Assembly (NCBI RefSeq): GCF_036492425.1
Contig: NZ_AP025293.1
Location: 248,001 to 312,000, forward strand
Source: Persicobacter psychrovividus
Lineage (GTDB): Bacteria; Bacteroidota; Bacteroidia; Cytophagales; Cyclobacteriaceae
Direction of reading: 5' to 3'
Length of the DNA: 64,000 bases
Both the position numbers and the translations under genes were made by a program. Under the pieces are notes generated by a model that worked only from the letters and a program-made list of their open reading frames with translations, was not told the origin of the DNA and did no database searches. This document shows, one piece after another, positions 1 through 64,000 of the stretch. Each line of letters starts with the position of its first letter. The first letter of the stretch is position 1.

Positions 1-87
1 CAAGGGTACAATCATGGCATCATCAAGCCCGGTTGTCCTTTGGTCATCAATGAGGTGCACCGAATTCTAAAGAAAAACAGTAAGTAG
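1..87 (+). CDS. C-terminal fragment of an unidentified protein
   Basis: Frame 1 is open from the first base of the window to a TAG at 85-87 and gives 28 residues ending in ILKKNSK. The gene enters from the left, so its start and most of its body are missing. The visible tail is basic and has no motif I recognise. A good rho-independent terminator on the same strand at 215-248 fits the end of this transcription unit. No function can be proposed. Confidence 0.5.
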   Translation, partial: QGYNHGIIKPGCPLVINEVHRILKKNSK

Positions 88-214
88 GCGACAAGTCAAA
101 TCGCGGTGGCACCATTCCGATGAAAATTAGCAGTAACCTAAAACAAGTACCTAAAATTCAGTGATTCACCTGTTTGCCGACATTTGAAGACTCAATCTGC
201 TGACAAATAAAGAG

Positions 215-248
215 CCCGCAAGGATACGATTCCATTGCGGGTTTTTTT
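215..248 (+). terminator. Rho-independent terminator after the leftmost gene
   Basis: The stem CCCGCAA (215-221) pairs with TTGCGGG (235-241), has a 13-base loop and is followed directly by a run of seven T (242-248). It lies about 130 bases after the stop of the truncated + strand gene and reads in its direction. Confidence 0.8.
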
Positions 249-283
249 ATGAAATCATGCTTAGAAAAATGCATCAACCGCGC

Positions 284-718
284 TTAACAGTTTGTAGCCC
301 TACCGCTTTGCTCCTCCAAACAAGGCGGTGCAGGCACACATGATGGCGACTTCATTATGCTTGGAATTTGATAGTCTTCAATCCGTGGATTAACATCGGG
401 AATATTTACAGGAAATGGGTGTTCTTTCAAAGTGTTGTGGTAGCTAAAAACAAAATACTGCACCGAAGGAAACAAGGAGGTTGCCTTTTGGTGAAGCTCT
501 GCACTTACCCCTACCGACCACCAGAGCTGAATTTGTGCCCATGTATTTGCCTCCTCATCGGCCTCATAATCTACCAGCATTTCCACCTCGAGAGCTAAAT
601 TATTCAAGGTAATAAACTGCTGATCTGCCAAATGCTGACGTAAACTTTTTTGATTGTCAAGAAAAAAACTCCCGACCAGAAGAGCCATCGTAAATAGGGA
701 AAATAACAGGAGACGCAT
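284..718 (-). CDS. Small exported or membrane-anchored hypothetical protein
   Basis: This 144-residue protein starts at an ATG with a hydrophobic segment over residues 2-20, which can be a signal peptide or an N-terminal anchor. The rest is acidic in the middle and rich in Pro and Cys at the C-terminus (Cys near 127, 133 and 144). I do not recognise the family. A segment around residues 38-50 (LNNLALEVEML) faintly recalls the NVEALA small-protein family of Bacteroidota, but the match is too weak to name. It stands alone, with about 300 bases free of genes upstream, and faces the terminator of the previous gene. Confidence 0.5.
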   Translation of the reverse strand: MRLLLFSLFTMALLVGSFFLDNQKSLRQHLADQQFITLNNLALEVEMLVDYEADEEANTWAQIQLWWSVGVSAELHQKATSLFPSVQYFVFSYHNTLKEHPFPVNIPDVNPRIEDYQIPSIMKSPSCVPAPPCLEEQSGRATNC

Positions 719-1012
719 GGTAGTAATTTTTGATATCTACCTGAAGATAGTAATTTGGTTGAATCTTAAACAATTTTATTTCACCTTTTTGATAAACGGT
801 CAAATGGGCTATTTTTTTGGGGAATTTGTTTTATTTATCAACCATTCAGCACCCAAAAACACCTTGCAACCAATCAGTTACCAACCAAAGCCAATTCGAA
901 ACAAATGCCTGAGGTGCGTTCGTTATTTTGCGCGTAAATATCTACAAAGTCTTTTAATGCCAATCATCGGTGAATACTTAAAATGCCGTGCAACAAAGAG
1001 GGCTTGTTATTA

Positions 1013-1873
1013 TCAGGCTGTTTCCTTCTTCCCTTGAAAGCAGTTGATCACCTGCTTCAGTTCAGCTTCAGAAGTACAATAGAGCAACCCTCTATCAGGG
1101 ATATGCTGGGCATTGACTTTCAGTTGCTGTAATTTCTGCCTAACGGCTGGCCGATACTGCACACAGAACTGATTCCCCGTGCGGAAACAGATCATCTCCT
1201 TTTTGGGAAACAACGACCGCCAGTTGGGCATGGGTTGCTTTAGCGACATCCAGGCATCTCCTTCCTGTAAAACAAATGCCTGTGGATCGTTTGCCATGTC
1301 CCAACGCAAAGCAGCCGTTTCCATCCAGTTTTTGAGCATTTCTTTAGCCAACAGCACCAACACCTCAAAACGGCTATTCTGCTCCTTTTCACTATCCGTT
1401 GAATGGTGGTTCATCTCCCTGATCAGCTGATTAAGGTGCATCACGCCATTTTGGGAAAATTCAGATTTGTACCATTTATCATGGGCATCGGCAATTCCTC
1501 GGTCGAAATAATCAATCCCACTCAATTTTTTAAACACCCCATTATAAATCGCATGGCACTTTTCAGCACCATAGGCTTTGGCTTTCAGCAAGCTCCCCCC
1601 TTTGTATTGCCACAACATCACGCAGCTGCAGGCCAAATCCTTGTCCTGATGGTGGTCGAAATCATTGGTGTCGGGGTCAAAGGTTCCCCCGACATCTATC
1701 GTCCATACTGCATTTGATTTATTTTTCACTGCTGAAATACGGTCAGCATCGCGTGTCCTGACAATCTTTGTCTGATACTGAAACGCTTCGGCATACAGCA
1801 GGCCAATGGCGGTAGCAAAAATTTCGTCGGCATGAAAATGTCCGTCATGGGTAATTAGTGTAATCGTCTTCAA
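1013..1873 (-). CDS. MYG1-family metal-dependent hydrolase (UPF0160)
   Basis: The protein opens with ITLITHDGHFHADE, the signature start of the MYG1/UPF0160 family (PF03690), and has a second metal-binding motif, NDFDHHQD, about 75 residues later. These DHH-like His/Asp clusters are thought to bind metal; family members are putative phosphoesterases or nucleases with roles in RNA processing in eukaryotes, and the bacterial role is unclear. The frame stays open upstream to 1945. I prefer the TTG at 1873 because AAAGGA lies just before it, the conserved domain begins at once, and the extra 24 residues look like translated leader. The length (about 286 residues) suits the family. It follows the susCD terminator and is probably monocistronic. 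Confidence 0.85.
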   Translation of the reverse strand: MKTITLITHDGHFHADEIFATAIGLLYAEAFQYQTKIVRTRDADRISAVKNKSNAVWTIDVGGTFDPDTNDFDHHQDKDLACSCVMLWQYKGGSLLKAKAYGAEKCHAIYNGVFKKLSGIDYFDRGIADAHDKWYKSEFSQNGVMHLNQLIREMNHHSTDSEKEQNSRFEVLVLLAKEMLKNWMETAALRWDMANDPQAFVLQEGDAWMSLKQPMPNWRSLFPKKEMICFRTGNQFCVQYRPAVRQKLQQLKVNAQHIPDRGLLYCTSEAELKQVINCFQGKKETA

Positions 1874-1961
1874 AGTTCCTTTCGTTTGGTAGTTGATATA
1901 GAAGCTGAAACAAAGGTGAACACTCAAAAGGAAAAGGAAGTGCAATGACAGATTTCACGAA

Positions 1962-1993
1962 AAAAACCACTGAAAATAAATTCAGTGGTTTTT
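1962..1993. terminator. Bidirectional terminator-like hairpin downstream of susD
   Basis: A perfect 13-bp inverted repeat runs from AAAAACCACTGAA (1962-1974) to TTCAGTGGTTTTT (1981-1993) with a 6-base loop. Read on the minus strand, the stem ends in a run of seven T, so it should end the susC-susD transcript about 100 bases after the susD stop and just before the MYG1-family gene. Confidence 0.8.
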
Positions 1994-2089
1994 CAATACT
2001 TTCAATAATAGTGTGAATCGCAGGCTTCTGGCGATCACGTTTGTGCACTTTCCCTCACGGGCAAGTGCCTATTAAATTTAATAAATGGA

Positions 2090-3655
2090 CTAATAGCCAG
2101 GATTCTGCTCCAGGTTAGGATTTCTCAAAATATCATTCAAAGGAATAGGGAAAAGTTCTTTGCCCGGTCGATAATTCGTACTTTCCAATACCTTGTTGAT
2201 ATCCGCCATTGCAGGCAAGTTGGTTTTATGCTTACTCCATCGCGTCAGATCAAAGAAACGGTGATACTCCAGCGACAGCTCCAATCGTCTTTCGATAACG
2301 ATTTTCTCGAAGAACTCTTCTTGCGTAAAAGTCCCATCCAATAGATCTGCCTGCGCTCTTGTGCGCAACTGATTGATCGCATCAATAGCCACTTGTGTAG
2401 GTCCACTTAACTCATTTTCCGCTTCTGCATAAAGCAATAGAATATCTGCATAACGCAATGCACGGAAATTAATCCCAGAATCAACAAAATTTTGTTTATC
2501 TGTTCCTTCAGCATACTTACGCACCCCACAGAAACCACCTTTCCAAGTGCCTTCCTCTGTTCTGTTGGTCCATTGCCCAGCCGCCACCGGGTTCTCAGCA
2601 ATGGGGTTCCAATCACCCCAAACATCTCCCGGGCGAGCAATGGTGTACATTCTGCGGACACCACTTTCATCTGGGTGTGCGTCAAAGAAGTCATTCAACT
2701 CCGGTGATGGCAAACCATTGGCAAACTGCCCCGGGTCAATTGCTGTTGCTAACCACAACGCTTTGGAAGCATTTGGGGCATCCATATCAGGCCATGGAGA
2801 ACCAAAACCAGACATGAACTGAACCTCAAAAACAGCCTCGGAATTGTTCTCATTATAACGGGTGAAGTTGTCTGAATAGTCTTCCACCAATTCATATTGT
2901 CCATACTTGCCACCAACCATGTCTTTCAAAATCGCATGTGCTTTGCTGTATTCGCCCTGGAACATATAAGCTTTGGCCAGGTAACCGGCAGCGGCTCCTT
3001 TGGTTGGGCGACCGATATCTTTGCCTTCATAACTTACCGGCAAGATTTCCATGGCTTTCTCCAAATCGGCATAGATGAACTCATACACTTCGTCAGCAGT
3101 ATTTCTTTTCGGTTGGAAGAGTTCGTCCTCCAGAGAACCTGTAAAGGTACGGTCATAGATCGGCACCCCTCCGTAGAATCTTACCAACTGAAAATAATAA
3201 AAGGCACGCATGAAATGTGCTTCAGCCAAATAACGCTCCTGAACCTCTTTATGCTCAGGATAAAAATAAATCCCCGGCACTTTTTCCAGCACAGTGTTGG
3301 CCCGCTGAATCCCGACGAAAGAGGACTGCCAGGCATGGCGAATGTAACTGGCCGTAGAGGCATTGTAGCCGAAATCACCAAATTCAGTAAAGTGGAATCC
3401 TCCCGAGGTAATTTCCAGATCACCACTCATAAAACCCAACAGGTAGCGGAAGCGCTTGAACTGTCCCCACCAGTGCAAAGGAGAATACATGGCGGTAACG
3501 GCTTGCTCAGCGTGCATTTCTGTTTGATAGAAAGCGTCCGTATCGAGACTGGTATGGACTTTTGATTTTGATAAATAATCTTCACCACAACCCGGAGAGA
3601 TCAGTACCCCTGCCAAAAGGAGCAATAAGAGATATTTTTGCTTAAAAATTTTCAT
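2090..3655 (-). CDS. SusD/RagB-family nutrient-binding lipoprotein
   Basis: This 521-residue protein has a signal peptide with lipobox SPGC (Cys 23), so it should be a surface lipoprotein. The body has the SusD-like order: an N-terminal helical region with AEAHFMRAFYYFQLVRFYGGVP at about 144-165 typical of the TPR part, and a RagB C-terminal region with LRYADILLLYAEAEN and RRLELSLEYHRFFDLTRW. SusD proteins cap the partner SusC channel and bind the glycan or peptide ligand. The gene lies 18 bases after susC on the same strand and is followed by a strong terminator, so the pair is a two-gene operon. No glycosidase, sulfatase or anti-sigma gene flanks it, so the substrate cannot be inferred. Confidence 0.95.
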   Translation of the reverse strand: MKIFKQKYLLLLLLAGVLISPGCGEDYLSKSKVHTSLDTDAFYQTEMHAEQAVTAMYSPLHWWGQFKRFRYLLGFMSGDLEITSGGFHFTEFGDFGYNASTASYIRHAWQSSFVGIQRANTVLEKVPGIYFYPEHKEVQERYLAEAHFMRAFYYFQLVRFYGGVPIYDRTFTGSLEDELFQPKRNTADEVYEFIYADLEKAMEILPVSYEGKDIGRPTKGAAAGYLAKAYMFQGEYSKAHAILKDMVGGKYGQYELVEDYSDNFTRYNENNSEAVFEVQFMSGFGSPWPDMDAPNASKALWLATAIDPGQFANGLPSPELNDFFDAHPDESGVRRMYTIARPGDVWGDWNPIAENPVAAGQWTNRTEEGTWKGGFCGVRKYAEGTDKQNFVDSGINFRALRYADILLLYAEAENELSGPTQVAIDAINQLRTRAQADLLDGTFTQEEFFEKIVIERRLELSLEYHRFFDLTRWSKHKTNLPAMADINKVLESTNYRPGKELFPIPLNDILRNPNLEQNPGY

Positions 3656-3673
3656 AACAATAGGATCAAAAAA

Positions 3674-6600
3674 TTAGAACTTGATATTTACACCACCAAC
3701 AAAACTACGTGGGGTTGGGTACAATAATTGACTCGATACCGCACCGAAAACAACGGCGGGATCATAACCCGAGTAGTCCGAAATAGTGAATAAGTTCTGC
3801 GCTGAAACATAAACACGTAACCCTTTCAACCAGCTGATTTTATCCAACTGATGATCATTAAATGTATAACCTATTTGTACATTTTTTAATCTTATATACG
3901 AGGCATCCTCAACCCAATAAGAAGAAGCAACCTTGTTATTGGCTTCCGTCGCAGGAATATGACGATGACGTGTATTGCTTGGGTTGGTTGGTGTCCAGGC
4001 ATCCAAAACGTCGGTGGTCATGTTGAAAGATCGCACATATCCGCTGTACTCATAAGAGGACTCATTGAAAACCTCATTGCCATAAACCCCCTGAAATTGT
4101 AGGCCGAAATCTAAATTCTTATAATTTCCACCGAAATTAAATCCATACATAATATCCTGATTACCATCACCAATGAAGGTACGGTCCTCATCGGTAATTT
4201 TTCCGTCACCATTGACATCCACATAACGCACATCTCCCGGCTTGGTTGGCTGACCTTCCATTGGCGTTGGGCCGGCATCAATCTCATCTTGTGACTGATA
4301 AATACCATCATGCTTGAAACCATAAATAGCGAAAAGGCTTTGTCCTGGCTCGATTCTGTTACGGAAGGTAAAGTGGGAAGAACGGTCACGCTCAATCGCC
4401 TCCAGGCCATCAATCAACTCCAATACTTCATTTTTAAGGAAAGTAATGTTACCGCCAATATTCAGGTTCACCGCCCCTACTTTGGTGTTGTAGTTGGTCG
4501 CAAATTCCCATCCTCGGTTCTGAACTGCTGCCGCATTCAGGAACATATTACCGAAGCCTGTCGCTTCAGGCAGAGAGTAACTCAACAGCAAATCTCTGGA
4601 GGTTTTCACAAAATAATCCGCCGTAAAGCTCAACTTATTATTAAAAGCCAACAAGTCCACCCCAACGTTCATTTGCTCTTGCTTTTCCCAAACCAAATTC
4701 GGGTTACCAATCTGTGGACTTGGCGCTACTCCTTGCGCTAATTCACCGCCGTTGAACACATAACGGGGGTTGTTATTCACCACTGATCGGGTGGCATTGG
4801 CATCGATCTGGTCGTTGCCCAAGAATCCCCAAGATCCACGCAATTTCAACTCATTAATTTCTTGCACATTGAAGAAATCTTCATTCGAGATATTCCAACC
4901 CGCTGAAGCAGAAAAGAAATTATCGAACATATTGCCCTTAGTAAACATCGAAGATCCATCGCGGCGGAAGTTCACTGTTGCCAAGTATTTCGAATCATAA
5001 TCATAGATCGCACGACCCAAATAAGAAATGGTGCGGGTCTCGAAAATATTACCTTTTGGAATACCGTTGATGTTTGGCGAACCGTCGATCACTGGATATT
5101 CTGGTGACAAGTTTCCGCCAATGACAGAAATTGACTGGAAGGCACTGGCTGTATTCTGTACCGAATGACCTGCCAAAAGACCAAAATCATGCTTGCCAAT
5201 TTTCCGTTTGAAATTCAGGGTATTCTCCAAAAGCAAAGCCTGATAATTGGATCTTTGCTCGTCCAATTGCGCACCGAAAGGCAAGCCCGGAGGCATAACT
5301 CCATTCCCTTGATCAAACTCTGGCGCCCACATTCTGTCGTGTGTATTGGAGATGTCCGCACCGGCATTCAGGCGATAAGTCAACCCTTCGATGATCTCAA
5401 TCTCCGCAAACGCATTGGCTAAAAAGCGATTGATTTGCTTGATATCTTCTACCAAAGTCTGAGCTGCAACTGGATTCAGGATCTCACGATCACCATCAGC
5501 GATTTGATGACCGTTGAATCCTCCCAAGTTGTTAGGGTTATAAATCTCTACATTGGGAGAACTTGCCAAAGCCCAACGTAATGCGCCGAGATCACCCGCA
5601 TCGCCCGTACCAGTGGCAAACTGATTGTCCCGGTTGTTTTGCGAGTAAAACATCGAAGTCCCGATTTTCAAACGACCCAACTGCGTATCGGTATTCAGAC
5701 GCGCCGATGTTCTTTTGAAACCGGAGTTCATGATAATACCACCTTCATCATAGTGGTTCACCGAACCAAAATAGCGGGTCTTTGCATTTCCTCCGCTGAA
5801 AGTTACCTCATAATTATTGATCGCTGCAGGTCGTAGCACCGCATCCTGCCAATCGGTATCATGCTGTAAAGGCTTGTCCAAATTAGGAATACGAGGCATG
5901 CCGGCATTATCTCGGGCGGCATTCATGACATCACGGTATTGCTCCGAGTTCAGCATGTCCAACTTTTTAGAAGCGCTCTGCACCCCTGCAAAAAAGTTAA
6001 ACCCTACCGTCGGCGCATCAGATGCTTTTCCTCTTTTGGTCGTAACGATGATCACCCCATTGGCTGCTCTCGCCCCATAAATGGCTGCTGCCGAAGCATC
6101 TTTAAGCACGTTCACCGACTCAATGTCAGCCGGGTTAATGGAAGAAATCCCCTGTCCATTGGTCATGATCACATTGTCAATCACAATTAAAGGATTACTA
6201 CCTCCATTGATCGTACCTGTACCACGAACACGAATCGTCGTTTCCTCCCCTGGCTGCCCAGACTCTCCAACCACTTGCAGACCGGCAATCTGGCCTTGCA
6301 ATGCATTGGCGAAATCCGCTACCGGACGACCTTCCAATGCTTTGGCGTCCACGGCAGCAATAGCACCGGAAATATTTTTCTTCTTTTGGGTTCCGTAACC
6401 AATCACCACCAATTCCTCCAATTCGGCAATATCCTCTTGCAGGATCACATTGAAGTTCGATTGGTTCCCCACTTTAATCTCTTGATCTATATAACCCACG
6501 AAGGAAATCACCAATACTGAATTGGCACCGTCAGACAGGTTTAAATTAAATTGGCCATTGAAATCGGTAATCGATCCATTGGTCGTTCCTTTTTCAACCA

Positions 6601-6736
6601 CACTGGCACCAATTAAGGGGTTTTTATTCGTGTCAGTTATCTCTCCTTTGATCGTTTGCGCCCATGCGGAATGGGCCATCATCGAGAGTAGTAGCACAAG
6701 CATCGTAAGATACTTTTTCTGATAGTATTTGGTCAT
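3674..6736 (-). CDS. SusC/RagA-family TonB-dependent outer-membrane transporter
   Basis: This 1,020-residue protein has a signal peptide cleaved after SAWA (residue 26), a carboxypeptidase-regulatory-like domain at about 28-108, a TonB-box region (ELVVIGYGTQKKK, about 112-124), a plug domain holding the VRGTGTINGGSNPLIVID signature, and a long beta-barrel ending in an aromatic-rich strand (VGGVNIKF). It imports bound ligand through the outer membrane with TonB energy, together with the SusD lipoprotein encoded 18 bases downstream. There is no N-terminal STN (secretin/TonB N-terminus) domain and no adjacent FecR/ECF sigma pair, so control by that route is unlikely. A small hairpin (TCACC/GGTGA, 6752-6765) lies in the leader just before the start codon. 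Confidence 0.96.
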   Translation of the reverse strand: MTKYYQKKYLTMLVLLLSMMAHSAWAQTIKGEITDTNKNPLIGASVVEKGTTNGSITDFNGQFNLNLSDGANSVLVISFVGYIDQEIKVGNQSNFNVILQEDIAELEELVVIGYGTQKKKNISGAIAAVDAKALEGRPVADFANALQGQIAGLQVVGESGQPGEETTIRVRGTGTINGGSNPLIVIDNVIMTNGQGISSINPADIESVNVLKDASAAAIYGARAANGVIIVTTKRGKASDAPTVGFNFFAGVQSASKKLDMLNSEQYRDVMNAARDNAGMPRIPNLDKPLQHDTDWQDAVLRPAAINNYEVTFSGGNAKTRYFGSVNHYDEGGIIMNSGFKRTSARLNTDTQLGRLKIGTSMFYSQNNRDNQFATGTGDAGDLGALRWALASSPNVEIYNPNNLGGFNGHQIADGDREILNPVAAQTLVEDIKQINRFLANAFAEIEIIEGLTYRLNAGADISNTHDRMWAPEFDQGNGVMPPGLPFGAQLDEQRSNYQALLLENTLNFKRKIGKHDFGLLAGHSVQNTASAFQSISVIGGNLSPEYPVIDGSPNINGIPKGNIFETRTISYLGRAIYDYDSKYLATVNFRRDGSSMFTKGNMFDNFFSASAGWNISNEDFFNVQEINELKLRGSWGFLGNDQIDANATRSVVNNNPRYVFNGGELAQGVAPSPQIGNPNLVWEKQEQMNVGVDLLAFNNKLSFTADYFVKTSRDLLLSYSLPEATGFGNMFLNAAAVQNRGWEFATNYNTKVGAVNLNIGGNITFLKNEVLELIDGLEAIERDRSSHFTFRNRIEPGQSLFAIYGFKHDGIYQSQDEIDAGPTPMEGQPTKPGDVRYVDVNGDGKITDEDRTFIGDGNQDIMYGFNFGGNYKNLDFGLQFQGVYGNEVFNESSYEYSGYVRSFNMTTDVLDAWTPTNPSNTRHRHIPATEANNKVASSYWVEDASYIRLKNVQIGYTFNDHQLDKISWLKGLRVYVSAQNLFTISDYSGYDPAVVFGAVSSQLLYPTPRSFVGGVNIKF

Positions 6737-7773
6737 AATGAAAAATTTAGGTCACCGATAGGTGAATTAAAAAAATAGGTTTGCACAAACTATAGCGATC
6801 AATGTAGGCGCCATCGTCACTGAAACACTACTTATATAAAAAAATGAAGAAAAATTTTTCTGCAGGTTTATGAATAGAACAATTCTGAATTCAAGACATT
6901 TGGAGTTAAAAGGCTGACAAATCAATGATATACGTCATTAAATTGGGTAATTAACCCCAAAAAATCAATGATGCGTATCGCTAAATTATTCTATCATCAG
7001 AAAATACCCCAAGTCCAAAAATTGCACTATTTGAATAACATTAAAATAAAGATAACTAAAAATAGGTAGGTACATAAACAAAATAAGATGCTAATTCACG
7101 TGAAATAAAGCATAATATTATTCGTTTGTTATTCAATTATTTTACTTTAAACAATTCCCGCCGCTAATATTAACAAGAATGGATCGTTGATACATAATAT
7201 CAACAAAAACAATTTTCTATTAAAAAAATTATACACTTTAAATAAAAATAAAATAGCTTTTACAGAATAATAACGTAACTTAATTAATTAAACTAAAAAC
7301 TATCCTTGACCAACAAAAAACTAAAGCGACTGTAATTCAACCCGTTAACGCCCTAAATACTATTTTCAATCAACCGGTTATTTTTCGCGCCTATAAAATA
7401 TTATTTACGCACCCAAAAACGCCACTCCCTCCCTTCTGTTATCGCCTTTGCAGTCTGTGCCTACATTAGCCTGTCGAAAATATGAAATTATTCCACACAA
7501 AAATGAGATTTATGGTGTGTAGGGACGTTGCATGCAACGTCCCTACCGATAGGTACAAAAATATTCGACAGCCCATGCCTACATACCCAAAATATTAAGG
7601 TGAAATGGTCTACGTGCTGGTGAAAAAACCGCACAGGCAACACCGTCTATTTGAAGTTCAGCGCAAGTGAATGACCCATCAACGGCTCACATGGAAATAC
7701 ACTATCACGACATCGCATAAATATTGCCCACCTACCCCAGTCGGTTTTATGGGTCTCCATGAAAAATATGGAC
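6737..7773. other. Long AT-rich gene-free region upstream of susC
   Basis: About 1 kb without a credible gene. It is strongly AT-rich (especially 6830-7320) and should hold the susC promoter on the minus strand. It contains the inverted repeat GTTTGCACAAAC at 6779-6790, about 45 bases before the susC start, which could be an operator. The left part ends in a MITE-like palindromic element (7458-7584), listed separately. Beyond it lies the terminator of the nap operon. Confidence 0.6.
7458..7584. mobile_element. MITE-like palindromic element with 9-bp flanking direct repeats
   Basis: The direct repeat TGCCTACAT occurs at 7458-7466 and again at 7576-7584. Just inside these copies lie imperfect inverted ends, CTGTCGAAAATAT (7471-7483) and ATATTCGACAG (7561-7571). 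In the middle is a perfect 28-bp palindrome (7519-7546) centred on TTGCATGCAA, with GTAGGGACG and CGTCCCTAC at its ends. There is no reading frame of use. The layout (target-site duplication, inverted ends, strong central hairpin, about 110 bp) is that of a small non-autonomous element or REP-type repeat. A diverged relative of the central palindrome is at 63604-63637. Confidence 0.55.
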
Positions 7774-7804
7774 ATAAAAAAAGCACCTGCAAAACAGGTG
7801 CTTT
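7774..7804 (-). terminator. Rho-independent terminator of the nap operon
   Basis: On the minus strand, a perfect stem AAAGCACCTG/CAGGTGCTTT (7780-7789 with 7795-7804, 5-base loop) runs straight into a T-tract (complement of the A-run at 7776-7782). It lies 24 bases after the stop of the small membrane protein gene and closes the napA-napC operon. Confidence 0.88.
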
Positions 7805-7827
7805 CTAATAACATTCGATATTTGTAT

Positions 7828-8016
7828 CTAAATCAGATCCTTGTTACGAAGATCTTTAAGGATTTCGTAGGTCGCCATGGCAATCGCTACCAAAAAACAT
7901 GGTGTTGCAACAAAGACGAACAAGAACATCAAAACGGGCGTCGGGTGAAACATATAAGGGATGGTAATCAACATCCCGAAGATGGTAAACAGACTTTCAA
8001 TGAATACTCTTCTCAT
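7828..8016 (-). CDS. Small two-segment membrane protein of the nap operon
   Basis: This 62-residue protein has two hydrophobic stretches (about 5-22 and 27-47) and a charged C-terminal tail (YEILKDLRNKDLI). Its ATG lies one base past the stop of the tetraheme cytochrome gene and a strong terminator follows, so it is co-transcribed and probably translationally coupled. I do not recognise the family. By position it could assist assembly or anchoring of the nitrate-reductase electron-transfer chain, as small Nap subunits do elsewhere, but that is inference from context only. Confidence 0.6.
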   Translation of the reverse strand: MRRVFIESLFTIFGMLITIPYMFHPTPVLMFLFVFVATPCFLVAIAMATYEILKDLRNKDLI

Positions 8017-8017
8017 C

Positions 8018-8683
8018 TTAATATTCTTTTAGTTTTTCGCGAATACGCTCCACTTGTTCGGGTGAAGTGTCTAACTTTTCATAATCTGGGTGCCCTGGCG
8101 TTCTGCGAACAGCTTCAGGGTGCGCACGACCATGACAATTCAAACAGCTGATGGTTTTTCTGGTCGCTAAATTTTCCAATACCGGAACGTGCTCCTGTAC
8201 GGCGTGGAATTTCTTCGTTCCTTCATGACAGTTCAAACAGTTCTGATAGTTGAACTCCCCACGGTATTTAATCGGTTCGTGGTAAGTCCCTGTCACATAC
8301 TTCATCAGGTGGCGATATCCATCCATTTTACCTTTCAAAGTTCCTGTAAAGCCATAATCCTCATGACAAGAATAACAGGCTTCCTTCTGAATATACCCTT
8401 TCTGAAAGTGGCGTGCTGCCAAAGTGCTTGAGTTCGGATCCATCAGGTCGTTCCCCATAGGTGCCATTACGTGGCAACCCACACAGGACTTTGTTTCTTT
8501 CATTCCCACAAAAACGTGGTAATTGGCAAAGACAATGGACGCCAAAGGAATTAAAATAATCGCAAAAAGAACAGTTATCCTAACTGTTTGCGTCATACGT
8601 CGTCTATTTTTCCGCAATCGGTAAAATAAGATCACCTCGGCAATTAATACGAGGACGGCTATAATTTTCAATACTCCTTCCAT
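8018..8683 (-). CDS. NapC/NirT/NrfH-type tetraheme cytochrome c
   Basis: This 221-residue protein has two N-terminal hydrophobic segments (about 4-21 and 36-53) and then four CxxCH heme c sites: CVGCH (67-71), CYSCH (103-107), CLNCH (149-153) and CLNCH (180-184). That is the layout of membrane-anchored quinol dehydrogenases of the NapC/NirT/NrfH family, which take electrons from menaquinol and pass them to a periplasmic reductase. The second N-terminal hydrophobic stretch is unusual, since NapC normally has one anchor. The gene follows napA by 6 bases, so the partner is almost certainly the NapA-type enzyme. The product should be anchored in the inner membrane facing the periplasm. Confidence 0.88.
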   Translation of the reverse strand: MEGVLKIIAVLVLIAEVILFYRLRKNRRRMTQTVRITVLFAIILIPLASIVFANYHVFVGMKETKSCVGCHVMAPMGNDLMDPNSSTLAARHFQKGYIQKEACYSCHEDYGFTGTLKGKMDGYRHLMKYVTGTYHEPIKYRGEFNYQNCLNCHEGTKKFHAVQEHVPVLENLATRKTISCLNCHGRAHPEAVRRTPGHPDYEKLDTSPEQVERIREKLKEY

Positions 8684-8689
8684 AACGAA

Positions 8690-10996
8690 TTAAGCTTTAT
8701 TAGCGGCTACTTTTTCAATTTTCACTCGGGTGACTTTATAATCAGGCTGCTTGGAATAAGGATCATGATCATCAGAAACCACCTGGTTAATAATGAAAGA
8801 CTTATCATAAAAGGCGGCGAAAACCACACCTGGCGTTTCCAGCTCAGAAATTTCCAGTTTGCCGGTCATTGTCCCACGTGAAGAAGTTACCCGGATGGTA
8901 TCCCCCGTTTTCACATTATAATGTGAGGCATCTTGCGGATGCAATTTGAAACGGCCCGGACCCGACTGTGTGTTTAGTTCCTTCACAGTGGTGGTCATTG
9001 AGCCCGTATGCCACTGCGAAATTACACGGCCTGTCGTTAGATAGATAGGGAACTCATCATTCACCTGTTCGTTTCCACGGATGTAAGGGCGTAAAAACAC
9101 GTTCGCTTTACCATCTTTATGTCCGTAGAAGAATACCTCCTTACCTTGCGGCACAAAAGGATCACCAGGAATATAACGACGGGCAGTTCCAGGGTGCTTT
9201 TCATCAGGGCAAGGCCACTGCAGCCCGCGTTCTTCCTTCAGACGATCACGGGTAATGCCTTCAAAGTTATATTTGGAATGCGAAGAAAGATGACGGTACT
9301 CTTCCCAAACTTCAGCAGAAGTTTTTGAGGAAATAAAATCACCATATCCAATGCGTTCAGCAAAGTCTACCAAAATATCAAGATCAGAGCGAGATTCCGC
9401 ATAAGGCTCCACCAACTTTTCAATCAATTGATAACGGCGTTCGGTTTGCCCGTACACCCCTTCTTTCTCGATATACAATGCGGCAGGTAACACCACATCA
9501 GCATATTTGATGGTTTCAGAATCGAAAGCATCAGCAACCACCATAAAGGTTTTTTCCATTCCCGGTTTGTAATGGTCGATGTTTGGCATCGATTGAGCAG
9601 GATTGGTACACATCACCAGAACGGCCTTCACCTTCTCATCATTCATTGCCTGAAACAAAGAGAGCGCATTATAACCTGGCTTTGGCTGAATACGCCCGGC
9701 AGGTACACCCCACAATTTCTCCATTTCCGCACGATGCTCAGGCTTTTTGATTAATCGGCCATGAGGCAAAATGTGTGACAAAGAACCGGTATCACGAACA
9801 CCTCCACAGGCGTTACACTGGCCTGTCATGGAAAGTGGTGTGGCGCCTTTTTTATTAATTTGCCCTGTTACCAGGTGCAGGGAATTCATGGTATTGTTAA
9901 GGAACACGCCCTGAACACGCTGGTTCAAGCCCATGGTCCATAATGACATGGAAGATTTTGCTTTTGCGAAGTAGTAAGCCACCTCACGAATTTGAGGCGC
10001 AGAAACCCCCAACTCTTCCTCCACTTTTTCAGGAGAATAATCTTCAAGGAAAGTCTTGAATTCCTCGAAACTTACCGTATCAGAACCTTTCTTGAAATTA
10101 ATATGCTGCTGCACATATTCCTCACTTTGCCAACCTTCCTTTACAATAACATGTAACATTGCGTTGAGCAATAGCAGGTCGGTACCCGGAACTACCGGCA
10201 GGTAAAAATCAGCATGGTCTGCGGTTTTTGTACGCCGCGGATCCACCACAATAATTTTCACATCTTTGCCAGAATCTTTACGACGCATGATACGCTCCCA
10301 AATGGGCGGGTGACACTCATAGGTATTGGAACCGATGATAAAAAACGTGTCCGCATGGTCGATATCATCGAAACAACCTGCAGGCTCATCCTTACCGAAA
10401 ACCTGGGTATAGCCCACCGCTGCCGACGCCATACAAAGTCGTGGGTTTCCATCTACGTTATTGGTCCCAATTCCACCTTTAAACAATTTATTGGCGGTAT
10501 AAGATTCCTCGATGAACAACTGCCCTGAACCATAATAGGCAACGCTGTTTGGTCCATGGTCTTTAATCGATGTTTTGAACTTGTCCGCAACGAGCGTCAT
10601 GGCTTCGTCCCAACTTGCCGGTTCAAGCTTGCCATTCTTACGAATCATAGGCTGCTTCAATCGATGGTCTTTTTTCTCCATCAATTCTGCCAGCAATGAC
10701 CCTTTAATACAAATCACGCCTTTATTATGTGCTTCTTCGTCACCACGGACGCGCGCGAGTTTTTTATTTTCATCCATCCCCAGCATCACACCACAACCTG
10801 TACCGCAGTAACGACAAACAGATTTATGCCATGATTTCACAGGACCTTCATTGACCATCAGCTCAGTAACCGCCCATCCTGTTCCGGTAAGGGCGGTTAC
10901 AGCCACGATTCCACCAGCAAGCTTTATAAACGAGCGCCGGTCTAATCGATGGATATCTTCGTCCTTCTCAAAATCATCATTATTGTTCGGATCCAT
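8690..10996 (-). CDS. napA: Periplasmic nitrate reductase catalytic subunit, NapA type
   Basis: This 768-residue molybdopterin oxidoreductase has a Tat signal (RRSFIK, Arg 20-21), a [4Fe-4S] site made by Cys 61, 64, 68 and 96, and the NapA-type segment GNPRLCMASA, where Cys 188 is the expected Mo ligand; DEPAGCFDD follows, as in NapA. The C-terminal molydop-binding domain carries LTTGRVISQWHTGSMT. It reduces nitrate to nitrite in the periplasm. The protein is shorter than the roughly 830-residue enterobacterial enzyme. It is followed by a tetraheme NapC-type gene, but no napB, napD, napG or napH is visible nearby. Another related substrate such as an oxyanion cannot be ruled out, but the motifs point to nitrate. 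Confidence 0.88.
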   Translation of the reverse strand: MDPNNNDDFEKDEDIHRLDRRSFIKLAGGIVAVTALTGTGWAVTELMVNEGPVKSWHKSVCRYCGTGCGVMLGMDENKKLARVRGDEEAHNKGVICIKGSLLAELMEKKDHRLKQPMIRKNGKLEPASWDEAMTLVADKFKTSIKDHGPNSVAYYGSGQLFIEESYTANKLFKGGIGTNNVDGNPRLCMASAAVGYTQVFGKDEPAGCFDDIDHADTFFIIGSNTYECHPPIWERIMRRKDSGKDVKIIVVDPRRTKTADHADFYLPVVPGTDLLLLNAMLHVIVKEGWQSEEYVQQHINFKKGSDTVSFEEFKTFLEDYSPEKVEEELGVSAPQIREVAYYFAKAKSSMSLWTMGLNQRVQGVFLNNTMNSLHLVTGQINKKGATPLSMTGQCNACGGVRDTGSLSHILPHGRLIKKPEHRAEMEKLWGVPAGRIQPKPGYNALSLFQAMNDEKVKAVLVMCTNPAQSMPNIDHYKPGMEKTFMVVADAFDSETIKYADVVLPAALYIEKEGVYGQTERRYQLIEKLVEPYAESRSDLDILVDFAERIGYGDFISSKTSAEVWEEYRHLSSHSKYNFEGITRDRLKEERGLQWPCPDEKHPGTARRYIPGDPFVPQGKEVFFYGHKDGKANVFLRPYIRGNEQVNDEFPIYLTTGRVISQWHTGSMTTTVKELNTQSGPGRFKLHPQDASHYNVKTGDTIRVTSSRGTMTGKLEISELETPGVVFAAFYDKSFIINQVVSDDHDPYSKQPDYKVTRVKIEKVAANKA

Positions 10997-11154
10997 AATT
11001 ATTTTCTTATAGTTTAATGTATTGGATTCATCAGAATTTAACCAAATTTATGCAGATAATCACCATCCTGTGAGTAATAAATATAAATTAGCTAAGTAAT
11101 GAATTTCGAAGATACTAATGTTTTTCAACTGATCATAAATTTATAAATATCTTA

Positions 11155-12486
11155 CTAAAATTTTCCTTTGAAAATCACCGGATTGATGTTGATACTTAGC
11201 CAACCCCAATTTTGAACATCTGAAGAATCTCCTTGAGGATATAAATATTCCATGGAATCGTCGGCAATCATTTGCGAGTAGCCACCCATCAAAGTAACGT
11301 ATTTCATTACAGCATACTTAAAGGTCAAATCCACTTCTGTTCCGAGGTATTTGTTCAGGTCTCCACCGTTACCATCTTTAATATCAGCAGCAGCATGGAA
11401 CACGTGCCCACCGAGCCCGAAGCCCAAACGACTGTTGGCTTTCCAATTGACCTGCAAATACTTATCAAACAGACCCACATTCCCCAAATGATTTCCCACG
11501 TAGAAATAATCCATCAAACCGTAGAATTTATGGTGTGTACCATACAGCGGATCAAAGGCATTATTTTTGCCGTTACCATCAAAAGTTACTGATCCGTTAT
11601 TATCGACTACCGCATCATTACCTGAAACCAAATCGGCTCCAACAGCAAAATTAAAGGCACTTCCTTCTGGTTTAAATCCAATTTTCAAGGCTGCAAGAAA
11701 AGCATCTACTTCACGGGAAGCACCATTATCTCCCAACTGATGATAGTAAGTACCATAAATACTAAAAGCACCAATTTTATAATCGATATTGGCACCCAAA
11801 GTCTGCTCATAATTAATGCCGTCCGCAGCATTGTTGGCATCGAGTTTCTGGTAACCTAAATTGATCGCCAGCACAGACAATTTCAAGTTTTCTGTAAATG
11901 CATTTTCAAACCATAAATATTGCATGGTTTTATAAGGCTGCCCACCGGGAAGAAATACAGGATCAAATTTCTTTTCAGAATTCTGGGAGTACGCCAGACC
12001 AATATGCGCTTTGAAAGTGTTAAGGTCGAATTTGGTGAGCAAAAGGTCATGCCACCTTCCAGAAACCTGCCAATCCAATCCCCCTAAAATTCGCTGATCA
12101 TCATAGGACACCATCTGGCGACCAATTCTAAATGACACCACCTCTGAAGCTTTAATCTCCGCCCATGCTTCATTGAACATGACCGTTCCCTGCGACTCAA
12201 TCTGTGGTGTTGCACCATAAACGCCAACATTCTGCCCAGAAAGCCCTAATTTCAGTCGGCCACTTTTATCGGTAAAGTAAATGCTAAGCCGTGCTCTGTT
12301 ATTGATAAAAAAGGCGGGGTCAGCGTCTTTAGGCAATAGGCCAAGAACACCATCCCGATATTCAGCACGAGGCCTGATTTGTAGTTTCATTTCAAGGGAA
12401 GATTTTTCATCCTCCGGCGAATCCTGTGCTTGTGCCGTAAACGACAATCCGAGGCACAACGCTAATAACAGGTACAAATTTCTCAT
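11155..12486 (-). CDS. Outer-membrane beta-barrel, alginate-export/porin-like
   Basis: The product is about 443 residues, with a signal peptide ending FTAQA|Q and then alternating beta strands. The segment RNRARLSIYF-like (INNRARLSIYF) and FRIGRQMVSYDDQRILGGLDW are typical of the alginate_exp family (PF13372) of outer-membrane channels. The frame opens at a TTG at 12507, but the ATG at 12486 puts the signal peptide at the N-terminus and is preferred. The gene lies 158 bases upstream of napA on the same strand, so it could be co-transcribed and form the outer-membrane route for nitrate or nitrite. The link is positional. The family name does not imply alginate as substrate. Confidence 0.8.
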   Translation of the reverse strand: MRNLYLLLALCLGLSFTAQAQDSPEDEKSSLEMKLQIRPRAEYRDGVLGLLPKDADPAFFINNRARLSIYFTDKSGRLKLGLSGQNVGVYGATPQIESQGTVMFNEAWAEIKASEVVSFRIGRQMVSYDDQRILGGLDWQVSGRWHDLLLTKFDLNTFKAHIGLAYSQNSEKKFDPVFLPGGQPYKTMQYLWFENAFTENLKLSVLAINLGYQKLDANNAADGINYEQTLGANIDYKIGAFSIYGTYYHQLGDNGASREVDAFLAALKIGFKPEGSAFNFAVGADLVSGNDAVVDNNGSVTFDGNGKNNAFDPLYGTHHKFYGLMDYFYVGNHLGNVGLFDKYLQVNWKANSRLGFGLGGHVFHAAADIKDGNGGDLNKYLGTEVDLTFKYAVMKYVTLMGGYSQMIADDSMEYLYPQGDSSDVQNWGWLSININPVIFKGKF

Positions 12487-12573
12487 AAGGGTTTGATTTG
12501 GTTTCAATTATGAAAAGGACGAAACTGACGGGTAAGTAATTAATTTTTGAAGATTCCAATTATTGATTTACCC

Positions 12574-12587
12574 TTGAAGCGCTTCAA
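12574..12587. promoter_or_regulatory. 14-bp palindrome resembling a LacI-family operator
   Basis: TTGAAGCGCTTCAA is a perfect palindrome with the central CG typical of LacI/GalR-family operators. It lies between two divergent genes, 88 bases before the start of the minus-strand outer-membrane barrel and about 167 bases before the plus-strand lipoprotein. No LacI-type regulator is in the window, so the assignment is a guess from the sequence pattern. Confidence 0.35.
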
Positions 12588-12753
12588 TCCTAACATTACA
12601 TACCATTTAAAGCCCCATTTGTTTATTCACCCCCAAAAATGGTTACCTTTACCATATTGGAAATCACCATATAAAGTCAATTTTTCAGGGATCAATGGCA
12701 AAAAAACAGGCCTAACCCGGTCCCTTTTTATTCAACATAAACCCCATTAACCG

Positions 12754-13500
12754 ATGTATTTTAAGCACTTAACCTATCATTTTGGCGTGATCATGTTGCT
12801 TTTTGGCTGCGCTGTAAGTCAAGAAAGCAATGAACCTTTACCATGTAAGGATATTGCCAATTGTATTCCTGTTGACGCTGAACTTGGTCAACAAACCGAA
12901 ATCACGGACCCACAGGGCAACATTTACCAGATCGGATTCGACCAGGTTTCCGCTAATAATCAGGACAGCTATATCATCAAAAAAGACCCCAGCGGTCAGC
13001 AATTATGGAAGCATTATTACGATCAGTCACCGGTAGACAGCAAAGGGCTTATGATCAGTATCGACAGTAATGAACAGCTGTGGGCCATATTCACCGTTGA
13101 TGGTGGAAGTTACGATGAAGGTTACCTGACCAAAAACCACGTGGAAACCGATGCCTTCAAGCAAGTGTACGCCAGCAGTTATGGAAATGGCGGCGGCCCT
13201 CGGGTGGTTGTCCTGGCCCGTATCCACCCTTCTTCGGGGAAGATTATCAAAGGGACATTTCTGACGGCACGACTCAACAGCGGAAAAACAAATGGCTTCA
13301 ATATAACGAAAATGGGATTCAGCAACGGACATGTTGCGCTTCTCGCAGAAACTGCCGCATGGCCTCCAGGTGCGGGCAGACAATATCAAAAAATGGCGGA
13401 TATTACTGATGCCGACCGGATCGACAACGCTTTCCATTTGTACTATGAGGTTGCCACTTCACTTGATGCCATTGAGAGCGCCAAGCTGATCCGGGAATGA
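12754..13500 (+). CDS. Lipoprotein of unknown function, beta-propeller-like
   Basis: This 248-residue protein has a signal peptide with lipobox LFGC (Cys 19). After a Cys pair near residues 31 and 37 it carries the stretch NIYQIGFDQV...YIIKKDPSGQQLWKHYY, which looks like one blade of the delta-60/SBBP-type beta-propeller seen in Bacteroidota. The rest gives no clear motif. It is divergent from the outer-membrane barrel gene and 115 bases before the SulP transporter. Function unknown. It could be a fragment or small member of a larger propeller family. Confidence 0.65.
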   Translation: MYFKHLTYHFGVIMLLFGCAVSQESNEPLPCKDIANCIPVDAELGQQTEITDPQGNIYQIGFDQVSANNQDSYIIKKDPSGQQLWKHYYDQSPVDSKGLMISIDSNEQLWAIFTVDGGSYDEGYLTKNHVETDAFKQVYASSYGNGGGPRVVVLARIHPSSGKIIKGTFLTARLNSGKTNGFNITKMGFSNGHVALLAETAAWPPGAGRQYQKMADITDADRIDNAFHLYYEVATSLDAIESAKLIRE

Positions 13501-13615
13501 TTAAATTTTTGTTAAATTTAAATTTAAATTAACATCAACATTGTAGGGCGCTACCTGACATTGAAGTATATTCGCAACTTCAATTATTTTACACACCATA
13601 GAAAAAAAACCTACA

Positions 13616-15178
13616 TTGCAGATCTCTCAAGAACAATTGGTCCGAAATAATACGGGCCAGCAGAAAATCAACTACAAGAATGAAGTCCTCTCTGGACTGA
13701 CCGTAGCATTGGCTTTAGTCCCTGAGGCAGTGGCCTTTGCTTTTGTGGCTGGCGTTGACCCACTGGTGGGCCTTTACGCCGCATTTATCGTCGGGCTAAT
13801 TACCTCAGCAATAGGTGGGCGCCCAGGCATGATTTCTGGTGCAACGGGTGCATTGGCAGTGGTGATGGTCAGTCTTGTGGCCACGCACGGCATCGAATAC
13901 CTGTTTGCCACCGTCGTATTGATGGGGATCCTACAAGTCTCAGCGGGGCTTTTACGCCTGGGCAAATTCGTAAGAATGATTCCGCATCCCGTAATGCTTG
14001 GTTTTGTGAATGGCCTTGCGATCGTCATTTTCCTGGCCCAGCTTCCGCAGTTTAAAACCATCACTACGGATGGGCAGGCTGCAAGCTGGATGGAAGGCAC
14101 TTCACTTTTATTAATGGTGGGGCTTGTATTGGCGACAATGGCTATTATTTACATTACGCCAAAAATCACCAAAGCTATTCCAGCACCCTTGGCGGCCATA
14201 TTAATCGTTTCTTTGGTGGCTATTGGTTTCAGTCTGCCAACAAAAACGGTGGGCGACCTGGCATCTGTTTCTGGCGGATTGCCTTCTTTCCATATTCCAA
14301 TGGTACCGATCAATCTGGAAACGATCAAAGTGATTTTCCCTTATGCCATGATTTTGGCTTCTATCGGATTGATTGAGTCGCTGATGACCCTTCAATTGGT
14401 GGATGAGGTAACGGAAACACACGGAAACTCGAACCGAGAGTGTATGGCGCAGGGTGCAGCCAATATTGTTACTGGCTTTTTTGGCGGCATGGGTGGCTGT
14501 GCGATGATCGGGCAGTCGATGATTAATGTAAACTCTGGAGGACGTTCAAGAATTTCGGGGATTTCTGCCGCATTATTTTTGCTGACTTTCATTCTTTTTG
14601 GCTCAAGCCTAATCGAGATGATTCCCATTGCAGCCCTGACTGGCGTGATGTTCATGGTCGTGATTGGCACCTTTGCGTGGTCAAGTTTCCGGATTATCAA
14701 TAAAATCCCAAAAACCGATGCCTTTGTCTTGATCTTGGTTTCTGGCCTGACGGTCGCCTTTGATTTGGCCATTGCAGTGGCTGCAGGGATCATTGTGTCG
14801 GCACTCGTATTTGCCTGGGAGAGCGCTGTACGCATTCGTGCCCGCAAATATGTGGACGATAAAGGAGTGAAGCACTATGAAATCTTCGGGCCGTTATTTT
14901 TTGGTTCTGTGAAAGCTTTCAATGAAAAATTTGAGCCTGTAAGTGACCCTCAGGTGGTGATTATTGATTTTATGGAATCGAGAGTTACCGACCATAGCGG
15001 CATTGAGGCCGTGAGTAAAATTGCTGAAAAATATGCGCGTCTTGGCAAGGAATTGCACTTGCGTCACCTTTCAGCAGACTGCCGCGCGATGCTCAAAAAG
15101 GCCGACTATATTGTGGACATCAATGTGATGGAAGACCCTGAATATGGTGTAGCGATGGACAATCCTCCATTGGCTTAA
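13616..15178 (+). CDS. SulP-family anion transporter with STAS domain
   Basis: This 520-residue protein has about 10-12 hydrophobic segments over residues 25-400 (Sulfate_transp domain) starting with [21 protein letters not shown], the conserved SulP entry motif, followed by a cytosolic STAS domain at about 415-515 ([20 protein letters not shown]). SulP proteins move sulfate, bicarbonate or related anions across the inner membrane. The substrate cannot be told from sequence. The only start upstream of the conserved region is a TTG at 13616. An AT-rich 115-base leader precedes it and a terminator hairpin follows at 15308. Confidence 0.92.
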
Positions 15179-15307
15179 CAACGCTTCAAACCCGCAAATA
15201 TCACCCCTTATTTTTTTTGACGGCTTCCGGCAAAGGCACGCTTTAACCCAAACTGGAAACATCAATATAGGATATCATCTGTTGGTGAAAATATAAAATC
15301 ACAATAA

Positions 15308-15347
15308 AGGGCTGTAGCACTGAAATGGTGCGACAGCCCTTTTTTTT
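15308..15347 (+). terminator. Rho-independent terminator after the SulP gene
   Basis: AGGGCTGT (15308-15315) pairs with ACAGCCCT (15333-15340), extended inside by GCAC/GTGC, and is followed by eight T. It lies between the convergent SulP (+) and AsmA-like (-) genes and reads best on the + strand. Confidence 0.82.
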
Positions 15348-15371
15348 ATCTCTTCCGTCTTGCTTCGGGGA

Positions 15372-18300
15372 CTATTGTTTGTGTTTTTTTCCCAGCTTGA
15401 TATTATAGTCGTCCATATTTCCTGATACTGAAACATGAACATATTTACCCCCTGTGTCGGTCATGATTTCATCTTCCTTCCCCGCTTTCTTTTTCCGTTT
15501 CACAAGCATATTCCAGCCTACTCCACGAATTAGTTTGAAGGGCACCTCTACCCCATAATCGAGTTGGCCATCGAGGTTTTGCGCCCCAGAAAAGTAAATC
15601 TGCCCGATCGTCGAGGCGATGTTCATACGAGGAATAAAGAAGGTGTTGTCTTCGAGGCGGAAGGTGTTTTGCATCTCCGCAAACCGAATATGGTTCAAAT
15701 CTTTATTGCTGAAAAATTTGGCCATCGCAGCCAAAGGGCCAAAATCAATAATCGACCCCTTGGTGATGTCCGCCTGAATCACCGCTTTCGACTTGGGAAT
15801 ATTAAGACTAAAGTCTGGTGCCATTTTCAATGTACTTTCAATACTGGCATTCAGGTTACCCGCAAAATTCTTCCGCATATCGATGGTATCTTCCTCATAG
15901 GCCATCTGAAAATCAATCTTGTTCAAGGCCACATCCTTCAGTTCAATATGTCCATCCATGGTGTAGGCGGTGCTGTCAGAAAAATCAAGCCCACCATTGA
16001 GTTTCGCTCGGCCATCGGCAAAATCGACATGTAGATCGCTCAGGTTGATGCTTTTATTTGCAGAAGATTTCAGCTTCCCATTGATATGAATATAATTCGC
16101 CCGCATAAAATGCAGGGTGTCGATATTGACATCAAAAGTGAAGTTTGGAAAGTGCATCGAGCTCAGGGAAGTACTTTCAGAATCCCCCTCCGCACCAGCC
16201 ACATCGGTGGTATCCTCCTCCGGTAATTCCACACGTGCCAATTCGTTGAAATCAAGGTATTTTGCGCCAATAGCGGCCATTCCTTCAGGAAGGTAGCCTT
16301 CCGCCTTTGGCCACTTGACTGCCGCTTTACCATAAAAATCACTTCGCCCGATTTTCCCCTGAAGCTGATCAACCACCAGCCCAATACTGTCTGAAACCAT
16401 GCTGAACTTAACGTCGGAAATGGCCATGGGCAACAGGGTGGTTTTTCCTGCAAGTGTATCCATATGCAGCACCACCGACGGCATCCCAGCATTGGCCAGC
16501 AAGGTGCGGTTCGGCACCGTTACCCTGCCCTGTGCAATAAAGTTCAAAAGTTTCTCCTTACGGTAGGTGCGCGGCACAAAATAGGTTTTTTCATATTTCA
16601 GAATATCCTTCACCCGCACCTTTCCCGACGTAAAATTAAAGGCGACATGGAGGGAATCATTTTCATCGGCACGGGCAAGGCTCGCATAATTGTCCACCAC
16701 CCCATTAAGATGAAAATCGGACCGACCAATCAGCCCTTTCAGGTGATCAAGGTGAATATCCTCTTTCGACACCACCAGTTCACCCCGAACTTTCTGTATC
16801 TCTTTTAACCCATGCGGATGCAGCGTCAGGTCATTCAGCACTATTCGACCAATCGGCAACATCGGGTTTTTGAATCCTTTAAAGGTGGTGGCCATATTCA
16901 TGTCGATCATCAAATTTTCCAATTTCCATTTATCCACAAGATTTTGCTTTGCCGAATCGTAAGGAAGAAAGTCTGCGAGCGCAAAATAGGGAGAAGAAAA
17001 CTGCACTTTTACATCCACAGAATCAGATTCATGGCGCGCCATTTTCAGCGGATCCTTAATACTCGCATGTCCCACCATACTGGATTTTCCCATTTTCACG
17101 CTGAACTCCTTGATCTGTGCAAGTTCTGGGCTGACTGCCACCTCCAAATTGGCTTTGTCAAGGGTTTTGTTCAAGGGCTCGAAAAAGAAGTGCAGATTTT
17201 TAATGCCCATATTGGCATGTCCCGTCATATTCATCTTGTCAGCAATCGTAACTGAACAATCGCCATTGGTCACAATATCCCCTTTTACATCGCCCATCTT
17301 GACCATAATGAAGGCAGGGGCAAAAACGCTCAAATCGACTTTCCCATCCCAGTGCGCCGTCATTTTCGGGTGCTCAATATTTTCGATCAGCCCTTTGGTA
17401 TTGAAATAAGCGGATTCAGACTGAATAAACAGGCGGTCGATATCCAGCTTTCCATGCATAAAATCTTCGCCAGCGAGCGTCTCCCCCTTCATCTGAATGG
17501 CAATCATTTTCAGGTTTACATCCTTATTTTTAAAACTGACAGAATCCACATCAACCGTTGCATTGACCGCAGGGGTAACGGCCCCTTTTTCCCCTTTAAG
17601 GTTCACGGAAAAACGAACGTGCGCCTCAGGGTTATAATCATTTTCGCCATGCAACATCCCATCGAAAATGGTATAAAGTACACTCGCTCCTTCATCATCG
17701 AACTGACAATGAAAATTGGTCAGCCCTTTATTTCCCATCTCGTAAATACCCTGAGCATCAAGCTTGGCGGATTTCACCTTCAGGTTGGCATGATTGACCG
17801 ACACCAAACCCGAAGAATCATAGGCCGCATCCACGGCCATACTTATTGGCTGACGCGACAGGGCAATGGCGATATTCTGCAAACTGTCAAGGCTGCCATC
17901 GAGCTGAAAATCTGCCGAAGATTCCGACAGGCTATATTGGGCATTCCCCCGCAGGCGGTCAATACTTGCCCCCATATATTCCCAGCTAACATCGTTATTA
18001 TAAGTCAGTGAAACACTGTCCACGGCTACGGCATTCACTTTCACCTGCATATCAAAGCTGCTGCTATCGGCGGGCAGGCTGTCCGCAGATGCCATAAATA
18101 TTTTATTCAGATTGATGGTAGAGTCTTCCGCTATCCGATAGTCCACCACCCCATTTTTTAAAGACAGGCTGTCGATCAGCAATTCATTACTGAGCAACTT
18201 CCACACATTGACCGACGCCCGCACCTGCCCGAGCCGAATCACTGCATCGGTTTTCGGTTCGCCAAGCGTATCCAGCTCATGCACCGAAAGGTTGTTCATC

Positions 18301-18521
18301 TGAACTTTCACCAAAGGGAAGGACGACAAACTGGCCATTTGCACCTGCTGCACCTCAATTTTACCTTGTAGGTCCCGATTGAATTGTTCAAGCCCCTTTT
18401 GCGCCAATGGCTGAACGGCCATGGGCAAAGCCAAAACGAGCCCCAAAAGCAAAACGGCCACCACGATGAGCCCAATACCTACCACCTTTAAAAAGGTTTT
18501 ACCTGTCCTTTTTTCAATCAT
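15372..18521 (-). CDS. AsmA-family inner-membrane protein
   Basis: This 1,049-residue protein has one N-terminal transmembrane helix (about 13-34) and then a very long, mostly beta periplasmic part. The N-terminal pattern (membrane helix, then QVQMASLSSFPLVKVQMNNLSV) and the C-terminal AsmA-like region (KADITKGSIIDF-type segment near 940, LDYGVEVPFKLI near 1010) fit the AsmA/TamB-like superfamily. These proteins are thought to form periplasm-spanning grooves for lipid transport to the outer membrane. It stands alone, convergent with the SulP gene and divergent from proBA across about 300 bases. Confidence 0.88.
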   Translation of the reverse strand: MIEKRTGKTFLKVVGIGLIVVAVLLLGLVLALPMAVQPLAQKGLEQFNRDLQGKIEVQQVQMASLSSFPLVKVQMNNLSVHELDTLGEPKTDAVIRLGQVRASVNVWKLLSNELLIDSLSLKNGVVDYRIAEDSTINLNKIFMASADSLPADSSSFDMQVKVNAVAVDSVSLTYNNDVSWEYMGASIDRLRGNAQYSLSESSADFQLDGSLDSLQNIAIALSRQPISMAVDAAYDSSGLVSVNHANLKVKSAKLDAQGIYEMGNKGLTNFHCQFDDEGASVLYTIFDGMLHGENDYNPEAHVRFSVNLKGEKGAVTPAVNATVDVDSVSFKNKDVNLKMIAIQMKGETLAGEDFMHGKLDIDRLFIQSESAYFNTKGLIENIEHPKMTAHWDGKVDLSVFAPAFIMVKMGDVKGDIVTNGDCSVTIADKMNMTGHANMGIKNLHFFFEPLNKTLDKANLEVAVSPELAQIKEFSVKMGKSSMVGHASIKDPLKMARHESDSVDVKVQFSSPYFALADFLPYDSAKQNLVDKWKLENLMIDMNMATTFKGFKNPMLPIGRIVLNDLTLHPHGLKEIQKVRGELVVSKEDIHLDHLKGLIGRSDFHLNGVVDNYASLARADENDSLHVAFNFTSGKVRVKDILKYEKTYFVPRTYRKEKLLNFIAQGRVTVPNRTLLANAGMPSVVLHMDTLAGKTTLLPMAISDVKFSMVSDSIGLVVDQLQGKIGRSDFYGKAAVKWPKAEGYLPEGMAAIGAKYLDFNELARVELPEEDTTDVAGAEGDSESTSLSSMHFPNFTFDVNIDTLHFMRANYIHINGKLKSSANKSINLSDLHVDFADGRAKLNGGLDFSDSTAYTMDGHIELKDVALNKIDFQMAYEEDTIDMRKNFAGNLNASIESTLKMAPDFSLNIPKSKAVIQADITKGSIIDFGPLAAMAKFFSNKDLNHIRFAEMQNTFRLEDNTFFIPRMNIASTIGQIYFSGAQNLDGQLDYGVEVPFKLIRGVGWNMLVKRKKKAGKEDEIMTDTGGKYVHVSVSGNMDDYNIKLGKKHKQ

Positions 18522-18694
18522 CTGAATATCGAAATAATTGTAATTTTCTAATCAGTAAAATGCCACAAATAACAGTCCAACTACCATAAAAAAGCATTTT
18601 CGCAGTCCTTTACCACTGAATTTTAATATCATCAGGATAATCTAACATCGTATTAACCTGTCTTGATTATCTGAATAACCCCATAGCCGCAACT

Positions 18695-18702
18695 TAGGTT
18701 TG
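18695..18702 (+). promoter_or_regulatory. Possible Bacteroidota -7 promoter element upstream of proB
   Basis: TAGGTTTG matches the Bacteroidota -7 consensus TAnnTTTG exactly and lies about 120 bases before the preferred proB start. A -33 TTTG at the usual 19-21 base spacing is not evident, so this is only a weak candidate. Confidence 0.3.
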
Positions 18703-18821
18703 ATCGTACCCGCAAGCGGAACAAACAACAATGACGAAAAGTGAATGAAAAAAAACAGCCAAACCATTACGAATTTCGGAATTCAATGCTTAGTTTATTA
18801 AAAAAATCACCGCAAACAAGC

Positions 18822-19913
18822 ATGGGCAGTAAAGGCAAAAGAATTGCAATTAAAATCGGCAGCAATGTCATCAGCAGAAAGGATGGAAAGCTCAATTTAG
18901 CGCAAATGGCGCATCTCGTAGATCAGATGACCACCCTGATGCAACAGGGGCACGAGGTGGTGTTGATCAGTTCAGGAGCCGTAGCGGCAGGGCGTGGCGA
19001 GTTCAAACCCGTCAAAAAAACGGATATCGTAATTTATAAACAGATCTGTTCGGCGATTGGTCAGGTACGACTGATGAACCGCTATTATGATTATTTCGGC
19101 ACCTACGATGTGCAGTGTGCGCAGGTCCTGACCACCAAGGAAAGTTTTGCCGACCGACAGCATTACCTGAACATGAAATCGAGTATGAATGCCATGCTGG
19201 AACAGGGCATCCTGCCGATTGTGAATGAGAATGATACCATTGCCATCACAGAATTGATGTTTACCGATAATGATGAACTTGCCGGACTGATGGCCACCAT
19301 GCTCGACTGCGACAGCCTGCTGCTGCTTTCCAATATCGATGGGATTTTCGATGGACACCCTGAGGATGCCGAAAGTCGCGTAATTCCTGAAGTGGACGAA
19401 CAGGACCTGAGCCCTTTCGTACAGTCAGAAGGCTCTTCCCTCGGACGCGGAGGAATGCAATCGAAAATTTCCACTGCCAAAAAAACAGCCGATCAGGGCA
19501 TCGACGTGTTTATTGCCAATGGCACAAGGCAGGATATTATTACTGATTTAATTAACGGAAAGGAAGACACCATTTCGACGCACTTTGTGCCGAGCGAGAA
19601 GAAATCCAAAAGCATCAAAAAGTGGCTGGCGCATTCGAAGAGTTTTGTCAAAGGTCGCGTGATCATCAATCAGGGTGCCCGTGATGCCCTGCTGAATGAG
19701 CATCAGGCCAACAGCCTGCTTTGCGTGGGCATTACCGCCATTGAAGGGGCCTTTCAGAAGGCCGACCTGGTGGAAATATTCACGGAAGATGGAGACCTGA
19801 TTGGGCTCGGCAAGGCACAATATGAAAGTGAAAAACTGAAGCCTATGTTGGGGAGCCCTCAGAAAAAACCCTTCATCCATTATGATTATCTACATTTAGA
19901 AACCAATAGCTAA
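18822..19913 (+). CDS. proB: Glutamate 5-kinase
   Basis: This enzyme phosphorylates L-glutamate to gamma-glutamyl phosphate, the first and normally feedback-controlled step of proline synthesis. The amino-acid kinase fold is clear: KIGSNVIS at the N-terminus, [32 protein letters not shown] and [17 protein letters not shown] domain follows over about the last 85 residues ([15 protein letters not shown]). The frame is open from a GTG at 18741. The ATG at 18822 ([13 protein letters not shown]) gives 363 residues, close to the 367 of E. coli ProB, and is preferred; ATG 18786 is another option. proA begins 5 bases after the stop. Confidence 0.96.
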
Positions 19914-19918
19914 ACCCT

Positions 19919-21178
19919 ATGCAAACCACCCTAAATCAACTTGACCATCAGTTTGAACTGACGCATCAGGCTTCCAAGATTTTACCCCTGCTCAGCGAGG
20001 AGAAAATCAACCAGATCCTGCTTGCCATTGCCGACCGCATTGAGGCGCACATTCCAAATATCCTGACCGAAAACCAGAAGGACCTGGCGCGCATGGCCAA
20101 GGACGACCCCAAATACGATCGTTTGTTGCTGAACGAAGACCGACTCCGCGGAATTGCCAGCGACATGCGTTCAGTGGCGGCACTGCCCTCGCCCGTTGGT
20201 GAAGTGATGCTTGAAAATCGACATGCCGCAGGGATGGTTATTCAGCAAACGAGGGTTCCTTTTGGCCTGATCGGGGTGATTTATGAAGCACGCCCGAATG
20301 TTACCTATGATGTTTTTGCACTTTGCTTTAAATCCTCGAACGCCTGTATCCTTAAAGGCGGCTCGGATGCCATAGATTCCAATACCATTGGGGTGAAAAT
20401 TATTCAGGAAGTATTGGCCGAATTTCAGATTAATCCGAACTGTATTCAGTTGTTGCCGACCGACCGCGAGGCCACAAAGGCGCTCCTCAATGCACGAGAT
20501 TATGTAGACCTGATTATCCCGAGAGGCTCACAGAACCTGATCAATTTTGTGCGCGAAAATGCCAACATCCCCGTGATTGAAACGGGTGCAGGAATTTGTC
20601 ATACTTACTTCGCTGCTTCAGGAACACTGCAAAAGGGGCAGGCGATCATAAAAAATGCCAAAACAAGAAGAGTGAGTGTTTGCAACGCCCTGGATTGCTT
20701 GCTCATGGATCAAAGTCGCCTTTCTGACCTCCCTGCCCTGGTTGCAGGTCTGGCCGATGAAGGTGTAAGCATTTATGCAGATGCCCCAGCATTTGAACAG
20801 CTCGAAGGGCATTACCCTGCCGAACTGCTAAAGCAGGCACAGGAGGATACTTTCGGAACAGAATTCCTCGATTACAAAATGGCGATCAAAACGGTGGCTG
20901 ACCCTACGGAAGCGCTTGCTCATATTCAGAAATACAGCTCCAAACACAGTGAAGCCATTGTCGCCGAAGATCAGGAACAGATAGAACACTTTTTGAAACT
21001 CGTGGATGCCGCTGCGGTTTACGCCAATGTTTCCACCGCCTTTACCGATGGTGCAGAGTTTGGGCTCGGTGCAGAAATCGGGATTTCTACCCAAAAACTC
21101 CACGCTCGTGGCCCAATGGGCTTGCTGGCACTGACCACCTACAAGTGGATGGTCCGAGGGGATGGTCAGGTAAGATAA
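19919..21178 (+). CDS. proA: Gamma-glutamyl phosphate reductase
   Basis: This 419-residue enzyme reduces gamma-glutamyl phosphate with NADPH to glutamate semialdehyde, the second step of proline synthesis. It has the aldehyde-dehydrogenase-like fold of ProA. The Rossmann part carries [18 protein letters not shown] and [13 protein letters not shown], and the catalytic Cys is Cys 255 in RVSVCNALD. The C-terminal [20 protein letters not shown] is the family signature. The length matches E. coli ProA (417). The start is an ATG 5 bases after proB, so the pair is one operon, and a 15-bp hairpin follows the stop. Confidence 0.97.
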
Positions 21179-21186
21179 ATTAGCCC

Positions 21187-21232
21187 TTTCAGTATAGGCA
21201 TGATACACCATTATGCCTATACTGAAATGCTT
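21187..21232 (+). terminator. Long hairpin after proBA, probable terminator
   Basis: TTTCAGTATAGGCAT (21187-21201) and ATGCCTATACTGAAA (21213-21227) form a perfect 15-bp stem with an 11-base loop, 9 bases after the proA stop. A short T-run (TTTT at about 21231) follows with a small gap, so it is a less typical but likely terminator for proBA. Confidence 0.6.
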
Positions 21233-21473
21233 TTGGCTACTAATGAAGTGAAAATTAGTATAGTGATGCAGCCTTCAAATACTGGACAATGGTTCGTCCA
21301 CAGTTTAGAGCGATTTGTGATATTGGGTTGAGCATGTCGCTATGGCTCCTGCCCACTTTAAAAGACCATTAAGCGGTCTATCCAAATAGATAGACTTTGA
21401 GTGTCCCTTAAAAATTTCTTTTCTCTTCTTGACTTGTAGACAAAAAAATCATGTGGATTTATCGGCCATGCCA

Positions 21474-23210
21474 TTAAGACAACACAGGACTTACAGAAGG
21501 AATGATTTCCTTTAAATCCGAAGCTGGATGCTGCTTGATAGGCAATTTAAATATCACCCGTGTACCTTCTCCAATCGCACTTTCAAACCAGAGTTCCCCG
21601 CCGTGTGATTCCATAATTCGCTGACACATCTTCAGGCCAATGCCCATTCTGCCGGCATCACCAGACCGATTACCATAGGCATCTATCGGCGCACCAAGTC
21701 CACCGCCGTCGCTGGTACCGATGCCATCATCCCGAAATTCAAAATGATAAAAATCATCTACCTTCAAATACGACACCCAAATATTGAGTGGGAAATCTTC
21801 GACATGCGCTTCTAAACTGTTTTTCATCAGTTCATAGAAAACCAACCGAAGTTCCCCTTCGTTTCCTTCCACCACAGGTAGTTCTCGGAAAAGCACATTG
21901 GCTTTATTTTCCTGAATCGTAGGCGCAAGCTGTGCTGTTACCGACTCCATAATTTGCTGAACGCTCACCTTCTTTATTCGATCCACTTTGGTCGCGAAGA
22001 GGGATTTCAGTCGGAAAATCACTTCTTCCAATTTATGAATAGAACGCTGAATCACCTCTATTTTATGGCGCCCATCGTCTCCAAGTAAATTCTTATGGCC
22101 ATCCTTAAAATCACCCATTTTTTGCTTCATGGAATGAAAAGAAAAAAACAGGTCGTTGGCCACAATTAAACTGTACTGATCGATCTTTTCATCACGCAAT
22201 TTTCCTTTCTCCTCCTGCTGCAAAATTCGGGCATCAAGTTGCGCATTCAGCGCAAGTAATTTCAGTTCCTTTCGTTTGATAATATACATTAGGACCGAAA
22301 CAACCAGAATCGCCAAAATAGAATATACTCGATTAGTAATGGCCATCCAATGCGGCAGGCCACTTGATGCAGAATAGAAAAATCCGATCAGCGTAAGCAC
22401 TATGGAAAGCAGCCCGAGAACGATCGCATATTTAGGCTTGGCGGTAAACCAGGCCAATAGAATCAGTATCACATATGGAATACCTCCAGCTACCCCCAAA
22501 GGGATATTCATATCAATCAGAAATATCAAAATCAGCATACTGAAGGCATAGCCCACCATCCATAATTTATTAGGATTACTGAGTGCTTTTTTCAGTTTAC
22601 GCTCTTTTTCAATGAAATAAACCGTCATGCCAAAGCCCAGCAACATGAAACCCACCGCAGTATGCAAAGCCATCTGGGTCATGTTCATCCAGCCATAAGC
22701 ACTCGGTAATTGCAGCACATAACCACCACAGGCAATCAGCCCAAGGCAAAAGATAAAGGAAGACAATACCCCCTTTATTTCAAGCTGACGAATACTGCCT
22801 TCTGGCAATAAGAAAGTGAGGGCGAAGAGCATAAAGCAACAACCCGTATTGGGCGCCATACGCCCTGGAGAGGAGGTATTGGTCACAATATTGGCTTCCA
22901 TAAAGAACTCATCAATATAGAGATCAATACCAAAAATATACTGAAGCAGCGTCAGGGATGTAATTCCGAGAATGATCACTGGAATAACATTTTCCTGTCT
23001 GTTAAAATGGTTTCCATTGTTGAGGCAGATGGAGCAAAGCAGAAAGCAAAGCGCCGTATTGAATTGCATCGGCACAAAAGCGGGATGCAACTGAAGGAGT
23101 TCGGGAATACTGAAAAACCAGCCCACAATCACCAAAATTGACAGTGTAAAAACGCCAATCACTGTTCCCAAGACCAACTCTTGGGGTCTAATCCATACCC
23201 TATTGTTCAT
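21474..23210 (-). CDS. Membrane sensor histidine-kinase-like protein lacking the phospho-acceptor His
   Basis: This 578-residue protein has about eight hydrophobic segments over residues 13-310, a short coiled linker (315-345), then a HisKA-like and a HATPase_c region. The HATPase is intact: N-box FYELMKNSLEA (Asn 464), DDGIG (494-498) and GRMGIGL (520-526). In the HisKA position, where relatives have (V)SHDL, this protein has VANDL, so the phospho-accepting His is Asn 352 (codon AAC, one base from CAC). Another His lies at 359. It may be a pseudo-kinase, a phosphatase or an ATP-binding partner. No response regulator lies beside it. The gene is convergent with proBA. Confidence 0.82.
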   Translation of the reverse strand: MNNRVWIRPQELVLGTVIGVFTLSILVIVGWFFSIPELLQLHPAFVPMQFNTALCFLLCSICLNNGNHFNRQENVIPVIILGITSLTLLQYIFGIDLYIDEFFMEANIVTNTSSPGRMAPNTGCCFMLFALTFLLPEGSIRQLEIKGVLSSFIFCLGLIACGGYVLQLPSAYGWMNMTQMALHTAVGFMLLGFGMTVYFIEKERKLKKALSNPNKLWMVGYAFSMLILIFLIDMNIPLGVAGGIPYVILILLAWFTAKPKYAIVLGLLSIVLTLIGFFYSASSGLPHWMAITNRVYSILAILVVSVLMYIIKRKELKLLALNAQLDARILQQEEKGKLRDEKIDQYSLIVANDLFFSFHSMKQKMGDFKDGHKNLLGDDGRHKIEVIQRSIHKLEEVIFRLKSLFATKVDRIKKVSVQQIMESVTAQLAPTIQENKANVLFRELPVVEGNEGELRLVFYELMKNSLEAHVEDFPLNIWVSYLKVDDFYHFEFRDDGIGTSDGGGLGAPIDAYGNRSGDAGRMGIGLKMCQRIMESHGGELWFESAIGEGTRVIFKLPIKQHPASDLKEIIPSVSPVLS

Positions 23211-23582
23211 TATAAATATTTAATCGTCGTACGCTAATTGCGAGAGCCGTAACGAAGCAGGTAAGTTTCTTTGAAGCAATATTCATTTAAATACATAAAA
23301 ACACAAAAAAATTTAATAATTAATTATGTGATTTTTAATATTATATGTTTAACCTCAATCAATATAATTCAGCGTAATAATTTTTACCAAATCACCACTC
23401 AAATGATTAAGAGGTTCAATGGTGTTAAAATCATATTATTTTATGACAAAAATCAGCAAAGTGATGGCATATAAATTAATATTATAATACATATAATTTA
23501 TATATATGAACAGCTACGCATACGCAGAAATTTTATCATATCTTTATAAAAAATAATAAACACTCTCATCGATTACATTTTT
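23211..23582. other. AT-rich intergenic region between divergent genes
   Basis: About 370 very AT-rich bases separate the kinase-like gene (-) and the cytochrome c peroxidase (+). It should contain both promoters. A 67-codon open frame inside it (23271-23474) has the composition of random AT-rich DNA, and I do not call it a gene. No clear operator or hairpin is visible. Confidence 0.5.
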
Positions 23583-24950
23583 ATGAAGAAGTACATATTA
23601 GGTTTTGTGGCCATCACCATAGCTGCAATCACGATATTAAACTTATCAGAAGACCACACCTTCCACCAAAATGCTGCAGGAAACAGCAAAACGGAAAAAG
23701 CCCTGGCTGTCCTTAAAGACAATGACTGTATGAGCTGCCATTCCAGATCTGCCGCTTTACCACTATATGCCGCTGTGCCTGGTGTAGGACAGGTCATTAA
23801 AAAAGACATTATCAGTGGTGGCCGACACCTCAACCTTGACCATACCATTCAGCAAATGGAAAAAGGAGCACCCGTATCTGTTGCGGTGTTGAACAAAATT
23901 GAGAAAGCCATTACTGAAGGCAGTATGCCAGTGATTCAATACCGAATGATCCACCTCGGCAGTGCCATCGACGAAACAGAAAAAGCCACCATCCTCGACT
24001 GGGTAGCCGAAGCAAGAGCCAAAGATTACGGACAAAATACCGCCAGCGAGACTTTCAAAAATGAACCTGTACGCCCTATTTCAAATTTCCCAGCGGTGAA
24101 TGACGAAAAGGTAGCCTTAGGAAAAGCCCTATATCATGACACGCGCCTGTCTGCCGACAATACGGTATCCTGCGCCTCTTGCCACGACCTTAACCGAGGT
24201 GGCGTAGACCGCCTGCCTGTTTCTGTGGGAATCAAAGGACAAAAAGGACCGATTAACGCGCCTACCGTATTTAATGCCGCTTACAACCTTGCCCAATTTT
24301 GGGATGGTCGCGCACACGATCTACAGGCCCAAGCTGCAGGACCTCCCCTCGCAGATAAAGAAATGGGAAACACGAGCTTCGATCAGATTGTCGAAAAACT
24401 TAATGCCGACGCTGAATTTAAGCAACAGATGGAAGAAATTTATCCTTCAGGGATTTCTCAGGAAACGATTACAGATGCAATTGCAACCTTTGAAAAAACC
24501 TTGATTACGCCTAACGCACCTTTCGATCAATACTTGAAAGGCAACACGGCGGCCATCTCTGAGCAGGCCATTAAAGGTTATCAGGCCTTCAAAAAGGCAG
24601 GCTGTGCCACTTGCCATGCAGGTGAAGCATTGGGCGGACGCTCTTTTGAATATGTTGGACTGACGGGCGATTACTTTACCGACCGCGGAAATGTTAATAA
24701 GGTTGATCACGGATATGCCAACTTTACCAAAGATGAAAAAGATACGCATTACTTTAAAGTGCCAACCCTGAGAAACGTGGCGCAAACTGCTCCGTACTTC
24801 CACGATGCTTCTGCGAAAACGCTCAAGGAAGCCATCGAAATGATGAACACCTACCAGTCAAAAGGTGCATTAAATGCAGAAGAAATTGATCAGGTAGAAG
24901 CATTCCTGAAAACACTTACAGGGGAATACAACGGCAAAGCCGTACAGTAA
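23583..24950 (+). CDS. Triheme cytochrome c peroxidase
   Basis: This 455-residue protein has an N-terminal hydrophobic signal or anchor (about 4-20). An extra N-terminal heme domain (Haem_bd-like, CMSCH at 49-53) precedes a standard diheme peroxidase module (CCP_MauG, CASCH at 197-201 and CATCH at 341-345). The module also has the usual peroxidase segments INAPTVFNAAYNLAQFWDGRA and FKVPTLRNVAQTAPYFHD. It reduces hydrogen peroxide to water in the periplasm with electrons from the respiratory chain. The added heme domain probably passes electrons from the quinol pool or a cytochrome to the peroxidase part, as in triheme enzymes of the YhjA type. A terminator follows at 24985. Confidence 0.92.
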   Translation: MKKYILGFVAITIAAITILNLSEDHTFHQNAAGNSKTEKALAVLKDNDCMSCHSRSAALPLYAAVPGVGQVIKKDIISGGRHLNLDHTIQQMEKGAPVSVAVLNKIEKAITEGSMPVIQYRMIHLGSAIDETEKATILDWVAEARAKDYGQNTASETFKNEPVRPISNFPAVNDEKVALGKALYHDTRLSADNTVSCASCHDLNRGGVDRLPVSVGIKGQKGPINAPTVFNAAYNLAQFWDGRAHDLQAQAAGPPLADKEMGNTSFDQIVEKLNADAEFKQQMEEIYPSGISQETITDAIATFEKTLITPNAPFDQYLKGNTAAISEQAIKGYQAFKKAGCATCHAGEALGGRSFEYVGLTGDYFTDRGNVNKVDHGYANFTKDEKDTHYFKVPTLRNVAQTAPYFHDASAKTLKEAIEMMNTYQSKGALNAEEIDQVEAFLKTLTGEYNGKAVQ

Positions 24951-24984
24951 ACCCATTGCCTGAATGGGCAATCTGCAAAACGAC

Positions 24985-25023
24985 AACGCCCCTTTTCAGT
25001 ATTGAAGAGGGGCGTTTTTTTTT
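24985..25023 (+). terminator. Rho-independent terminator after cytochrome c peroxidase
   Basis: AACGCCCCTTTTCA (24985-24998) pairs, with one mismatch, to TGAAGAGGGGCGTT (25003-25016) across a 4-base loop, followed by a T-run to 25023. It lies 35 bases after the stop codon. Confidence 0.88.
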
Positions 25024-25253
25024 GCTGATTCCAATAGCACTTTTGGGGTGGTGGAACCTGAAATGATCGGCACATATTTTATCTACTGATGACGTTTTAC
25101 ACTGAAATCACCCTCATCGGTTGATGCCGTGCACTGACCATTCCATTAGCTAAAAATCGGCATGAAGTGTTGTAAAGCAGTGCAATATGAAGGGCATAGA
25201 AAGTCAGGCGAAATTTAGCCCCCCTGAATTAAGCCGTATTGCAGAGCCGTTCA

Positions 25254-25625
25254 TCACGCCAGCTTTCGCGTCGAATACCAGTTCAGCCCAAACCAGCCAA
25301 TAAAGGAAAACACATAGATCAGCACCCCGTAAATGGTCGTGATCATCGATACCTTGAATCCGCCTGCGAGTAAAGCGGGAGATACATTCACCGCCCCAAG
25401 CTCAATGGCCTGAAAAGCACTGAACAGGCCAATCAGCTGCCCCAATAAGCCTACGATAAGTGCAAAAAGCCCTACCGACTTCACAAGGTTAATTTGTGCA
25501 TCAGGAAGCAGTTTTCCTTTTAACATCGAGCCGCCGAACGCCAGCATCAAGCCCACTACCACGAGAAGAATCAAACTGAGAATCCCCATAAACAAAGGGC
25601 CTCCCATGTAAAATAAATCCATCAT
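25254..25625 (-). CDS. Small MotA/TolQ/ExbB-like membrane protein
   Basis: This 123-residue protein is almost wholly hydrophobic, with three segments (about 8-32, 47-70 and 88-113). The middle and last segments read like the MotA/TolQ/ExbB channel core: GLLGQLIGLFSAFQAIE and PALLAGGFKVSMITTIYGVLIY, with the conserved Gly, Pro and Thr. True ExbB/TolQ proteins are longer and carry a cytoplasmic loop that is missing here, and no ExbD/TolR partner is nearby. It may be a minimal orphan member. It is divergently transcribed from a LytTR regulator with about 145 bases between them. A second ATG follows at once (25622). Confidence 0.72.
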   Translation of the reverse strand: MMDLFYMGGPLFMGILSLILLVVVGLMLAFGGSMLKGKLLPDAQINLVKSVGLFALIVGLLGQLIGLFSAFQAIELGAVNVSPALLAGGFKVSMITTIYGVLIYVFSFIGWFGLNWYSTRKLA

Positions 25626-25769
25626 AACTTTTTGATTTTTTAGTAAAACATTGTTGATTCAAAGGACGAAAAGCAAGCGCATTTACGCAAGGTCATATCC
25701 CGATGGGAATTGGTCGTTTACCGACAAAACCCACCTGAAGGCCCAAAAACCCCTATTTGTTCCCTATCC

Positions 25770-26534
25770 ATGAAAAATCAACTATTGAGATCAATCCTTT
25801 ACTGGTCATGTATTTTAACCTTCCTGACCCTGTTTTTCGGAAACCAATGGGCAAGTTTTGAGCTTTCCTTTTATTTTTCCGCCATGCTTTTGCCTGTGGT
25901 GGTGGCTACTTCTTACTTTTTCAACCATTATCTCCTGCCGCGCTATTTACTGCAAGCGCAATATTTTCGCTTTGGGTTATATTTCATATACATGATCATC
26001 GTTTCATTATATTTTGAAATGCTGATCGCCCTGATTTCCTTTGTCATTTTAGCCAATTACGACATTCAAAACATGGGACTTCAGGCGCGTTCAATTTTTA
26101 TTCTGAGCCTGAACCTCTACCTGATTGTTTTTATCAGCAGCTTCATCGACCTGTTTATTCAGTACAAAAAAAATACGCAAGAAATGGCGCAATTGAAAGC
26201 CGAGATCAAGAAGAAGGAAAAAGGATTGCTGAATATTCGTGCCAACAGACAAAACATTCAACTGCCTTATCACCAAATTTTGTACATCGAAAGTCAGGAT
26301 GATTATGTGAAAATCGCCACCGCTGAAAGCACCTTCCAGTCTCGGGAAAGAATCTCCGCCATTGCAGCACGGCTGCCCAAAGAGTTTGTCCGTATCCACC
26401 GCTCTTTTCTCATCAATAAAAATAATATGGCGTCCCACACTAAATCTGAAGTGGTGATTGCTGACCAGCATTTACCCATTGGCAGAAAATTTAAAGCAGC
26501 GGCATTGCGGCAGTTTCTCGAACACAAGCCCTGA
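25770..26534 (+). CDS. Membrane-bound LytTR-family transcriptional regulator
   Basis: The protein has four transmembrane segments (residues about 10-120), a short coiled coil rich in Lys/Glu (about 135-152), and a LytTR DNA-binding domain at about 155-250 (ILYIESQDDYVKIAT, FVRIHRSFLINK, LPIGRKFK). Such proteins sense a membrane signal directly and bind DNA without a receiver domain. The frame is open from a TTG at 25710, but ATG 25770 (MKNQLLRSILYW) starts just before the first membrane segment and is preferred. It is divergent from the MotA/ExbB-like gene, which is a natural candidate target. Confidence 0.85.
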   Translation: MKNQLLRSILYWSCILTFLTLFFGNQWASFELSFYFSAMLLPVVVATSYFFNHYLLPRYLLQAQYFRFGLYFIYMIIVSLYFEMLIALISFVILANYDIQNMGLQARSIFILSLNLYLIVFISSFIDLFIQYKKNTQEMAQLKAEIKKKEKGLLNIRANRQNIQLPYHQILYIESQDDYVKIATAESTFQSRERISAIAARLPKEFVRIHRSFLINKNNMASHTKSEVVIADQHLPIGRKFKAAALRQFLEHKP

Positions 26535-26569
26535 CTATCCGCCTGGGCTCCCCAAGCGGTGCGGCCTCA

Positions 26570-27481
26570 TCATGATTGGCCGTTCAATTGCCACTCCTGC
26601 TGAATCACTTTTTTAATCTGATCAATCTGCTTTTGATAGTTGGTTTTCTTGCGATGAATAAATCGCAGCCGATTCACGATCGGCTCGTCCCCTGCCCATA
26701 ATAATTTCAAATCCTGATTTTGAAATGCCTGCTGACACAAAAAATCTGGGGCCACTGCCAGGCCGTCCCCCTCTTTTAGGCAACGAATAATGGAATTAAA
26801 ATTAGGCACAATATAATTCGCTCGGAAGTCTGGTGACTTTCGGAAATTAGTTTTCCAAAACCGCTTAAAATGTTCATTCGTCCCCGTGGGCGCATACCAT
26901 TTGAACGTTTTCAGGTAATCGGCAAAATCTTCCCGTGGCAAGTGCTCAAATTGCTGAAAAAACACCTCCGTATCAACCCCCTTGCTGCCAATAAGCACCA
27001 ATTTTTCCTCGCCGAAAATTTCCTGAACCACCTCCTTAGACTCCGAGGGCTGAGGGCTCACCACCACATCCACCACTCCCTGATCCAACTTCTGAAGCAA
27101 GGCAGGATATGCGCCAAACTCCAGAATCACATTAAAAGATAGGCGGTGTAAATTTCGCTCAAGCATCAGTTGAAAAGTCTCGAAACACATGCCCAACGTC
27201 AGGGAGGGAGTGTCCTGCTGATTACTTTTCTGATATTTGCGTTCCACCGCCTCAAGCAACCCCAAAGGTTCAACAATCGCCTGATAAAGCTGTACCCCAT
27301 GCTCGGTAGGCTTGAGTTTTCGGCCTCCACGACTGAACAAAGGGTGCCCCACATGCCCTTCAAGGGAACTTAAATGCAGGCTCACTCCTGGCTGAGAAAT
27401 GAACAAATGTTCCGCTGCGGCAGTCAGACTGCCCTTTTCATAAATCGATTTAAAGGTCCGATACCACTCAAAATTTACCAT
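26570..27481 (-). CDS. LysR-family transcriptional regulator
   Basis: This 303-residue protein has an N-terminal winged helix-turn-helix (WYRTFKSIYEKGSLTAAAEH, then LFISQPGVSLHLSSLE and HPLFSRGGRKLKPTEHG), which is the standard LysR HTH_1 domain, and a substrate-binding domain from about residue 90. It is divergent from the double Old Yellow Enzyme gene with 115 bases between the starts, the usual arrangement for a LysR regulator and its target. An imperfect palindrome in that gap (27504-27521) is a possible binding site. The inducer is unknown; a reactive electrophile or quinone would fit the target enzyme. Confidence 0.93.
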   Translation of the reverse strand: MVNFEWYRTFKSIYEKGSLTAAAEHLFISQPGVSLHLSSLEGHVGHPLFSRGGRKLKPTEHGVQLYQAIVEPLGLLEAVERKYQKSNQQDTPSLTLGMCFETFQLMLERNLHRLSFNVILEFGAYPALLQKLDQGVVDVVVSPQPSESKEVVQEIFGEEKLVLIGSKGVDTEVFFQQFEHLPREDFADYLKTFKWYAPTGTNEHFKRFWKTNFRKSPDFRANYIVPNFNSIIRCLKEGDGLAVAPDFLCQQAFQNQDLKLLWAGDEPIVNRLRFIHRKKTNYQKQIDQIKKVIQQEWQLNGQS

Positions 27482-27503
27482 ACCGCTACTTACTATTATA
27501 ATT

Positions 27504-27521
27504 ATGATACTAAGGTATGAT
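27504..27521. promoter_or_regulatory. Possible LysR operator between the divergent genes
   Basis: ATGATAC-TAAG-GTATGAT is an imperfect palindrome with an ATAC/GTAT core and T-N11-A-type spacing, midway between the LysR start (27481) and the double-OYE start (27597). Position and symmetry support it, but the region is AT-rich and chance is possible. Confidence 0.35.
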
Positions 27522-27596
27522 TTATATTATTTTCATAATAGCGGTTGTGGCATTATTTTTACACTGTAATCCATAGCACCGCTACTGACCTTAAAA

Positions 27597-29846
27597 ATGA
27601 AAGACATGAAAGATCAAAAATCAAATACAGGAAAATTGTTTCAAGCACTGAACAAAAGAGGTTTTAACTTCAAAAACCATATGGTCATGCCACCGATGAC
27701 TCGCTCAAGGGCATCGAAAGGAGATGTGGCCAACGAATTAATGGCCGAGTATTATGGTCAGCGCGCCTCTGCAGGTTTGATCATTTCTGAAGGAACACAA
27801 ATCAGCCCCCAAGGTCAGGGCTATGCATGGACACCTGGCATATATAATGAAGCGCAAATCGAGGGATGGAAAAAAGTCACGGATCGGGTACACCAAAATG
27901 GCGGCCTGATGTTCGCACAGTTATGGCATGTAGGCAGAATTTCACATGTCGATCTTCAGCCCAACGGACAGGCGCCAGTATCCTCGAGTGCCTTGCTGGC
28001 CGAAGGCGTAAAAGTTTTTGTGGACCCCGACCATTCAGGACCCGAAAAAGGAGCGGGAGAAATGATTCAACACTCCATGCCTCGTGCATTGAGCATTCCT
28101 GAAATCAAGGCGATTGTCAAGGAGTTTGGACAGGCAGCAAAAAACGCAATGGCTGCGGGCTTCGATGGTATAGAATTGCATGCTGCCAACGGATATTTGA
28201 TTAATCAGTTTATTGATTCGCAGGCCAATAACAGAACCGATGAATATGGTGGATGCCTTGAAAACAGACTTCGTTTCTTGCGCGAGGTGGTTGCTGAGGT
28301 AATTCAGGCCATTGGTGCCACGAAAGTCGGCGTGCGTCTGGCTCCGCTCACCACCCTGAACGGGACCGTGGATGACCATCCTGAAACCACCTACCTTGAG
28401 GCCGTGAAATTATTGAATGCCATGGATGTAACCTATGTCCATATTGCTGAAGCAGACTGGGAAGATGCGCCCCTCATGCCTACGGACTTTAAAGCCGCCT
28501 TACGCGAAAATTTCAACAACCTCATTATCTATTCAGGAAAATACACCACTGAAAAAGCCAATGCGGTACTTGAGGCAGGCTATGCTGATATGGTTGGCTT
28601 CGGTCGCCCATTTATCGCCAATCCCGACCTGCCTTACCGCCTTGAAAACAACCTGCCGTTGAATGCACAACGCCCACAACTTTTCTTTGGAGGAACAGCC
28701 GAAGGCCTGACCGACTACCCCACCTATGAAGCGGTGGCAGGAAAAAAAGCCACGCTTTTTGATGCTTTCACTTTTGGCGATTTCAAAGTGAGCAACCGAA
28801 TGGCCATGGCGCCAATGACCCGCTCAAGAACTGACGAAGGCGATGTGCCGAATGATATCATGGCCAAATATTATGGGCAACGGGCGGAAGCAGGATTAAT
28901 TATTACGGAAGGTGCGCCCATCTCGGAAGTGGCGCGCGGCTATTCCATGACGCCTGGTATCTACACCCCTGCGCAAATCGAGGGATGGAAGAAAGTTACG
29001 CAACGCGTCCATGAAAAAGGAGGGAAAATTTTTGTGCAGTTATGGCATGTTGGCAGACGTTCGCATAGCGCAATAACAGGCCTGCAACCCGTGTCGGCTT
29101 CAGCCCTGAAAATTGAAGACAAGGTTTACGGACCGTTAGCTGAAGGTGGTTTTGGGATGATCGAAACGGAAAATCCACGCGCATTAACAACCGCAGAGGT
29201 ACAGCAAACGACAGCAGATTTCGTTCAGGCAGCGAAAAATGCCATAGCCGCAGGCTTCGACGGGGTGGAGCTTCATGGCGCCCACGGCTACCTGATGGAT
29301 CAGTTCATGAGAATTTCTTCCAATGAAAGAACCGACCAGTATGGTGGATCGATCGAAAACCGAATGCGCTTTGTGGCAGAAACCACACAGGCGGTCGCAA
29401 ATGCCATCGGTGGGAACAAAACGGCCATTCGCCTGTCGCCCTTTGTTGCCGAAGGATCAGGTGTGTTCGACCCTGAAATGCGCACCCTAAGCTTGGAATT
29501 GCTGAAAGCCCTTGCACCGCTGAACCTGGCTTATGTCCACCTGTCGGAGAACATTTCTGTACATGAAGAAGTGGATGAAAATTATCGTCTGTCGGTTCGG
29601 GCGCTGTACCCGAACCCTATTATGGTGGCAGGAAAACTCACCAAAGCAAAGGCTGCTGATTTACTGGAAAAAGGTTATGCCGATATGGTCGCATTTGGTC
29701 AGCCGTTTATTTTCAATCCTGATTTGGTCAATCGATTCAAGCATGACTACCCACTGAATGAAGGGGCAGCCAATGCCCATGCGACTTTCTATGGTGGTGG
29801 TGAAGAAGGCTATACGGATTATCCCGTTTTTGAACAACAGCATTAA
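27597..29846 (+). CDS. Tandem fusion of two Old Yellow Enzyme (NemA-type) ene-reductase domains
   Basis: This 749-residue protein holds two complete FMN-dependent OYE barrels. Domain 1 spans about 14-372 (PPMTRSRA, QLWHVGR, HAANGYLINQF with His 195, Asn 198 and Tyr 200, RTDEYGG). Domain 2 spans about 386-745 (APMTRSRT, QLWHVGR, HGAHGYLMDQF with His 560, His 563 and Tyr 565, RTDQYGG). OYEs reduce activated C=C bonds, quinones, nitroesters or similar electrophiles with NAD(P)H. Each half equals a normal single OYE (about 360 residues). The halves differ in the substrate-anion pair (His/Asn against His/His), so their ranges may differ. No signal peptide is present, so it is cytosolic. It is divergent from a LysR regulator and followed by a terminator. 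Confidence 0.92.
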   Translation: MKDMKDQKSNTGKLFQALNKRGFNFKNHMVMPPMTRSRASKGDVANELMAEYYGQRASAGLIISEGTQISPQGQGYAWTPGIYNEAQIEGWKKVTDRVHQNGGLMFAQLWHVGRISHVDLQPNGQAPVSSSALLAEGVKVFVDPDHSGPEKGAGEMIQHSMPRALSIPEIKAIVKEFGQAAKNAMAAGFDGIELHAANGYLINQFIDSQANNRTDEYGGCLENRLRFLREVVAEVIQAIGATKVGVRLAPLTTLNGTVDDHPETTYLEAVKLLNAMDVTYVHIAEADWEDAPLMPTDFKAALRENFNNLIIYSGKYTTEKANAVLEAGYADMVGFGRPFIANPDLPYRLENNLPLNAQRPQLFFGGTAEGLTDYPTYEAVAGKKATLFDAFTFGDFKVSNRMAMAPMTRSRTDEGDVPNDIMAKYYGQRAEAGLIITEGAPISEVARGYSMTPGIYTPAQIEGWKKVTQRVHEKGGKIFVQLWHVGRRSHSAITGLQPVSASALKIEDKVYGPLAEGGFGMIETENPRALTTAEVQQTTADFVQAAKNAIAAGFDGVELHGAHGYLMDQFMRISSNERTDQYGGSIENRMRFVAETTQAVANAIGGNKTAIRLSPFVAEGSGVFDPEMRTLSLELLKALAPLNLAYVHLSENISVHEEVDENYRLSVRALYPNPIMVAGKLTKAKAADLLEKGYADMVAFGQPFIFNPDLVNRFKHDYPLNEGAANAHATFYGGGEEGYTDYPVFEQQH

Positions 29847-29893
29847 GTTCATCCTTAACAGGAACAGCTTTTAATCCATCGCCTATAAATAAG

Positions 29894-29929
29894 TAGCCCC
29901 CTTGCCGATCATGGTAAGGGGGCTATTTT
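29894..29929 (+). terminator. Rho-independent terminator after the double OYE gene
   Basis: TAGCCCCCTT (29894-29903) pairs perfectly with AAGGGGGCTA (29916-29925), followed by TTTT. It lies 47 bases after the stop, before the convergent DUF3857 gene. Confidence 0.82.
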
Positions 29930-30006
29930 ATGCGCTCAGGAATAAGGACGTATTTAATCTCAAATTTCGCAACGACAATTTGGAGGATTGTAGCAGCATG
30001 AACCCC

Positions 30007-32016
30007 TTAAATTTTGATGCGTTCCAAAACTACTTTCTGACTGAAACCCTTCAACACATCATCAATCAGGGCTTTAAGCGTTGCGTACTCCTCCACGCTG
30101 TACTGATCTTTTTTGAATGCATAATCTCCCTGCACCACCACCTTATTGGTGGTGTAATCAAAACTTAAATTAGCCACCAACAAAGGCGTATCGATGTTTA
30201 AATCTTTTGTATCGACAACAAATCGATACCCTTCAGGAAGGTGAATTGTTGACGTAAAAGAAGCTTTCATCTGATAGATAAAATCCACGGGGAAGTCCCT
30301 TTTTTCTTGCTTGAGCAGCTGCTCGCGTATCGGCTGATTCAGGAAGGGATCAAAAAGCACCATTTCATTGATCTGCTGCGCTTCTACCTCCCCTTTAATA
30401 TAGACTGTAAACGGCTTATTTGTCTTTTTTATGCCTCGAGTTTTCACCAGCTCAATCTGCTCAAAATCATCCTCGAAATACGCGCTACCTGCTGCCTCAT
30501 CAGCCCCTATTTCTTTTCTTGCCATTGCCCCGGCATATTCAAAATATAACTTGGTCATAACACCTTTCCAGGAATCGGCCTCGGCATCATGTTTAATGTC
30601 CACAATTGTTCGCTCCTGATAATCCGCAGCGAGGTTCAACTGAAGCCATTGGTCTTCCGCCTGATCGTCCACCAGCAAACCCTGCGCATTAATGCATTCC
30701 ACGGGTAAATGATGATAAGCAACAGACCTGTCGGTAGCATCGGTAATGATCAGTCGGTCCGTCTTGACCAACACCACCACATTATTGAACATATGCAGAA
30801 AAGGGTAATCCCGATTGATCGCCCCATGCTGTCGTGTACTGATCAAAACAGGGGTCGCCTCGACCTTGGCAGACCTCAGCAAGGAGATCAGAAACAGGTT
30901 TAAATCCGCTGAATTTCCTGTCTTGCTTTGCAGTAACTCTTTCGGGCTTTGGGTAGCAAATTTACCGAACTGATGATTCCATCGGTAATTATTTTTAACA
31001 TACTCAATAATTTTCTGCGCCTTTTTTTCAGGGTTTTCCGCGCTAAGGGGCAGCTCATTTTCCAGGATTTGCTTACATGGACGCTTCCATTTATTCAATA
31101 TTTTACCGAACCTGTCCTCCTGAAGCAACTCCTTTTTCATGTTTGGCCAGGTGGTAATGATCTCTTGATGCTGGCCACTGGCATAGTTTACTCTGCTTAG
31201 CTGAAAATTGACCCGCATGATCTGATCATTCCTCGAAGTTAAATAAGGAATATCTTCCGCCATGGCAGGCACATTCACCTTCACGAAGGTTTGAATGTTA
31301 TCCGTGAATTCATAACCAGAGCCCATCGCCATGCCATAGTGTTTGGAGTAGCTACCATGAACCCTTGTCTTCTTGCCTGTTTCCGTTTTTACAATATCAA
31401 ATTTTTTCATCCCTTGCCCCCAGTAAACATACTCGTAGGCAGGAATTAACCGCACGCAATAACTCGAGTAAAGGGTCGGCAATTCCGATTGAAAATTCCA
31501 ATTTGGAAGGTTGAACATAAATGGCGACCGAACGGTATATTCATACTCAATGATCGCCCCATTTTGAACATTAGGAAAAACAAACTTTTGATTGATCCAT
31601 CGGTCGTTGACTTTTTCCATATAAACCTGCTTTCCAACCAAATTTTGAGGCACTATTTTCCCTTCTATCAGATTATAGGTTACCGCTTGCAGCTCAACCA
31701 CCTTTTCCTTATACCCCTTTTCAGAAAGATAAAGGGGAATCTCCACTTCTGTACATTTAAGATCATGTTTATCAAACACTTTCACCACCTTATGGCGTGT
31801 GAATTCAATTTCATAGCCAAGCTTTCCATCAACAAATCGAGCCGTTCCTTCATCAAATAAAATTAACCCTTTGGCTTCAGGATCAGCATCATATTGCGTC
31901 ATTTCCAATTCAGCCATCTTAATCTCCCCAAAAGGGCGAACGGTCAGTTCAGGCTCAGACTGTCCGTAACAAGTCTGTACAAAAAAGTAAAATATTAATA
32001 ACAGATAATTCCTCAT
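30007..32016 (-). CDS. Exported DUF3857/transglutaminase-like protein, Cys replaced by Ser
   Basis: This 669-residue protein has a signal peptide (about 1-18, cut after CYG|Q), a DUF3857 domain (about 50-215), a transglutaminase-like core (about 330-460) and a C-terminal DUF3858-like beta region. In the core, the place of the catalytic Cys (GDCKD in active relatives) reads GNSADLN, so the nucleophile is Ser; the His (FLHMFNN) and Asp (IITDATD) positions remain. As far as I recall this Ser form is found in other Bacteroidota, so it may be a stable non-catalytic subclass. The ATG overlaps the stop of the upstream paralog (ATGA), so the two are translationally coupled and probably act together in the periplasm. 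Function unknown. Confidence 0.85.
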   Translation of the reverse strand: MRNYLLLIFYFFVQTCYGQSEPELTVRPFGEIKMAELEMTQYDADPEAKGLILFDEGTARFVDGKLGYEIEFTRHKVVKVFDKHDLKCTEVEIPLYLSEKGYKEKVVELQAVTYNLIEGKIVPQNLVGKQVYMEKVNDRWINQKFVFPNVQNGAIIEYEYTVRSPFMFNLPNWNFQSELPTLYSSYCVRLIPAYEYVYWGQGMKKFDIVKTETGKKTRVHGSYSKHYGMAMGSGYEFTDNIQTFVKVNVPAMAEDIPYLTSRNDQIMRVNFQLSRVNYASGQHQEIITTWPNMKKELLQEDRFGKILNKWKRPCKQILENELPLSAENPEKKAQKIIEYVKNNYRWNHQFGKFATQSPKELLQSKTGNSADLNLFLISLLRSAKVEATPVLISTRQHGAINRDYPFLHMFNNVVVLVKTDRLIITDATDRSVAYHHLPVECINAQGLLVDDQAEDQWLQLNLAADYQERTIVDIKHDAEADSWKGVMTKLYFEYAGAMARKEIGADEAAGSAYFEDDFEQIELVKTRGIKKTNKPFTVYIKGEVEAQQINEMVLFDPFLNQPIREQLLKQEKRDFPVDFIYQMKASFTSTIHLPEGYRFVVDTKDLNIDTPLLVANLSFDYTTNKVVVQGDYAFKKDQYSVEEYATLKALIDDVLKGFSQKVVLERIKI

Positions 32017-33854
32017 AACAGATTAAGATAAGTGGATTGTTGGTATTTGTTAATTGACTTGATAAAAGCATAAAAATCAGGGTAATCTGTTAAGCTGATC
32101 TTCCCTCGATAAATTGCTAAAGAAGATTCGACCACCAACTGACGAGCTGTAACATGATACTTCCTGTGGAAATGCCCATATTTTGATTCTTTGATAAAAT
32201 CTTCTGGTAATGCTGCGGTTAATTCTTCCCCTTCAGGAAGTTGATAAACGGATGTCCTCTGTTCCTCGATAGGCATATTTAACAGCACGGGGCGATCTCT
32301 TTTCGAGGGCACTTCAAAGGCAGGCAATAATAGCTTTGGCGGACGCAGATATTTCGATTCCCCAATTGAAGTTATAGGCATCGGTACTTTCGCAGTACAA
32401 AGCACTTTCATAAAGTGGGCATCCTGTGGGCTGTCGGCCACTTCACAACGTGCAAATTTTTTGATTTTGAGATTGAGCCTCTTTTTTACATAAGTCTCCA
32501 ACTGTGGTACTTTACCTCTCTTAAAGTAATGATTGACCGTCTCAAATGCACCTCCCCGCAGGATGATTTCCGCAGCAACCTGCCACTCCCCCTGTTCATC
32601 AAGAGAAAAGGTTTCCTGCACCTCATTTCGGGCATCCTCCCCCTTAATCGCGGGAGTCTTGACGAGTTTACTGTTCTGCCCATCAACCAATAAACTGTAA
32701 CGGCCTTGTGTGAAAGTTCCGAGATAATTAAATGGTGAGGTCGTGGAGGTATTTTCAAGCCAGAGGGTGTCCTTCTGCATCGGTACGCACAAAATCACAT
32801 GATTAAATTGCTGACTGGGGAATTCCGTAGAAATTTCAGGCTGCTGCGCTCCAGCGGCAACCAGGGCGTAATAAGAAGGAATACCCACCTGAGCCAGCAT
32901 TGCTTTCATATAAGTGGTTAATGCCTTGCAGTCCCCATATTTATTTTTCACCACATAATTTGCGGGATAACTTTTCAGCCCTCCTTCCTTAATCGAAACA
33001 TTGACATAAACAGTAGATTGCTGCAGATAGTGGTACAAAACGCGAATTTTATCTCGGGCAGAACTACAACTGTCGATCATCGAACGCACCTTATGCGCTT
33101 CCCTGCGATCGAAGGGCGCTGGATAATGATTTAGACGAGTAATCCAATCCCCAAAATCGCCCCAACTTTGATGGCTTCCTGCCTCGCCACCGTAAATAAA
33201 TTGGTCGGGGGTAAGGTGGACAGTCGCCTGCTGTGCACCTGGATCAACACCAAAAAGTTCAGGCATGGGCAATAGCCGATCGGTTACTTCCCACCTCAGT
33301 GTTCGAAGGCCTTCAACCACCTCGTTGGTCGATTTTACAGAATCCGTCACCTCGCATTGATACCCAAAATCTTCAGGCATATGAACCGTCAAGGAACCCT
33401 TCATCGTTTTTACGCCATAGTATAGTGCGGGGTCCCAATAGGCGATGTTAATATATTGATTAAACTTCTGTTTATATTTGTATTTTATGGTATAAGGATA
33501 CGCATTCCAAAACAAGGAAAATGACGTTTCGAGATCATCCTGATAAAAGCTTGATGAAGAGTTTACCGACTTGGTGATGAGGTTCTTCTTACTGACTTTC
33601 TTGACCAACTCCCCATTGGCATTATACACAAAAGCATAATCCAATATTACGGGGTGATCCACGGAATGCTGAATACGCACATTAGTCATATTAGCCATTT
33701 TAGGGTTACCAATATAAATTTTAATGGTCCTTTCGACCTTCTTTTCGCCATTGGAACGAATCGTTATTTCGGTATCATTTTGTAGCACCTGTGCATGGCC
33801 ATAACAACTGATAAAAAACGAAAAGAGCAAGAGGAGGTGTCGGATCCAAATCAT
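32013..33854 (-). CDS. Exported DUF3857/transglutaminase-like protein with intact Cys
   Basis: This 613-residue protein has a signal peptide (cut near YGHA|Q), an N-terminal DUF3857 domain (about 40-200) and a transglutaminase-like core (about 265-370). The active-site Cys is kept in NKYGDCKALTTY and the His in FNHVILCV, but the third residue lies in WLENTS where relatives have an Asp (WLDAT), so the triad is altered. It is the first gene of a two-gene operon and overlaps the start of the next by 4 bases. The role of such pairs is not established; peptide or cell-envelope remodelling is a guess from the fold. Confidence 0.85.
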   Translation of the reverse strand: MIWIRHLLLLFSFFISCYGHAQVLQNDTEITIRSNGEKKVERTIKIYIGNPKMANMTNVRIQHSVDHPVILDYAFVYNANGELVKKVSKKNLITKSVNSSSSFYQDDLETSFSLFWNAYPYTIKYKYKQKFNQYINIAYWDPALYYGVKTMKGSLTVHMPEDFGYQCEVTDSVKSTNEVVEGLRTLRWEVTDRLLPMPELFGVDPGAQQATVHLTPDQFIYGGEAGSHQSWGDFGDWITRLNHYPAPFDRREAHKVRSMIDSCSSARDKIRVLYHYLQQSTVYVNVSIKEGGLKSYPANYVVKNKYGDCKALTTYMKAMLAQVGIPSYYALVAAGAQQPEISTEFPSQQFNHVILCVPMQKDTLWLENTSTTSPFNYLGTFTQGRYSLLVDGQNSKLVKTPAIKGEDARNEVQETFSLDEQGEWQVAAEIILRGGAFETVNHYFKRGKVPQLETYVKKRLNLKIKKFARCEVADSPQDAHFMKVLCTAKVPMPITSIGESKYLRPPKLLLPAFEVPSKRDRPVLLNMPIEEQRTSVYQLPEGEELTAALPEDFIKESKYGHFHRKYHVTARQLVVESSLAIYRGKISLTDYPDFYAFIKSINKYQQSTYLNLL

Positions 33855-34002
33855 TCAAAAAAATAAAAAATTCCATATTTAGTTCATCGCCAAAGTTAAC
33901 CTTAATCTGATATAAATTAAAATCAACTAAGGGCATTTAAATAAAATTTAATATGATCCAATATAATCTAACATTCAGAAGATCCTCCTAAAACATTCAC
34001 CA

Positions 34003-34036
34003 TAAAAAAGGTGACTGCCAAAAACCAACAGTCACC
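34003..34036 (-). terminator. Rho-independent terminator after the sulfatase gene
   Basis: On the minus strand, GGTGACTG/CAGTCACC (34010-34017 with 34029-34036, 11-base loop) forms a perfect stem followed by a T-run (complement of the A-run 34004-34009). It lies 77 bases after the sulfatase stop. Confidence 0.82.
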
Positions 34037-34112
34037 CTTAAAATACGCTACAAATAAGCATTCACAGAACACCTAACGCAACCACCGAGTAAAATCTCTC
34101 GCAAAAATAAAT

Positions 34113-35738
34113 TTACTTTGCTTCCTGCTGAACGACCTTTAAATATCGATCAATATTTTGTTGATTGAGTTCATCATTATCTTTGTATTTTACCCGCAAT
34201 TCCTCAAGTTGTACTTTCAAATCGGCAACGATCGTGGCGTATGCAGGGTCATCAATTACATTTTTTAGTTCCTGCGGATCTTTTTCGCGATCATACAGTT
34301 CCCATTCATCGACATCATAATAGAAGTGGATCAACTTATAGGCTTTGGTGATCACGGCATAATGGCGCTTCACCATGTGAATCGACGGGTATTCATAATA
34401 GTGATAATATACCGCTTCGCGATCCCACTGATCATTCTTGCCCGCCAACAAAGGCATCAGGCTTTCTCCCTGCATATCTGAAGGGGCCTGAATGTGGGCA
34501 GCATCAAGGAAGGTTTGCGCAAAATCAAGATTTTGAACCATCTCCTGATTCACCGATCCCTCTTTAATCACTTTTGGCCAACGCATCAGCAAGGGCGTGC
34601 GGAATGATTCATTGTAGACAAAACGCTTATCGAACCAGCCATGCTCCCCGAGGTAAAACCCTTGGTCGGAGGTATAAACCACCAATGTGTTTTCCGTCAG
34701 GCCATTTGCATCGAGGTAATCCAGCACTCGTCCAACATTTTCATCCACCGAAGCGATCGTCCCCAGATAATCCTGCATATATCGCTGATAACGCCACTGC
34801 ATTTTTTCTTTCTCCGTCATGTTCGGGAAGCGCTGAATAAAGTCTTCATTCATCGGCTGATATACGGCATCCCAATTCGCCTGCTGTTCCTTGGTCATGC
34901 GCTCATACTGATAAGTAAACCCGTCCTTATCCCAGCCAGAAGCATCGGGAATCCCAAGTTTATCCATCGTTTCCGGATACAGTTTTGAATCTCCAGCCCA
35001 GTTCATGTGCTTGAGAATATTCATTTCTGCTGTATGGGCTGCCGTCCCTCGCCCTTCATAATCATCAAAGAGTGTCGCTGGCTCCGGAAACGTTTTATTG
35101 GCATAAGCTTTCAGGTGCCTTTCAGCAGGCAACCACTCCCGATGAGGGGCCTTGTGGAGGTACATCAATAGGAATGGCCGCTCCGGATCACGTTCTTTTT
35201 CGAGCCAGTCGAGGGTCATGTCTGTGGTAATGTCAGTAACATAACCCGGGTAATCTTTGGTACCTTCATGCTTGGTAATGAAAGTCGGGTTGTAATATAC
35301 CCCTTGCCCGGGTAAAATTTTAAACTCGTCAAAGCCTTCCGGATTATTGCCAAAGTGCAATTTCCCAAACATGGCCGTCTGATAGCCATTTTGCTGAAAA
35401 ATCTGCGGAAAGGTGACATTGCTTTTGTCGAAAGGGAAATGGTTATCGGTTTTCCCATTGATATGTGAGTGTTTTCCCGTTAAGATCACAGCCCTTGAAG
35501 GTGCACAAATGGAATTGGTAACACAGGCATTATCAAAACGCATCCCCTCCTTTGCTATTCTGTCGATATTAGGCGTGGCAATAAGGTGATCTTCATACGC
35601 ACTGATCGCCTGATAGGCATGATCATCCGACATGATGAATAAGATGTTGGGTGCCTTTGGGGCTTCTTGATTTGAAGGGGCTTTATTGCACGCCCCCAAC
35701 AAGACCAAAAGTAAAGGTAGATATTGGTTGAAATTCAT
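34113..35738 (-). CDS. Cys-type S1 family sulfatase lipoprotein
   Basis: This 541-residue protein has a lipobox (LLGAC, Cys 17). The sulfatase fold is clear: NILFIMSDDHA (metal-binding Asp pair 38-39), the formylglycine motif CAPSR (Cys 78), LTGKHSH, KAPHREW, and a late YTSDQGFYLGEHGWFDK metal site. Cys 78 must be oxidised to formylglycine; in anaerobic-type systems a radical-SAM enzyme does this, and such a gene lies divergently 460 bases away. It removes sulfate esters from a glycan. General resemblance suggests a GlcNAc-6-sulfate or glycosaminoglycan-type sulfatase, but the substrate is uncertain. It is probably exposed at the periplasm or cell surface. A terminator follows. Confidence 0.93.
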   Translation of the reverse strand: MNFNQYLPLLLVLLGACNKAPSNQEAPKAPNILFIMSDDHAYQAISAYEDHLIATPNIDRIAKEGMRFDNACVTNSICAPSRAVILTGKHSHINGKTDNHFPFDKSNVTFPQIFQQNGYQTAMFGKLHFGNNPEGFDEFKILPGQGVYYNPTFITKHEGTKDYPGYVTDITTDMTLDWLEKERDPERPFLLMYLHKAPHREWLPAERHLKAYANKTFPEPATLFDDYEGRGTAAHTAEMNILKHMNWAGDSKLYPETMDKLGIPDASGWDKDGFTYQYERMTKEQQANWDAVYQPMNEDFIQRFPNMTEKEKMQWRYQRYMQDYLGTIASVDENVGRVLDYLDANGLTENTLVVYTSDQGFYLGEHGWFDKRFVYNESFRTPLLMRWPKVIKEGSVNQEMVQNLDFAQTFLDAAHIQAPSDMQGESLMPLLAGKNDQWDREAVYYHYYEYPSIHMVKRHYAVITKAYKLIHFYYDVDEWELYDREKDPQELKNVIDDPAYATIVADLKVQLEELRVKYKDNDELNQQNIDRYLKVVQQEAK

Positions 35739-36198
35739 GATGATGAAATTATGGGGTCAAAAGACGACCCGTAAAAAATTAACGCGCTTATGCCCATGAA
35801 AAATAAGCCTACGGCAACCGTAAGGGCTTTGGCATTATACATTCACAGAAAATATCGAAAATTCTTCCTGCCGAATGCACTCCCTCTAATATACAGCCTA
35901 CTTTGCCGGATTTCAAAACCTTCGAAATTATAATTCATCAGCCTAAAATTCGCCACTTCCCTTCTTTGAAAGTGGCGGTAACATTTCCTGTAAGCCCATG
36001 AACAGCCCATTCTTATCGTCAGTCTTCAAATGTGCAATAACCCTTTGTAAAAGTTCCCTATTCCCACCATAAATACCCCGCACCAAAAAAAGCCCTTTTA
36101 CAGTTGCTTAAAATCATAAATATTAATGACAGCATAGATCGGTAATGTTTGAAAAAGGCGTGATTTTTGTGCCTATATCAAATAAAGTAGCACGCGAG
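35739..36198. other. Intergenic region between divergent sulfatase and maturase
   Basis: About 460 bases with no credible gene of their own. It should hold promoters for the sulfatase (-) and the maturase (+). The last 54 bases are an in-frame upstream extension of the maturase (ATG 36145), so the true start may lie there. A short repeat, CTACGG-CAA-CCGTA (about 35809-35822), is the only symmetry noticed. Confidence 0.45.
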
Positions 36199-37479
36199 AT
36201 GTCCACCATAGATTTTTTTTCCGCCGAGGCACAAAGTAAACGTAAATTTGCTTTCTCGATTATGCCCAAACCCGTTGGGCCAATTTGTAATTTAGATTGC
36301 AAATATTGTTATTATTTAGAAAAGGAAAACATATACCAAGATAAAGAAGGGAAGCTGAAAGCTTTCATGATGCCTGAAGATTTATTGGAGCAATTCATTA
36401 AGTCCTATATTGAGGCACAGCCCGACGAATTACCGGAAATCGTCTTCACCTGGCATGGTGGTGAGCCTACCCTGGCAGGCCTGCCCTATTTTGAAAGAAT
36501 TATTGCTTTGCAGAAAAAGCACGCCAAGCATCAAGCGATAAAAAACAACATCCAAACCAACGGGATGTACATTGATGAGGCCTGGGCGAAATTTCTTCAT
36601 GATCACGATTGGCTTGTCGGACTGTCTATCGATGGCCCAAAAGAATTGCACGATCCTTTGCGCCCTACCAAAGGAGGCAAAAGTTCTTTTGACGGCGCTA
36701 TGCGTGCGATCCAGCTTTTCAATCGGTACAAGGTCGAGTTCAACACCCTAACGGTTGTAAACAGCCTGAATGGGCAACACCCCTTGCAGGTGTATCGCTT
36801 TTTGAAAGCCATTGGGAGCAGGTATATGCAGTTTATCCCGATTCAGGAAGTAGAGGCCACCAACAACGACACCCTGGTCAGTCCTTTGTATAAAGGAGAA
36901 ACGGCTGTAACGCCAGAGTCCATTAAGCCTGAAGATTATGGAAAATTCCTGATCGCTATTTTCGATGAGTGGGTACAACAAGACATTGGCCGCTATTTTG
37001 TTCAGCAGTTTGATGTTTCGCTGAGTTCCTATATGGGCTATGCGCCGGCTTTGTGTATTTTCAGTAAATATTGCGGAACAGCACTGGCCATGGAGCACAA
37101 TGGCGACCTTTTTGCCTGCGACCATTATGTTTACCCGGAATTTAAACTGGGGAACATCAAGGAGGAAAAGATTGATAAAATGGTGAGCAGCCCTGCACAG
37201 ATAAAGTTTGGTACTGATAAATTTGACAGCCTTGCAGAAGACTGCCTGAATTGTCAGCACCTGAAGATGTGTTATGGGGAATGCCCAAAAAATCGCTTTG
37301 CAAAAACTGATGCCGGAGAATCCATCGCCTATCTGTGTAATGGGTATTTTGATTTCTATGAACACATTACCCCTTATCTCGCACGGATGAAAAAACTGCT
37401 GGATCAGCAGCGTGCGCCGGCAGAAATCATGTATGAGATTGCCAAAGAAAAGAAAAAAGCCCGAAAAGCTAAAAAATAA
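36199..37479 (+). CDS. Anaerobic sulfatase-maturating radical SAM enzyme
   Basis: The protein has the radical SAM site CNLDCKYCYYLEK (Cys 30, 34 and 37 from the chosen start) in the typical anSME opening MPKPVGPICNLDCKYCYYLEK, split here as MPKPVGPICN and the Cys motif. TWHGGEPTLAGLPYF, QTNG and LSIDGP follow. A C-terminal SPASM region with CSKYCGTA-like (CIFSKYCG), CDHYVYPE, CLNCQHLKMCYGECPK binds two auxiliary Fe-S clusters. It converts an active-site Cys or Ser of sulfatases to formylglycine without oxygen. The divergent neighbour is a Cys-type sulfatase with CAPSR, its probable client. ATG 36145 would add 18 residues; ATG 36199 leaves the usual short lead before the SAM motif. Confidence 0.94.
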   Translation: MSTIDFFSAEAQSKRKFAFSIMPKPVGPICNLDCKYCYYLEKENIYQDKEGKLKAFMMPEDLLEQFIKSYIEAQPDELPEIVFTWHGGEPTLAGLPYFERIIALQKKHAKHQAIKNNIQTNGMYIDEAWAKFLHDHDWLVGLSIDGPKELHDPLRPTKGGKSSFDGAMRAIQLFNRYKVEFNTLTVVNSLNGQHPLQVYRFLKAIGSRYMQFIPIQEVEATNNDTLVSPLYKGETAVTPESIKPEDYGKFLIAIFDEWVQQDIGRYFVQQFDVSLSSYMGYAPALCIFSKYCGTALAMEHNGDLFACDHYVYPEFKLGNIKEEKIDKMVSSPAQIKFGTDKFDSLAEDCLNCQHLKMCYGECPKNRFAKTDAGESIAYLCNGYFDFYEHITPYLARMKKLLDQQRAPAEIMYEIAKEKKKARKAKK

Positions 37480-37501
37480 AGAGTTGTTCCAAATACTATA
37501 A

Positions 37502-37549
37502 AAAGTGGTGGCTGATCCACAGATCCCCCTGTCGATCACCCACCATTTT
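37502..37549. terminator. Long imperfect hairpin between convergent genes
   Basis: AAAGTGGTGGCTGATC (37502-37517) pairs at 14 of 16 positions with GATCACCCACCATTTT (37534-37549), and the loop holds a further ACAG/CTGT pair. It sits 22 bases after the maturase stop and 15 bases after the convergent ribokinase stop, so it probably ends transcription in both directions. Confidence 0.5.
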
Positions 37550-37564
37550 CACGTCCTTTCCCTA

Positions 37565-38470
37565 TCAGACCACCTCTGAACGAAGGGGTATTGAAGCCTG
37601 TGCGCCCGCTCGGGTTACCGCAATTGACGCCGCTTTATTGGCCAATACTACTGCATTTTCCAGGGCGATTCCCTCATTCAGAAAAGCGGTGAGCGCCCCG
37701 GTGAAAGTATCTCCTGCCGCCGTCGTATCCACGGCAGTTACCTTCGGACACGGCACCATTCCCTCAAAGCTTTCGCAAGAAACGAAAACGCCATTTTCGC
37801 CAAGCGTGATGATCACCACCTCAACACCCTTTGCACGAATTTGCTGAGCGGCCTTTCCAGCTGATTGCGCATCGGTAACCGGCAGTCCACAAATGGCTTC
37901 CGCCTCCGTTTCATTTGGTGTCAGCATATAGCAATTGGCCAAAACCTGATCCGATAATGGTTGTGCTGGCGCAGGGTTCAAGATCAGTTTCTTCTGATAC
38001 CGCCCCGCGACATCCGCCATAAAAGCAATGGTTTCCATCGGCACCTCCAGCTGCATGACGATATATTCATAATCAGCCATTTTTTCTACAACAGCCCCAA
38101 GATGCGCAGGCTTCAGTACGCCATTGGCGCCAGGTACAACAATAATTTTGTTGTCTCCTCCATCGCCAATATTGATCATTGCAACCCCTGTGGGTACCTG
38201 TTTGTCCACCGCAACAAACCGTGTGTCGATATGATTTTCCTGCAAATGCTGTAACGCGCTTTCCCCGTGGATATCGTTGCCCACACACGAAACAAAAGTT
38301 ACCTGACTGCCCATTTTAGCTGCCGCAACCGCCTGATTGGCCCCTTTCCCTCCAAAAAATTGCTGGAAATGAGTCCCGGTTAATGTTTCCCCTTTTTTGG
38401 GAAAAGTATCACTATAAACAACCAAATCGATATTGGTAGATCCGATAATCAGTAAATCTTTCTTCATCAT
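37565..38470 (-). CDS. rbsK: Ribokinase (PfkB family)
   Basis: This 301-residue cytosolic kinase phosphorylates D-ribose to ribose 5-phosphate. PfkB signatures are plain: the N-terminal GSTNIDLVVYSD and FFGGKGANQAVAAAKMG, and the C-terminal DTTAAGDTFTGAL with the catalytic Asp of the GD pair. The length equals that of typical ribokinases. It ends a minus-strand group after two nucleoside hydrolases (24-base gap to the nearest), which release ribose from nucleosides. No ribose transporter is in the window. Sugar specificity within PfkB is inferred from the strong ribokinase-like motifs and this context. Confidence 0.92.
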   Translation of the reverse strand: MMKKDLLIIGSTNIDLVVYSDTFPKKGETLTGTHFQQFFGGKGANQAVAAAKMGSQVTFVSCVGNDIHGESALQHLQENHIDTRFVAVDKQVPTGVAMINIGDGGDNKIIVVPGANGVLKPAHLGAVVEKMADYEYIVMQLEVPMETIAFMADVAGRYQKKLILNPAPAQPLSDQVLANCYMLTPNETEAEAICGLPVTDAQSAGKAAQQIRAKGVEVVIITLGENGVFVSCESFEGMVPCPKVTAVDTTAAGDTFTGALTAFLNEGIALENAVVLANKAASIAVTRAGAQASIPLRSEVV

Positions 38471-38494
38471 TATTCCATTCAGGTTTTCGCTATT

Positions 38495-39439
38495 TTAATG
38501 ATTTTTGAAATAAGCATCAAGACTGTTCCAGAAATCATCCTCCATCGCCTGCACATTGCAGTGAGTGTAAACTTTTACCGTTTTTCGCTTATTTTCCGGA
38601 GGCGCCGGATGCGTTTCTATTTTGGCAAATTCGGGGTGGATGATAGCTTCCACCAGCCCCAAATCCCACATGATGCGGTCCTTGCCGGCATGAATATGAT
38701 CCCATACATCAGCCAGCAAATCGGTGGTTGGGTGATGATACGCCCGTAATCGCTGCTGACTTTCTTTGCGCTGCAATACAAGTTGACGAATCACCTTAAT
38801 GCTCATCACATACACTTCAAGCTCCTGATTGTTCATAATAAAATCAAAGGCATTGAGATCGTTGCGAATGTTGAATTCCGACTTATTCCATATTTTCGTT
38901 TCGGGATTATACTGGGTACCAAGTAAATAAACACAAAGCCGGTCGGCGATTTCCGGTGCTTTGGCAATGGCTGCGGCCACATTCGTGGAAGCGCCGATGG
39001 TAATTACGTTCAGCCGATTTTCCGGACTGTGTTTCCTTGCTTCAGCAATAATAAAATCTGATGCCGCACTCTGCGGAATACGCGCCCCTTTGTAGTATCC
39101 CCAGGCATAACCAAAAATCGTTGACGAACCCAGAGGGTGCGGCAGCTCGGAACGGTCCAATGTCGCCAAAATTGTTTCGTTCAGTTGCTGGGAGACCTTC
39201 ACACTACTGAACTCCTTCACGGGTTCACCATTCCATACACTGTCCTGAAAAATTTTCACCGCATCGTATTGTGCGGAATTCAGGCCGATCACATCAAAAT
39301 CAGGCTCAACAAGTGCGCGTACAATAGCATAATAATCATCCATTTCGTTGCCCGTATCTGCATCAAGAATGTACCGTGAACTTTGGCCATACAGGCTGGT
39401 TACAAAAAATGGGAATAATAAAAATAGCAATCTTTTCAT
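38495..39439 (-). CDS. Exported nucleoside hydrolase, copy 2
   Basis: This 314-residue protein has a signal peptide (cut after SLYG|Q) and the inosine-uridine nucleoside hydrolase fold: ILDADTGNEMDDYYAI holds the Asp cluster that binds Ca2+ (the family DxDxxxDD pattern), ITIGASTNVAAA and FNIRNDLNAFDFIMN hold substrate and metal contacts. It splits nucleosides into base and ribose, here in the periplasm. It is closely similar over its whole length to the next gene upstream (39462-40424), which marks a tandem duplication. Gaps of 22 and 24 bases to its neighbours support one operon with ribokinase. Confidence 0.9.
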   Translation of the reverse strand: MKRLLFLLFPFFVTSLYGQSSRYILDADTGNEMDDYYAIVRALVEPDFDVIGLNSAQYDAVKIFQDSVWNGEPVKEFSSVKVSQQLNETILATLDRSELPHPLGSSTIFGYAWGYYKGARIPQSAASDFIIAEARKHSPENRLNVITIGASTNVAAAIAKAPEIADRLCVYLLGTQYNPETKIWNKSEFNIRNDLNAFDFIMNNQELEVYVMSIKVIRQLVLQRKESQQRLRAYHHPTTDLLADVWDHIHAGKDRIMWDLGLVEAIIHPEFAKIETHPAPPENKRKTVKVYTHCNVQAMEDDFWNSLDAYFKNH

Positions 39440-39461
39440 CGTAAGTTTCTTTAAAAAGCCC

Positions 39462-40424
39462 TTATTTTTTGCCGTAGTAAAGGTCCAGTGCCTGCCAGAA
39501 ATCTTTCTGCATTTCTTCCTGCTTATATGCGGCGTACACCTTGACCGAAGTGCGCTTATTTTCTGGCGGAGCGGCCACGGTTTCCACCTCTACCAGTTCA
39601 GGGCGGATCACTGCGGCCACCAAACCCAGATCCCACATCACCCGATGGTCAGCGGCATTGATATCATCCCAGATATTTATCAGGATCTCGGCCATTTCAT
39701 TGTCATATTTTTTCAGGCGCTGCTGTGTCTGCTGCTTGTTGTAGACAAAAGAACGGATTACCCCCGTCCCCATGACATACAGGTCGATGTCCTGGTTGTT
39801 CATCAGCAAATCAAAAGCATTGAGGTCGTTGCGAATATTGAACTCAGCCTTATTCCAGACTTTGGTTTTCGGATTGTAATGTGTGCCGAGCAAATAAATA
39901 CGCAGGTTTTTGGCAATCTCGGGCCGTTGTGCAATGGCCGTGGAAATATTGGTCGAAGCACCGATCACCATAATATTCAGTCGATTTTCTGGACTATGTT
40001 TCAGCGCTTCAGCAATAATAAAATCTGATGCCGCACTGGTCGGCAGCGGCGATTGCTCCTTAAACCCCCAGGCATAACCATAGCCGTCGAGTGCCCGATT
40101 AGTCCCCTCAGGGTGCGGAAGGTTCAGCATGCCCATCGATTTCAGCAGCTGTTCATTCAACTGCTGCGAGATTTTCACACTGTTGAATTCCGTTACGGGG
40201 TTTTCATTCCATACCTTATCCTGAAAGATCTGCACATTATTGAATTGTGCCGAGGTAAGCCCGACCAGCTCAAAATCGGGTTCGACTAAAACACGGATAA
40301 TCGCATAAAGATCATCCATTTCATTGCCCGTATCTGCATCAAGAATATACCTTTGCTGCTGGGCAAAGGACTGACTGAGGCCTAAAAATATCGAGGCCAA
40401 AATTAAAAAGTAACGCATGTTCAT
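39462..40424 (-). CDS. Exported nucleoside hydrolase, copy 1
   Basis: This protein of about 320 residues has a signal peptide (LGLSQSFA|Q) and the same nucleoside-hydrolase motifs as the following gene (ILDADTGNEMDDLYAI, GASTNISTA, FNIRNDLNAFDLLMN). The open frame reaches a GTG at 40460, but the ATG at 40424 (MNMRYFLIL) places the signal peptide at the N-terminus and is preferred; ATG 40418 is also possible. It is the first gene of a probable operon of two hydrolases and ribokinase. The two copies differ in the middle (for example 16 residues around PEGTNRALDGYGYAWG), so they may prefer different nucleosides. Confidence 0.9.
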   Translation of the reverse strand: MNMRYFLILASIFLGLSQSFAQQQRYILDADTGNEMDDLYAIIRVLVEPDFELVGLTSAQFNNVQIFQDKVWNENPVTEFNSVKISQQLNEQLLKSMGMLNLPHPEGTNRALDGYGYAWGFKEQSPLPTSAASDFIIAEALKHSPENRLNIMVIGASTNISTAIAQRPEIAKNLRIYLLGTHYNPKTKVWNKAEFNIRNDLNAFDLLMNNQDIDLYVMGTGVIRSFVYNKQQTQQRLKKYDNEMAEILINIWDDINAADHRVMWDLGLVAAVIRPELVEVETVAAPPENKRTSVKVYAAYKQEEMQKDFWQALDLYYGKK

Positions 40425-40665
40425 CAAGTTTTTACCGCCGATAAGATAAGGCAAAAACACGTTACAAGAGTGTTAAATTAAAAAGGCAAAGAAAAAAAGA
40501 CTGTCAATTCAGTCTTTTAAAATAAATAAGGAGATGATGGGCGCTTTTTTACTGGGGTAGTTTATAGTTTTTCTTCAGTATCCGTTTTATAATACTTTCA
40601 ATCCAGGCCCTCATCAATGCTGAAATACGCCAAATCTCACCTCCTATTTTAGGCATGGAGCACCC

Positions 40666-41322
40666 TTAATCCCATAGGTAGCAAAGCTTCAGGTCGAACA
40701 AAACACCCACCAGGGTACGCTGTAAATGCAGATCATAAACATCAAGGCTTCGTTCGGTATTTTCCTTGAACACTTTCCGCAGTTCCAATCCGACACCCGT
40801 TTCGAGTTCCAAACGCTTCGACAGTCGAAACTGCATTCCAAATGACACATTGTATCCTATACTAAAGGAAGACTCGTAGTTATTGGATTCTTTACCGTAG
40901 GCATAGCTATTGTCGAAATAGACATTTGTTATTTCGCTAAAGCCTACATCAGTATATCGGAAGGCACCCCCCATAGCGAAATAATATCGATTGTGGTTGT
41001 TGTGAGATAATCTTCTGTAATATTTATATCGGGCAATTAGTCCTGCCCCATTAACGGAAGTGATATCATACCTATGAAAGATACTGTTATCGGTGTGAAA
41101 ACCGTAATACACTTCCGTGGAAAGGGCTTGATTATCGGCCATTGGATGCTCATAACCCAACTGAATTTTCCCATACGACTGAAGCGGTTTCAATATATCC
41201 AGCTTCAGCATTTTGGGATGATCCAAGAGTTGTTTCTTGTCATATTCAAGGGGGCGATTTTGCCCCAGCACAGGCATCGACAAGGTAAATAATACGATGG
41301 TCAGGATGTAAAAAAACCTCAT
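40666..41322 (-). CDS. Small outer-membrane beta-barrel-like protein
   Basis: This 218-residue protein has a signal peptide (cut after VLG|Q) and regular alternating strands rich in Tyr and Phe (IQLGYEHPM, STEVYYGFH, GLIARYKYYRRL, YYFAMGGAFRYTDVG, SIGYNVSFGMQFRLS, LELETGVGLELRK) ending in LCYLWD. That is the pattern of small 8-stranded outer-membrane barrels (DUF3575-like). Function unknown. Its ATG overlaps the stop of the LVIVD lipoprotein by 4 bases, so it is the last gene of a tightly coupled three-gene operon. Confidence 0.75.
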   Translation of the reverse strand: MRFFYILTIVLFTLSMPVLGQNRPLEYDKKQLLDHPKMLKLDILKPLQSYGKIQLGYEHPMADNQALSTEVYYGFHTDNSIFHRYDITSVNGAGLIARYKYYRRLSHNNHNRYYFAMGGAFRYTDVGFSEITNVYFDNSYAYGKESNNYESSFSIGYNVSFGMQFRLSKRLELETGVGLELRKVFKENTERSLDVYDLHLQRTLVGVLFDLKLCYLWD

Positions 41323-42080
41323 AGTAACTGACTGATTTGTTGAATATTCTCCGGATCGGTATAATCATATTGCAGGATGCCATTATCCCCGATAGCAATC
41401 AGGATTTTATTGGCTGGAATAAGATCATAAGCATGAATATTTTGAAAATGCTTGATTAATATGGGCTCGATAGGATTCTCCAAAGAAAACACTTTAAGTC
41501 CCTTGGCGCCTTCGCATACGAAAAGTAAATTCCCATCCACCCCTAATCCGTGGGGGTCACTCATCTGCACCGCTCCCACACCTTGTGGGTTGGTGATATC
41601 TGAAATGTCAATAACATCCAAACGATTTACCGTTGAACCGCACACCGTGCCTGAGCGCAAAGTAGAATAGGCATAATTTCCCTGAACCACTACGGGATCA
41701 CAGGATCGAATATGTCTGAATTGCCCTATTTCCTCGAAGTTTGACAATTCATTCTTGAGGTCATAAATGCTCACGCCTTCCATGGTACCCACAAACAAAT
41801 AATCTTCCGTAGGAAAAAGCGTTTCCATATCTCTGCCGTAAGCCAATGGGCCCTTAGTGAGTAAGCCATCCGCACCGAAACGGTAAGAGGCAATCCGGCG
41901 CTGGTGCGGCAAGAGCACAAACAGGTGATTTGAATTTTGGCCGTATTGAGCCATCGACCCATTAATTGATTGATTGCTATCAATGGCTTCAACATTTAAA
42001 GAGCCATAGCCTGTACAACCTGCTAAGGCCACAGCCAATATCACCCACCATTTTTTTAGTGTATTTAAGGTCTTCATCAT
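41319..42080 (-). CDS. LVIVD-repeat lipoprotein
   Basis: This protein of about 253 residues has a lipobox (VALAGC) and a beta-propeller of LVIVD-type blades: YLFVGTMEGVSIYDL, YAYSTLRSGT..NRLDVIDISDITNPQGVG, LLFVCEGAKGLKVFSLENPIEPILI. Such propellers are common on the surface of Bacteroidota and their ligands are mostly unknown. I choose the ATG at 42080, which overlaps the upstream stop as ATGA; an ATG at 42089 is also in frame. It lies between a second LVIVD-like protein and a small outer-membrane barrel, so the three may form one envelope complex. Confidence 0.82.
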   Translation of the reverse strand: MMKTLNTLKKWWVILAVALAGCTGYGSLNVEAIDSNQSINGSMAQYGQNSNHLFVLLPHQRRIASYRFGADGLLTKGPLAYGRDMETLFPTEDYLFVGTMEGVSIYDLKNELSNFEEIGQFRHIRSCDPVVVQGNYAYSTLRSGTVCGSTVNRLDVIDISDITNPQGVGAVQMSDPHGLGVDGNLLFVCEGAKGLKVFSLENPIEPILIKHFQNIHAYDLIPANKILIAIGDNGILQYDYTDPENIQQISQLL

Positions 42081-42655
42081 CGTTGGCATTTACTGTCGGT
42101 TAAGTCGGTCGCCTTCCAGCCTATAATTGCGCCATTATCACCTTCAGGGCAAACAATTTTCAAGCCTGCAGGCAAAAAATCAAAAGGATTATAAGGAAGC
42201 TCATTTTCAAGGCGTTGAACTTCCCGCACGGCCATTTCCTGAATATCAAATTCCAAAACCACAAAATGACCAAGATACTGACAGTATAATTTATCATCAC
42301 GAAGAACAAAACCCATCATGCTTGGCACTTCTATAAAGCCGACAGGTTTTGGAGCCGCAGGTGTGCTGTTATCAATCACGTGAATTCCTTCCAACGTTTC
42401 ACTGATAAAAATATACTGCTGATAAATGCTCAATTGCTGATAATTATCAATAGAGCGCGGTGCCGAAATCGTAGTTTTTAGCTGGCTGTCGGCGGTATAA
42501 ACAGGCGCATATACCTTGGTCATATCGAAATCGATATTACCAATTGGCGCCAATACCGGGGTAGGTGGCGCGACACTTTCTTCAGACTTACTGATGGCCA
42601 AAAGGGCGAAGCACAGCATCAGTCCACAGAAAAAAAGGCTGAGTCGGGTTGTCAT
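42077..42655 (-). CDS. Exported LVIVD-like beta-propeller protein
   Basis: This 192-residue protein has an N-terminal signal peptide (about 1-22). The body holds propeller-like blades (YIFISETLEGIHVIDNSTPAAPKPVGFIEV, MGFVLRDDKLYCQYLGHFVVLEF) of the LVIVD type. It is the first gene of the coupled three-gene operon. The protein is short for a full propeller, so it may complete its fold with the next gene product or be a half-propeller. Function unknown. Confidence 0.72.
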   Translation of the reverse strand: MTTRLSLFFCGLMLCFALLAISKSEESVAPPTPVLAPIGNIDFDMTKVYAPVYTADSQLKTTISAPRSIDNYQQLSIYQQYIFISETLEGIHVIDNSTPAAPKPVGFIEVPSMMGFVLRDDKLYCQYLGHFVVLEFDIQEMAVREVQRLENELPYNPFDFLPAGLKIVCPEGDNGAIIGWKATDLTDSKCQR

Positions 42656-43049
42656 AAATATCGTTAAGTGTTAGAACTATAATATACAAACACCGCAGAG
42701 AAAAACCATTTATAATACCAACAATTTACGGATTATTAACATTTACGTCATCAAACAGTGAGATTTTGGAGACCTCCTCCACTGCTCATTTGGGTACTTA
42801 AAGCTCCAAAAAAATAGTCAGGAAGTCAAAGTAATAATATTCCACCTCGAATTTCCTGATCATCTTCTCATCATATTAAGGTAACAATGGTGGAAGCAAT
42901 ATCACGAGCGGGACACTTGGTGGTTCACTGCTTCTCAGAATAGATCAGCAATCAAAACCTTCAGCCTTTATGCGATAAATAAAAGGCGGGAATTATTCAA
43001 CCCACCCTTAGCATCTATCAATAAAAAAATAAAGGCAACTGCCCTTCTG
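42656..43049. other. Gene-free region of about 390 bases
   Basis: Between the GH3 stop (43050) and the start of the LVIVD operon (42655), both on the minus strand. It should carry the promoter of the LVIVD operon and the end of the GH3 transcript. I see no convincing gene, repeat or terminator; a weak AAGGCA/GCCCTT symmetry near 43031 is too tight to be a good hairpin. Confidence 0.45.
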
Positions 43050-44729
43050 CTATAGTTGTTTCAATGGAACGGGCAGTTGTCCCTGTGCTGCAATTTTTCC
43101 CGACCACAATTTTATGGCGGCATCCTCAAAACACGACATATCCTGATAGGCAACCATCAGTGAGGCTACCGATGCGTAGTCTGCAATATGGTCTATCGCA
43201 AAAGGGTTGCCAAAGAGCGACAAATGCACTTTCTCCGGCTCAAGGATCCGCAACAAATGAGCCCTCAGGTAGGGTGGCAAATCAAAATGATTCAGCGGTT
43301 TGATGTTTATTCCCGAAATGGCGAGGTGCACCTGTTCATAGTCCGACAAACCCTTCAGCAAATGTTCAAAAGCCGGCTCCCCTTCTTCGCTCCGCCACTC
43401 GCAAACCGCCACTTCAGGAAAGGCCTGCTGAACCTTGTCAGTTAGCGACTGCGTTGCCTCACGCTCCTGTTTTGAGGTGAAGTGATGCGCAATACTTTCC
43501 CTTTGGCTGAGGGTTTTTTCGGTGATTTTCAAGTGCACAAATACCACACGTCCCTGTTCGAGATCCATTCTCGGAGATTCCCCGATAACCATCGTCAGGC
43601 ATTGCTCGGCAATTTTTTGATTCAGCACCCGCGCTCCTTGCAAGTCAATTTTAGCCACCGCATCAGCAGGATTCAATCGCTGCGGATCATTCGCCCCTAC
43701 CCATTTTTTCATGGCCAGAATATGGCGCACCTGCTCCTCCAGGGCTCCTACTGACCATTCACTTGCCTGAATTGCCTCCTTGATCCTTTCTATTCCTTTG
43801 GGAACCGACAGCGAATTGGTAAGAATATGATTTCCCGCAAGAATGGCCTCGCAATCGGCTGCGCCCTCCTGAAAATATTTTGTAATCCCATGCATATCCA
43901 GCGCATCGGATATGATCAGCCCCTGAAAACCCAGCTGCCCTTTGAGGATTCGCTTCAGTATCGGCTGTGAGAGTGTCGCGGGACGGTGAGGCCGTTTGTC
44001 CCAGGCAGGAATCTGCAAATGGGCAATCATGACCGAACTGCAGCCCTCGGAAATCAGTCGCTGAAAGGGATATAGTTCGACCGTTTGAAGCCGCTGTTCA
44101 TCATGCAATAAAATGGGTAAATCGAGGTGGGAATCCACGGCGGTATCGCCATGGCCAGGAAAATGCTTGATATTATCCAGCACCCCTGCAGCCTGCAAAC
44201 CCTTCATATAAGCCAGCGACTTCTGACTCACCCGTTCGGGATCAGCACCAAAAGAGCGATAATTGATCACTGGATTATCAGGGTTATTATTGACATCCAC
44301 CACTGGCGCAAGGGGCGAATGTATGCCCAAAGCCTTGCAATGCTGACCGATCATTTGTGCCATCTCGAAAATGAGCTGATCGTCTCGCAGGGCACCAAGC
44401 GTCATTTGATAAGGGAACTGATGACCATCCGAAAGGCGCATGGCCAAGCCCCACTCCGCATCAATATTTATAAAAAGCGGCACTGCGGAAAGGGTCTGAT
44501 ATTGATTCGTCAGGGCGATTTGCCTGTCTACAGTCCCCTGAAAGAAGGTCAGTCCACCGAGATGGTATTTTGTGATCAGCTCCATGATCTCCCGCTCATG
44601 CTCCTGCCCTCGGTTTGAAAATGCGGCAACCTGAAACAACTGCCCAATTTTCTGATCCAGCGACATGGAAGTCAGCGTGGTATTAACCCAGGAATCCTGA
44701 AGGAAGGAAAGATATGGAGGACGTTTCAT
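43050..44729 (-). CDS. GH3-family beta-N-acetylhexosaminidase-like enzyme
   Basis: The protein of about 559 residues has the NagZ-type GH3 catalytic domain: GLTFFQGTVDRQ, KHFPGHGDTAVDSH (the His/Asp general acid-base loop special to GH3 hexosaminidases) and ISDALDM (Asp nucleophile). A C-terminal GH3_C-like domain fills about residues 365-559. It hydrolyses N-acetylglucosaminides such as peptidoglycan or chitin fragments. I see no signal peptide, so it may be cytosolic. The frame reaches a GTG at 44735; ATG 44729 (MKRPPYL) is preferred. The next gene upstream is 340 bases away, so co-transcription is uncertain. Confidence 0.9.
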   Translation of the reverse strand: MKRPPYLSFLQDSWVNTTLTSMSLDQKIGQLFQVAAFSNRGQEHEREIMELITKYHLGGLTFFQGTVDRQIALTNQYQTLSAVPLFINIDAEWGLAMRLSDGHQFPYQMTLGALRDDQLIFEMAQMIGQHCKALGIHSPLAPVVDVNNNPDNPVINYRSFGADPERVSQKSLAYMKGLQAAGVLDNIKHFPGHGDTAVDSHLDLPILLHDEQRLQTVELYPFQRLISEGCSSVMIAHLQIPAWDKRPHRPATLSQPILKRILKGQLGFQGLIISDALDMHGITKYFQEGAADCEAILAGNHILTNSLSVPKGIERIKEAIQASEWSVGALEEQVRHILAMKKWVGANDPQRLNPADAVAKIDLQGARVLNQKIAEQCLTMVIGESPRMDLEQGRVVFVHLKITEKTLSQRESIAHHFTSKQEREATQSLTDKVQQAFPEVAVCEWRSEEGEPAFEHLLKGLSDYEQVHLAISGINIKPLNHFDLPPYLRAHLLRILEPEKVHLSLFGNPFAIDHIADYASVASLMVAYQDMSCFEDAAIKLWSGKIAAQGQLPVPLKQL

Positions 44730-45073
44730 AATCACTGATATTTAGTTTTGCAGAAAGCATTATTCTTGTGCGCCTTGGTCATTTTTCAGCATTCATTCGC
44801 GGACCACAAGCAGCCAACTTTGGGCTGTTCATGAGCACCGCAATTGCCATAAAATACCCGCGGATAGCCCTCAAATTTGGGCAAATAAAAGAGGAGGATC
44901 AAACTGAAGGGGATTTTTTGTTGACCAGACGACCAACTGCCCAGCGTTGCGCTTCAACAAAAAAAGTCAGTCGATGGAATTTCGCCGAAGCGCTCCTCCA
45001 TAAACTGACCTTTAATGTCATTTTTCAGGCGATCAACCGTTGGCACCCTGCGAGGAGCACAACAAGCTCGCCC
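44730..45073. other. Gene-free region of about 340 bases
   Basis: Between the PafA-type phosphatase stop and the GH3 start, both on the minus strand. No open frame here looks coding and I see no clear terminator. It should contain the GH3 promoter. Confidence 0.4.
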
Positions 45074-46729
45074 TTAGTCTCGCCACGGCAATATAGGGAA
45101 GAAGGCCGCCGAAGGGGCACTGATCTGCAAAATATTGGCCATTGTAGGAGCAATTTGCGTGATGCCCACCTGCGTGGCAATGGCTTTTCCTTTCGGAATT
45201 TGGTAACCCATCATCAACATGGGCACGTGCGTATCATAGTTGTAAGTCATTGAATGGGAAGTTCCCGTCATGTGTTTTCCCAGGATTACACCACTGTGAA
45301 AAACGATAAAAACATCTCCCGAGCGGGTCGGATGGCAACCGTTGGCAAGCAGTTGCTTGTAACCATACTGAAAGTTCCCCGACTGCAAAGTCTTGGCCGT
45401 TACCGCATCCTGCACTGCATTTTGCGCCAAAATAATCTGCGCAGCATATTCCTGAACATCTGAAAGGTTATACCCTTTGGTATTGATCAGCTCACGGTCA
45501 AGGTAAAGCTGCTCCCCTACCAGATCAAGCACCCATTTTCCTTCGCCATATTTAGCGGAAAGAGCTTCCTCCACCGTTTTGCGGATAGGCGCTGTATCTA
45601 CATATTTGGCATTGTGGAATTTCTGGTCAGCCATATACACCGCATTTTGTGCACCAGCATGGTCGGCAGTCAGGAAAATCACGACCTCGTCCAGCCCTAC
45701 CTGCTCATCAACAAAGGCAAATAATTCTGCCAGTTCACGGTCAAGGCGAAGATAAGTATCCTGTACCTCTCGGGAAGCAGGCGCAAACTGATGCCCAATT
45801 TTATCTGTCGAAGAATATGAAATGGCCAACAAATCAGGAAAATCATGCTGCCCAAGTTGCTCACCTTTAATTGCCGCTTTGGCCATTTCTGTTACCAGCG
45901 TATTTCCGTGAGGAGTTTGCGCCAGCATACCGTAAGGAGATTTATTGGCTTTGCGCAGCCTTTTGGCAATTTTCGGCACATCGTGTGGGAAATCCGTGGA
46001 TTTCTCGCCGAAAAACTTTCCTTCATAGGGGTTGTCGTCCACAATAGAAACCCCATAAGCCGAAGCAGGCAACAACAGTTCCCAGGGTTGCTTCAGCAAT
46101 TCGTCTGGGCGGCCTTTGGCATTATAATCGTTTACCCACGCTGGCAAACGATCCATATAGAAGGTGGAAGAAATGAATTTCCCCGTTTTACTGTCATACC
46201 AAAAAGCACCATCAGCCATATAACCCGCAGGCAAAATCGCCGATCGGTCTTTAATACTTACTGAAACCACTTTGGACTGGTGGTTGGTGAACAATTTAAG
46301 CTCATCGGCCAAATTGGTGGCCAGCATTCGGTGTGGGGAGCGCTTGCCAGAATCATTGTCCTGACCGACTGTTTCAACTTCAGGGTCATCTACACAGTAA
46401 ACGCCATGACCTTCCTGCCGATCATAATACCAGTTGTTGGCAATGCCTGAATAAGCAGGGCTTGCTCCTGACCAAACGGTCGTATGTCCAGGGCCTGTGG
46501 TGGTTGGTGCGTAGTTATAATGCATATCGGAAAAGCTGGTGCCCTCCCGAAGCAATTGTTTGAATCCGCCGTTTTCATCGTACTGATCCCAGTATTTTGT
46601 CAGATAATCGTAACGCATCTGATCGACGACAATGCCTAAAACCATTTTAGGACGTTTCAAGGTTGACTGACCATAGCCCAGGTGGGCAGAAATGATCGTC
46701 ATGAATAATAGAGGTAAAAACCGATTCAT
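45074..46729 (-). CDS. PafA-type alkaline phosphatase
   Basis: The protein of about 551 residues has a signal peptide (LGYG|Q) and the active-site set of the Elizabethkingia PafA group. VVDQMRYDY has the first metal Asp, NYAPTTTGPGHTTVWSG carries the Thr nucleophile (about residue 78), NNWYYD follows, VSIKDRSAILPAGY has the Lys and Arg that mark PafA and bind phosphate, and FLTADHAG has the late Asp-His metal pair. It removes phosphate from monoesters in the periplasm or outside the cell. The frame extends to a GTG at 46750; ATG 46729 (MNRFLPLLF) is preferred. No phosphate-regulation gene is adjacent. Confidence 0.9.
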   Translation of the reverse strand: MNRFLPLLFMTIISAHLGYGQSTLKRPKMVLGIVVDQMRYDYLTKYWDQYDENGGFKQLLREGTSFSDMHYNYAPTTTGPGHTTVWSGASPAYSGIANNWYYDRQEGHGVYCVDDPEVETVGQDNDSGKRSPHRMLATNLADELKLFTNHQSKVVSVSIKDRSAILPAGYMADGAFWYDSKTGKFISSTFYMDRLPAWVNDYNAKGRPDELLKQPWELLLPASAYGVSIVDDNPYEGKFFGEKSTDFPHDVPKIAKRLRKANKSPYGMLAQTPHGNTLVTEMAKAAIKGEQLGQHDFPDLLAISYSSTDKIGHQFAPASREVQDTYLRLDRELAELFAFVDEQVGLDEVVIFLTADHAGAQNAVYMADQKFHNAKYVDTAPIRKTVEEALSAKYGEGKWVLDLVGEQLYLDRELINTKGYNLSDVQEYAAQIILAQNAVQDAVTAKTLQSGNFQYGYKQLLANGCHPTRSGDVFIVFHSGVILGKHMTGTSHSMTYNYDTHVPMLMMGYQIPKGKAIATQVGITQIAPTMANILQISAPSAAFFPILPWRD

Positions 46730-47051
46730 GTATAAAAAATTATTTTTCACAAATTTACCCTACTCTCAAAAACCTCAAAATTATGGAGATAAATAATTTG
46801 TTAATAGCGTGTTTCCTTATCCTTTTTAATACTTCTCTTAATAGAATTTAAAGCCATTCATTCGCCGATGTACCGCGGGCGCGCAATTTCTTAACATCAA
46901 GTGCTTTTATGGAGGACCAAATGATCCTTCATCTTTTCACCAATACGCCAAATTTTTGTTGATAATTTTAAGGTTTAAACACGCTCTTAGTTTGTTTTTT
47001 GAATCAATAAAATGCTAACTTGACTTTCCACAAAGACCGAAATTTCTCCTG
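46730..47051. other. Intergenic region between divergent PafA-type and CorA genes
   Basis: About 320 AT-rich bases that should hold both promoters. A TTTG near 46990 followed about 21 bases later by TAACTTGA (about 47011-47018) is a loose match to a Bacteroidota promoter for corA, with two mismatches in the -7 element. Nothing else stands out. Confidence 0.4.
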
Positions 47052-48110
47052 ATGTCATATCCATTTACCAGTTTATCGTCGAAATCGGGGCACTTGCCTG
47101 GCAGTACAATTCATGTGGGCGAAAAAAGAGCCCACAAAACCTCTATTGATATTGTTCATTATGATGGGCAAGAACTGATCGGCATTACCGACCCGACAAC
47201 GGATCAGTTATTGGATTGCCAAAAAAAGGCGGGGGTCAGCTGGATCAGGGTTTCTGGTTTGCACGAAACGAATATTATTGCTGAAATTGGCCGACTTTTC
47301 CACCTCCACCCCCTGACGGTGGAGGACATCCTGAACACCAACCACCGACCAAAGGCGGAAGAATTTGAAGACCACCTTTTCATTACCTTCCGAGCGCTGA
47401 AAATGATGGACAATAACCTGAAACAGGATCAGATGAGCCTGGTGCTTGGACGTGGCTGGGTGCTCTCTTTTGAAGAACAGGACCATAGCCGTTATGCCAC
47501 CATTATCCAACACCTTGAACAGCACAAAGGAAAAGCCCGTGGGCGCAAAAGTGATTATCTTTTTTACCGACTTATTGATGTGGTGGTCGATGATTATTTC
47601 AAGCTTTCAGAATACTTTGAAGTAACCAATGAGTCCCTCGAAGACAAGGTTATCAGGCCTGATGAAAAGGACTACCTGCCCACCATTCAAAGGAGCAAAC
47701 GACAGATTTTCCAATGCCGAAAAGCCCTCATGGCACTGCGCGAAGCCCTGGTGGTGGTACGAAGGGGCAATGATGCACTCATCCACCCTTCGACCTTAAT
47801 TTACATTGAAGATGTTTATGAACATACCCATCATGTGATCGACGATATTGAAGTTCAGCGGGACATCCTTGCCAGTGCGCTTGACATCTACCTTTCAGGC
47901 CAAAGCAACAAGATGAACCAGATTATGCAGGTGCTTACCATCATTTCGACCATCTTCATTCCACTGACTTTCATCTGTGGGCTTTATGGCATGAATTTCC
48001 AGTTTATGCCTGAACTCACCTGGCGTTACGGTTATTTTGGGGTACTCCTGCTGATGGGCATCATGGCGGGGATCATGCTTTGGCTGTTCAGAAAAAAAGG
48101 GTGGCTGTAA
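47052..48110 (+). CDS. corA: CorA-family magnesium/cobalt transporter
   Basis: This 352-residue protein has a large soluble N-terminal domain (about 30-285) with the CorA pattern HPLTVEDILNTNHRPKAEEFEDHLFI, a long helix (about 225-290), and two C-terminal transmembrane segments. The GMN filter motif lies in CGLYGMNFQFMPE between them. It conducts Mg2+ (or Co2+/Ni2+) as a homopentamer in the inner membrane. The length and architecture are standard. It stands alone; no regulator or riboswitch is evident in front of it. Confidence 0.95.
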   Translation: MSYPFTSLSSKSGHLPGSTIHVGEKRAHKTSIDIVHYDGQELIGITDPTTDQLLDCQKKAGVSWIRVSGLHETNIIAEIGRLFHLHPLTVEDILNTNHRPKAEEFEDHLFITFRALKMMDNNLKQDQMSLVLGRGWVLSFEEQDHSRYATIIQHLEQHKGKARGRKSDYLFYRLIDVVVDDYFKLSEYFEVTNESLEDKVIRPDEKDYLPTIQRSKRQIFQCRKALMALREALVVVRRGNDALIHPSTLIYIEDVYEHTHHVIDDIEVQRDILASALDIYLSGQSNKMNQIMQVLTIISTIFIPLTFICGLYGMNFQFMPELTWRYGYFGVLLLMGIMAGIMLWLFRKKGWL

Positions 48111-48573
48111 AGAAGGTGCAAAAGCGACACCTGTTGAAAGGTAACACGCAATGTCCGTATCCTCCGACACAAAATAATCAGCACGCTTGTACCCCTTCTG
48201 ATCAATCGTTTTTGAAAACGGCAAATGAGGCGCTTTTAATTTACGAATCAGCCACAGAAAGCCCTTTTCATTCCATTGACTGATGCTTTGGGGTCGGCAT
48301 AAAGTTAATCAGCAGACCATCAATTGATTTAGGATTGTTTTTAGTATCAGTTTACACTGATGGATTAAAAACGCAAAATCATATAAATATTACTTGAGCA
48401 ACAATTTCTATCATTATCCTAATTTACGAATCGAAAGAGAATAGCACGCCATGAATAAATAATACTTTTCGCTAAAGTATATGGATTCGGAAATCATCAG
48501 AGGGCTTGAGGTTAAATTAATTATACTTATAAAAGTATTAATGATATTTTTTCACTCAAACCCCATTTTTATA
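48111..48573. other. Leader region before the giant repeat protein
   Basis: About 460 bases with no clear gene. It contains a small perfect inverted repeat ATCAGT-TTAC-ACTGAT at 48346-48361. The last 93 bases are open in the same frame as the following gene (ATG 48481 and ATG 48541), but they do not look like coding sequence, and the signal peptide begins at 48574. Confidence 0.4.
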
Positions 48574-51500
48574 ATGCGAAAATGCCTACTCTTTATCTTG
48601 CTCAGTCTGCTCACCACTGCAGGCGCCTGGGCACAAACTGACCACACCCTGACCTTCGACGACATTACACTCGGAGAGGGAAACACCAAAAGCCACATTA
48701 TCGCCTGCTCCTATAACTTTGAGGCCAACCCATCGGGCACCAACCTGACCATCCCCGAGAAGGTTACCTTACCCGACGGTTCGGAGCAAGCCATTACCCA
48801 CGTGAGCAATGATGTTTTCAGTGGTAAGAATATTCACGCCCTTCACCTGGCGGAAGGCTTTAAACAAATTGGACAACGTGCCTTCCAAAACAATAAAATC
48901 AAGGTGCTAACATTGCCGCCCACTATCCGAACCATTGGTACAGATGGTTTCAGTAATAACCTGATTGAATCCTTGAATATCCCCGAGGCTTATACGACCA
49001 TTCAAAACGGGACTTTCGAAAACAACAAAATCACCACCTTAACCTTTACTGGTAATGCGATTACCAAAATCGGACAGCGTGCCTTTCAAAACAACCTGCT
49101 CACCAGCGTTACAATTCCTGCCAACAGCCCTTTGGCACTGATTGATCAGCTTGCTTTTGCGGGGAACAATTTACAACAATTGACGATTCCTGAAGGTACC
49201 GTTGAGCTTAAAATAGGGCAGAAATTCGTTGCCAACAACCCCATTGAATCTGTTGCCTTTCCTTCAAACCTCAACGAGGTACACGCCAATGTATTGGCCG
49301 ATTTAGATGACGGCAAACCTGGCTATACCCCTACGTGGTTTTCTGACGCTGGCCATAGTTCACCAATTCCTGCTTTTGACCTTGCCAACCTGCAAGGAAA
49401 AACTGCATATGCCAAATGGGACATCACAACGTACACCCTCACCTTTAATGGCTCTTCCAACCATGACAACCCCGAAACATATACCGTAAATGATGCCATC
49501 ACGCTCTCCCCTGCTCAGAAGGATGGATATAGTTTCGACGGGTGGTATGACAATGATCAATACACTGGGGAGCCCATCACCACAATTGCTGCTGGCACAA
49601 CGGGCAATCTTAAATTTTGGGCTAAACTGACCATTATTGATTACCCGATTACCTACCATCTGTTTGGAGGGGAAAATCATGACGACAACCCTGCGACCTA
49701 TAATACGGAGTCTGGTGCCATTCCGCTGGCGGATCCGACCCGTGAAAATGCCACTTTCGAGGGCTGGTTCGAAAATGAAAATTTTTCTGCAAGAAGGACT
49801 GAAATTCGCGGTGCATGGAGAAAGCCTTTAAGCCTGTATGCGAAATTCACCTCCGATGATTATGGGATTTCTTACGTGCTCAACGGCGGAGAAAACCATG
49901 CCGACAATCCTGCAATATATAATGCGGATTCAGATTTCAGCTTACAGCCTGCCACAAAATCAGGCCATACGTTTGTAGGATGGTATGCTACGGAGGATTT
50001 CAGCGGAGATCAGGTGGAACAAATTTCTGGTGCCGAGCTTAGTGGCGACATCATTCTATATGCCAAATTCACCATCATCGACTATACAGTCAGCTATGAA
50101 CTCAATGGCGGGGTGAACGATGATAATAACCCTGCTGATTACAATATCGAATCGGAAACCTTCACTTTGTTGCCTGCCACAAAAGATGGATACAACTTCA
50201 ATGGTTGGTTCGATAACGACGACAATAAAATTGAAGAAATCGCAAAAGGTTCAACAGGTGATATCAGCCTTAATGCACAGTTCACTATCATCGACTATAC
50301 AATCAGCTATGAACTCAATGGCGGGATGAACGACGATAACAACCCTACTGATTACAATATCGAATCGGAAACCTTCACCTTATTGCCTGCCACTAAAGAC
50401 GGATACAACTTCAATGGTTGGTTCGACAACGACGACAATAAAATTGAAGAAATCGCAAAAGGTTCAACAGGTGATATCAGCCTTAATGCACAGTTCACTA
50501 TCATCGACTATACAATCAGCTATGAACTCAATGGCGGGGTGAACGATGATAATAACCCTGCTGATTACAATATCGAATCGGAAACCTTCACTTTATTGCC
50601 CGCCACAAAAGATGGTTACAACTTCAATGGTTGGTTCGACAACGACGACAATAAAATTGAAGAAATCGCAAAAGGTTCAACAGGTGATATCAGCCTTAAT
50701 GCACAGTTCGCACCCATCAATTATGCCATCAGCTATGTATTGAATGGCGGGATGAACGATGACAACAACCCGGTAGAATACAATATTGAAACCGAGACTT
50801 TCAACTTGTTGCCTGCCACGAAAATCGGATTCGGATTCGACGGATGGTTCGACAATGAAACTTTTACAGGAACGCCAATAACCACCATCAGCAAAGGATC
50901 GATGGGGGAAATTGACCTCTATGCAAAATTCACTGCTGGAGCATACACCATCAATTACAACCTCAACGGTGGAGTAAATCATCAGGACAATCCGAATACG
51001 TACACTACGGAAACAGAAACCTTCACTTTGTTGCCCGCCACAAAAGATGGATACAACTTCAATGGTTGGTTCGACAACAACGACAATAAAATTGAAGAAA
51101 TCGCAAAAGGTTCAACAGGTGACATCAGCCTTAATGCACAGTTCGCACCTATCAATTATGCCATCAGCTATGTTTTGAATGGTGGCATGAACGACGATAA
51201 CAACCCTGTAGAATACAATATTGAGACCGAGACTTTCAACTTATTGCCTGCCACGAAAATCGGATTCGGATTCGACGGATGGTTCGACAATGAAACTTTT
51301 ACAGGAGCGCCAATAACCACCATCAGCAAAGGATCGATGGGAGAAATTGACCTCTATGCAAAATTCACCGCTGGAGCATACACCATCAATTACAACCTCA
51401 ACGGTGGAGTAAATCATCAGGACAATCCGAATACGTACACTACGGAAACAGAAACCTTCACTTTGTTGCCTGCCACAAAAGATGGATACAACTTCAATGG

Positions 51501-52446
51501 TTGGTTCGACAACGACGACAATAAAATTGAAGAAATCGCAAAAGGTTCAACAGGTGACATCAGCCTTAATGCACAGTTCACACCCATCAATTATGCCATC
51601 AGCTATGTATTGAATGGCGGCATGAACGATGATAACAACATTGTTCATTACAACATCGAGTCAGCAACTTTCGCTTTGTTGCCTGCCACGAAAGATGGTT
51701 ACAACTTCGACGGATGGTATGATCAAAACGACCAAATGATCACTGAAATTACCGCGGGATCGATGGGGGACATCACTTTAACCGCTGGCTTCTCGACGAT
51801 CAGTTACACCATCAATTATCAACTGAATGGCGGTGCGAATGATAGCGGAAACCCTGCTAACTACAACATCGAGTCAGCAACTTTCGCTTTGTTGCCTGCC
51901 ACCAAAGACGGTTACACCTTCGACGGGTGGTATGATCAAAACGACCAAATGGTTACTGAAATTACCGCGGGGTCAATGGGTGACATCACTTTGACCGCTG
52001 GCTTCTCGACGATCAACTATACCATCAATTATGTATTGAATGGCGGTATGAACGATGATAACAACATTGTTCATTACAACATCGAATCAGCTACTTTCAC
52101 TTTGTTGCCTGCCACAAAAGACGGTTACAACTTCGACGGGTGGTATGATCAAAACAACCAAATGGTTACTGAAATTACCGCGGGATCGATGGGTGACATC
52201 ACACTGACCGCTGGCTTCTCGACGATCAGTTACACCATCAATTATCAACTGAATGGCGGTATGAACGATAGCGGAAACCCTGCTAACTACAACATCGAAT
52301 CAGCAACTTTCGCTTTGTTGCCTGCCACGAAAGATGGTTACAACTTCGACGGATGGTATGATCAAAACGACCAAATGGTTACTGAAATTACCGCGGGATC
52401 GATGGGTGACATCACACTGACCGCTGGCTTCTCGACGATCAGTTAA
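48574..52446 (+). CDS. Giant secreted BspA-LRR/InlB-B-repeat protein, N-terminal part up to an in-frame TAA
   Basis: The first part of a roughly 2,000-residue gene broken by one stop codon. From ATG 48574 it has a signal peptide (MRKCLLFILLS...GAWA|Q), a BspA-like leucine-rich block (about residues 30-270, with repeats such as FKQIGQRAFQNNKI), then 14 complete InlB-B/Flg_new repeats of about 71-74 residues (for example YELNGG...NFNGWFDN..). It ends at TAA 52444-52446, where every neighbouring repeat has TAC or TAT (Tyr of TISYTINY). The frame continues directly after the stop. Earlier in-frame ATGs at 48481 and 48541 precede the signal peptide and are less likely. As read, the product would be exported but lack its T9SS sorting tail. 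Such proteins are adhesin-like surface or secreted proteins. Confidence 0.85.
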   Translation: MRKCLLFILLSLLTTAGAWAQTDHTLTFDDITLGEGNTKSHIIACSYNFEANPSGTNLTIPEKVTLPDGSEQAITHVSNDVFSGKNIHALHLAEGFKQIGQRAFQNNKIKVLTLPPTIRTIGTDGFSNNLIESLNIPEAYTTIQNGTFENNKITTLTFTGNAITKIGQRAFQNNLLTSVTIPANSPLALIDQLAFAGNNLQQLTIPEGTVELKIGQKFVANNPIESVAFPSNLNEVHANVLADLDDGKPGYTPTWFSDAGHSSPIPAFDLANLQGKTAYAKWDITTYTLTFNGSSNHDNPETYTVNDAITLSPAQKDGYSFDGWYDNDQYTGEPITTIAAGTTGNLKFWAKLTIIDYPITYHLFGGENHDDNPATYNTESGAIPLADPTRENATFEGWFENENFSARRTEIRGAWRKPLSLYAKFTSDDYGISYVLNGGENHADNPAIYNADSDFSLQPATKSGHTFVGWYATEDFSGDQVEQISGAELSGDIILYAKFTIIDYTVSYELNGGVNDDNNPADYNIESETFTLLPATKDGYNFNGWFDNDDNKIEEIAKGSTGDISLNAQFTIIDYTISYELNGGMNDDNNPTDYNIESETFTLLPATKDGYNFNGWFDNDDNKIEEIAKGSTGDISLNAQFTIIDYTISYELNGGVNDDNNPADYNIESETFTLLPATKDGYNFNGWFDNDDNKIEEIAKGSTGDISLNAQFAPINYAISYVLNGGMNDDNNPVEYNIETETFNLLPATKIGFGFDGWFDNETFTGTPITTISKGSMGEIDLYAKFTAGAYTINYNLNGGVNHQDNPNTYTTETETFTLLPATKDGYNFNGWFDNNDNKIEEIAKGSTGDISLNAQFAPINYAISYVLNGGMNDDNNPVEYNIETETFNLLPATKIGFGFDGWFDNETFTGAPITTISKGSMGEIDLYAKFTAGAYTINYNLNGGVNHQDNPNTYTTETETFTLLPATKDGYNFNGWFDNDDNKIEEIAKGSTGDISLNAQFTPINYAISYVLNGGMNDDNNIVHYNIESATFALLPATKDGYNFDGWYDQNDQMITEITAGSMGDITLTAGFSTISYTINYQLNGGANDSGNPANYNIESATFALLPATKDGYTFDGWYDQNDQMVTEITAGSMGDITLTAGFSTINYTINYVLNGGMNDDNNIVHYNIESATFTLLPATKDGYNFDGWYDQNNQMVTEITAGSMGDITLTAGFSTISYTINYQLNGGMNDSGNPANYNIESATFALLPATKDGYNFDGWYDQNDQMVTEITAGSMGDITLTAGFSTIS

Positions 52447-54360
52447 ACTATCAATTATGAACTCAATGGCGGTATGAACGATAGCGGAAACCCTGCTAAC
52501 TACAACATTGAATCAGCAACTTTCACTTTGTTGCCTGCTACAAAAGATGGTTACAACTTCGACGGATGGTATGATCAAAACAACCAAATGGTTACTGAAA
52601 TTACCGCGGGATCGATGGGTGATATCACTTTGACCGCTGGCTTCTCGACGATCAGTTACACCATCAATTATGAATTGAATGGCGGTATGAACGATAGTGG
52701 AAACCCTGCTAACTACAACATCGAATCAGCTACTTTCGCTTTGTTGCCTGCCACAAAAGACGGATACAACTTCGACGGATGGTATGATCAAAACAACCAA
52801 ATGGTTACTGAAATTACCGCGGGATCATTGGGTGACATCACTTTGACCGCTGGCTTCTCGACGATCAGCTATGCCATCAATTATCAACTGAATGGCGGTG
52901 CGAATGATAGCGGAAACCCTGCTAACTACAACATCGAATCAGCAACTTTCTCTTTGTTGCCTGCCACGAAAGACGGTTACAACTTCGACGGATGGTATGA
53001 TCAAAACGACCAAATGATCACTGAAATTACCGCGGGATCGATGGGTGACATCACACTGACCGCTGGCTTCTCGACGATCAGTTACACTATCAATTATGAA
53101 CTCAATGGCGGTATGAACGATGATAACAACATTGTTCATTACAACATCGAATCAGCAACTTTCGCTTTGTTGCCTGCCACGAAAGATGGTTACAACTTCG
53201 ACGGATGGTATGATCAAAACAACCAAATGGTTACTGAAATTACCGCGGGATCAATGGGTGACATCACTTTGACCGCTGGCTTCTCGACGATCAGTTACAC
53301 CATTAATTATGAACTGAATGGCGGCATGAACGATGATAACAACATTGTTCATTACAACATCGAATCAGCAACTTTCACTTTGTTGCCTGCCACGAAAGAC
53401 GGTTACAACTTCGACGGATGGTATGATGAAAACAACCAAATGGTTACTGAAATTACCGCGGGATCGATGGGTGACATCACTTTAACCGCTGGCTTCTCGA
53501 CGATCAGTTACACCATCAATTATGAATTGAATGGTGGTCTGAACGATGGCGGAAACCCTGCTAACTACAACATCGAATCAGCAACCTTTGCTTTGTTGCC
53601 TGCCACAAAAGATGGTTACAACTTCGACGGATGGTATGATGAAAACGACCAAATGGTTACTGAAATTACCGCGGGGTCAATGGGTGACATCACTTTGACC
53701 GCTGGCTTCTCAACGATCAGTTACACCATCAATTATGAACTGAATGGTGGTATGAACGATAGCGGAAATCCTGCTAACTACAACATCGAATCAGCAACTT
53801 TCGCTTTGTTGCCTGCCACCAAAGATGGTTACAACTTCGACGGATGGTATGATGAAAACGACCAAATGGTTACTGAAATTACTGCGGGATCAATGGGTGA
53901 TATCACTTTGACCGCTGGCTTCTCGACGATCAGCTATGCCATCAATTATGAATTGAATGGTGGTGTTAATGCTGCTGAAAACCCTGCTGAATATACCCTC
54001 GCCGATGCATTTACCTTAGCGGATGCCGAAAAAACCGCTTATGACTTTATGGGCTGGTTTGATAATGCGGAATTTACAGGAGAGGCAATCACGGAGGTTA
54101 CGGCAGGTACAAGCGGTGCGCTGACGTTCCATGCGAAATTTGAAGCTACCGTTTATACGATCACGTATCATTTGGATGGTGGCGTGAACGATGGGGAAAA
54201 TCCTGAGGCTTATACTGTTAAGGAGACCATCACGCTGGCTGATGCACAAAAGGACGATTACACTTTCGAAGGATGGTATTTAAATGCCGACCTGACGGGC
54301 GATGCCGTGGTGGAGATTTCTGAAACTTCTGGTCATTTGGATTTATATGCCAAATTCCAA
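49423..54360 (+). repeat. Coding tandem array of 23 InlB-B/Flg_new repeats
   Basis: Twenty-three consecutive repeats of about 71-74 codons. Units 1-3 and 22-23 are diverged. Units 4-6 (from about 50083) are near copies of each other. Units 7-8 and 9-10 form a duplicated two-unit block of 435 bp (start positions about 50701 and 51136 in register). Units 11-21 are 213-bp copies in exact register (Tyr codon at 51592, 51805, 52231, 52444 as TAA, and on to 53722) with only scattered differences, alternating between DSGNPANY and DDNNIVHY versions. High identity in the core indicates recent amplification or gene conversion. Confidence 0.95.
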
Positions 54361-54600
54361 AAAGTACTCAATACTTCCGTTGCGCAGCAAAATGTGAAAA
54401 TCTTCCCGAACCCTGCAGCTGACCATATTTTCATTGAAGGTGGTGCAGGAAGTCAGGTGGTATTCTTTACCCCTGATGGAAAGGCCATGATGACCCAATC
54501 TTTGAGTCTGGCAACGCAACGCATCGACATCTCTACATTGTCTTCAGGACTGTACATCGTAAAAATCGACCATAAAGTGTTCAAGCTTTATATCCGATAA
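52474..54600 (+). CDS. C-terminal part of the giant repeat protein with T9SS sorting domain
   Basis: The 708-codon continuation of the broken repeat gene, in the same frame as the part before the stop (52444). The first ATG is inside repeat 15 (GGMNDSGNP) and is not a natural start, so this part is probably untranslated unless the stop is bypassed or corrected. It holds the rest of repeat 15, repeats 16-23, and a C-terminal T9SS type A sorting domain over about the last 75 residues (VKIFPNPAADHIFIEGG, SSGLYIVKIDHK, ending KLYIR). The sorting domain would send the intact protein through the type IX system to the surface. No signal peptide of its own. Classing this as the 3' piece of a disrupted gene is well supported. 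Confidence 0.8.
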   Translation: MNDSGNPANYNIESATFTLLPATKDGYNFDGWYDQNNQMVTEITAGSMGDITLTAGFSTISYTINYELNGGMNDSGNPANYNIESATFALLPATKDGYNFDGWYDQNNQMVTEITAGSLGDITLTAGFSTISYAINYQLNGGANDSGNPANYNIESATFSLLPATKDGYNFDGWYDQNDQMITEITAGSMGDITLTAGFSTISYTINYELNGGMNDDNNIVHYNIESATFALLPATKDGYNFDGWYDQNNQMVTEITAGSMGDITLTAGFSTISYTINYELNGGMNDDNNIVHYNIESATFTLLPATKDGYNFDGWYDENNQMVTEITAGSMGDITLTAGFSTISYTINYELNGGLNDGGNPANYNIESATFALLPATKDGYNFDGWYDENDQMVTEITAGSMGDITLTAGFSTISYTINYELNGGMNDSGNPANYNIESATFALLPATKDGYNFDGWYDENDQMVTEITAGSMGDITLTAGFSTISYAINYELNGGVNAAENPAEYTLADAFTLADAEKTAYDFMGWFDNAEFTGEAITEVTAGTSGALTFHAKFEATVYTITYHLDGGVNDGENPEAYTVKETITLADAQKDDYTFEGWYLNADLTGDAVVEISETSGHLDLYAKFQKVLNTSVAQQNVKIFPNPAADHIFIEGGAGSQVVFFTPDGKAMMTQSLSLATQRIDISTLSSGLYIVKIDHKVFKLYIR

Positions 54601-54803
54601 ATATTGCATTTAACTTGTGGGTAGCGCGGGGTTGAAAGAAAAACACCCGCCATGCCCACAAGCTATTTTTCCTTAGTCGCCGGTTTGGCGAACAAAAAAG
54701 CAAGGGTTGTCGCTGACTGTAAATCAGGTGATGGAGCACAAAATCAATTTTGTTCAGTCCATCATCAGAGGAGCACGGCCACAACCCTTTTTTGTGTTTT
54801 AGC

Positions 54804-54843
54804 GCAAAAAAAATCCCTCCCCAAAAAGCATTGGAAAGGGATT
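54804..54843 (-). terminator. Rho-independent terminator after the GH43 gene
   Basis: On the minus strand, AATCCCT/AGGGATT (54837-54843 with 54812-54818), supported inside by an imperfect CCAA/TTGG pairing, is followed by a T-run (complement of the A-run 54806-54813). It lies 24 bases after the GH43 stop. Confidence 0.75.
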
Positions 54844-54866
54844 CTGGTAGAAATGCAGTGCAACCT

Positions 54867-56678
54867 TTATTTCACCATTACAGGTTTTGACAATTTAGAA
54901 ATGCCGTTTTCATTGAAAGATTCTATCGCAACATAATATTTGGTATCGCGATCCAATGAAGGCAATTTCAGTGATGTTTTATCGTACACCAACCACGATT
55001 CATACAACTTATCTGGAGCAATACCCCAACGAATGTTGTAGCCCTGTGCGCCTTTAACTTTTGCCCAAGTCAGCATCGCATCACGACGGTCTTTTTGGCG
55101 CTCCACTTTAAAGTGTTTTACACTTGCTGGTTTCGCCCCTTCACCTTTACCAAAAATTCGGAATTCCGACATGGCTAAATTCGGCGTTGGCACATGGATG
55201 TTTTTGTAACGCACAAAGCGCGCACGTACAGGTGCAGGCAACTGAACATAGTCGTTTGGAACGTCCTTATAATTGTTGCGCTTGTCAACAATCGTTTTCC
55301 AGGTTTTGCCATCCATCGATGCCTCCACAACATATTGGTGGCGCATGTCTTTGTATCGGCCATACAAACCAGACTCATGATCATGGAAATTGATTTGTAG
55401 CGCATAGATTTTCCCTGGCTTCTGAAGGTCAATTTCAACAAATTGCTGGTCGTCATTGGCTTTTGCTACCCAGTAAGATTTAGAGTTCTCATCCGTCAGT
55501 ACTGGCGCCAGCAATTCACCTTTGGCGTTTTTGGTTACTTTCAGTGTATCGACAAGGTATTCGCCATCAGCAGCAGTGCTTTTGTTCACTTCCATCCAAG
55601 AAGAGGCCACCTTGGCAGGCTTGTTATAAGAAAGCAACATCCAGCCTGCAAACTGCCCTGGTTTGGTCGGGTGATTGGAACCAAAGCGAGGGTAATCGCC
55701 AAACTGCGTATCTGCATGCATCAAGCCCTCTTTGTCAAAGTAAGTTGGGAACATACACAAACGGCGCTCCCAGTGCGAGTTCGACGCCAGTGCCATCGAT
55801 GCAAAATGCCAATACTGGCCGTGAACATCCTTCATGGTAGAACCGTGACCTGAACCGTTAATGAAACCACCTGGTTTCAAACACATTGGGTTCGACTTCA
55901 TGTACTTCCAAGGGCCAAGTGGGGTGTCGCCAATATAAACGCCATCCGCATACACATTAAATTCTGTGCCTGGTGCGCCATATTGCAAGTAGTATTTACC
56001 GTTGTGTTTCGTCATCGATGCCCCCTCAATATAACCTTCTTTCAGGGTTGGATGGTAGTTGTTTTCACCGAAACGTTCCCAGCCATGCAAAGACTCATCA
56101 AGGTTGATCATTTCATACACCTTGTTCTGATAAGTGAAACGCTTGGTGCGGTTCATTTTTCGTGCGCGGATCGGTAATTTATTGGAAGAACCCCAATACA
56201 TATAAGCCTGTCCGTCGTCGTCGATGAACAACTCAGGATCCTGCAAATTATGGATGATCGACCGCGAAGGAGTCCATTCTCCAGCCTTTGGATTGTCGGT
56301 ATGCAAAATCGACATTGAACCAGAAGGGTTTCCCGCTACATAGAGTACCGAATCTTTATAGTTGAAGGCCGTCGGTGCATTGGAGCCCTGAAAGTACCAG
56401 TTTTTAGGCGTGATGAAATCCCAGTTCACCAAATCTGTTGAATGCCAGTAACCCATTGATCGGGTTACGAACATATAGTACTCCCCACGAAACTCTACCG
56501 CTGAAGGGTCAGCCCCTGAACGATAGGAAATATCTTTTTGGGAATTATAAATCATGTACGTGTAATCCACATTCAGCGGGTTACAGTAGGTCTGTGGCAA
56601 TTGCGTCTGTGCCATCGCACTTCCACCAAACAAGGCAGCGGCAGCAACGGACATCAACAACTTTTTGATTGCTTTCAT
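54867..56678 (-). CDS. GH43-family glycosidase with F5/8C and FN3 domains
   Basis: This 603-residue protein has a signal peptide (SAMA|Q). A five-bladed GH43 domain covers about 28-345: SGADPSAVEFRGEYYMF has the first catalytic Asp, DPELFIDDDGQAYMYWGS the second Asp, and GYIEGASMTKHNGKYYL the catalytic Glu. A discoidin/F5-8C-type carbohydrate-binding domain follows (about 395-505, ALQINFHDHES...RFVRYKNIHVPTPNLAMSEFRIFG), then a C-terminal FN3 domain (about 517-603). GH43 enzymes act on arabinose-, xylose- or galactose-containing side chains. It is the last gene of the carbohydrate cluster, 339 bases after the nearest esterase, with a terminator behind it. Confidence 0.92.
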   Translation of the reverse strand: MKAIKKLLMSVAAAALFGGSAMAQTQLPQTYCNPLNVDYTYMIYNSQKDISYRSGADPSAVEFRGEYYMFVTRSMGYWHSTDLVNWDFITPKNWYFQGSNAPTAFNYKDSVLYVAGNPSGSMSILHTDNPKAGEWTPSRSIIHNLQDPELFIDDDGQAYMYWGSSNKLPIRARKMNRTKRFTYQNKVYEMINLDESLHGWERFGENNYHPTLKEGYIEGASMTKHNGKYYLQYGAPGTEFNVYADGVYIGDTPLGPWKYMKSNPMCLKPGGFINGSGHGSTMKDVHGQYWHFASMALASNSHWERRLCMFPTYFDKEGLMHADTQFGDYPRFGSNHPTKPGQFAGWMLLSYNKPAKVASSWMEVNKSTAADGEYLVDTLKVTKNAKGELLAPVLTDENSKSYWVAKANDDQQFVEIDLQKPGKIYALQINFHDHESGLYGRYKDMRHQYVVEASMDGKTWKTIVDKRNNYKDVPNDYVQLPAPVRARFVRYKNIHVPTPNLAMSEFRIFGKGEGAKPASVKHFKVERQKDRRDAMLTWAKVKGAQGYNIRWGIAPDKLYESWLVYDKTSLKLPSLDRDTKYYVAIESFNENGISKLSKPVMVK

Positions 56679-57017
56679 TTTCAGTCGTTTAGTAAGTATT
56701 TTTCTATTCTTTTCTATTTTAAATTAACTCGTTGGTGGCAGGGCTGTTTGTTTAGCGGCTGTTGCACAACTGTCCTTGAAAGAACAATATCCAAATTTTA
56801 TGCGGCCACTTATCTGCTTCGACTTAAAACCCGAAGCGATTACAAAATATACCTTCGGCACAGCAGTCCTGAAAGGACTTTTCGCAACAGACATGGAATT
56901 CATTCCATGGGTAAATGAGCGTGAGCAAATTTTATTTGGTTTGATAAATTGCAAACGTAGTTGCGCGACAGCCCCCAACAAATCATATAATTTTATCCCT
57001 GCATAGGCATGAAAATT
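56679..57017. other. Intergenic region carrying the inverted-repeat element
   Basis: The 339-base gap between the esterase stop (57018) and the GH43 start (56678), both on the minus strand. Most of it is the 217-bp inverted-repeat element. The remaining 78 bases before the GH43 start are AT-rich and may hold its promoter. An interruption here would split GH43 from the upstream operon. Confidence 0.5.
56757..56973. mobile_element. Possible MITE or insertion-sequence remnant with inverted ends
   Basis: GGCTGTTGCACAACT (56757-56771) and AGTTGCGCGACAGCC (56959-56973) are inverted repeats matching at 13 of 15 positions, bounding 217 bp. The interior codes for no recognisable transposase; open frames there are short and weak. 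I see no clear target-site duplication. The ends resemble those of small insertion sequences in general, so a non-autonomous element or an internal deletion derivative is likely. It separates the GH43 gene from the esterase gene. Confidence 0.5.
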
Positions 57018-57878
57018 TTATTTATGGTGCGAGAACAACCAATCCATCAAGCCTGGGGTAGTAAACATTGGATCGTTCCATGGGCCGTGACCGATACCAG
57101 GGAATACGTCCTGTTTCACTTCCATCTTGGCATCCTTCATGGCTTGAACCATGTGGTTAGCATAGCTAATGTCCACTACTCCGTCGGCATCGCCGTGCAT
57201 AATACGGAAAGCCATTTTTGAACAATGATCAACAATATCCTGAGGATTTCCACCACCAGACATCACAACCGCCGCCGCAAAAGTTTTCGGCATACGGTAG
57301 CATAATTCATACGTACCCATGGCGCCTGAAGAGATTCCCATGGCATACATTTGCTTCGTATCGACAACCTTTTTTGCCTGAAGGTCATTCACCAATTTCA
57401 TTACTAATGATAAATACGGTGTTGGCTCCTCTTTATACTTCCAGAACCATTTCAATTTGTCTTTGCCCGCAACTTTGCTGTCCCAACGAGTGCTTGTAGG
57501 GCATTGTGGAAATACGACAATTGCCTGGTGCTGATTGCGGAAACCATCTTCCAAAAAGAAAGCCCCTCCGTTACTCAGCTGGCGTTGATTGTCGTTGCCG
57601 CGTTCCCCCAAACCATGCAGTACCACAATCAATGGGTATTGCTTTGCAGGGTCGTAGTTTTTCGGAAACAGCATACGGTAATTCAGGCTGCCTTCAGTCC
57701 CTTCAAAAACCTTGTCATAATACTGATCCATAGGTGTTTTAAGGATTCTGTCGTAAGGCAGATAAGAAGTAACAGGATTAGAAAGCGGCTTTACCACCTC
57801 CTGAATTGGGCTGTCCTCTTTAGATGTACAACTCATAAAAGCGCACACCATCATGGCCAAAGCTAATAATTTTTTCAT
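57018..57878 (-). CDS. Esterase lipoprotein of the alpha/beta-hydrolase fold, cassette A
   Basis: This 286-residue protein has a lipobox (FMSC, Cys 17). The alpha/beta-hydrolase parts are LIVVLHGLGERGNDN (oxyanion region), GISSGAMG (Ser 183 nucleophile, GxSxG), HGDADGVVD (acid) and GIGHGPW (His). It belongs with the PHB-depolymerase/LpqC-like and feruloyl-esterase-like group often found with glycosidases, so it probably removes acetyl or feruloyl groups from a polysaccharide. It lies 13 bases after a LamG lipoprotein. It is closely similar to the esterase at 59101-59979; at the DNA level a stretch near its end (about 57060-57100) matches 59144-59185 almost base for base. Confidence 0.88.
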   Translation of the reverse strand: MKKLLALAMMVCAFMSCTSKEDSPIQEVVKPLSNPVTSYLPYDRILKTPMDQYYDKVFEGTEGSLNYRMLFPKNYDPAKQYPLIVVLHGLGERGNDNQRQLSNGGAFFLEDGFRNQHQAIVVFPQCPTSTRWDSKVAGKDKLKWFWKYKEEPTPYLSLVMKLVNDLQAKKVVDTKQMYAMGISSGAMGTYELCYRMPKTFAAAVVMSGGGNPQDIVDHCSKMAFRIMHGDADGVVDISYANHMVQAMKDAKMEVKQDVFPGIGHGPWNDPMFTTPGLMDWLFSHHK

Positions 57879-57891
57879 AACAGTATTGCGA

Positions 57892-58971
57892 TTATTTATT
57901 GTTGAACAGTTGAGAAACGTCGTCTGCAGAAAGGGTGGCGTTATAGATCTTCACATTGTCGATCTGCCCTGTTGCAGTGCCATATTTGTAACGGTTGTAA
58001 TTCGGTAAGCCCGAGCCGATCGTCAATTTGGTCACCGATTTCCAGTTGATCTCCGAAGACATTTTGTTGGTTACCGACAACTCCCCGTTCACATACATTT
58101 TCAATTGCCCTTTACCGATCGTCAAAACAATATGATCCCAGCTATTGAGTGAGAAAGGATGGCTGTGAACGATGGTAGAACCACCCGAAGCACTTTTTGC
58201 GGAAGAGCCACACCAGGTATCGCCATTCACCATACCAATATTGGCACTGTATCCCTTATCGCGTTTCAGTACCGCTACACCGTTAAATGCCTGGGCATCG
58301 TCGCCCCAAAGGGTTACTAAAGCCGCACGACCTTTTTGCGCAGGATCGTTTTTGTACCATAAAGAAATCGTCATGGCCTGATCTTTATCGGCCATCCATT
58401 TCGCACCGCTCACATCATAGGTCAGGTAGCTGTTTTCTGCTCCCTGATATGCCTGGCTCGCTGGCGAATGTCCCTGAGCAAAAGTGATTGGCCCAACCGC
58501 TGTGGCCTTCAGCCCACCGTTAAGATCATCGGCCTTCTTGCCCTCAAAATCAGTCTCAAACACCAACCCTGGCTTTTTGTACTTACTGACCGTCACAGGA
58601 ATCTCCAAAGTATCCAACTGCCCATCTTTGCCCTCAACAATAGCCAAAAAAGTATGGTCTCCAGCAGACTGCACCCCAAGGTCGAAGCTGAATTCTGCGA
58701 TTTCACTATTGAGGAACTTGTTGCGCTCCTGCACCTTATCGCCGTCAATTACACGAATATCTTTCAGCCCTAAACTTGCTTGCCCACGAAGCTCAAGAAT
58801 CAATTTATCGTGATCAGTAACATTGAGCTGATCCTGATTCAATAGTGTGGTTTTTACAATGCCTGTCTCCTTTTGTATCGGAGTCGGATCATCGCTGGTA
58901 GAACACGCACACATCATTGCGATCAATGATGTTGTGGTAAAAACGCTACCCAATAGTTTTACTTTAGTCAT
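57892..58971 (-). CDS. LamG-domain lipoprotein, cassette A
   Basis: This 359-residue protein has a signal peptide with a lipobox near Cys 23 (MMCACS). An N-terminal region of about 100 residues (LLNQDQLNVTDHDKLILELRGQ and following) has an Ig-like beta pattern. A laminin-G/concanavalin-like domain follows over about 135-358, with VVLTIGKGQLKMYVNGEL-type and TGQIDNVKIYNATLSADDV signatures. It has no recognisable catalytic residues, so glycan binding at the cell surface is the likely role. It is paired with the esterase 13 bases downstream and is a paralog of the protein at 60002-61048. Confidence 0.85.
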   Translation of the reverse strand: MTKVKLLGSVFTTTSLIAMMCACSTSDDPTPIQKETGIVKTTLLNQDQLNVTDHDKLILELRGQASLGLKDIRVIDGDKVQERNKFLNSEIAEFSFDLGVQSAGDHTFLAIVEGKDGQLDTLEIPVTVSKYKKPGLVFETDFEGKKADDLNGGLKATAVGPITFAQGHSPASQAYQGAENSYLTYDVSGAKWMADKDQAMTISLWYKNDPAQKGRAALVTLWGDDAQAFNGVAVLKRDKGYSANIGMVNGDTWCGSSAKSASGGSTIVHSHPFSLNSWDHIVLTIGKGQLKMYVNGELSVTNKMSSEINWKSVTKLTIGSGLPNYNRYKYGTATGQIDNVKIYNATLSADDVSQLFNNK

Positions 58972-59100
58972 AAGTGTGTTATTAAAAAGAAAAAAACAGG
59001 CGGATGCTGGCTAGTATTTTTACTGACTTATAGTCCCTCTTCCTTTCAGTAGAAGGTAAAAATCGGTTATTATTTCAGGCTGATAAAAATAACGGTTGGC

Positions 59101-59979
59101 TTACAGATGGTGCGAGAACAACCAATCCATTAGGCCTGGCTCTTTGAACATTGGATCGTTCCATGGGCCGTGACCGATACCGTGGTAAGTGTTGCGTACC
59201 ACTTCGATATTGGCTGCTTTCAATGCTGCTTCCATGCGGTCGGCATAGGCAGGATCTACTACGTTGTCGGCATCGCCATGCATGATGCGGAAGGCCATGT
59301 GTGAACATTTGGCAACAATATCTTTAGGATTTCCCCCACCAGACATGTAGTAACCGGCAGCAAAAGTATTTGGCATGCGGTAAGAAATTTCATAGGCAGT
59401 CATACAACCCATTGAAATTCCACCAACATAACATCTGCTTTTGTCCACAATACCACTGTTGTTAATGAAGTCTTTGGTGAAGTCCATCAACATGGCCAAC
59501 TGATGGTTCGGTGCCTTGTCATAAGTCCAGTACCAGTCTTTTTTCTTGGTGGTATAATGTTCCTTGCCTGATCCGGGCATCACTTTGGAATCCCAACGGT
59601 AGCCACGTGGACATTGTGGGAACACGACGATCGCAGGGTGATTTTTGCGGAAGTCTTCATTCAAAAAGAATTTACCGCCATTGTTCAATTGGCTGGCGTT
59701 ATTGCTGCCGCACTCTCCCATTCCGTGGATCATCAAGATCATTGGGTATTTTTTGTGCGGATCAAAATTTTCAGGATACAACACACGGTATTGCATAATA
59801 CCATCCTTATTGATGTAAACCTTGTGCAGGTAATTGTCCAGAGGTTTTTTCACTTCCTGCTGATATGGCAGGTAGGAAGTTTTTGCCTCAACAATCGAGC
59901 TTTCTTTTTTTTGCTCAGGTTTAGGGCTGCAGCTCGCCAAGGCGATGATCAGCAATACGATTCCGCTAAGATATTTCAT
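59101..59979 (-). CDS. Esterase lipoprotein, cassette B
   Basis: This 292-residue protein has a lipobox (LASC near residue 18) and the same esterase motifs as the cassette A enzyme: MIHGMGECGSNN, GISMGCM (Ser nucleophile), HGDADNVVD and GIGHGPW. An insertion of about 10 residues (KVMPGSGKEHYTTKKKDW) before the lid region separates it from cassette A, so the substrate may differ. It lies 22 bases after its LamG partner. Cassette A and B proteins align end to end, including the lead-in SYLPYQ/SYLPYD, which shows tandem duplication. Confidence 0.88.
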   Translation of the reverse strand: MKYLSGIVLLIIALASCSPKPEQKKESSIVEAKTSYLPYQQEVKKPLDNYLHKVYINKDGIMQYRVLYPENFDPHKKYPMILMIHGMGECGSNNASQLNNGGKFFLNEDFRKNHPAIVVFPQCPRGYRWDSKVMPGSGKEHYTTKKKDWYWTYDKAPNHQLAMLMDFTKDFINNSGIVDKSRCYVGGISMGCMTAYEISYRMPNTFAAGYYMSGGGNPKDIVAKCSHMAFRIMHGDADNVVDPAYADRMEAALKAANIEVVRNTYHGIGHGPWNDPMFKEPGLMDWLFSHHL

Positions 59980-60001
59980 AGCATTTATTGTGTTTAGTCG
60001 T

Positions 60002-61048
60002 TTAGATTTTTGTAATATTCCTTACATCTTCTGCCGAAAGCGTTGAATTGAAAATCTTTACATGATCAATGCTTCCTGTGGCGGTCTGATAGTTAAATCG
60101 TTTATAATTAGGCAATCCCGATCCTATGGACAAGGTATTCACATTGCGCCAATCAATTTTATGATGAAGGTCATTCTGTACTGCCAAAACCCCATTGACA
60201 TATAATTTCAGCATTTTGGGACTGACCGTCAGCACCACATGATCCCAGCCATTTTTACTGAAAGGCATATCATGGATAATTTCGGAACCCCCCGAAGGCG
60301 TTTGTGCAGAAGCACCACACCAGGTATCGCCTGCCACAGTACCAATATTGGCCGTATAGCCATTTTCCCGACGCATTAACGTGATGCCCTGCAATCCTTT
60401 TGATGCCCACATACTGAGTATCGCCTCCCGATTGGTCGCTTTAGCGGCGCATTTATACCAAAAGGAAATCGACAGGCGGCTGCCCTTCCAGTTCACCGAC
60501 GAAATATCATAGGTCAGGTAACTGCGGATATTTCCCCGATAGGCCGAAGAGTGCAGGCCCTTCACCCCACGGGTAAATTGTGGACGGCCCTTAATTTTAG
60601 CCTTTAAAAACCCTTTGATGTCGTTCACCTGATGGTGATCAAAATCTACATGAAATACCAGCTTGGGCTTTTTATATTCGCACACGGGCAAATCGAAAGA
60701 AAGGGAATCCACCTGTCCATGGATATTTTCAGTAAGGCCCAATAGGTGGTGCTCCCCCGCAGGCAGCTTACCGATATCGAAAGTGAATTCCGCAATATGC
60801 GGATTCATAAAATGGCGCCTTTGCCCCAACACTTTCTTCCCTTCTAAAATCTTGATGGCCTTCAGCCCCGACACCGACTCCCCACGCAAATCCACCGATA
60901 CCTCATCATGGTTATTGAAATCAAAATCTGCCTTATTGAGCACGCTTGTTTTTAAAAATGGGTCCGATTGCTGACGGGAACACCCCATCACGATGGCCCC
61001 CATCAAACAGACGGCTACGAATTGAATAAAGCAATTGATTTTGTTCAT
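60002..61048 (-). CDS. LamG-domain lipoprotein, cassette B
   Basis: This 348-residue protein has a lipobox (VMGC near residue 23) and the same plan as its paralog: an N-terminal beta region with VLNKADFDFNNHDEVSVDLRGE, then a LamG-like domain (about 130-345; WCGASAQTPSGGSEIIH, LKLYVNGVLAVQ, GSIDHVKIFNSTLSAEDV). It has no apparent enzyme site, so it is probably a surface glycan-binding protein. It starts 55 bases after the esterase of the GH144 pair and ends 22 bases before the cassette B esterase, in one probable operon. Confidence 0.85.
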   Translation of the reverse strand: MNKINCFIQFVAVCLMGAIVMGCSRQQSDPFLKTSVLNKADFDFNNHDEVSVDLRGESVSGLKAIKILEGKKVLGQRRHFMNPHIAEFTFDIGKLPAGEHHLLGLTENIHGQVDSLSFDLPVCEYKKPKLVFHVDFDHHQVNDIKGFLKAKIKGRPQFTRGVKGLHSSAYRGNIRSYLTYDISSVNWKGSRLSISFWYKCAAKATNREAILSMWASKGLQGITLMRRENGYTANIGTVAGDTWCGASAQTPSGGSEIIHDMPFSKNGWDHVVLTVSPKMLKLYVNGVLAVQNDLHHKIDWRNVNTLSIGSGLPNYKRFNYQTATGSIDHVKIFNSTLSAEDVRNITKI

Positions 61049-61103
61049 GATATCCTTTCAAAATTAGGCGTAAAACATCAGGCTGAGGCGGGGAATCGAG
61101 GGA

Positions 61104-61898
61104 TTATTTTTTCCACTGAAACAACCAGTCGAGCAGTTCAGGAGTAGCAAATGCACTGTCCCAGCTGTTGTGGTTGGCCCCTTCCACCAAGGTGTATTTG
61201 GTGCCTGAATTATACTTTTTGATTTTATTGTAAATCGCTCTTGAATAGTGGTTGGGAACGATATCATCCTTGGAGCCATGGAAGAACCAAATTGGCTTAC
61301 GGCGGTACCGATGCGCCAGCTCGGGATTGTTCCCGCCGCAAATCACAACCGCCGCCGCATATTTATGAGGCCACCGCTGCAAACAATCCAGCGTACCGAA
61401 ACCGCCGAGCGAAAGCCCCATCACATATACTTGCTTTTTATTGACCTGTCCACTTGCCCGCAGGCTGTCCACCAATTCATTCACCAAAGCCATGGCAGGC
61501 TGTGGTTTTTTGGTTTTGGGAAAAAGGAAGGTAGCATCCTCCCCTTTTTTATGCGTGCGCGACATCTTCACCCAGCTTTGATCTTTTGGGCACTGTGGAA
61601 AAATGACTATGGCAGGGTGCTTGGCCATATTTTCAGCATTGGTGAATACCGAAGCGCCATGCACCAGCTGAATTTTATTGTCGTTGCCTCGCTCGCCTGA
61701 GCCGTGCAAAAAAACCACCAAGGGGTATTGCTTCCCTTGCTCAAAATGTGCAGGCTTCAGCATACGGTAATTTAATACCTGATTTCCTGAAGTAAACTGC
61801 CGCGCCTCAAAGTGCCCTTCCTGTGCTTGTGCCAAGCTTAGGGTACTGACCATCGCCAGTACCATTAAAGCTATTTTTTTGATTATTCCGATCCCCAT
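61104..61898 (-). CDS. Exported esterase of the alpha/beta-hydrolase fold, GH144 partner
   Basis: This 264-residue protein has a cleavable signal peptide (LAQA|Q) rather than a lipobox. Motifs are VVFLHGSGERGNDN, GLSLGGFG (Ser nucleophile), FHGSKDDIVP and NHNSWD for the late His. It is the most distant of the three esterases in the cluster. Its ATG overlaps the stop of the GH144-like gene as TAATG, so it is translationally coupled to it. It would be free in the periplasm or secreted, while the two cassette enzymes are lipid-anchored. Confidence 0.87.
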   Translation of the reverse strand: MGIGIIKKIALMVLAMVSTLSLAQAQEGHFEARQFTSGNQVLNYRMLKPAHFEQGKQYPLVVFLHGSGERGNDNKIQLVHGASVFTNAENMAKHPAIVIFPQCPKDQSWVKMSRTHKKGEDATFLFPKTKKPQPAMALVNELVDSLRASGQVNKKQVYVMGLSLGGFGTLDCLQRWPHKYAAAVVICGGNNPELAHRYRRKPIWFFHGSKDDIVPNHYSRAIYNKIKKYNSGTKYTLVEGANHNSWDSAFATPELLDWLFQWKK

Positions 61899-63499
61899 TA
61901 TTGTACTGCGATGGTTTTTCCATGACGTGTAAACCCAAGCTTCTGAAGTCCTTTCAGGATTTCTTTATTCTTCATAAAATTATTCCACAGCAAGCCCGAG
62001 CGATAATTTTCCATCATGTTTACAATCGGTCCCTGATCAATCGCCAGGTAGTTTTTACGCACCCAAGGGGTTGAAGTACCGCGCAAGGCAGGCTTCACGG
62101 CATCATAAAAACCGTATTTCCCGAAGGTATCTTTTCCGAAGTTTCTGTAAAGGTTTTTAAGCACCTTCATGGATTCCGCTGGAGCGTAAGGCATTGAAGA
62201 AAGTGCCGCTGTTGGGGCAATCACGCCATAATCACGGTTGGGTGCACTTGCGCCATAGCCATTCGGTACCAGATCACTGGCGGTGAGTCCCCAAAGGTTT
62301 TCACCATAACCGGCATAGCCTCTTGGGTTATCGATACAATAAGCGCGGTTGATTAACGTATGACGACGGTTTTGCTCCCAGTAATTAGCATACTGATCAC
62401 GCAAGCCACGAGGATCAAGCCCCTGATAAGAATAATGGGCAAAGAATAATGGGCCACCCATGTGTTCCTTATTACCCAAAGGCAAACTCATGCCATAATA
62501 AATATTGCCATTGCGGTGGGTAACGCTATTTCTGCCCGCCCAAACGGTGTTGTAACCCGCCTTGGTGATGGGGTGTGTTGGCGACGATTCCGCAAGAATG
62601 TAGGCAATCAGGCATTCATTGTAACCATGAATGACGAAGTTCATTTTGAAGCCGTATTTCTTGGACCAGTGCCAGGTCAATCCTTTTTGTCCGTTGGTAT
62701 ACCATTGCCAGTCCATGCCTTCCCAAAGGTCGGTAATGGTATTGCGCAATGCAGTTTCAGATTTGTTGTTTTTATTGAAGTACTGACGGACGGTCAGCAA
62801 TCCTTCCGCCATAAAAGCAGACTCTACTAAATCGCCACCATCATCGTATTTTGAAAAGGCTTTGGTTTTTCCATTGGAAGCATAATACCAATGCGACCAC
62901 ATGCCATGATAACGCTCTGCATTTTTCAAAAAGTGCGTAATTTTTGTCAGGCGAGCCACCGCCTGCTCACGGGTGATCCAGCCATGTTCTGCCGCCACAA
63001 CGATCGTCATGACACCGAAACCACTGCCGCCAATGGCGATCGCGGCATCTTTTGGGTCTGAATTACGCTCCCAGGCCAAGCCTGTTTTAGCATCGGCATA
63101 ATCCCAAAAGTACCGAAAGGTGTATTGCTGCACCATATTCACCAGCTGATCGTCAGAGAAATCATGAATGGCCGCATGTGCCACTGCCGAAGATGCCAAA
63201 GCGTGGCCATTCACTACAGGAGTAACTTTATAATCCAGGGCGATATTCCGTCCGAGATCCGTCACAAAATCAAGATAATGAAGGTCCGCTGTCTTTGCAC
63301 GAAGGGTAAATTCCTTTTGCCCCTCTTCTCTCGCAAAAATCTGATAGGCAGTTGCGCCCTTTACGGCTTGCCATTGTAAATCCACGTGGCTGTCATAGCC
63401 TTCGGCCTTGAGTTTAAGGTGGTCCGTTTTTGCCCATGCCCCCGCAATGGGTAACATTAGCAGCAACGTTAAAAATACAGACGTTATCTTTTTTTTCAT
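61898..63499 (-). CDS. GH144-like (Glycoamylase-domain) secreted glycosidase
   Basis: The protein of about 533 residues has a signal peptide (AGAWA|K), a short FN3-like N-terminal region (about 25-110) and a Glycoamylase-type (alpha/alpha)6 domain (PF10091) with FRYFWDYADAKTGLAWERNS, GGSGFGVMTIVVAAEHGWI, GGDLVESAFMAEGLL, HYSYQGLDPRGL and GYGENLWGLTASD. These are hallmarks of the GH144 group, whose studied members are endo-beta-1,2-glucanases, although other PF10091 enzymes may act elsewhere. The frame begins at a TTG (63523); ATG 63499 (MKKKITSV) is preferred. It leads the cluster and is coupled to an esterase. Confidence 0.88.
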   Translation of the reverse strand: MKKKITSVFLTLLLMLPIAGAWAKTDHLKLKAEGYDSHVDLQWQAVKGATAYQIFAREEGQKEFTLRAKTADLHYLDFVTDLGRNIALDYKVTPVVNGHALASSAVAHAAIHDFSDDQLVNMVQQYTFRYFWDYADAKTGLAWERNSDPKDAAIAIGGSGFGVMTIVVAAEHGWITREQAVARLTKITHFLKNAERYHGMWSHWYYASNGKTKAFSKYDDGGDLVESAFMAEGLLTVRQYFNKNNKSETALRNTITDLWEGMDWQWYTNGQKGLTWHWSKKYGFKMNFVIHGYNECLIAYILAESSPTHPITKAGYNTVWAGRNSVTHRNGNIYYGMSLPLGNKEHMGGPLFFAHYSYQGLDPRGLRDQYANYWEQNRRHTLINRAYCIDNPRGYAGYGENLWGLTASDLVPNGYGASAPNRDYGVIAPTAALSSMPYAPAESMKVLKNLYRNFGKDTFGKYGFYDAVKPALRGTSTPWVRKNYLAIDQGPIVNMMENYRSGLLWNNFMKNKEILKGLQKLGFTRHGKTIAVQ

Positions 63500-63603
63500 A
63501 ATAGGGAAAGTTTTGTCTCCCAATAAGCCATCAGGAGATCGTCAAAAAAACATACTCAAAGCTGGTGTTGGTATATGCAGGTAAAACCCTGCGCTATTTT
63601 AAA

Positions 63604-63637
63604 CCTGTACGGACATTGCATGCAACATCCGTACAGG
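63604..63637. repeat. Palindromic repeat related to the 7.5-kb element
   Basis: A 34-bp near-palindrome whose two 17-base arms match at 15 positions, centred on TTGCATGCAA as in the element at 7519-7546. The outer arms differ (CCTGTACGGA and TCCGTACAGG). It lies 10 bases after the stop of the minus-strand T9SS protein and before the GH144-like gene, so it may also act as a hairpin at the end of that transcript. No flanking direct repeat is evident. Confidence 0.6.
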
Positions 63638-63646
63638 TGGTATTTT

Positions 63647-64000
63647 TTATTTCAGCATAAATTTCACATTGGCATGCTTGCCATCTTGCGTTTCGAATTG
63701 CAAGAAGTAGATACCTGCCGCAAGGTGACCGAGGCGCACCGTGCTGTAGGTATTGTACTGCTGAAGGTTAGCCAGTGCATACGACTGCCCAAGCATCGAA
63801 ATGGCGCGTACCGAAGCCCGCTTAATCGGCTCTTTGGTGAAAATGCGCAACAACTGCTGATTTTGGTTTACAAAAACACGGGCGTCGGTCATGCGTTCCA
63901 CAGGTTTTGTAGCCGCTGTAATGACATCGTATTTTTCCTTGTTCCAGGCAATATTCAGGCGTTTCAAACCCGACTGAATGTAAGGAGAGGTCATGCCGAG
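63647..64000 (-). CDS. C-terminal part of a T9SS-sorted secreted protein, running off the window
   Basis: The frame is open to the right edge, so only the last 117 codons or so are visible. The final 80 residues look like a T9SS type A sorting domain (LLRIFTKEPIKRASVRAISM, HLAAGIYFLQFETQDG, ending VKFMLK). The preceding part (SPYIQSGLKRLNIAW) does not identify the main domain. It lies upstream of the GH144-like gene on the same strand, so it probably belongs to the same carbohydrate cluster. The Met at 63994 is not taken as a start, because the frame continues upstream. Confidence 0.75.
   Translation of the reverse strand, partial: LGMTSPYIQSGLKRLNIAWNKEKYDVITAATKPVERMTDARVFVNQNQQLLRIFTKEPIKRASVRAISMLGQSYALANLQQYNTYSTVRLGHLAAGIYFLQFETQDGKHANVKFMLK

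Follow-up and report, generated by a model that had tools for sequence, protein, structure and literature searches.

Very probably, an ordinary and recent nonsense mutation (Tyr to stop) in one lineage of Persicobacter psychrovividus has broken the gene of a T9SS-secreted, adhesin-like protein. Judged from its sequence, the broken gene appears to have encoded a BspA-LRR/InlB-B-repeat protein of about 2,040 codons. It lies in a window of 64,000 nucleotides, the whole stretch of DNA that was analysed (G000:C2:248001-312000), within a genome of 6,148,614 bases in 13 contigs; the type strain of P. psychrovividus is listed with 6,148,614 bp in 13 replicons or scaffolds (Table 1 of PMC10645730). The gene comprises the following features, in window positions.

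48481..52446, + strand: 5' part of the split gene, an ORF that runs as far as the internal TAA (1321 aa when counted from its first ATG)
ATG at 48574, + strand: likelier start of the 5' part (1290 aa, signal-like N-terminus MRKCLLFILLSLLTTAGAWA)
49642..54153, + strand: repeat units 1-21 of 22, with the conserved Tyr as the first residue of each; unit 22 starts at 54154
51649-53964, + strand: tight 213-bp sub-array (tandem repeat)
52444..52446, + strand: in-frame TAA, first codon of unit 14 (TAC or TAT in the 21 other counted units)
52447..54600, + strand: 3' part, continuing the frame for 717 sense codons that hold the rest of the repeats and the T9SS tail
54400..54576, + strand: T9SS C-terminal sorting domain (Por_Secre_tail; PF18962, TIGR04183)

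Stop codon and reading frame

The TAA lies in the frame of the ORF opened at 48481, and 717 sense codons follow in that frame before the final stop, where it ends at 54600. The preliminary description had reported a continuation of 718 codons; the open frame is as described, but that count includes the final stop. The pattern is not a matter of chance: behind the TAA the frame stays open, with the same repeat, as far as the T9SS tail. The corresponding codon specifies Tyr in each of the 21 other units counted in the window, including the divergent ones, and the earlier statement that ten other in-register copies carry TAC or TAT holds for units 11-21 without unit 14. Likewise, a single base does separate the stop from a sibling unit: over their first 24 nt, units 14 and 17 differ by one base only, in the stop codon. 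No second copy of the 17-mer around the stop exists in the genome. Over the ORF, 743 of 18,342 single-base changes create a stop, and Tyr codons form the largest class.

Domain architecture of the two parts

Pfam searches place BspA-type LRR_5 and 14 stretches of Flg_new (the Listeria-Bacteroides repeat) in the 5' part, and nine stretches of Flg_new together with Por_Secre_tail in the 3' part. TIGR02543 repeats, found in both parts with NCBIfam, agree with PF09479 (Flg_new) and identify the repeat as the Listeria-Bacteroides (InlB B) type. The window gene holds 22 such units, counted by the motif L[NFD]GG; one Flg_new-like stretch ahead of unit 1 has no such motif and was left out. Among solved structures, only weak matches to InlB were found (InlB structure 2y5p, E 0.017).

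The T9SS sorting domain in which the frame had been said to end is indeed found in the C-terminal piece, with 33.4 bits for PF18962 (cut-off 27) and 33.7 bits, above cut-off, for TIGR04183. Both matches lie only behind the stop, so that the C-terminal Por_Secre_tail typical of a T9SS type A cargo is carried by the 3' part, and the Pfam search found no T9SS tail in the 5' part. A Sec-like signal sequence, judged by eye, begins at the ATG at 48574. The first ATG behind the stop, at 52474, opens an ORF of 708 aa, and no signal peptide was found at the N-terminus of the 3' part.

An open orthologue in a relative

A syntenic copy in an uncultured Persicobacter sp. (isolate 477; locus L009) forms a single ORF of 1968 aa, with 96.8-97.0% DNA identity to the window over two long blocks. 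All 21 units counted there have Tyr, bringing the total for the window and L009 together to 42 of 42 other units. A close relative thus has the gene unbroken at this locus, which is one mark of a pseudogene; the preliminary description had proposed comparing the locus elsewhere, and L009, the only relative found to have the gene, shows an open frame without the stop. The L009 gene is shorter by exactly 213 nt and its array has one unit fewer. Its contig is named NODE_11, a style that we take to be that of a short-read assembler, and the number of units there is less sure: the contig may have lost or merged one unit, and a stop might have gone unseen in a collapsed one.

The search of relatives covered 39 genomes including the window's own, and in 20 of the 38 others the 708-aa query has weak matches (best E 1.8e-6), most of them to the tail. 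The only match in a same-genus genome (G001, 91% complete) is 26% identical and spans query residues 561-696. Besides L009, a contig scan returned one clostridial locus (L010), which is only 29% identical and was set aside. When the plasmid collection was searched, megablast of window positions 40000-64000 gave no match, and tblastn of the 708-aa part gave 14 records, the best place in each being below 60% identity; Persicobacter sp. JZB09 is among these records (33.6% identity, 97% covered). The window's own genome has two open paralogues (C5, 921 aa, and C3, 1333 aa) with LRR_5, Flg_new and the tail, and the L009 genome contains a counterpart of the C5 paralogue.

Divergence from L009 is patchy downstream of the gene. 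The gene at 59101-59979, compared with L009:17480-18358, has a dS of 0.146, and the neighbouring genes at 57018-57878, 57892-58971 and 60002-61048 have values of 0.012-0.013. Possibly the gene has undergone recombination or conversion with its similar neighbour at 57018-57878.

The repeat array and the age of the stop

Only two periods, 213 and 435 bp, were reported for tandem repeats in the gene, and the 213-bp units match each other at about 91% on average. A comparison limited to offsets in multiples of 213 bp gave 44 exact in-register matches, 30 nt or longer and up to 81 nt, between places before and places after the stop. Six sampled 150-mers over the stop have at least four mismatches to every other place in the gene. 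In the L009 array (L009:11036-12313), units 14-16 and 17-19 partly resemble a three-unit duplication. The unit pairs there differ by 2 bases (q15/q18), 5 bases (q14/q17) and 15 bases (q16/q19); the first two pairs, being near-identical, are a sign of array turnover.

Relative to L009, codons 1-387 have a dN/dS of 0.086 and units 1-9 one of 0.083; for the last 221 codons, with 4 nonsynonymous and 9 synonymous differences, it is 0.125. Within the array the value is about 0.17 for units 14-20 versus 0.145 for units 10-13, with unit orthology blurred by rearrangement. On a neutral window branch alone, about 10 nonsynonymous differences would be expected in the last 221 codons, against the 4 observed on both branches (Poisson P about 0.03). 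This expectation uses the dS of codons 1-387; with the dS of the last 221 codons themselves it rises to 16 (P 0.0004). Unit 14 has no private base apart from the stop; in units 15-20 there are 3 nonsynonymous and 5 synonymous ones, and in units 10-13 there is 1, nonsynonymous. With no other private base in its unit and a low dN/dS both before and behind it, the stop looks recent, though there are few substitutions to judge by and the values inside the array lean slightly in the opposite direction.

T9SS-tail genes elsewhere in the genome

A PF18962 search of the genome gave 77 T9SS-tail frames, of which 70 have a signal-like N-terminus by a crude home-made rule. Among the seven without such a call, reading showed L087 and L101 to be signal-like with an ATG and L121 to be signal-like from a GTG; the other four are L056, which runs off its contig end, the window gene, and L070 and L094, each interrupted by an element. 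An in-frame stop ahead of the tail was sought in all 77 frames, and frameshifts were sought by reading in L070, L087, L094, L101 and L121; such a scan would overlook breaks within the tail itself, as well as frameshifts after which a signal-like stretch is still present. Alone among the 77, the window gene combines a long open stretch ahead of a stop (1,327 codons) with the lack of a signal-like N-terminus after it. In L125, 577 open codons precede a stop, but a signal-like N-terminus of its own follows. A TAA flagged inside the T9SS-tail match at C2:363064-363258 turned out to be the natural gene end, the same in the L009 genome.

The element in L070 and L094 is the same one, 1,496 bp long, its two copies being 99.67% identical. 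It has inverted ends and 8-bp target duplications (ACAATACC and GCTTATAG).

L094, BspA-like T9SS-tail gene: G000:C2:450314-455720, element at C2:451174-452669
L070, T9SS-tail gene: G000:C10:14231-20108, element at C10:15581-17076, duplication GCTTATAG

For the L094 gene, the L009 genome has the exact empty site, with a frame open for 1553 aa. Counting these two, the window's genome contains 11 copies of the element (at least 95% identity, nearly full length). At E 0.001, Pfam finds nothing in its 467-aa ORF (L094:916-2319), and the NCBIfam matches, to IS5 and IS6 transposases, all stay below cut-off; the element is perhaps a member of a poorly described IS group.

Alternative explanations

Could the strain in fact have Tyr, the wrong base having been set by assembly or polishing within the repeat? 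Reads of 2x150 do not easily resolve 213-bp units as similar as these, and the difference amounts to one base, absent from the one relative. Yet the excerpted text of PMC10645730 describes a hybrid assembly for the type strain, from PacBio RSII and HiSeq X data (Unicycler and/or HGAP with Pilon), so that Pilon is among the named tools. Moreover, substitution errors from repeat confusion would copy a sibling base, and no other counted unit has A at that place; cross-mapping therefore cannot supply it, and both the 150-mers over the stop and the unique 17-mer set this place apart. The assembly error that the preliminary description had listed is thus unlikely.

The same description had considered a reversible off state, in which the array would serve as a recombinational store: a stop parked in one unit would be deleted or converted by exchange between units, restoring the frame at appreciable frequency. 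The exact matches of up to 81 nt across the stop, the relative's array shorter by one unit and its near-identical unit pairs speak for exchange between units, and reversal is possible in principle. Unequal exchange could remove the stop, but any array of this sort allows as much, and that does not indicate a switch. The off step here is a base substitution and not a change in a hypermutable tract, the only tandem periods are the long ones given above, no short hypermutable tandem tract of the kind used in slipped-strand phase variation lies at the switch point, and the loss of a unit is no return switch. We regard such a switch as very unlikely. Programmed read-through or recoding of the TAA, giving some full-length protein, has been suggested too, and the intact frame with low dN/dS behind the stop would fit it; a recent mutation accounts for that frame equally well. 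TAA is generally a tight stop. The stop is moreover not conserved in the relative, where Tyr stands in every counted unit, and no other split by an in-frame stop was found among the 77 T9SS-tail frames, which leaves read-through hardly credible. There is scarcely any chance that the halves are separate working genes produced by fission, the second beginning at 52474. An ATG does occur as the tenth codon after the stop, but it encodes a Met of the repeat motif that is also present in 10 of the 21 other counted units; nothing signal-like stands at the N-terminus of the second half, though a T9SS tail needs Sec export, and the first half has no tail.

A recent nonsense mutation, also among the options of the preliminary description, is by comparison well supported by the open copy in L009, by Tyr in all other units of both arrays and by the stop being the sole private base of unit 14. 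This is a real but ordinary broken gene.

Consequences and comparison with known systems

Translation would end at the TAA. According to the parts of PMC4804311 consulted, the T9SS C-terminal domain is the signal for export across the outer membrane, and truncation of its last residues leaves gingipains in the periplasm; the stop in the window gene removes this needed domain, a further mark of a pseudogene. The N-terminal product, exported by Sec, should therefore reach the periplasm and be retained there, without crossing the outer membrane, because it lacks the T9SS signal. It had been proposed that this part is exported but not sorted to the surface: the Sec export fits, but the product should get no further than the periplasm. 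The C-terminal piece would either not be made or stay in the cytoplasm. The two open paralogues, which have the same architecture, may cover the loss.

The main bearing is on annotation: the pieces of this one broken gene would come out of a gene caller as two ORFs. The sequenced strain is probably without a surface protein that its relative keeps. Together with the two T9SS-tail genes interrupted by the element, this suggests that some surface-protein genes are being lost in the strain, perhaps in culture.

In its combination of LRR_5, Flg_new and Por_Secre_tail, the split gene resembles T9SS cargo with BspA-type LRR and Listeria-Bacteroides repeats, as represented by the two open paralogues. 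It differs from them in being larger (about 2,040 codons, 22 counted units) and in being split by a stop. Work cited in the inlA literature reportedly deals, by its title, with a truncated, secreted internalin A. The premature stops of Listeria monocytogenes inlA, as described in the excerpted text of PMC5131979, are alike in that a nonsense mutation cuts an LRR and B-repeat surface protein before its anchoring end. The Persicobacter case concerns one strain only and is known from sequence alone. Listeria is Gram-positive and anchors the protein by LPXTG, so that the truncated form is released, whereas the Gram-negative Persicobacter loses the T9SS signal, and its product should be retained in the periplasm.
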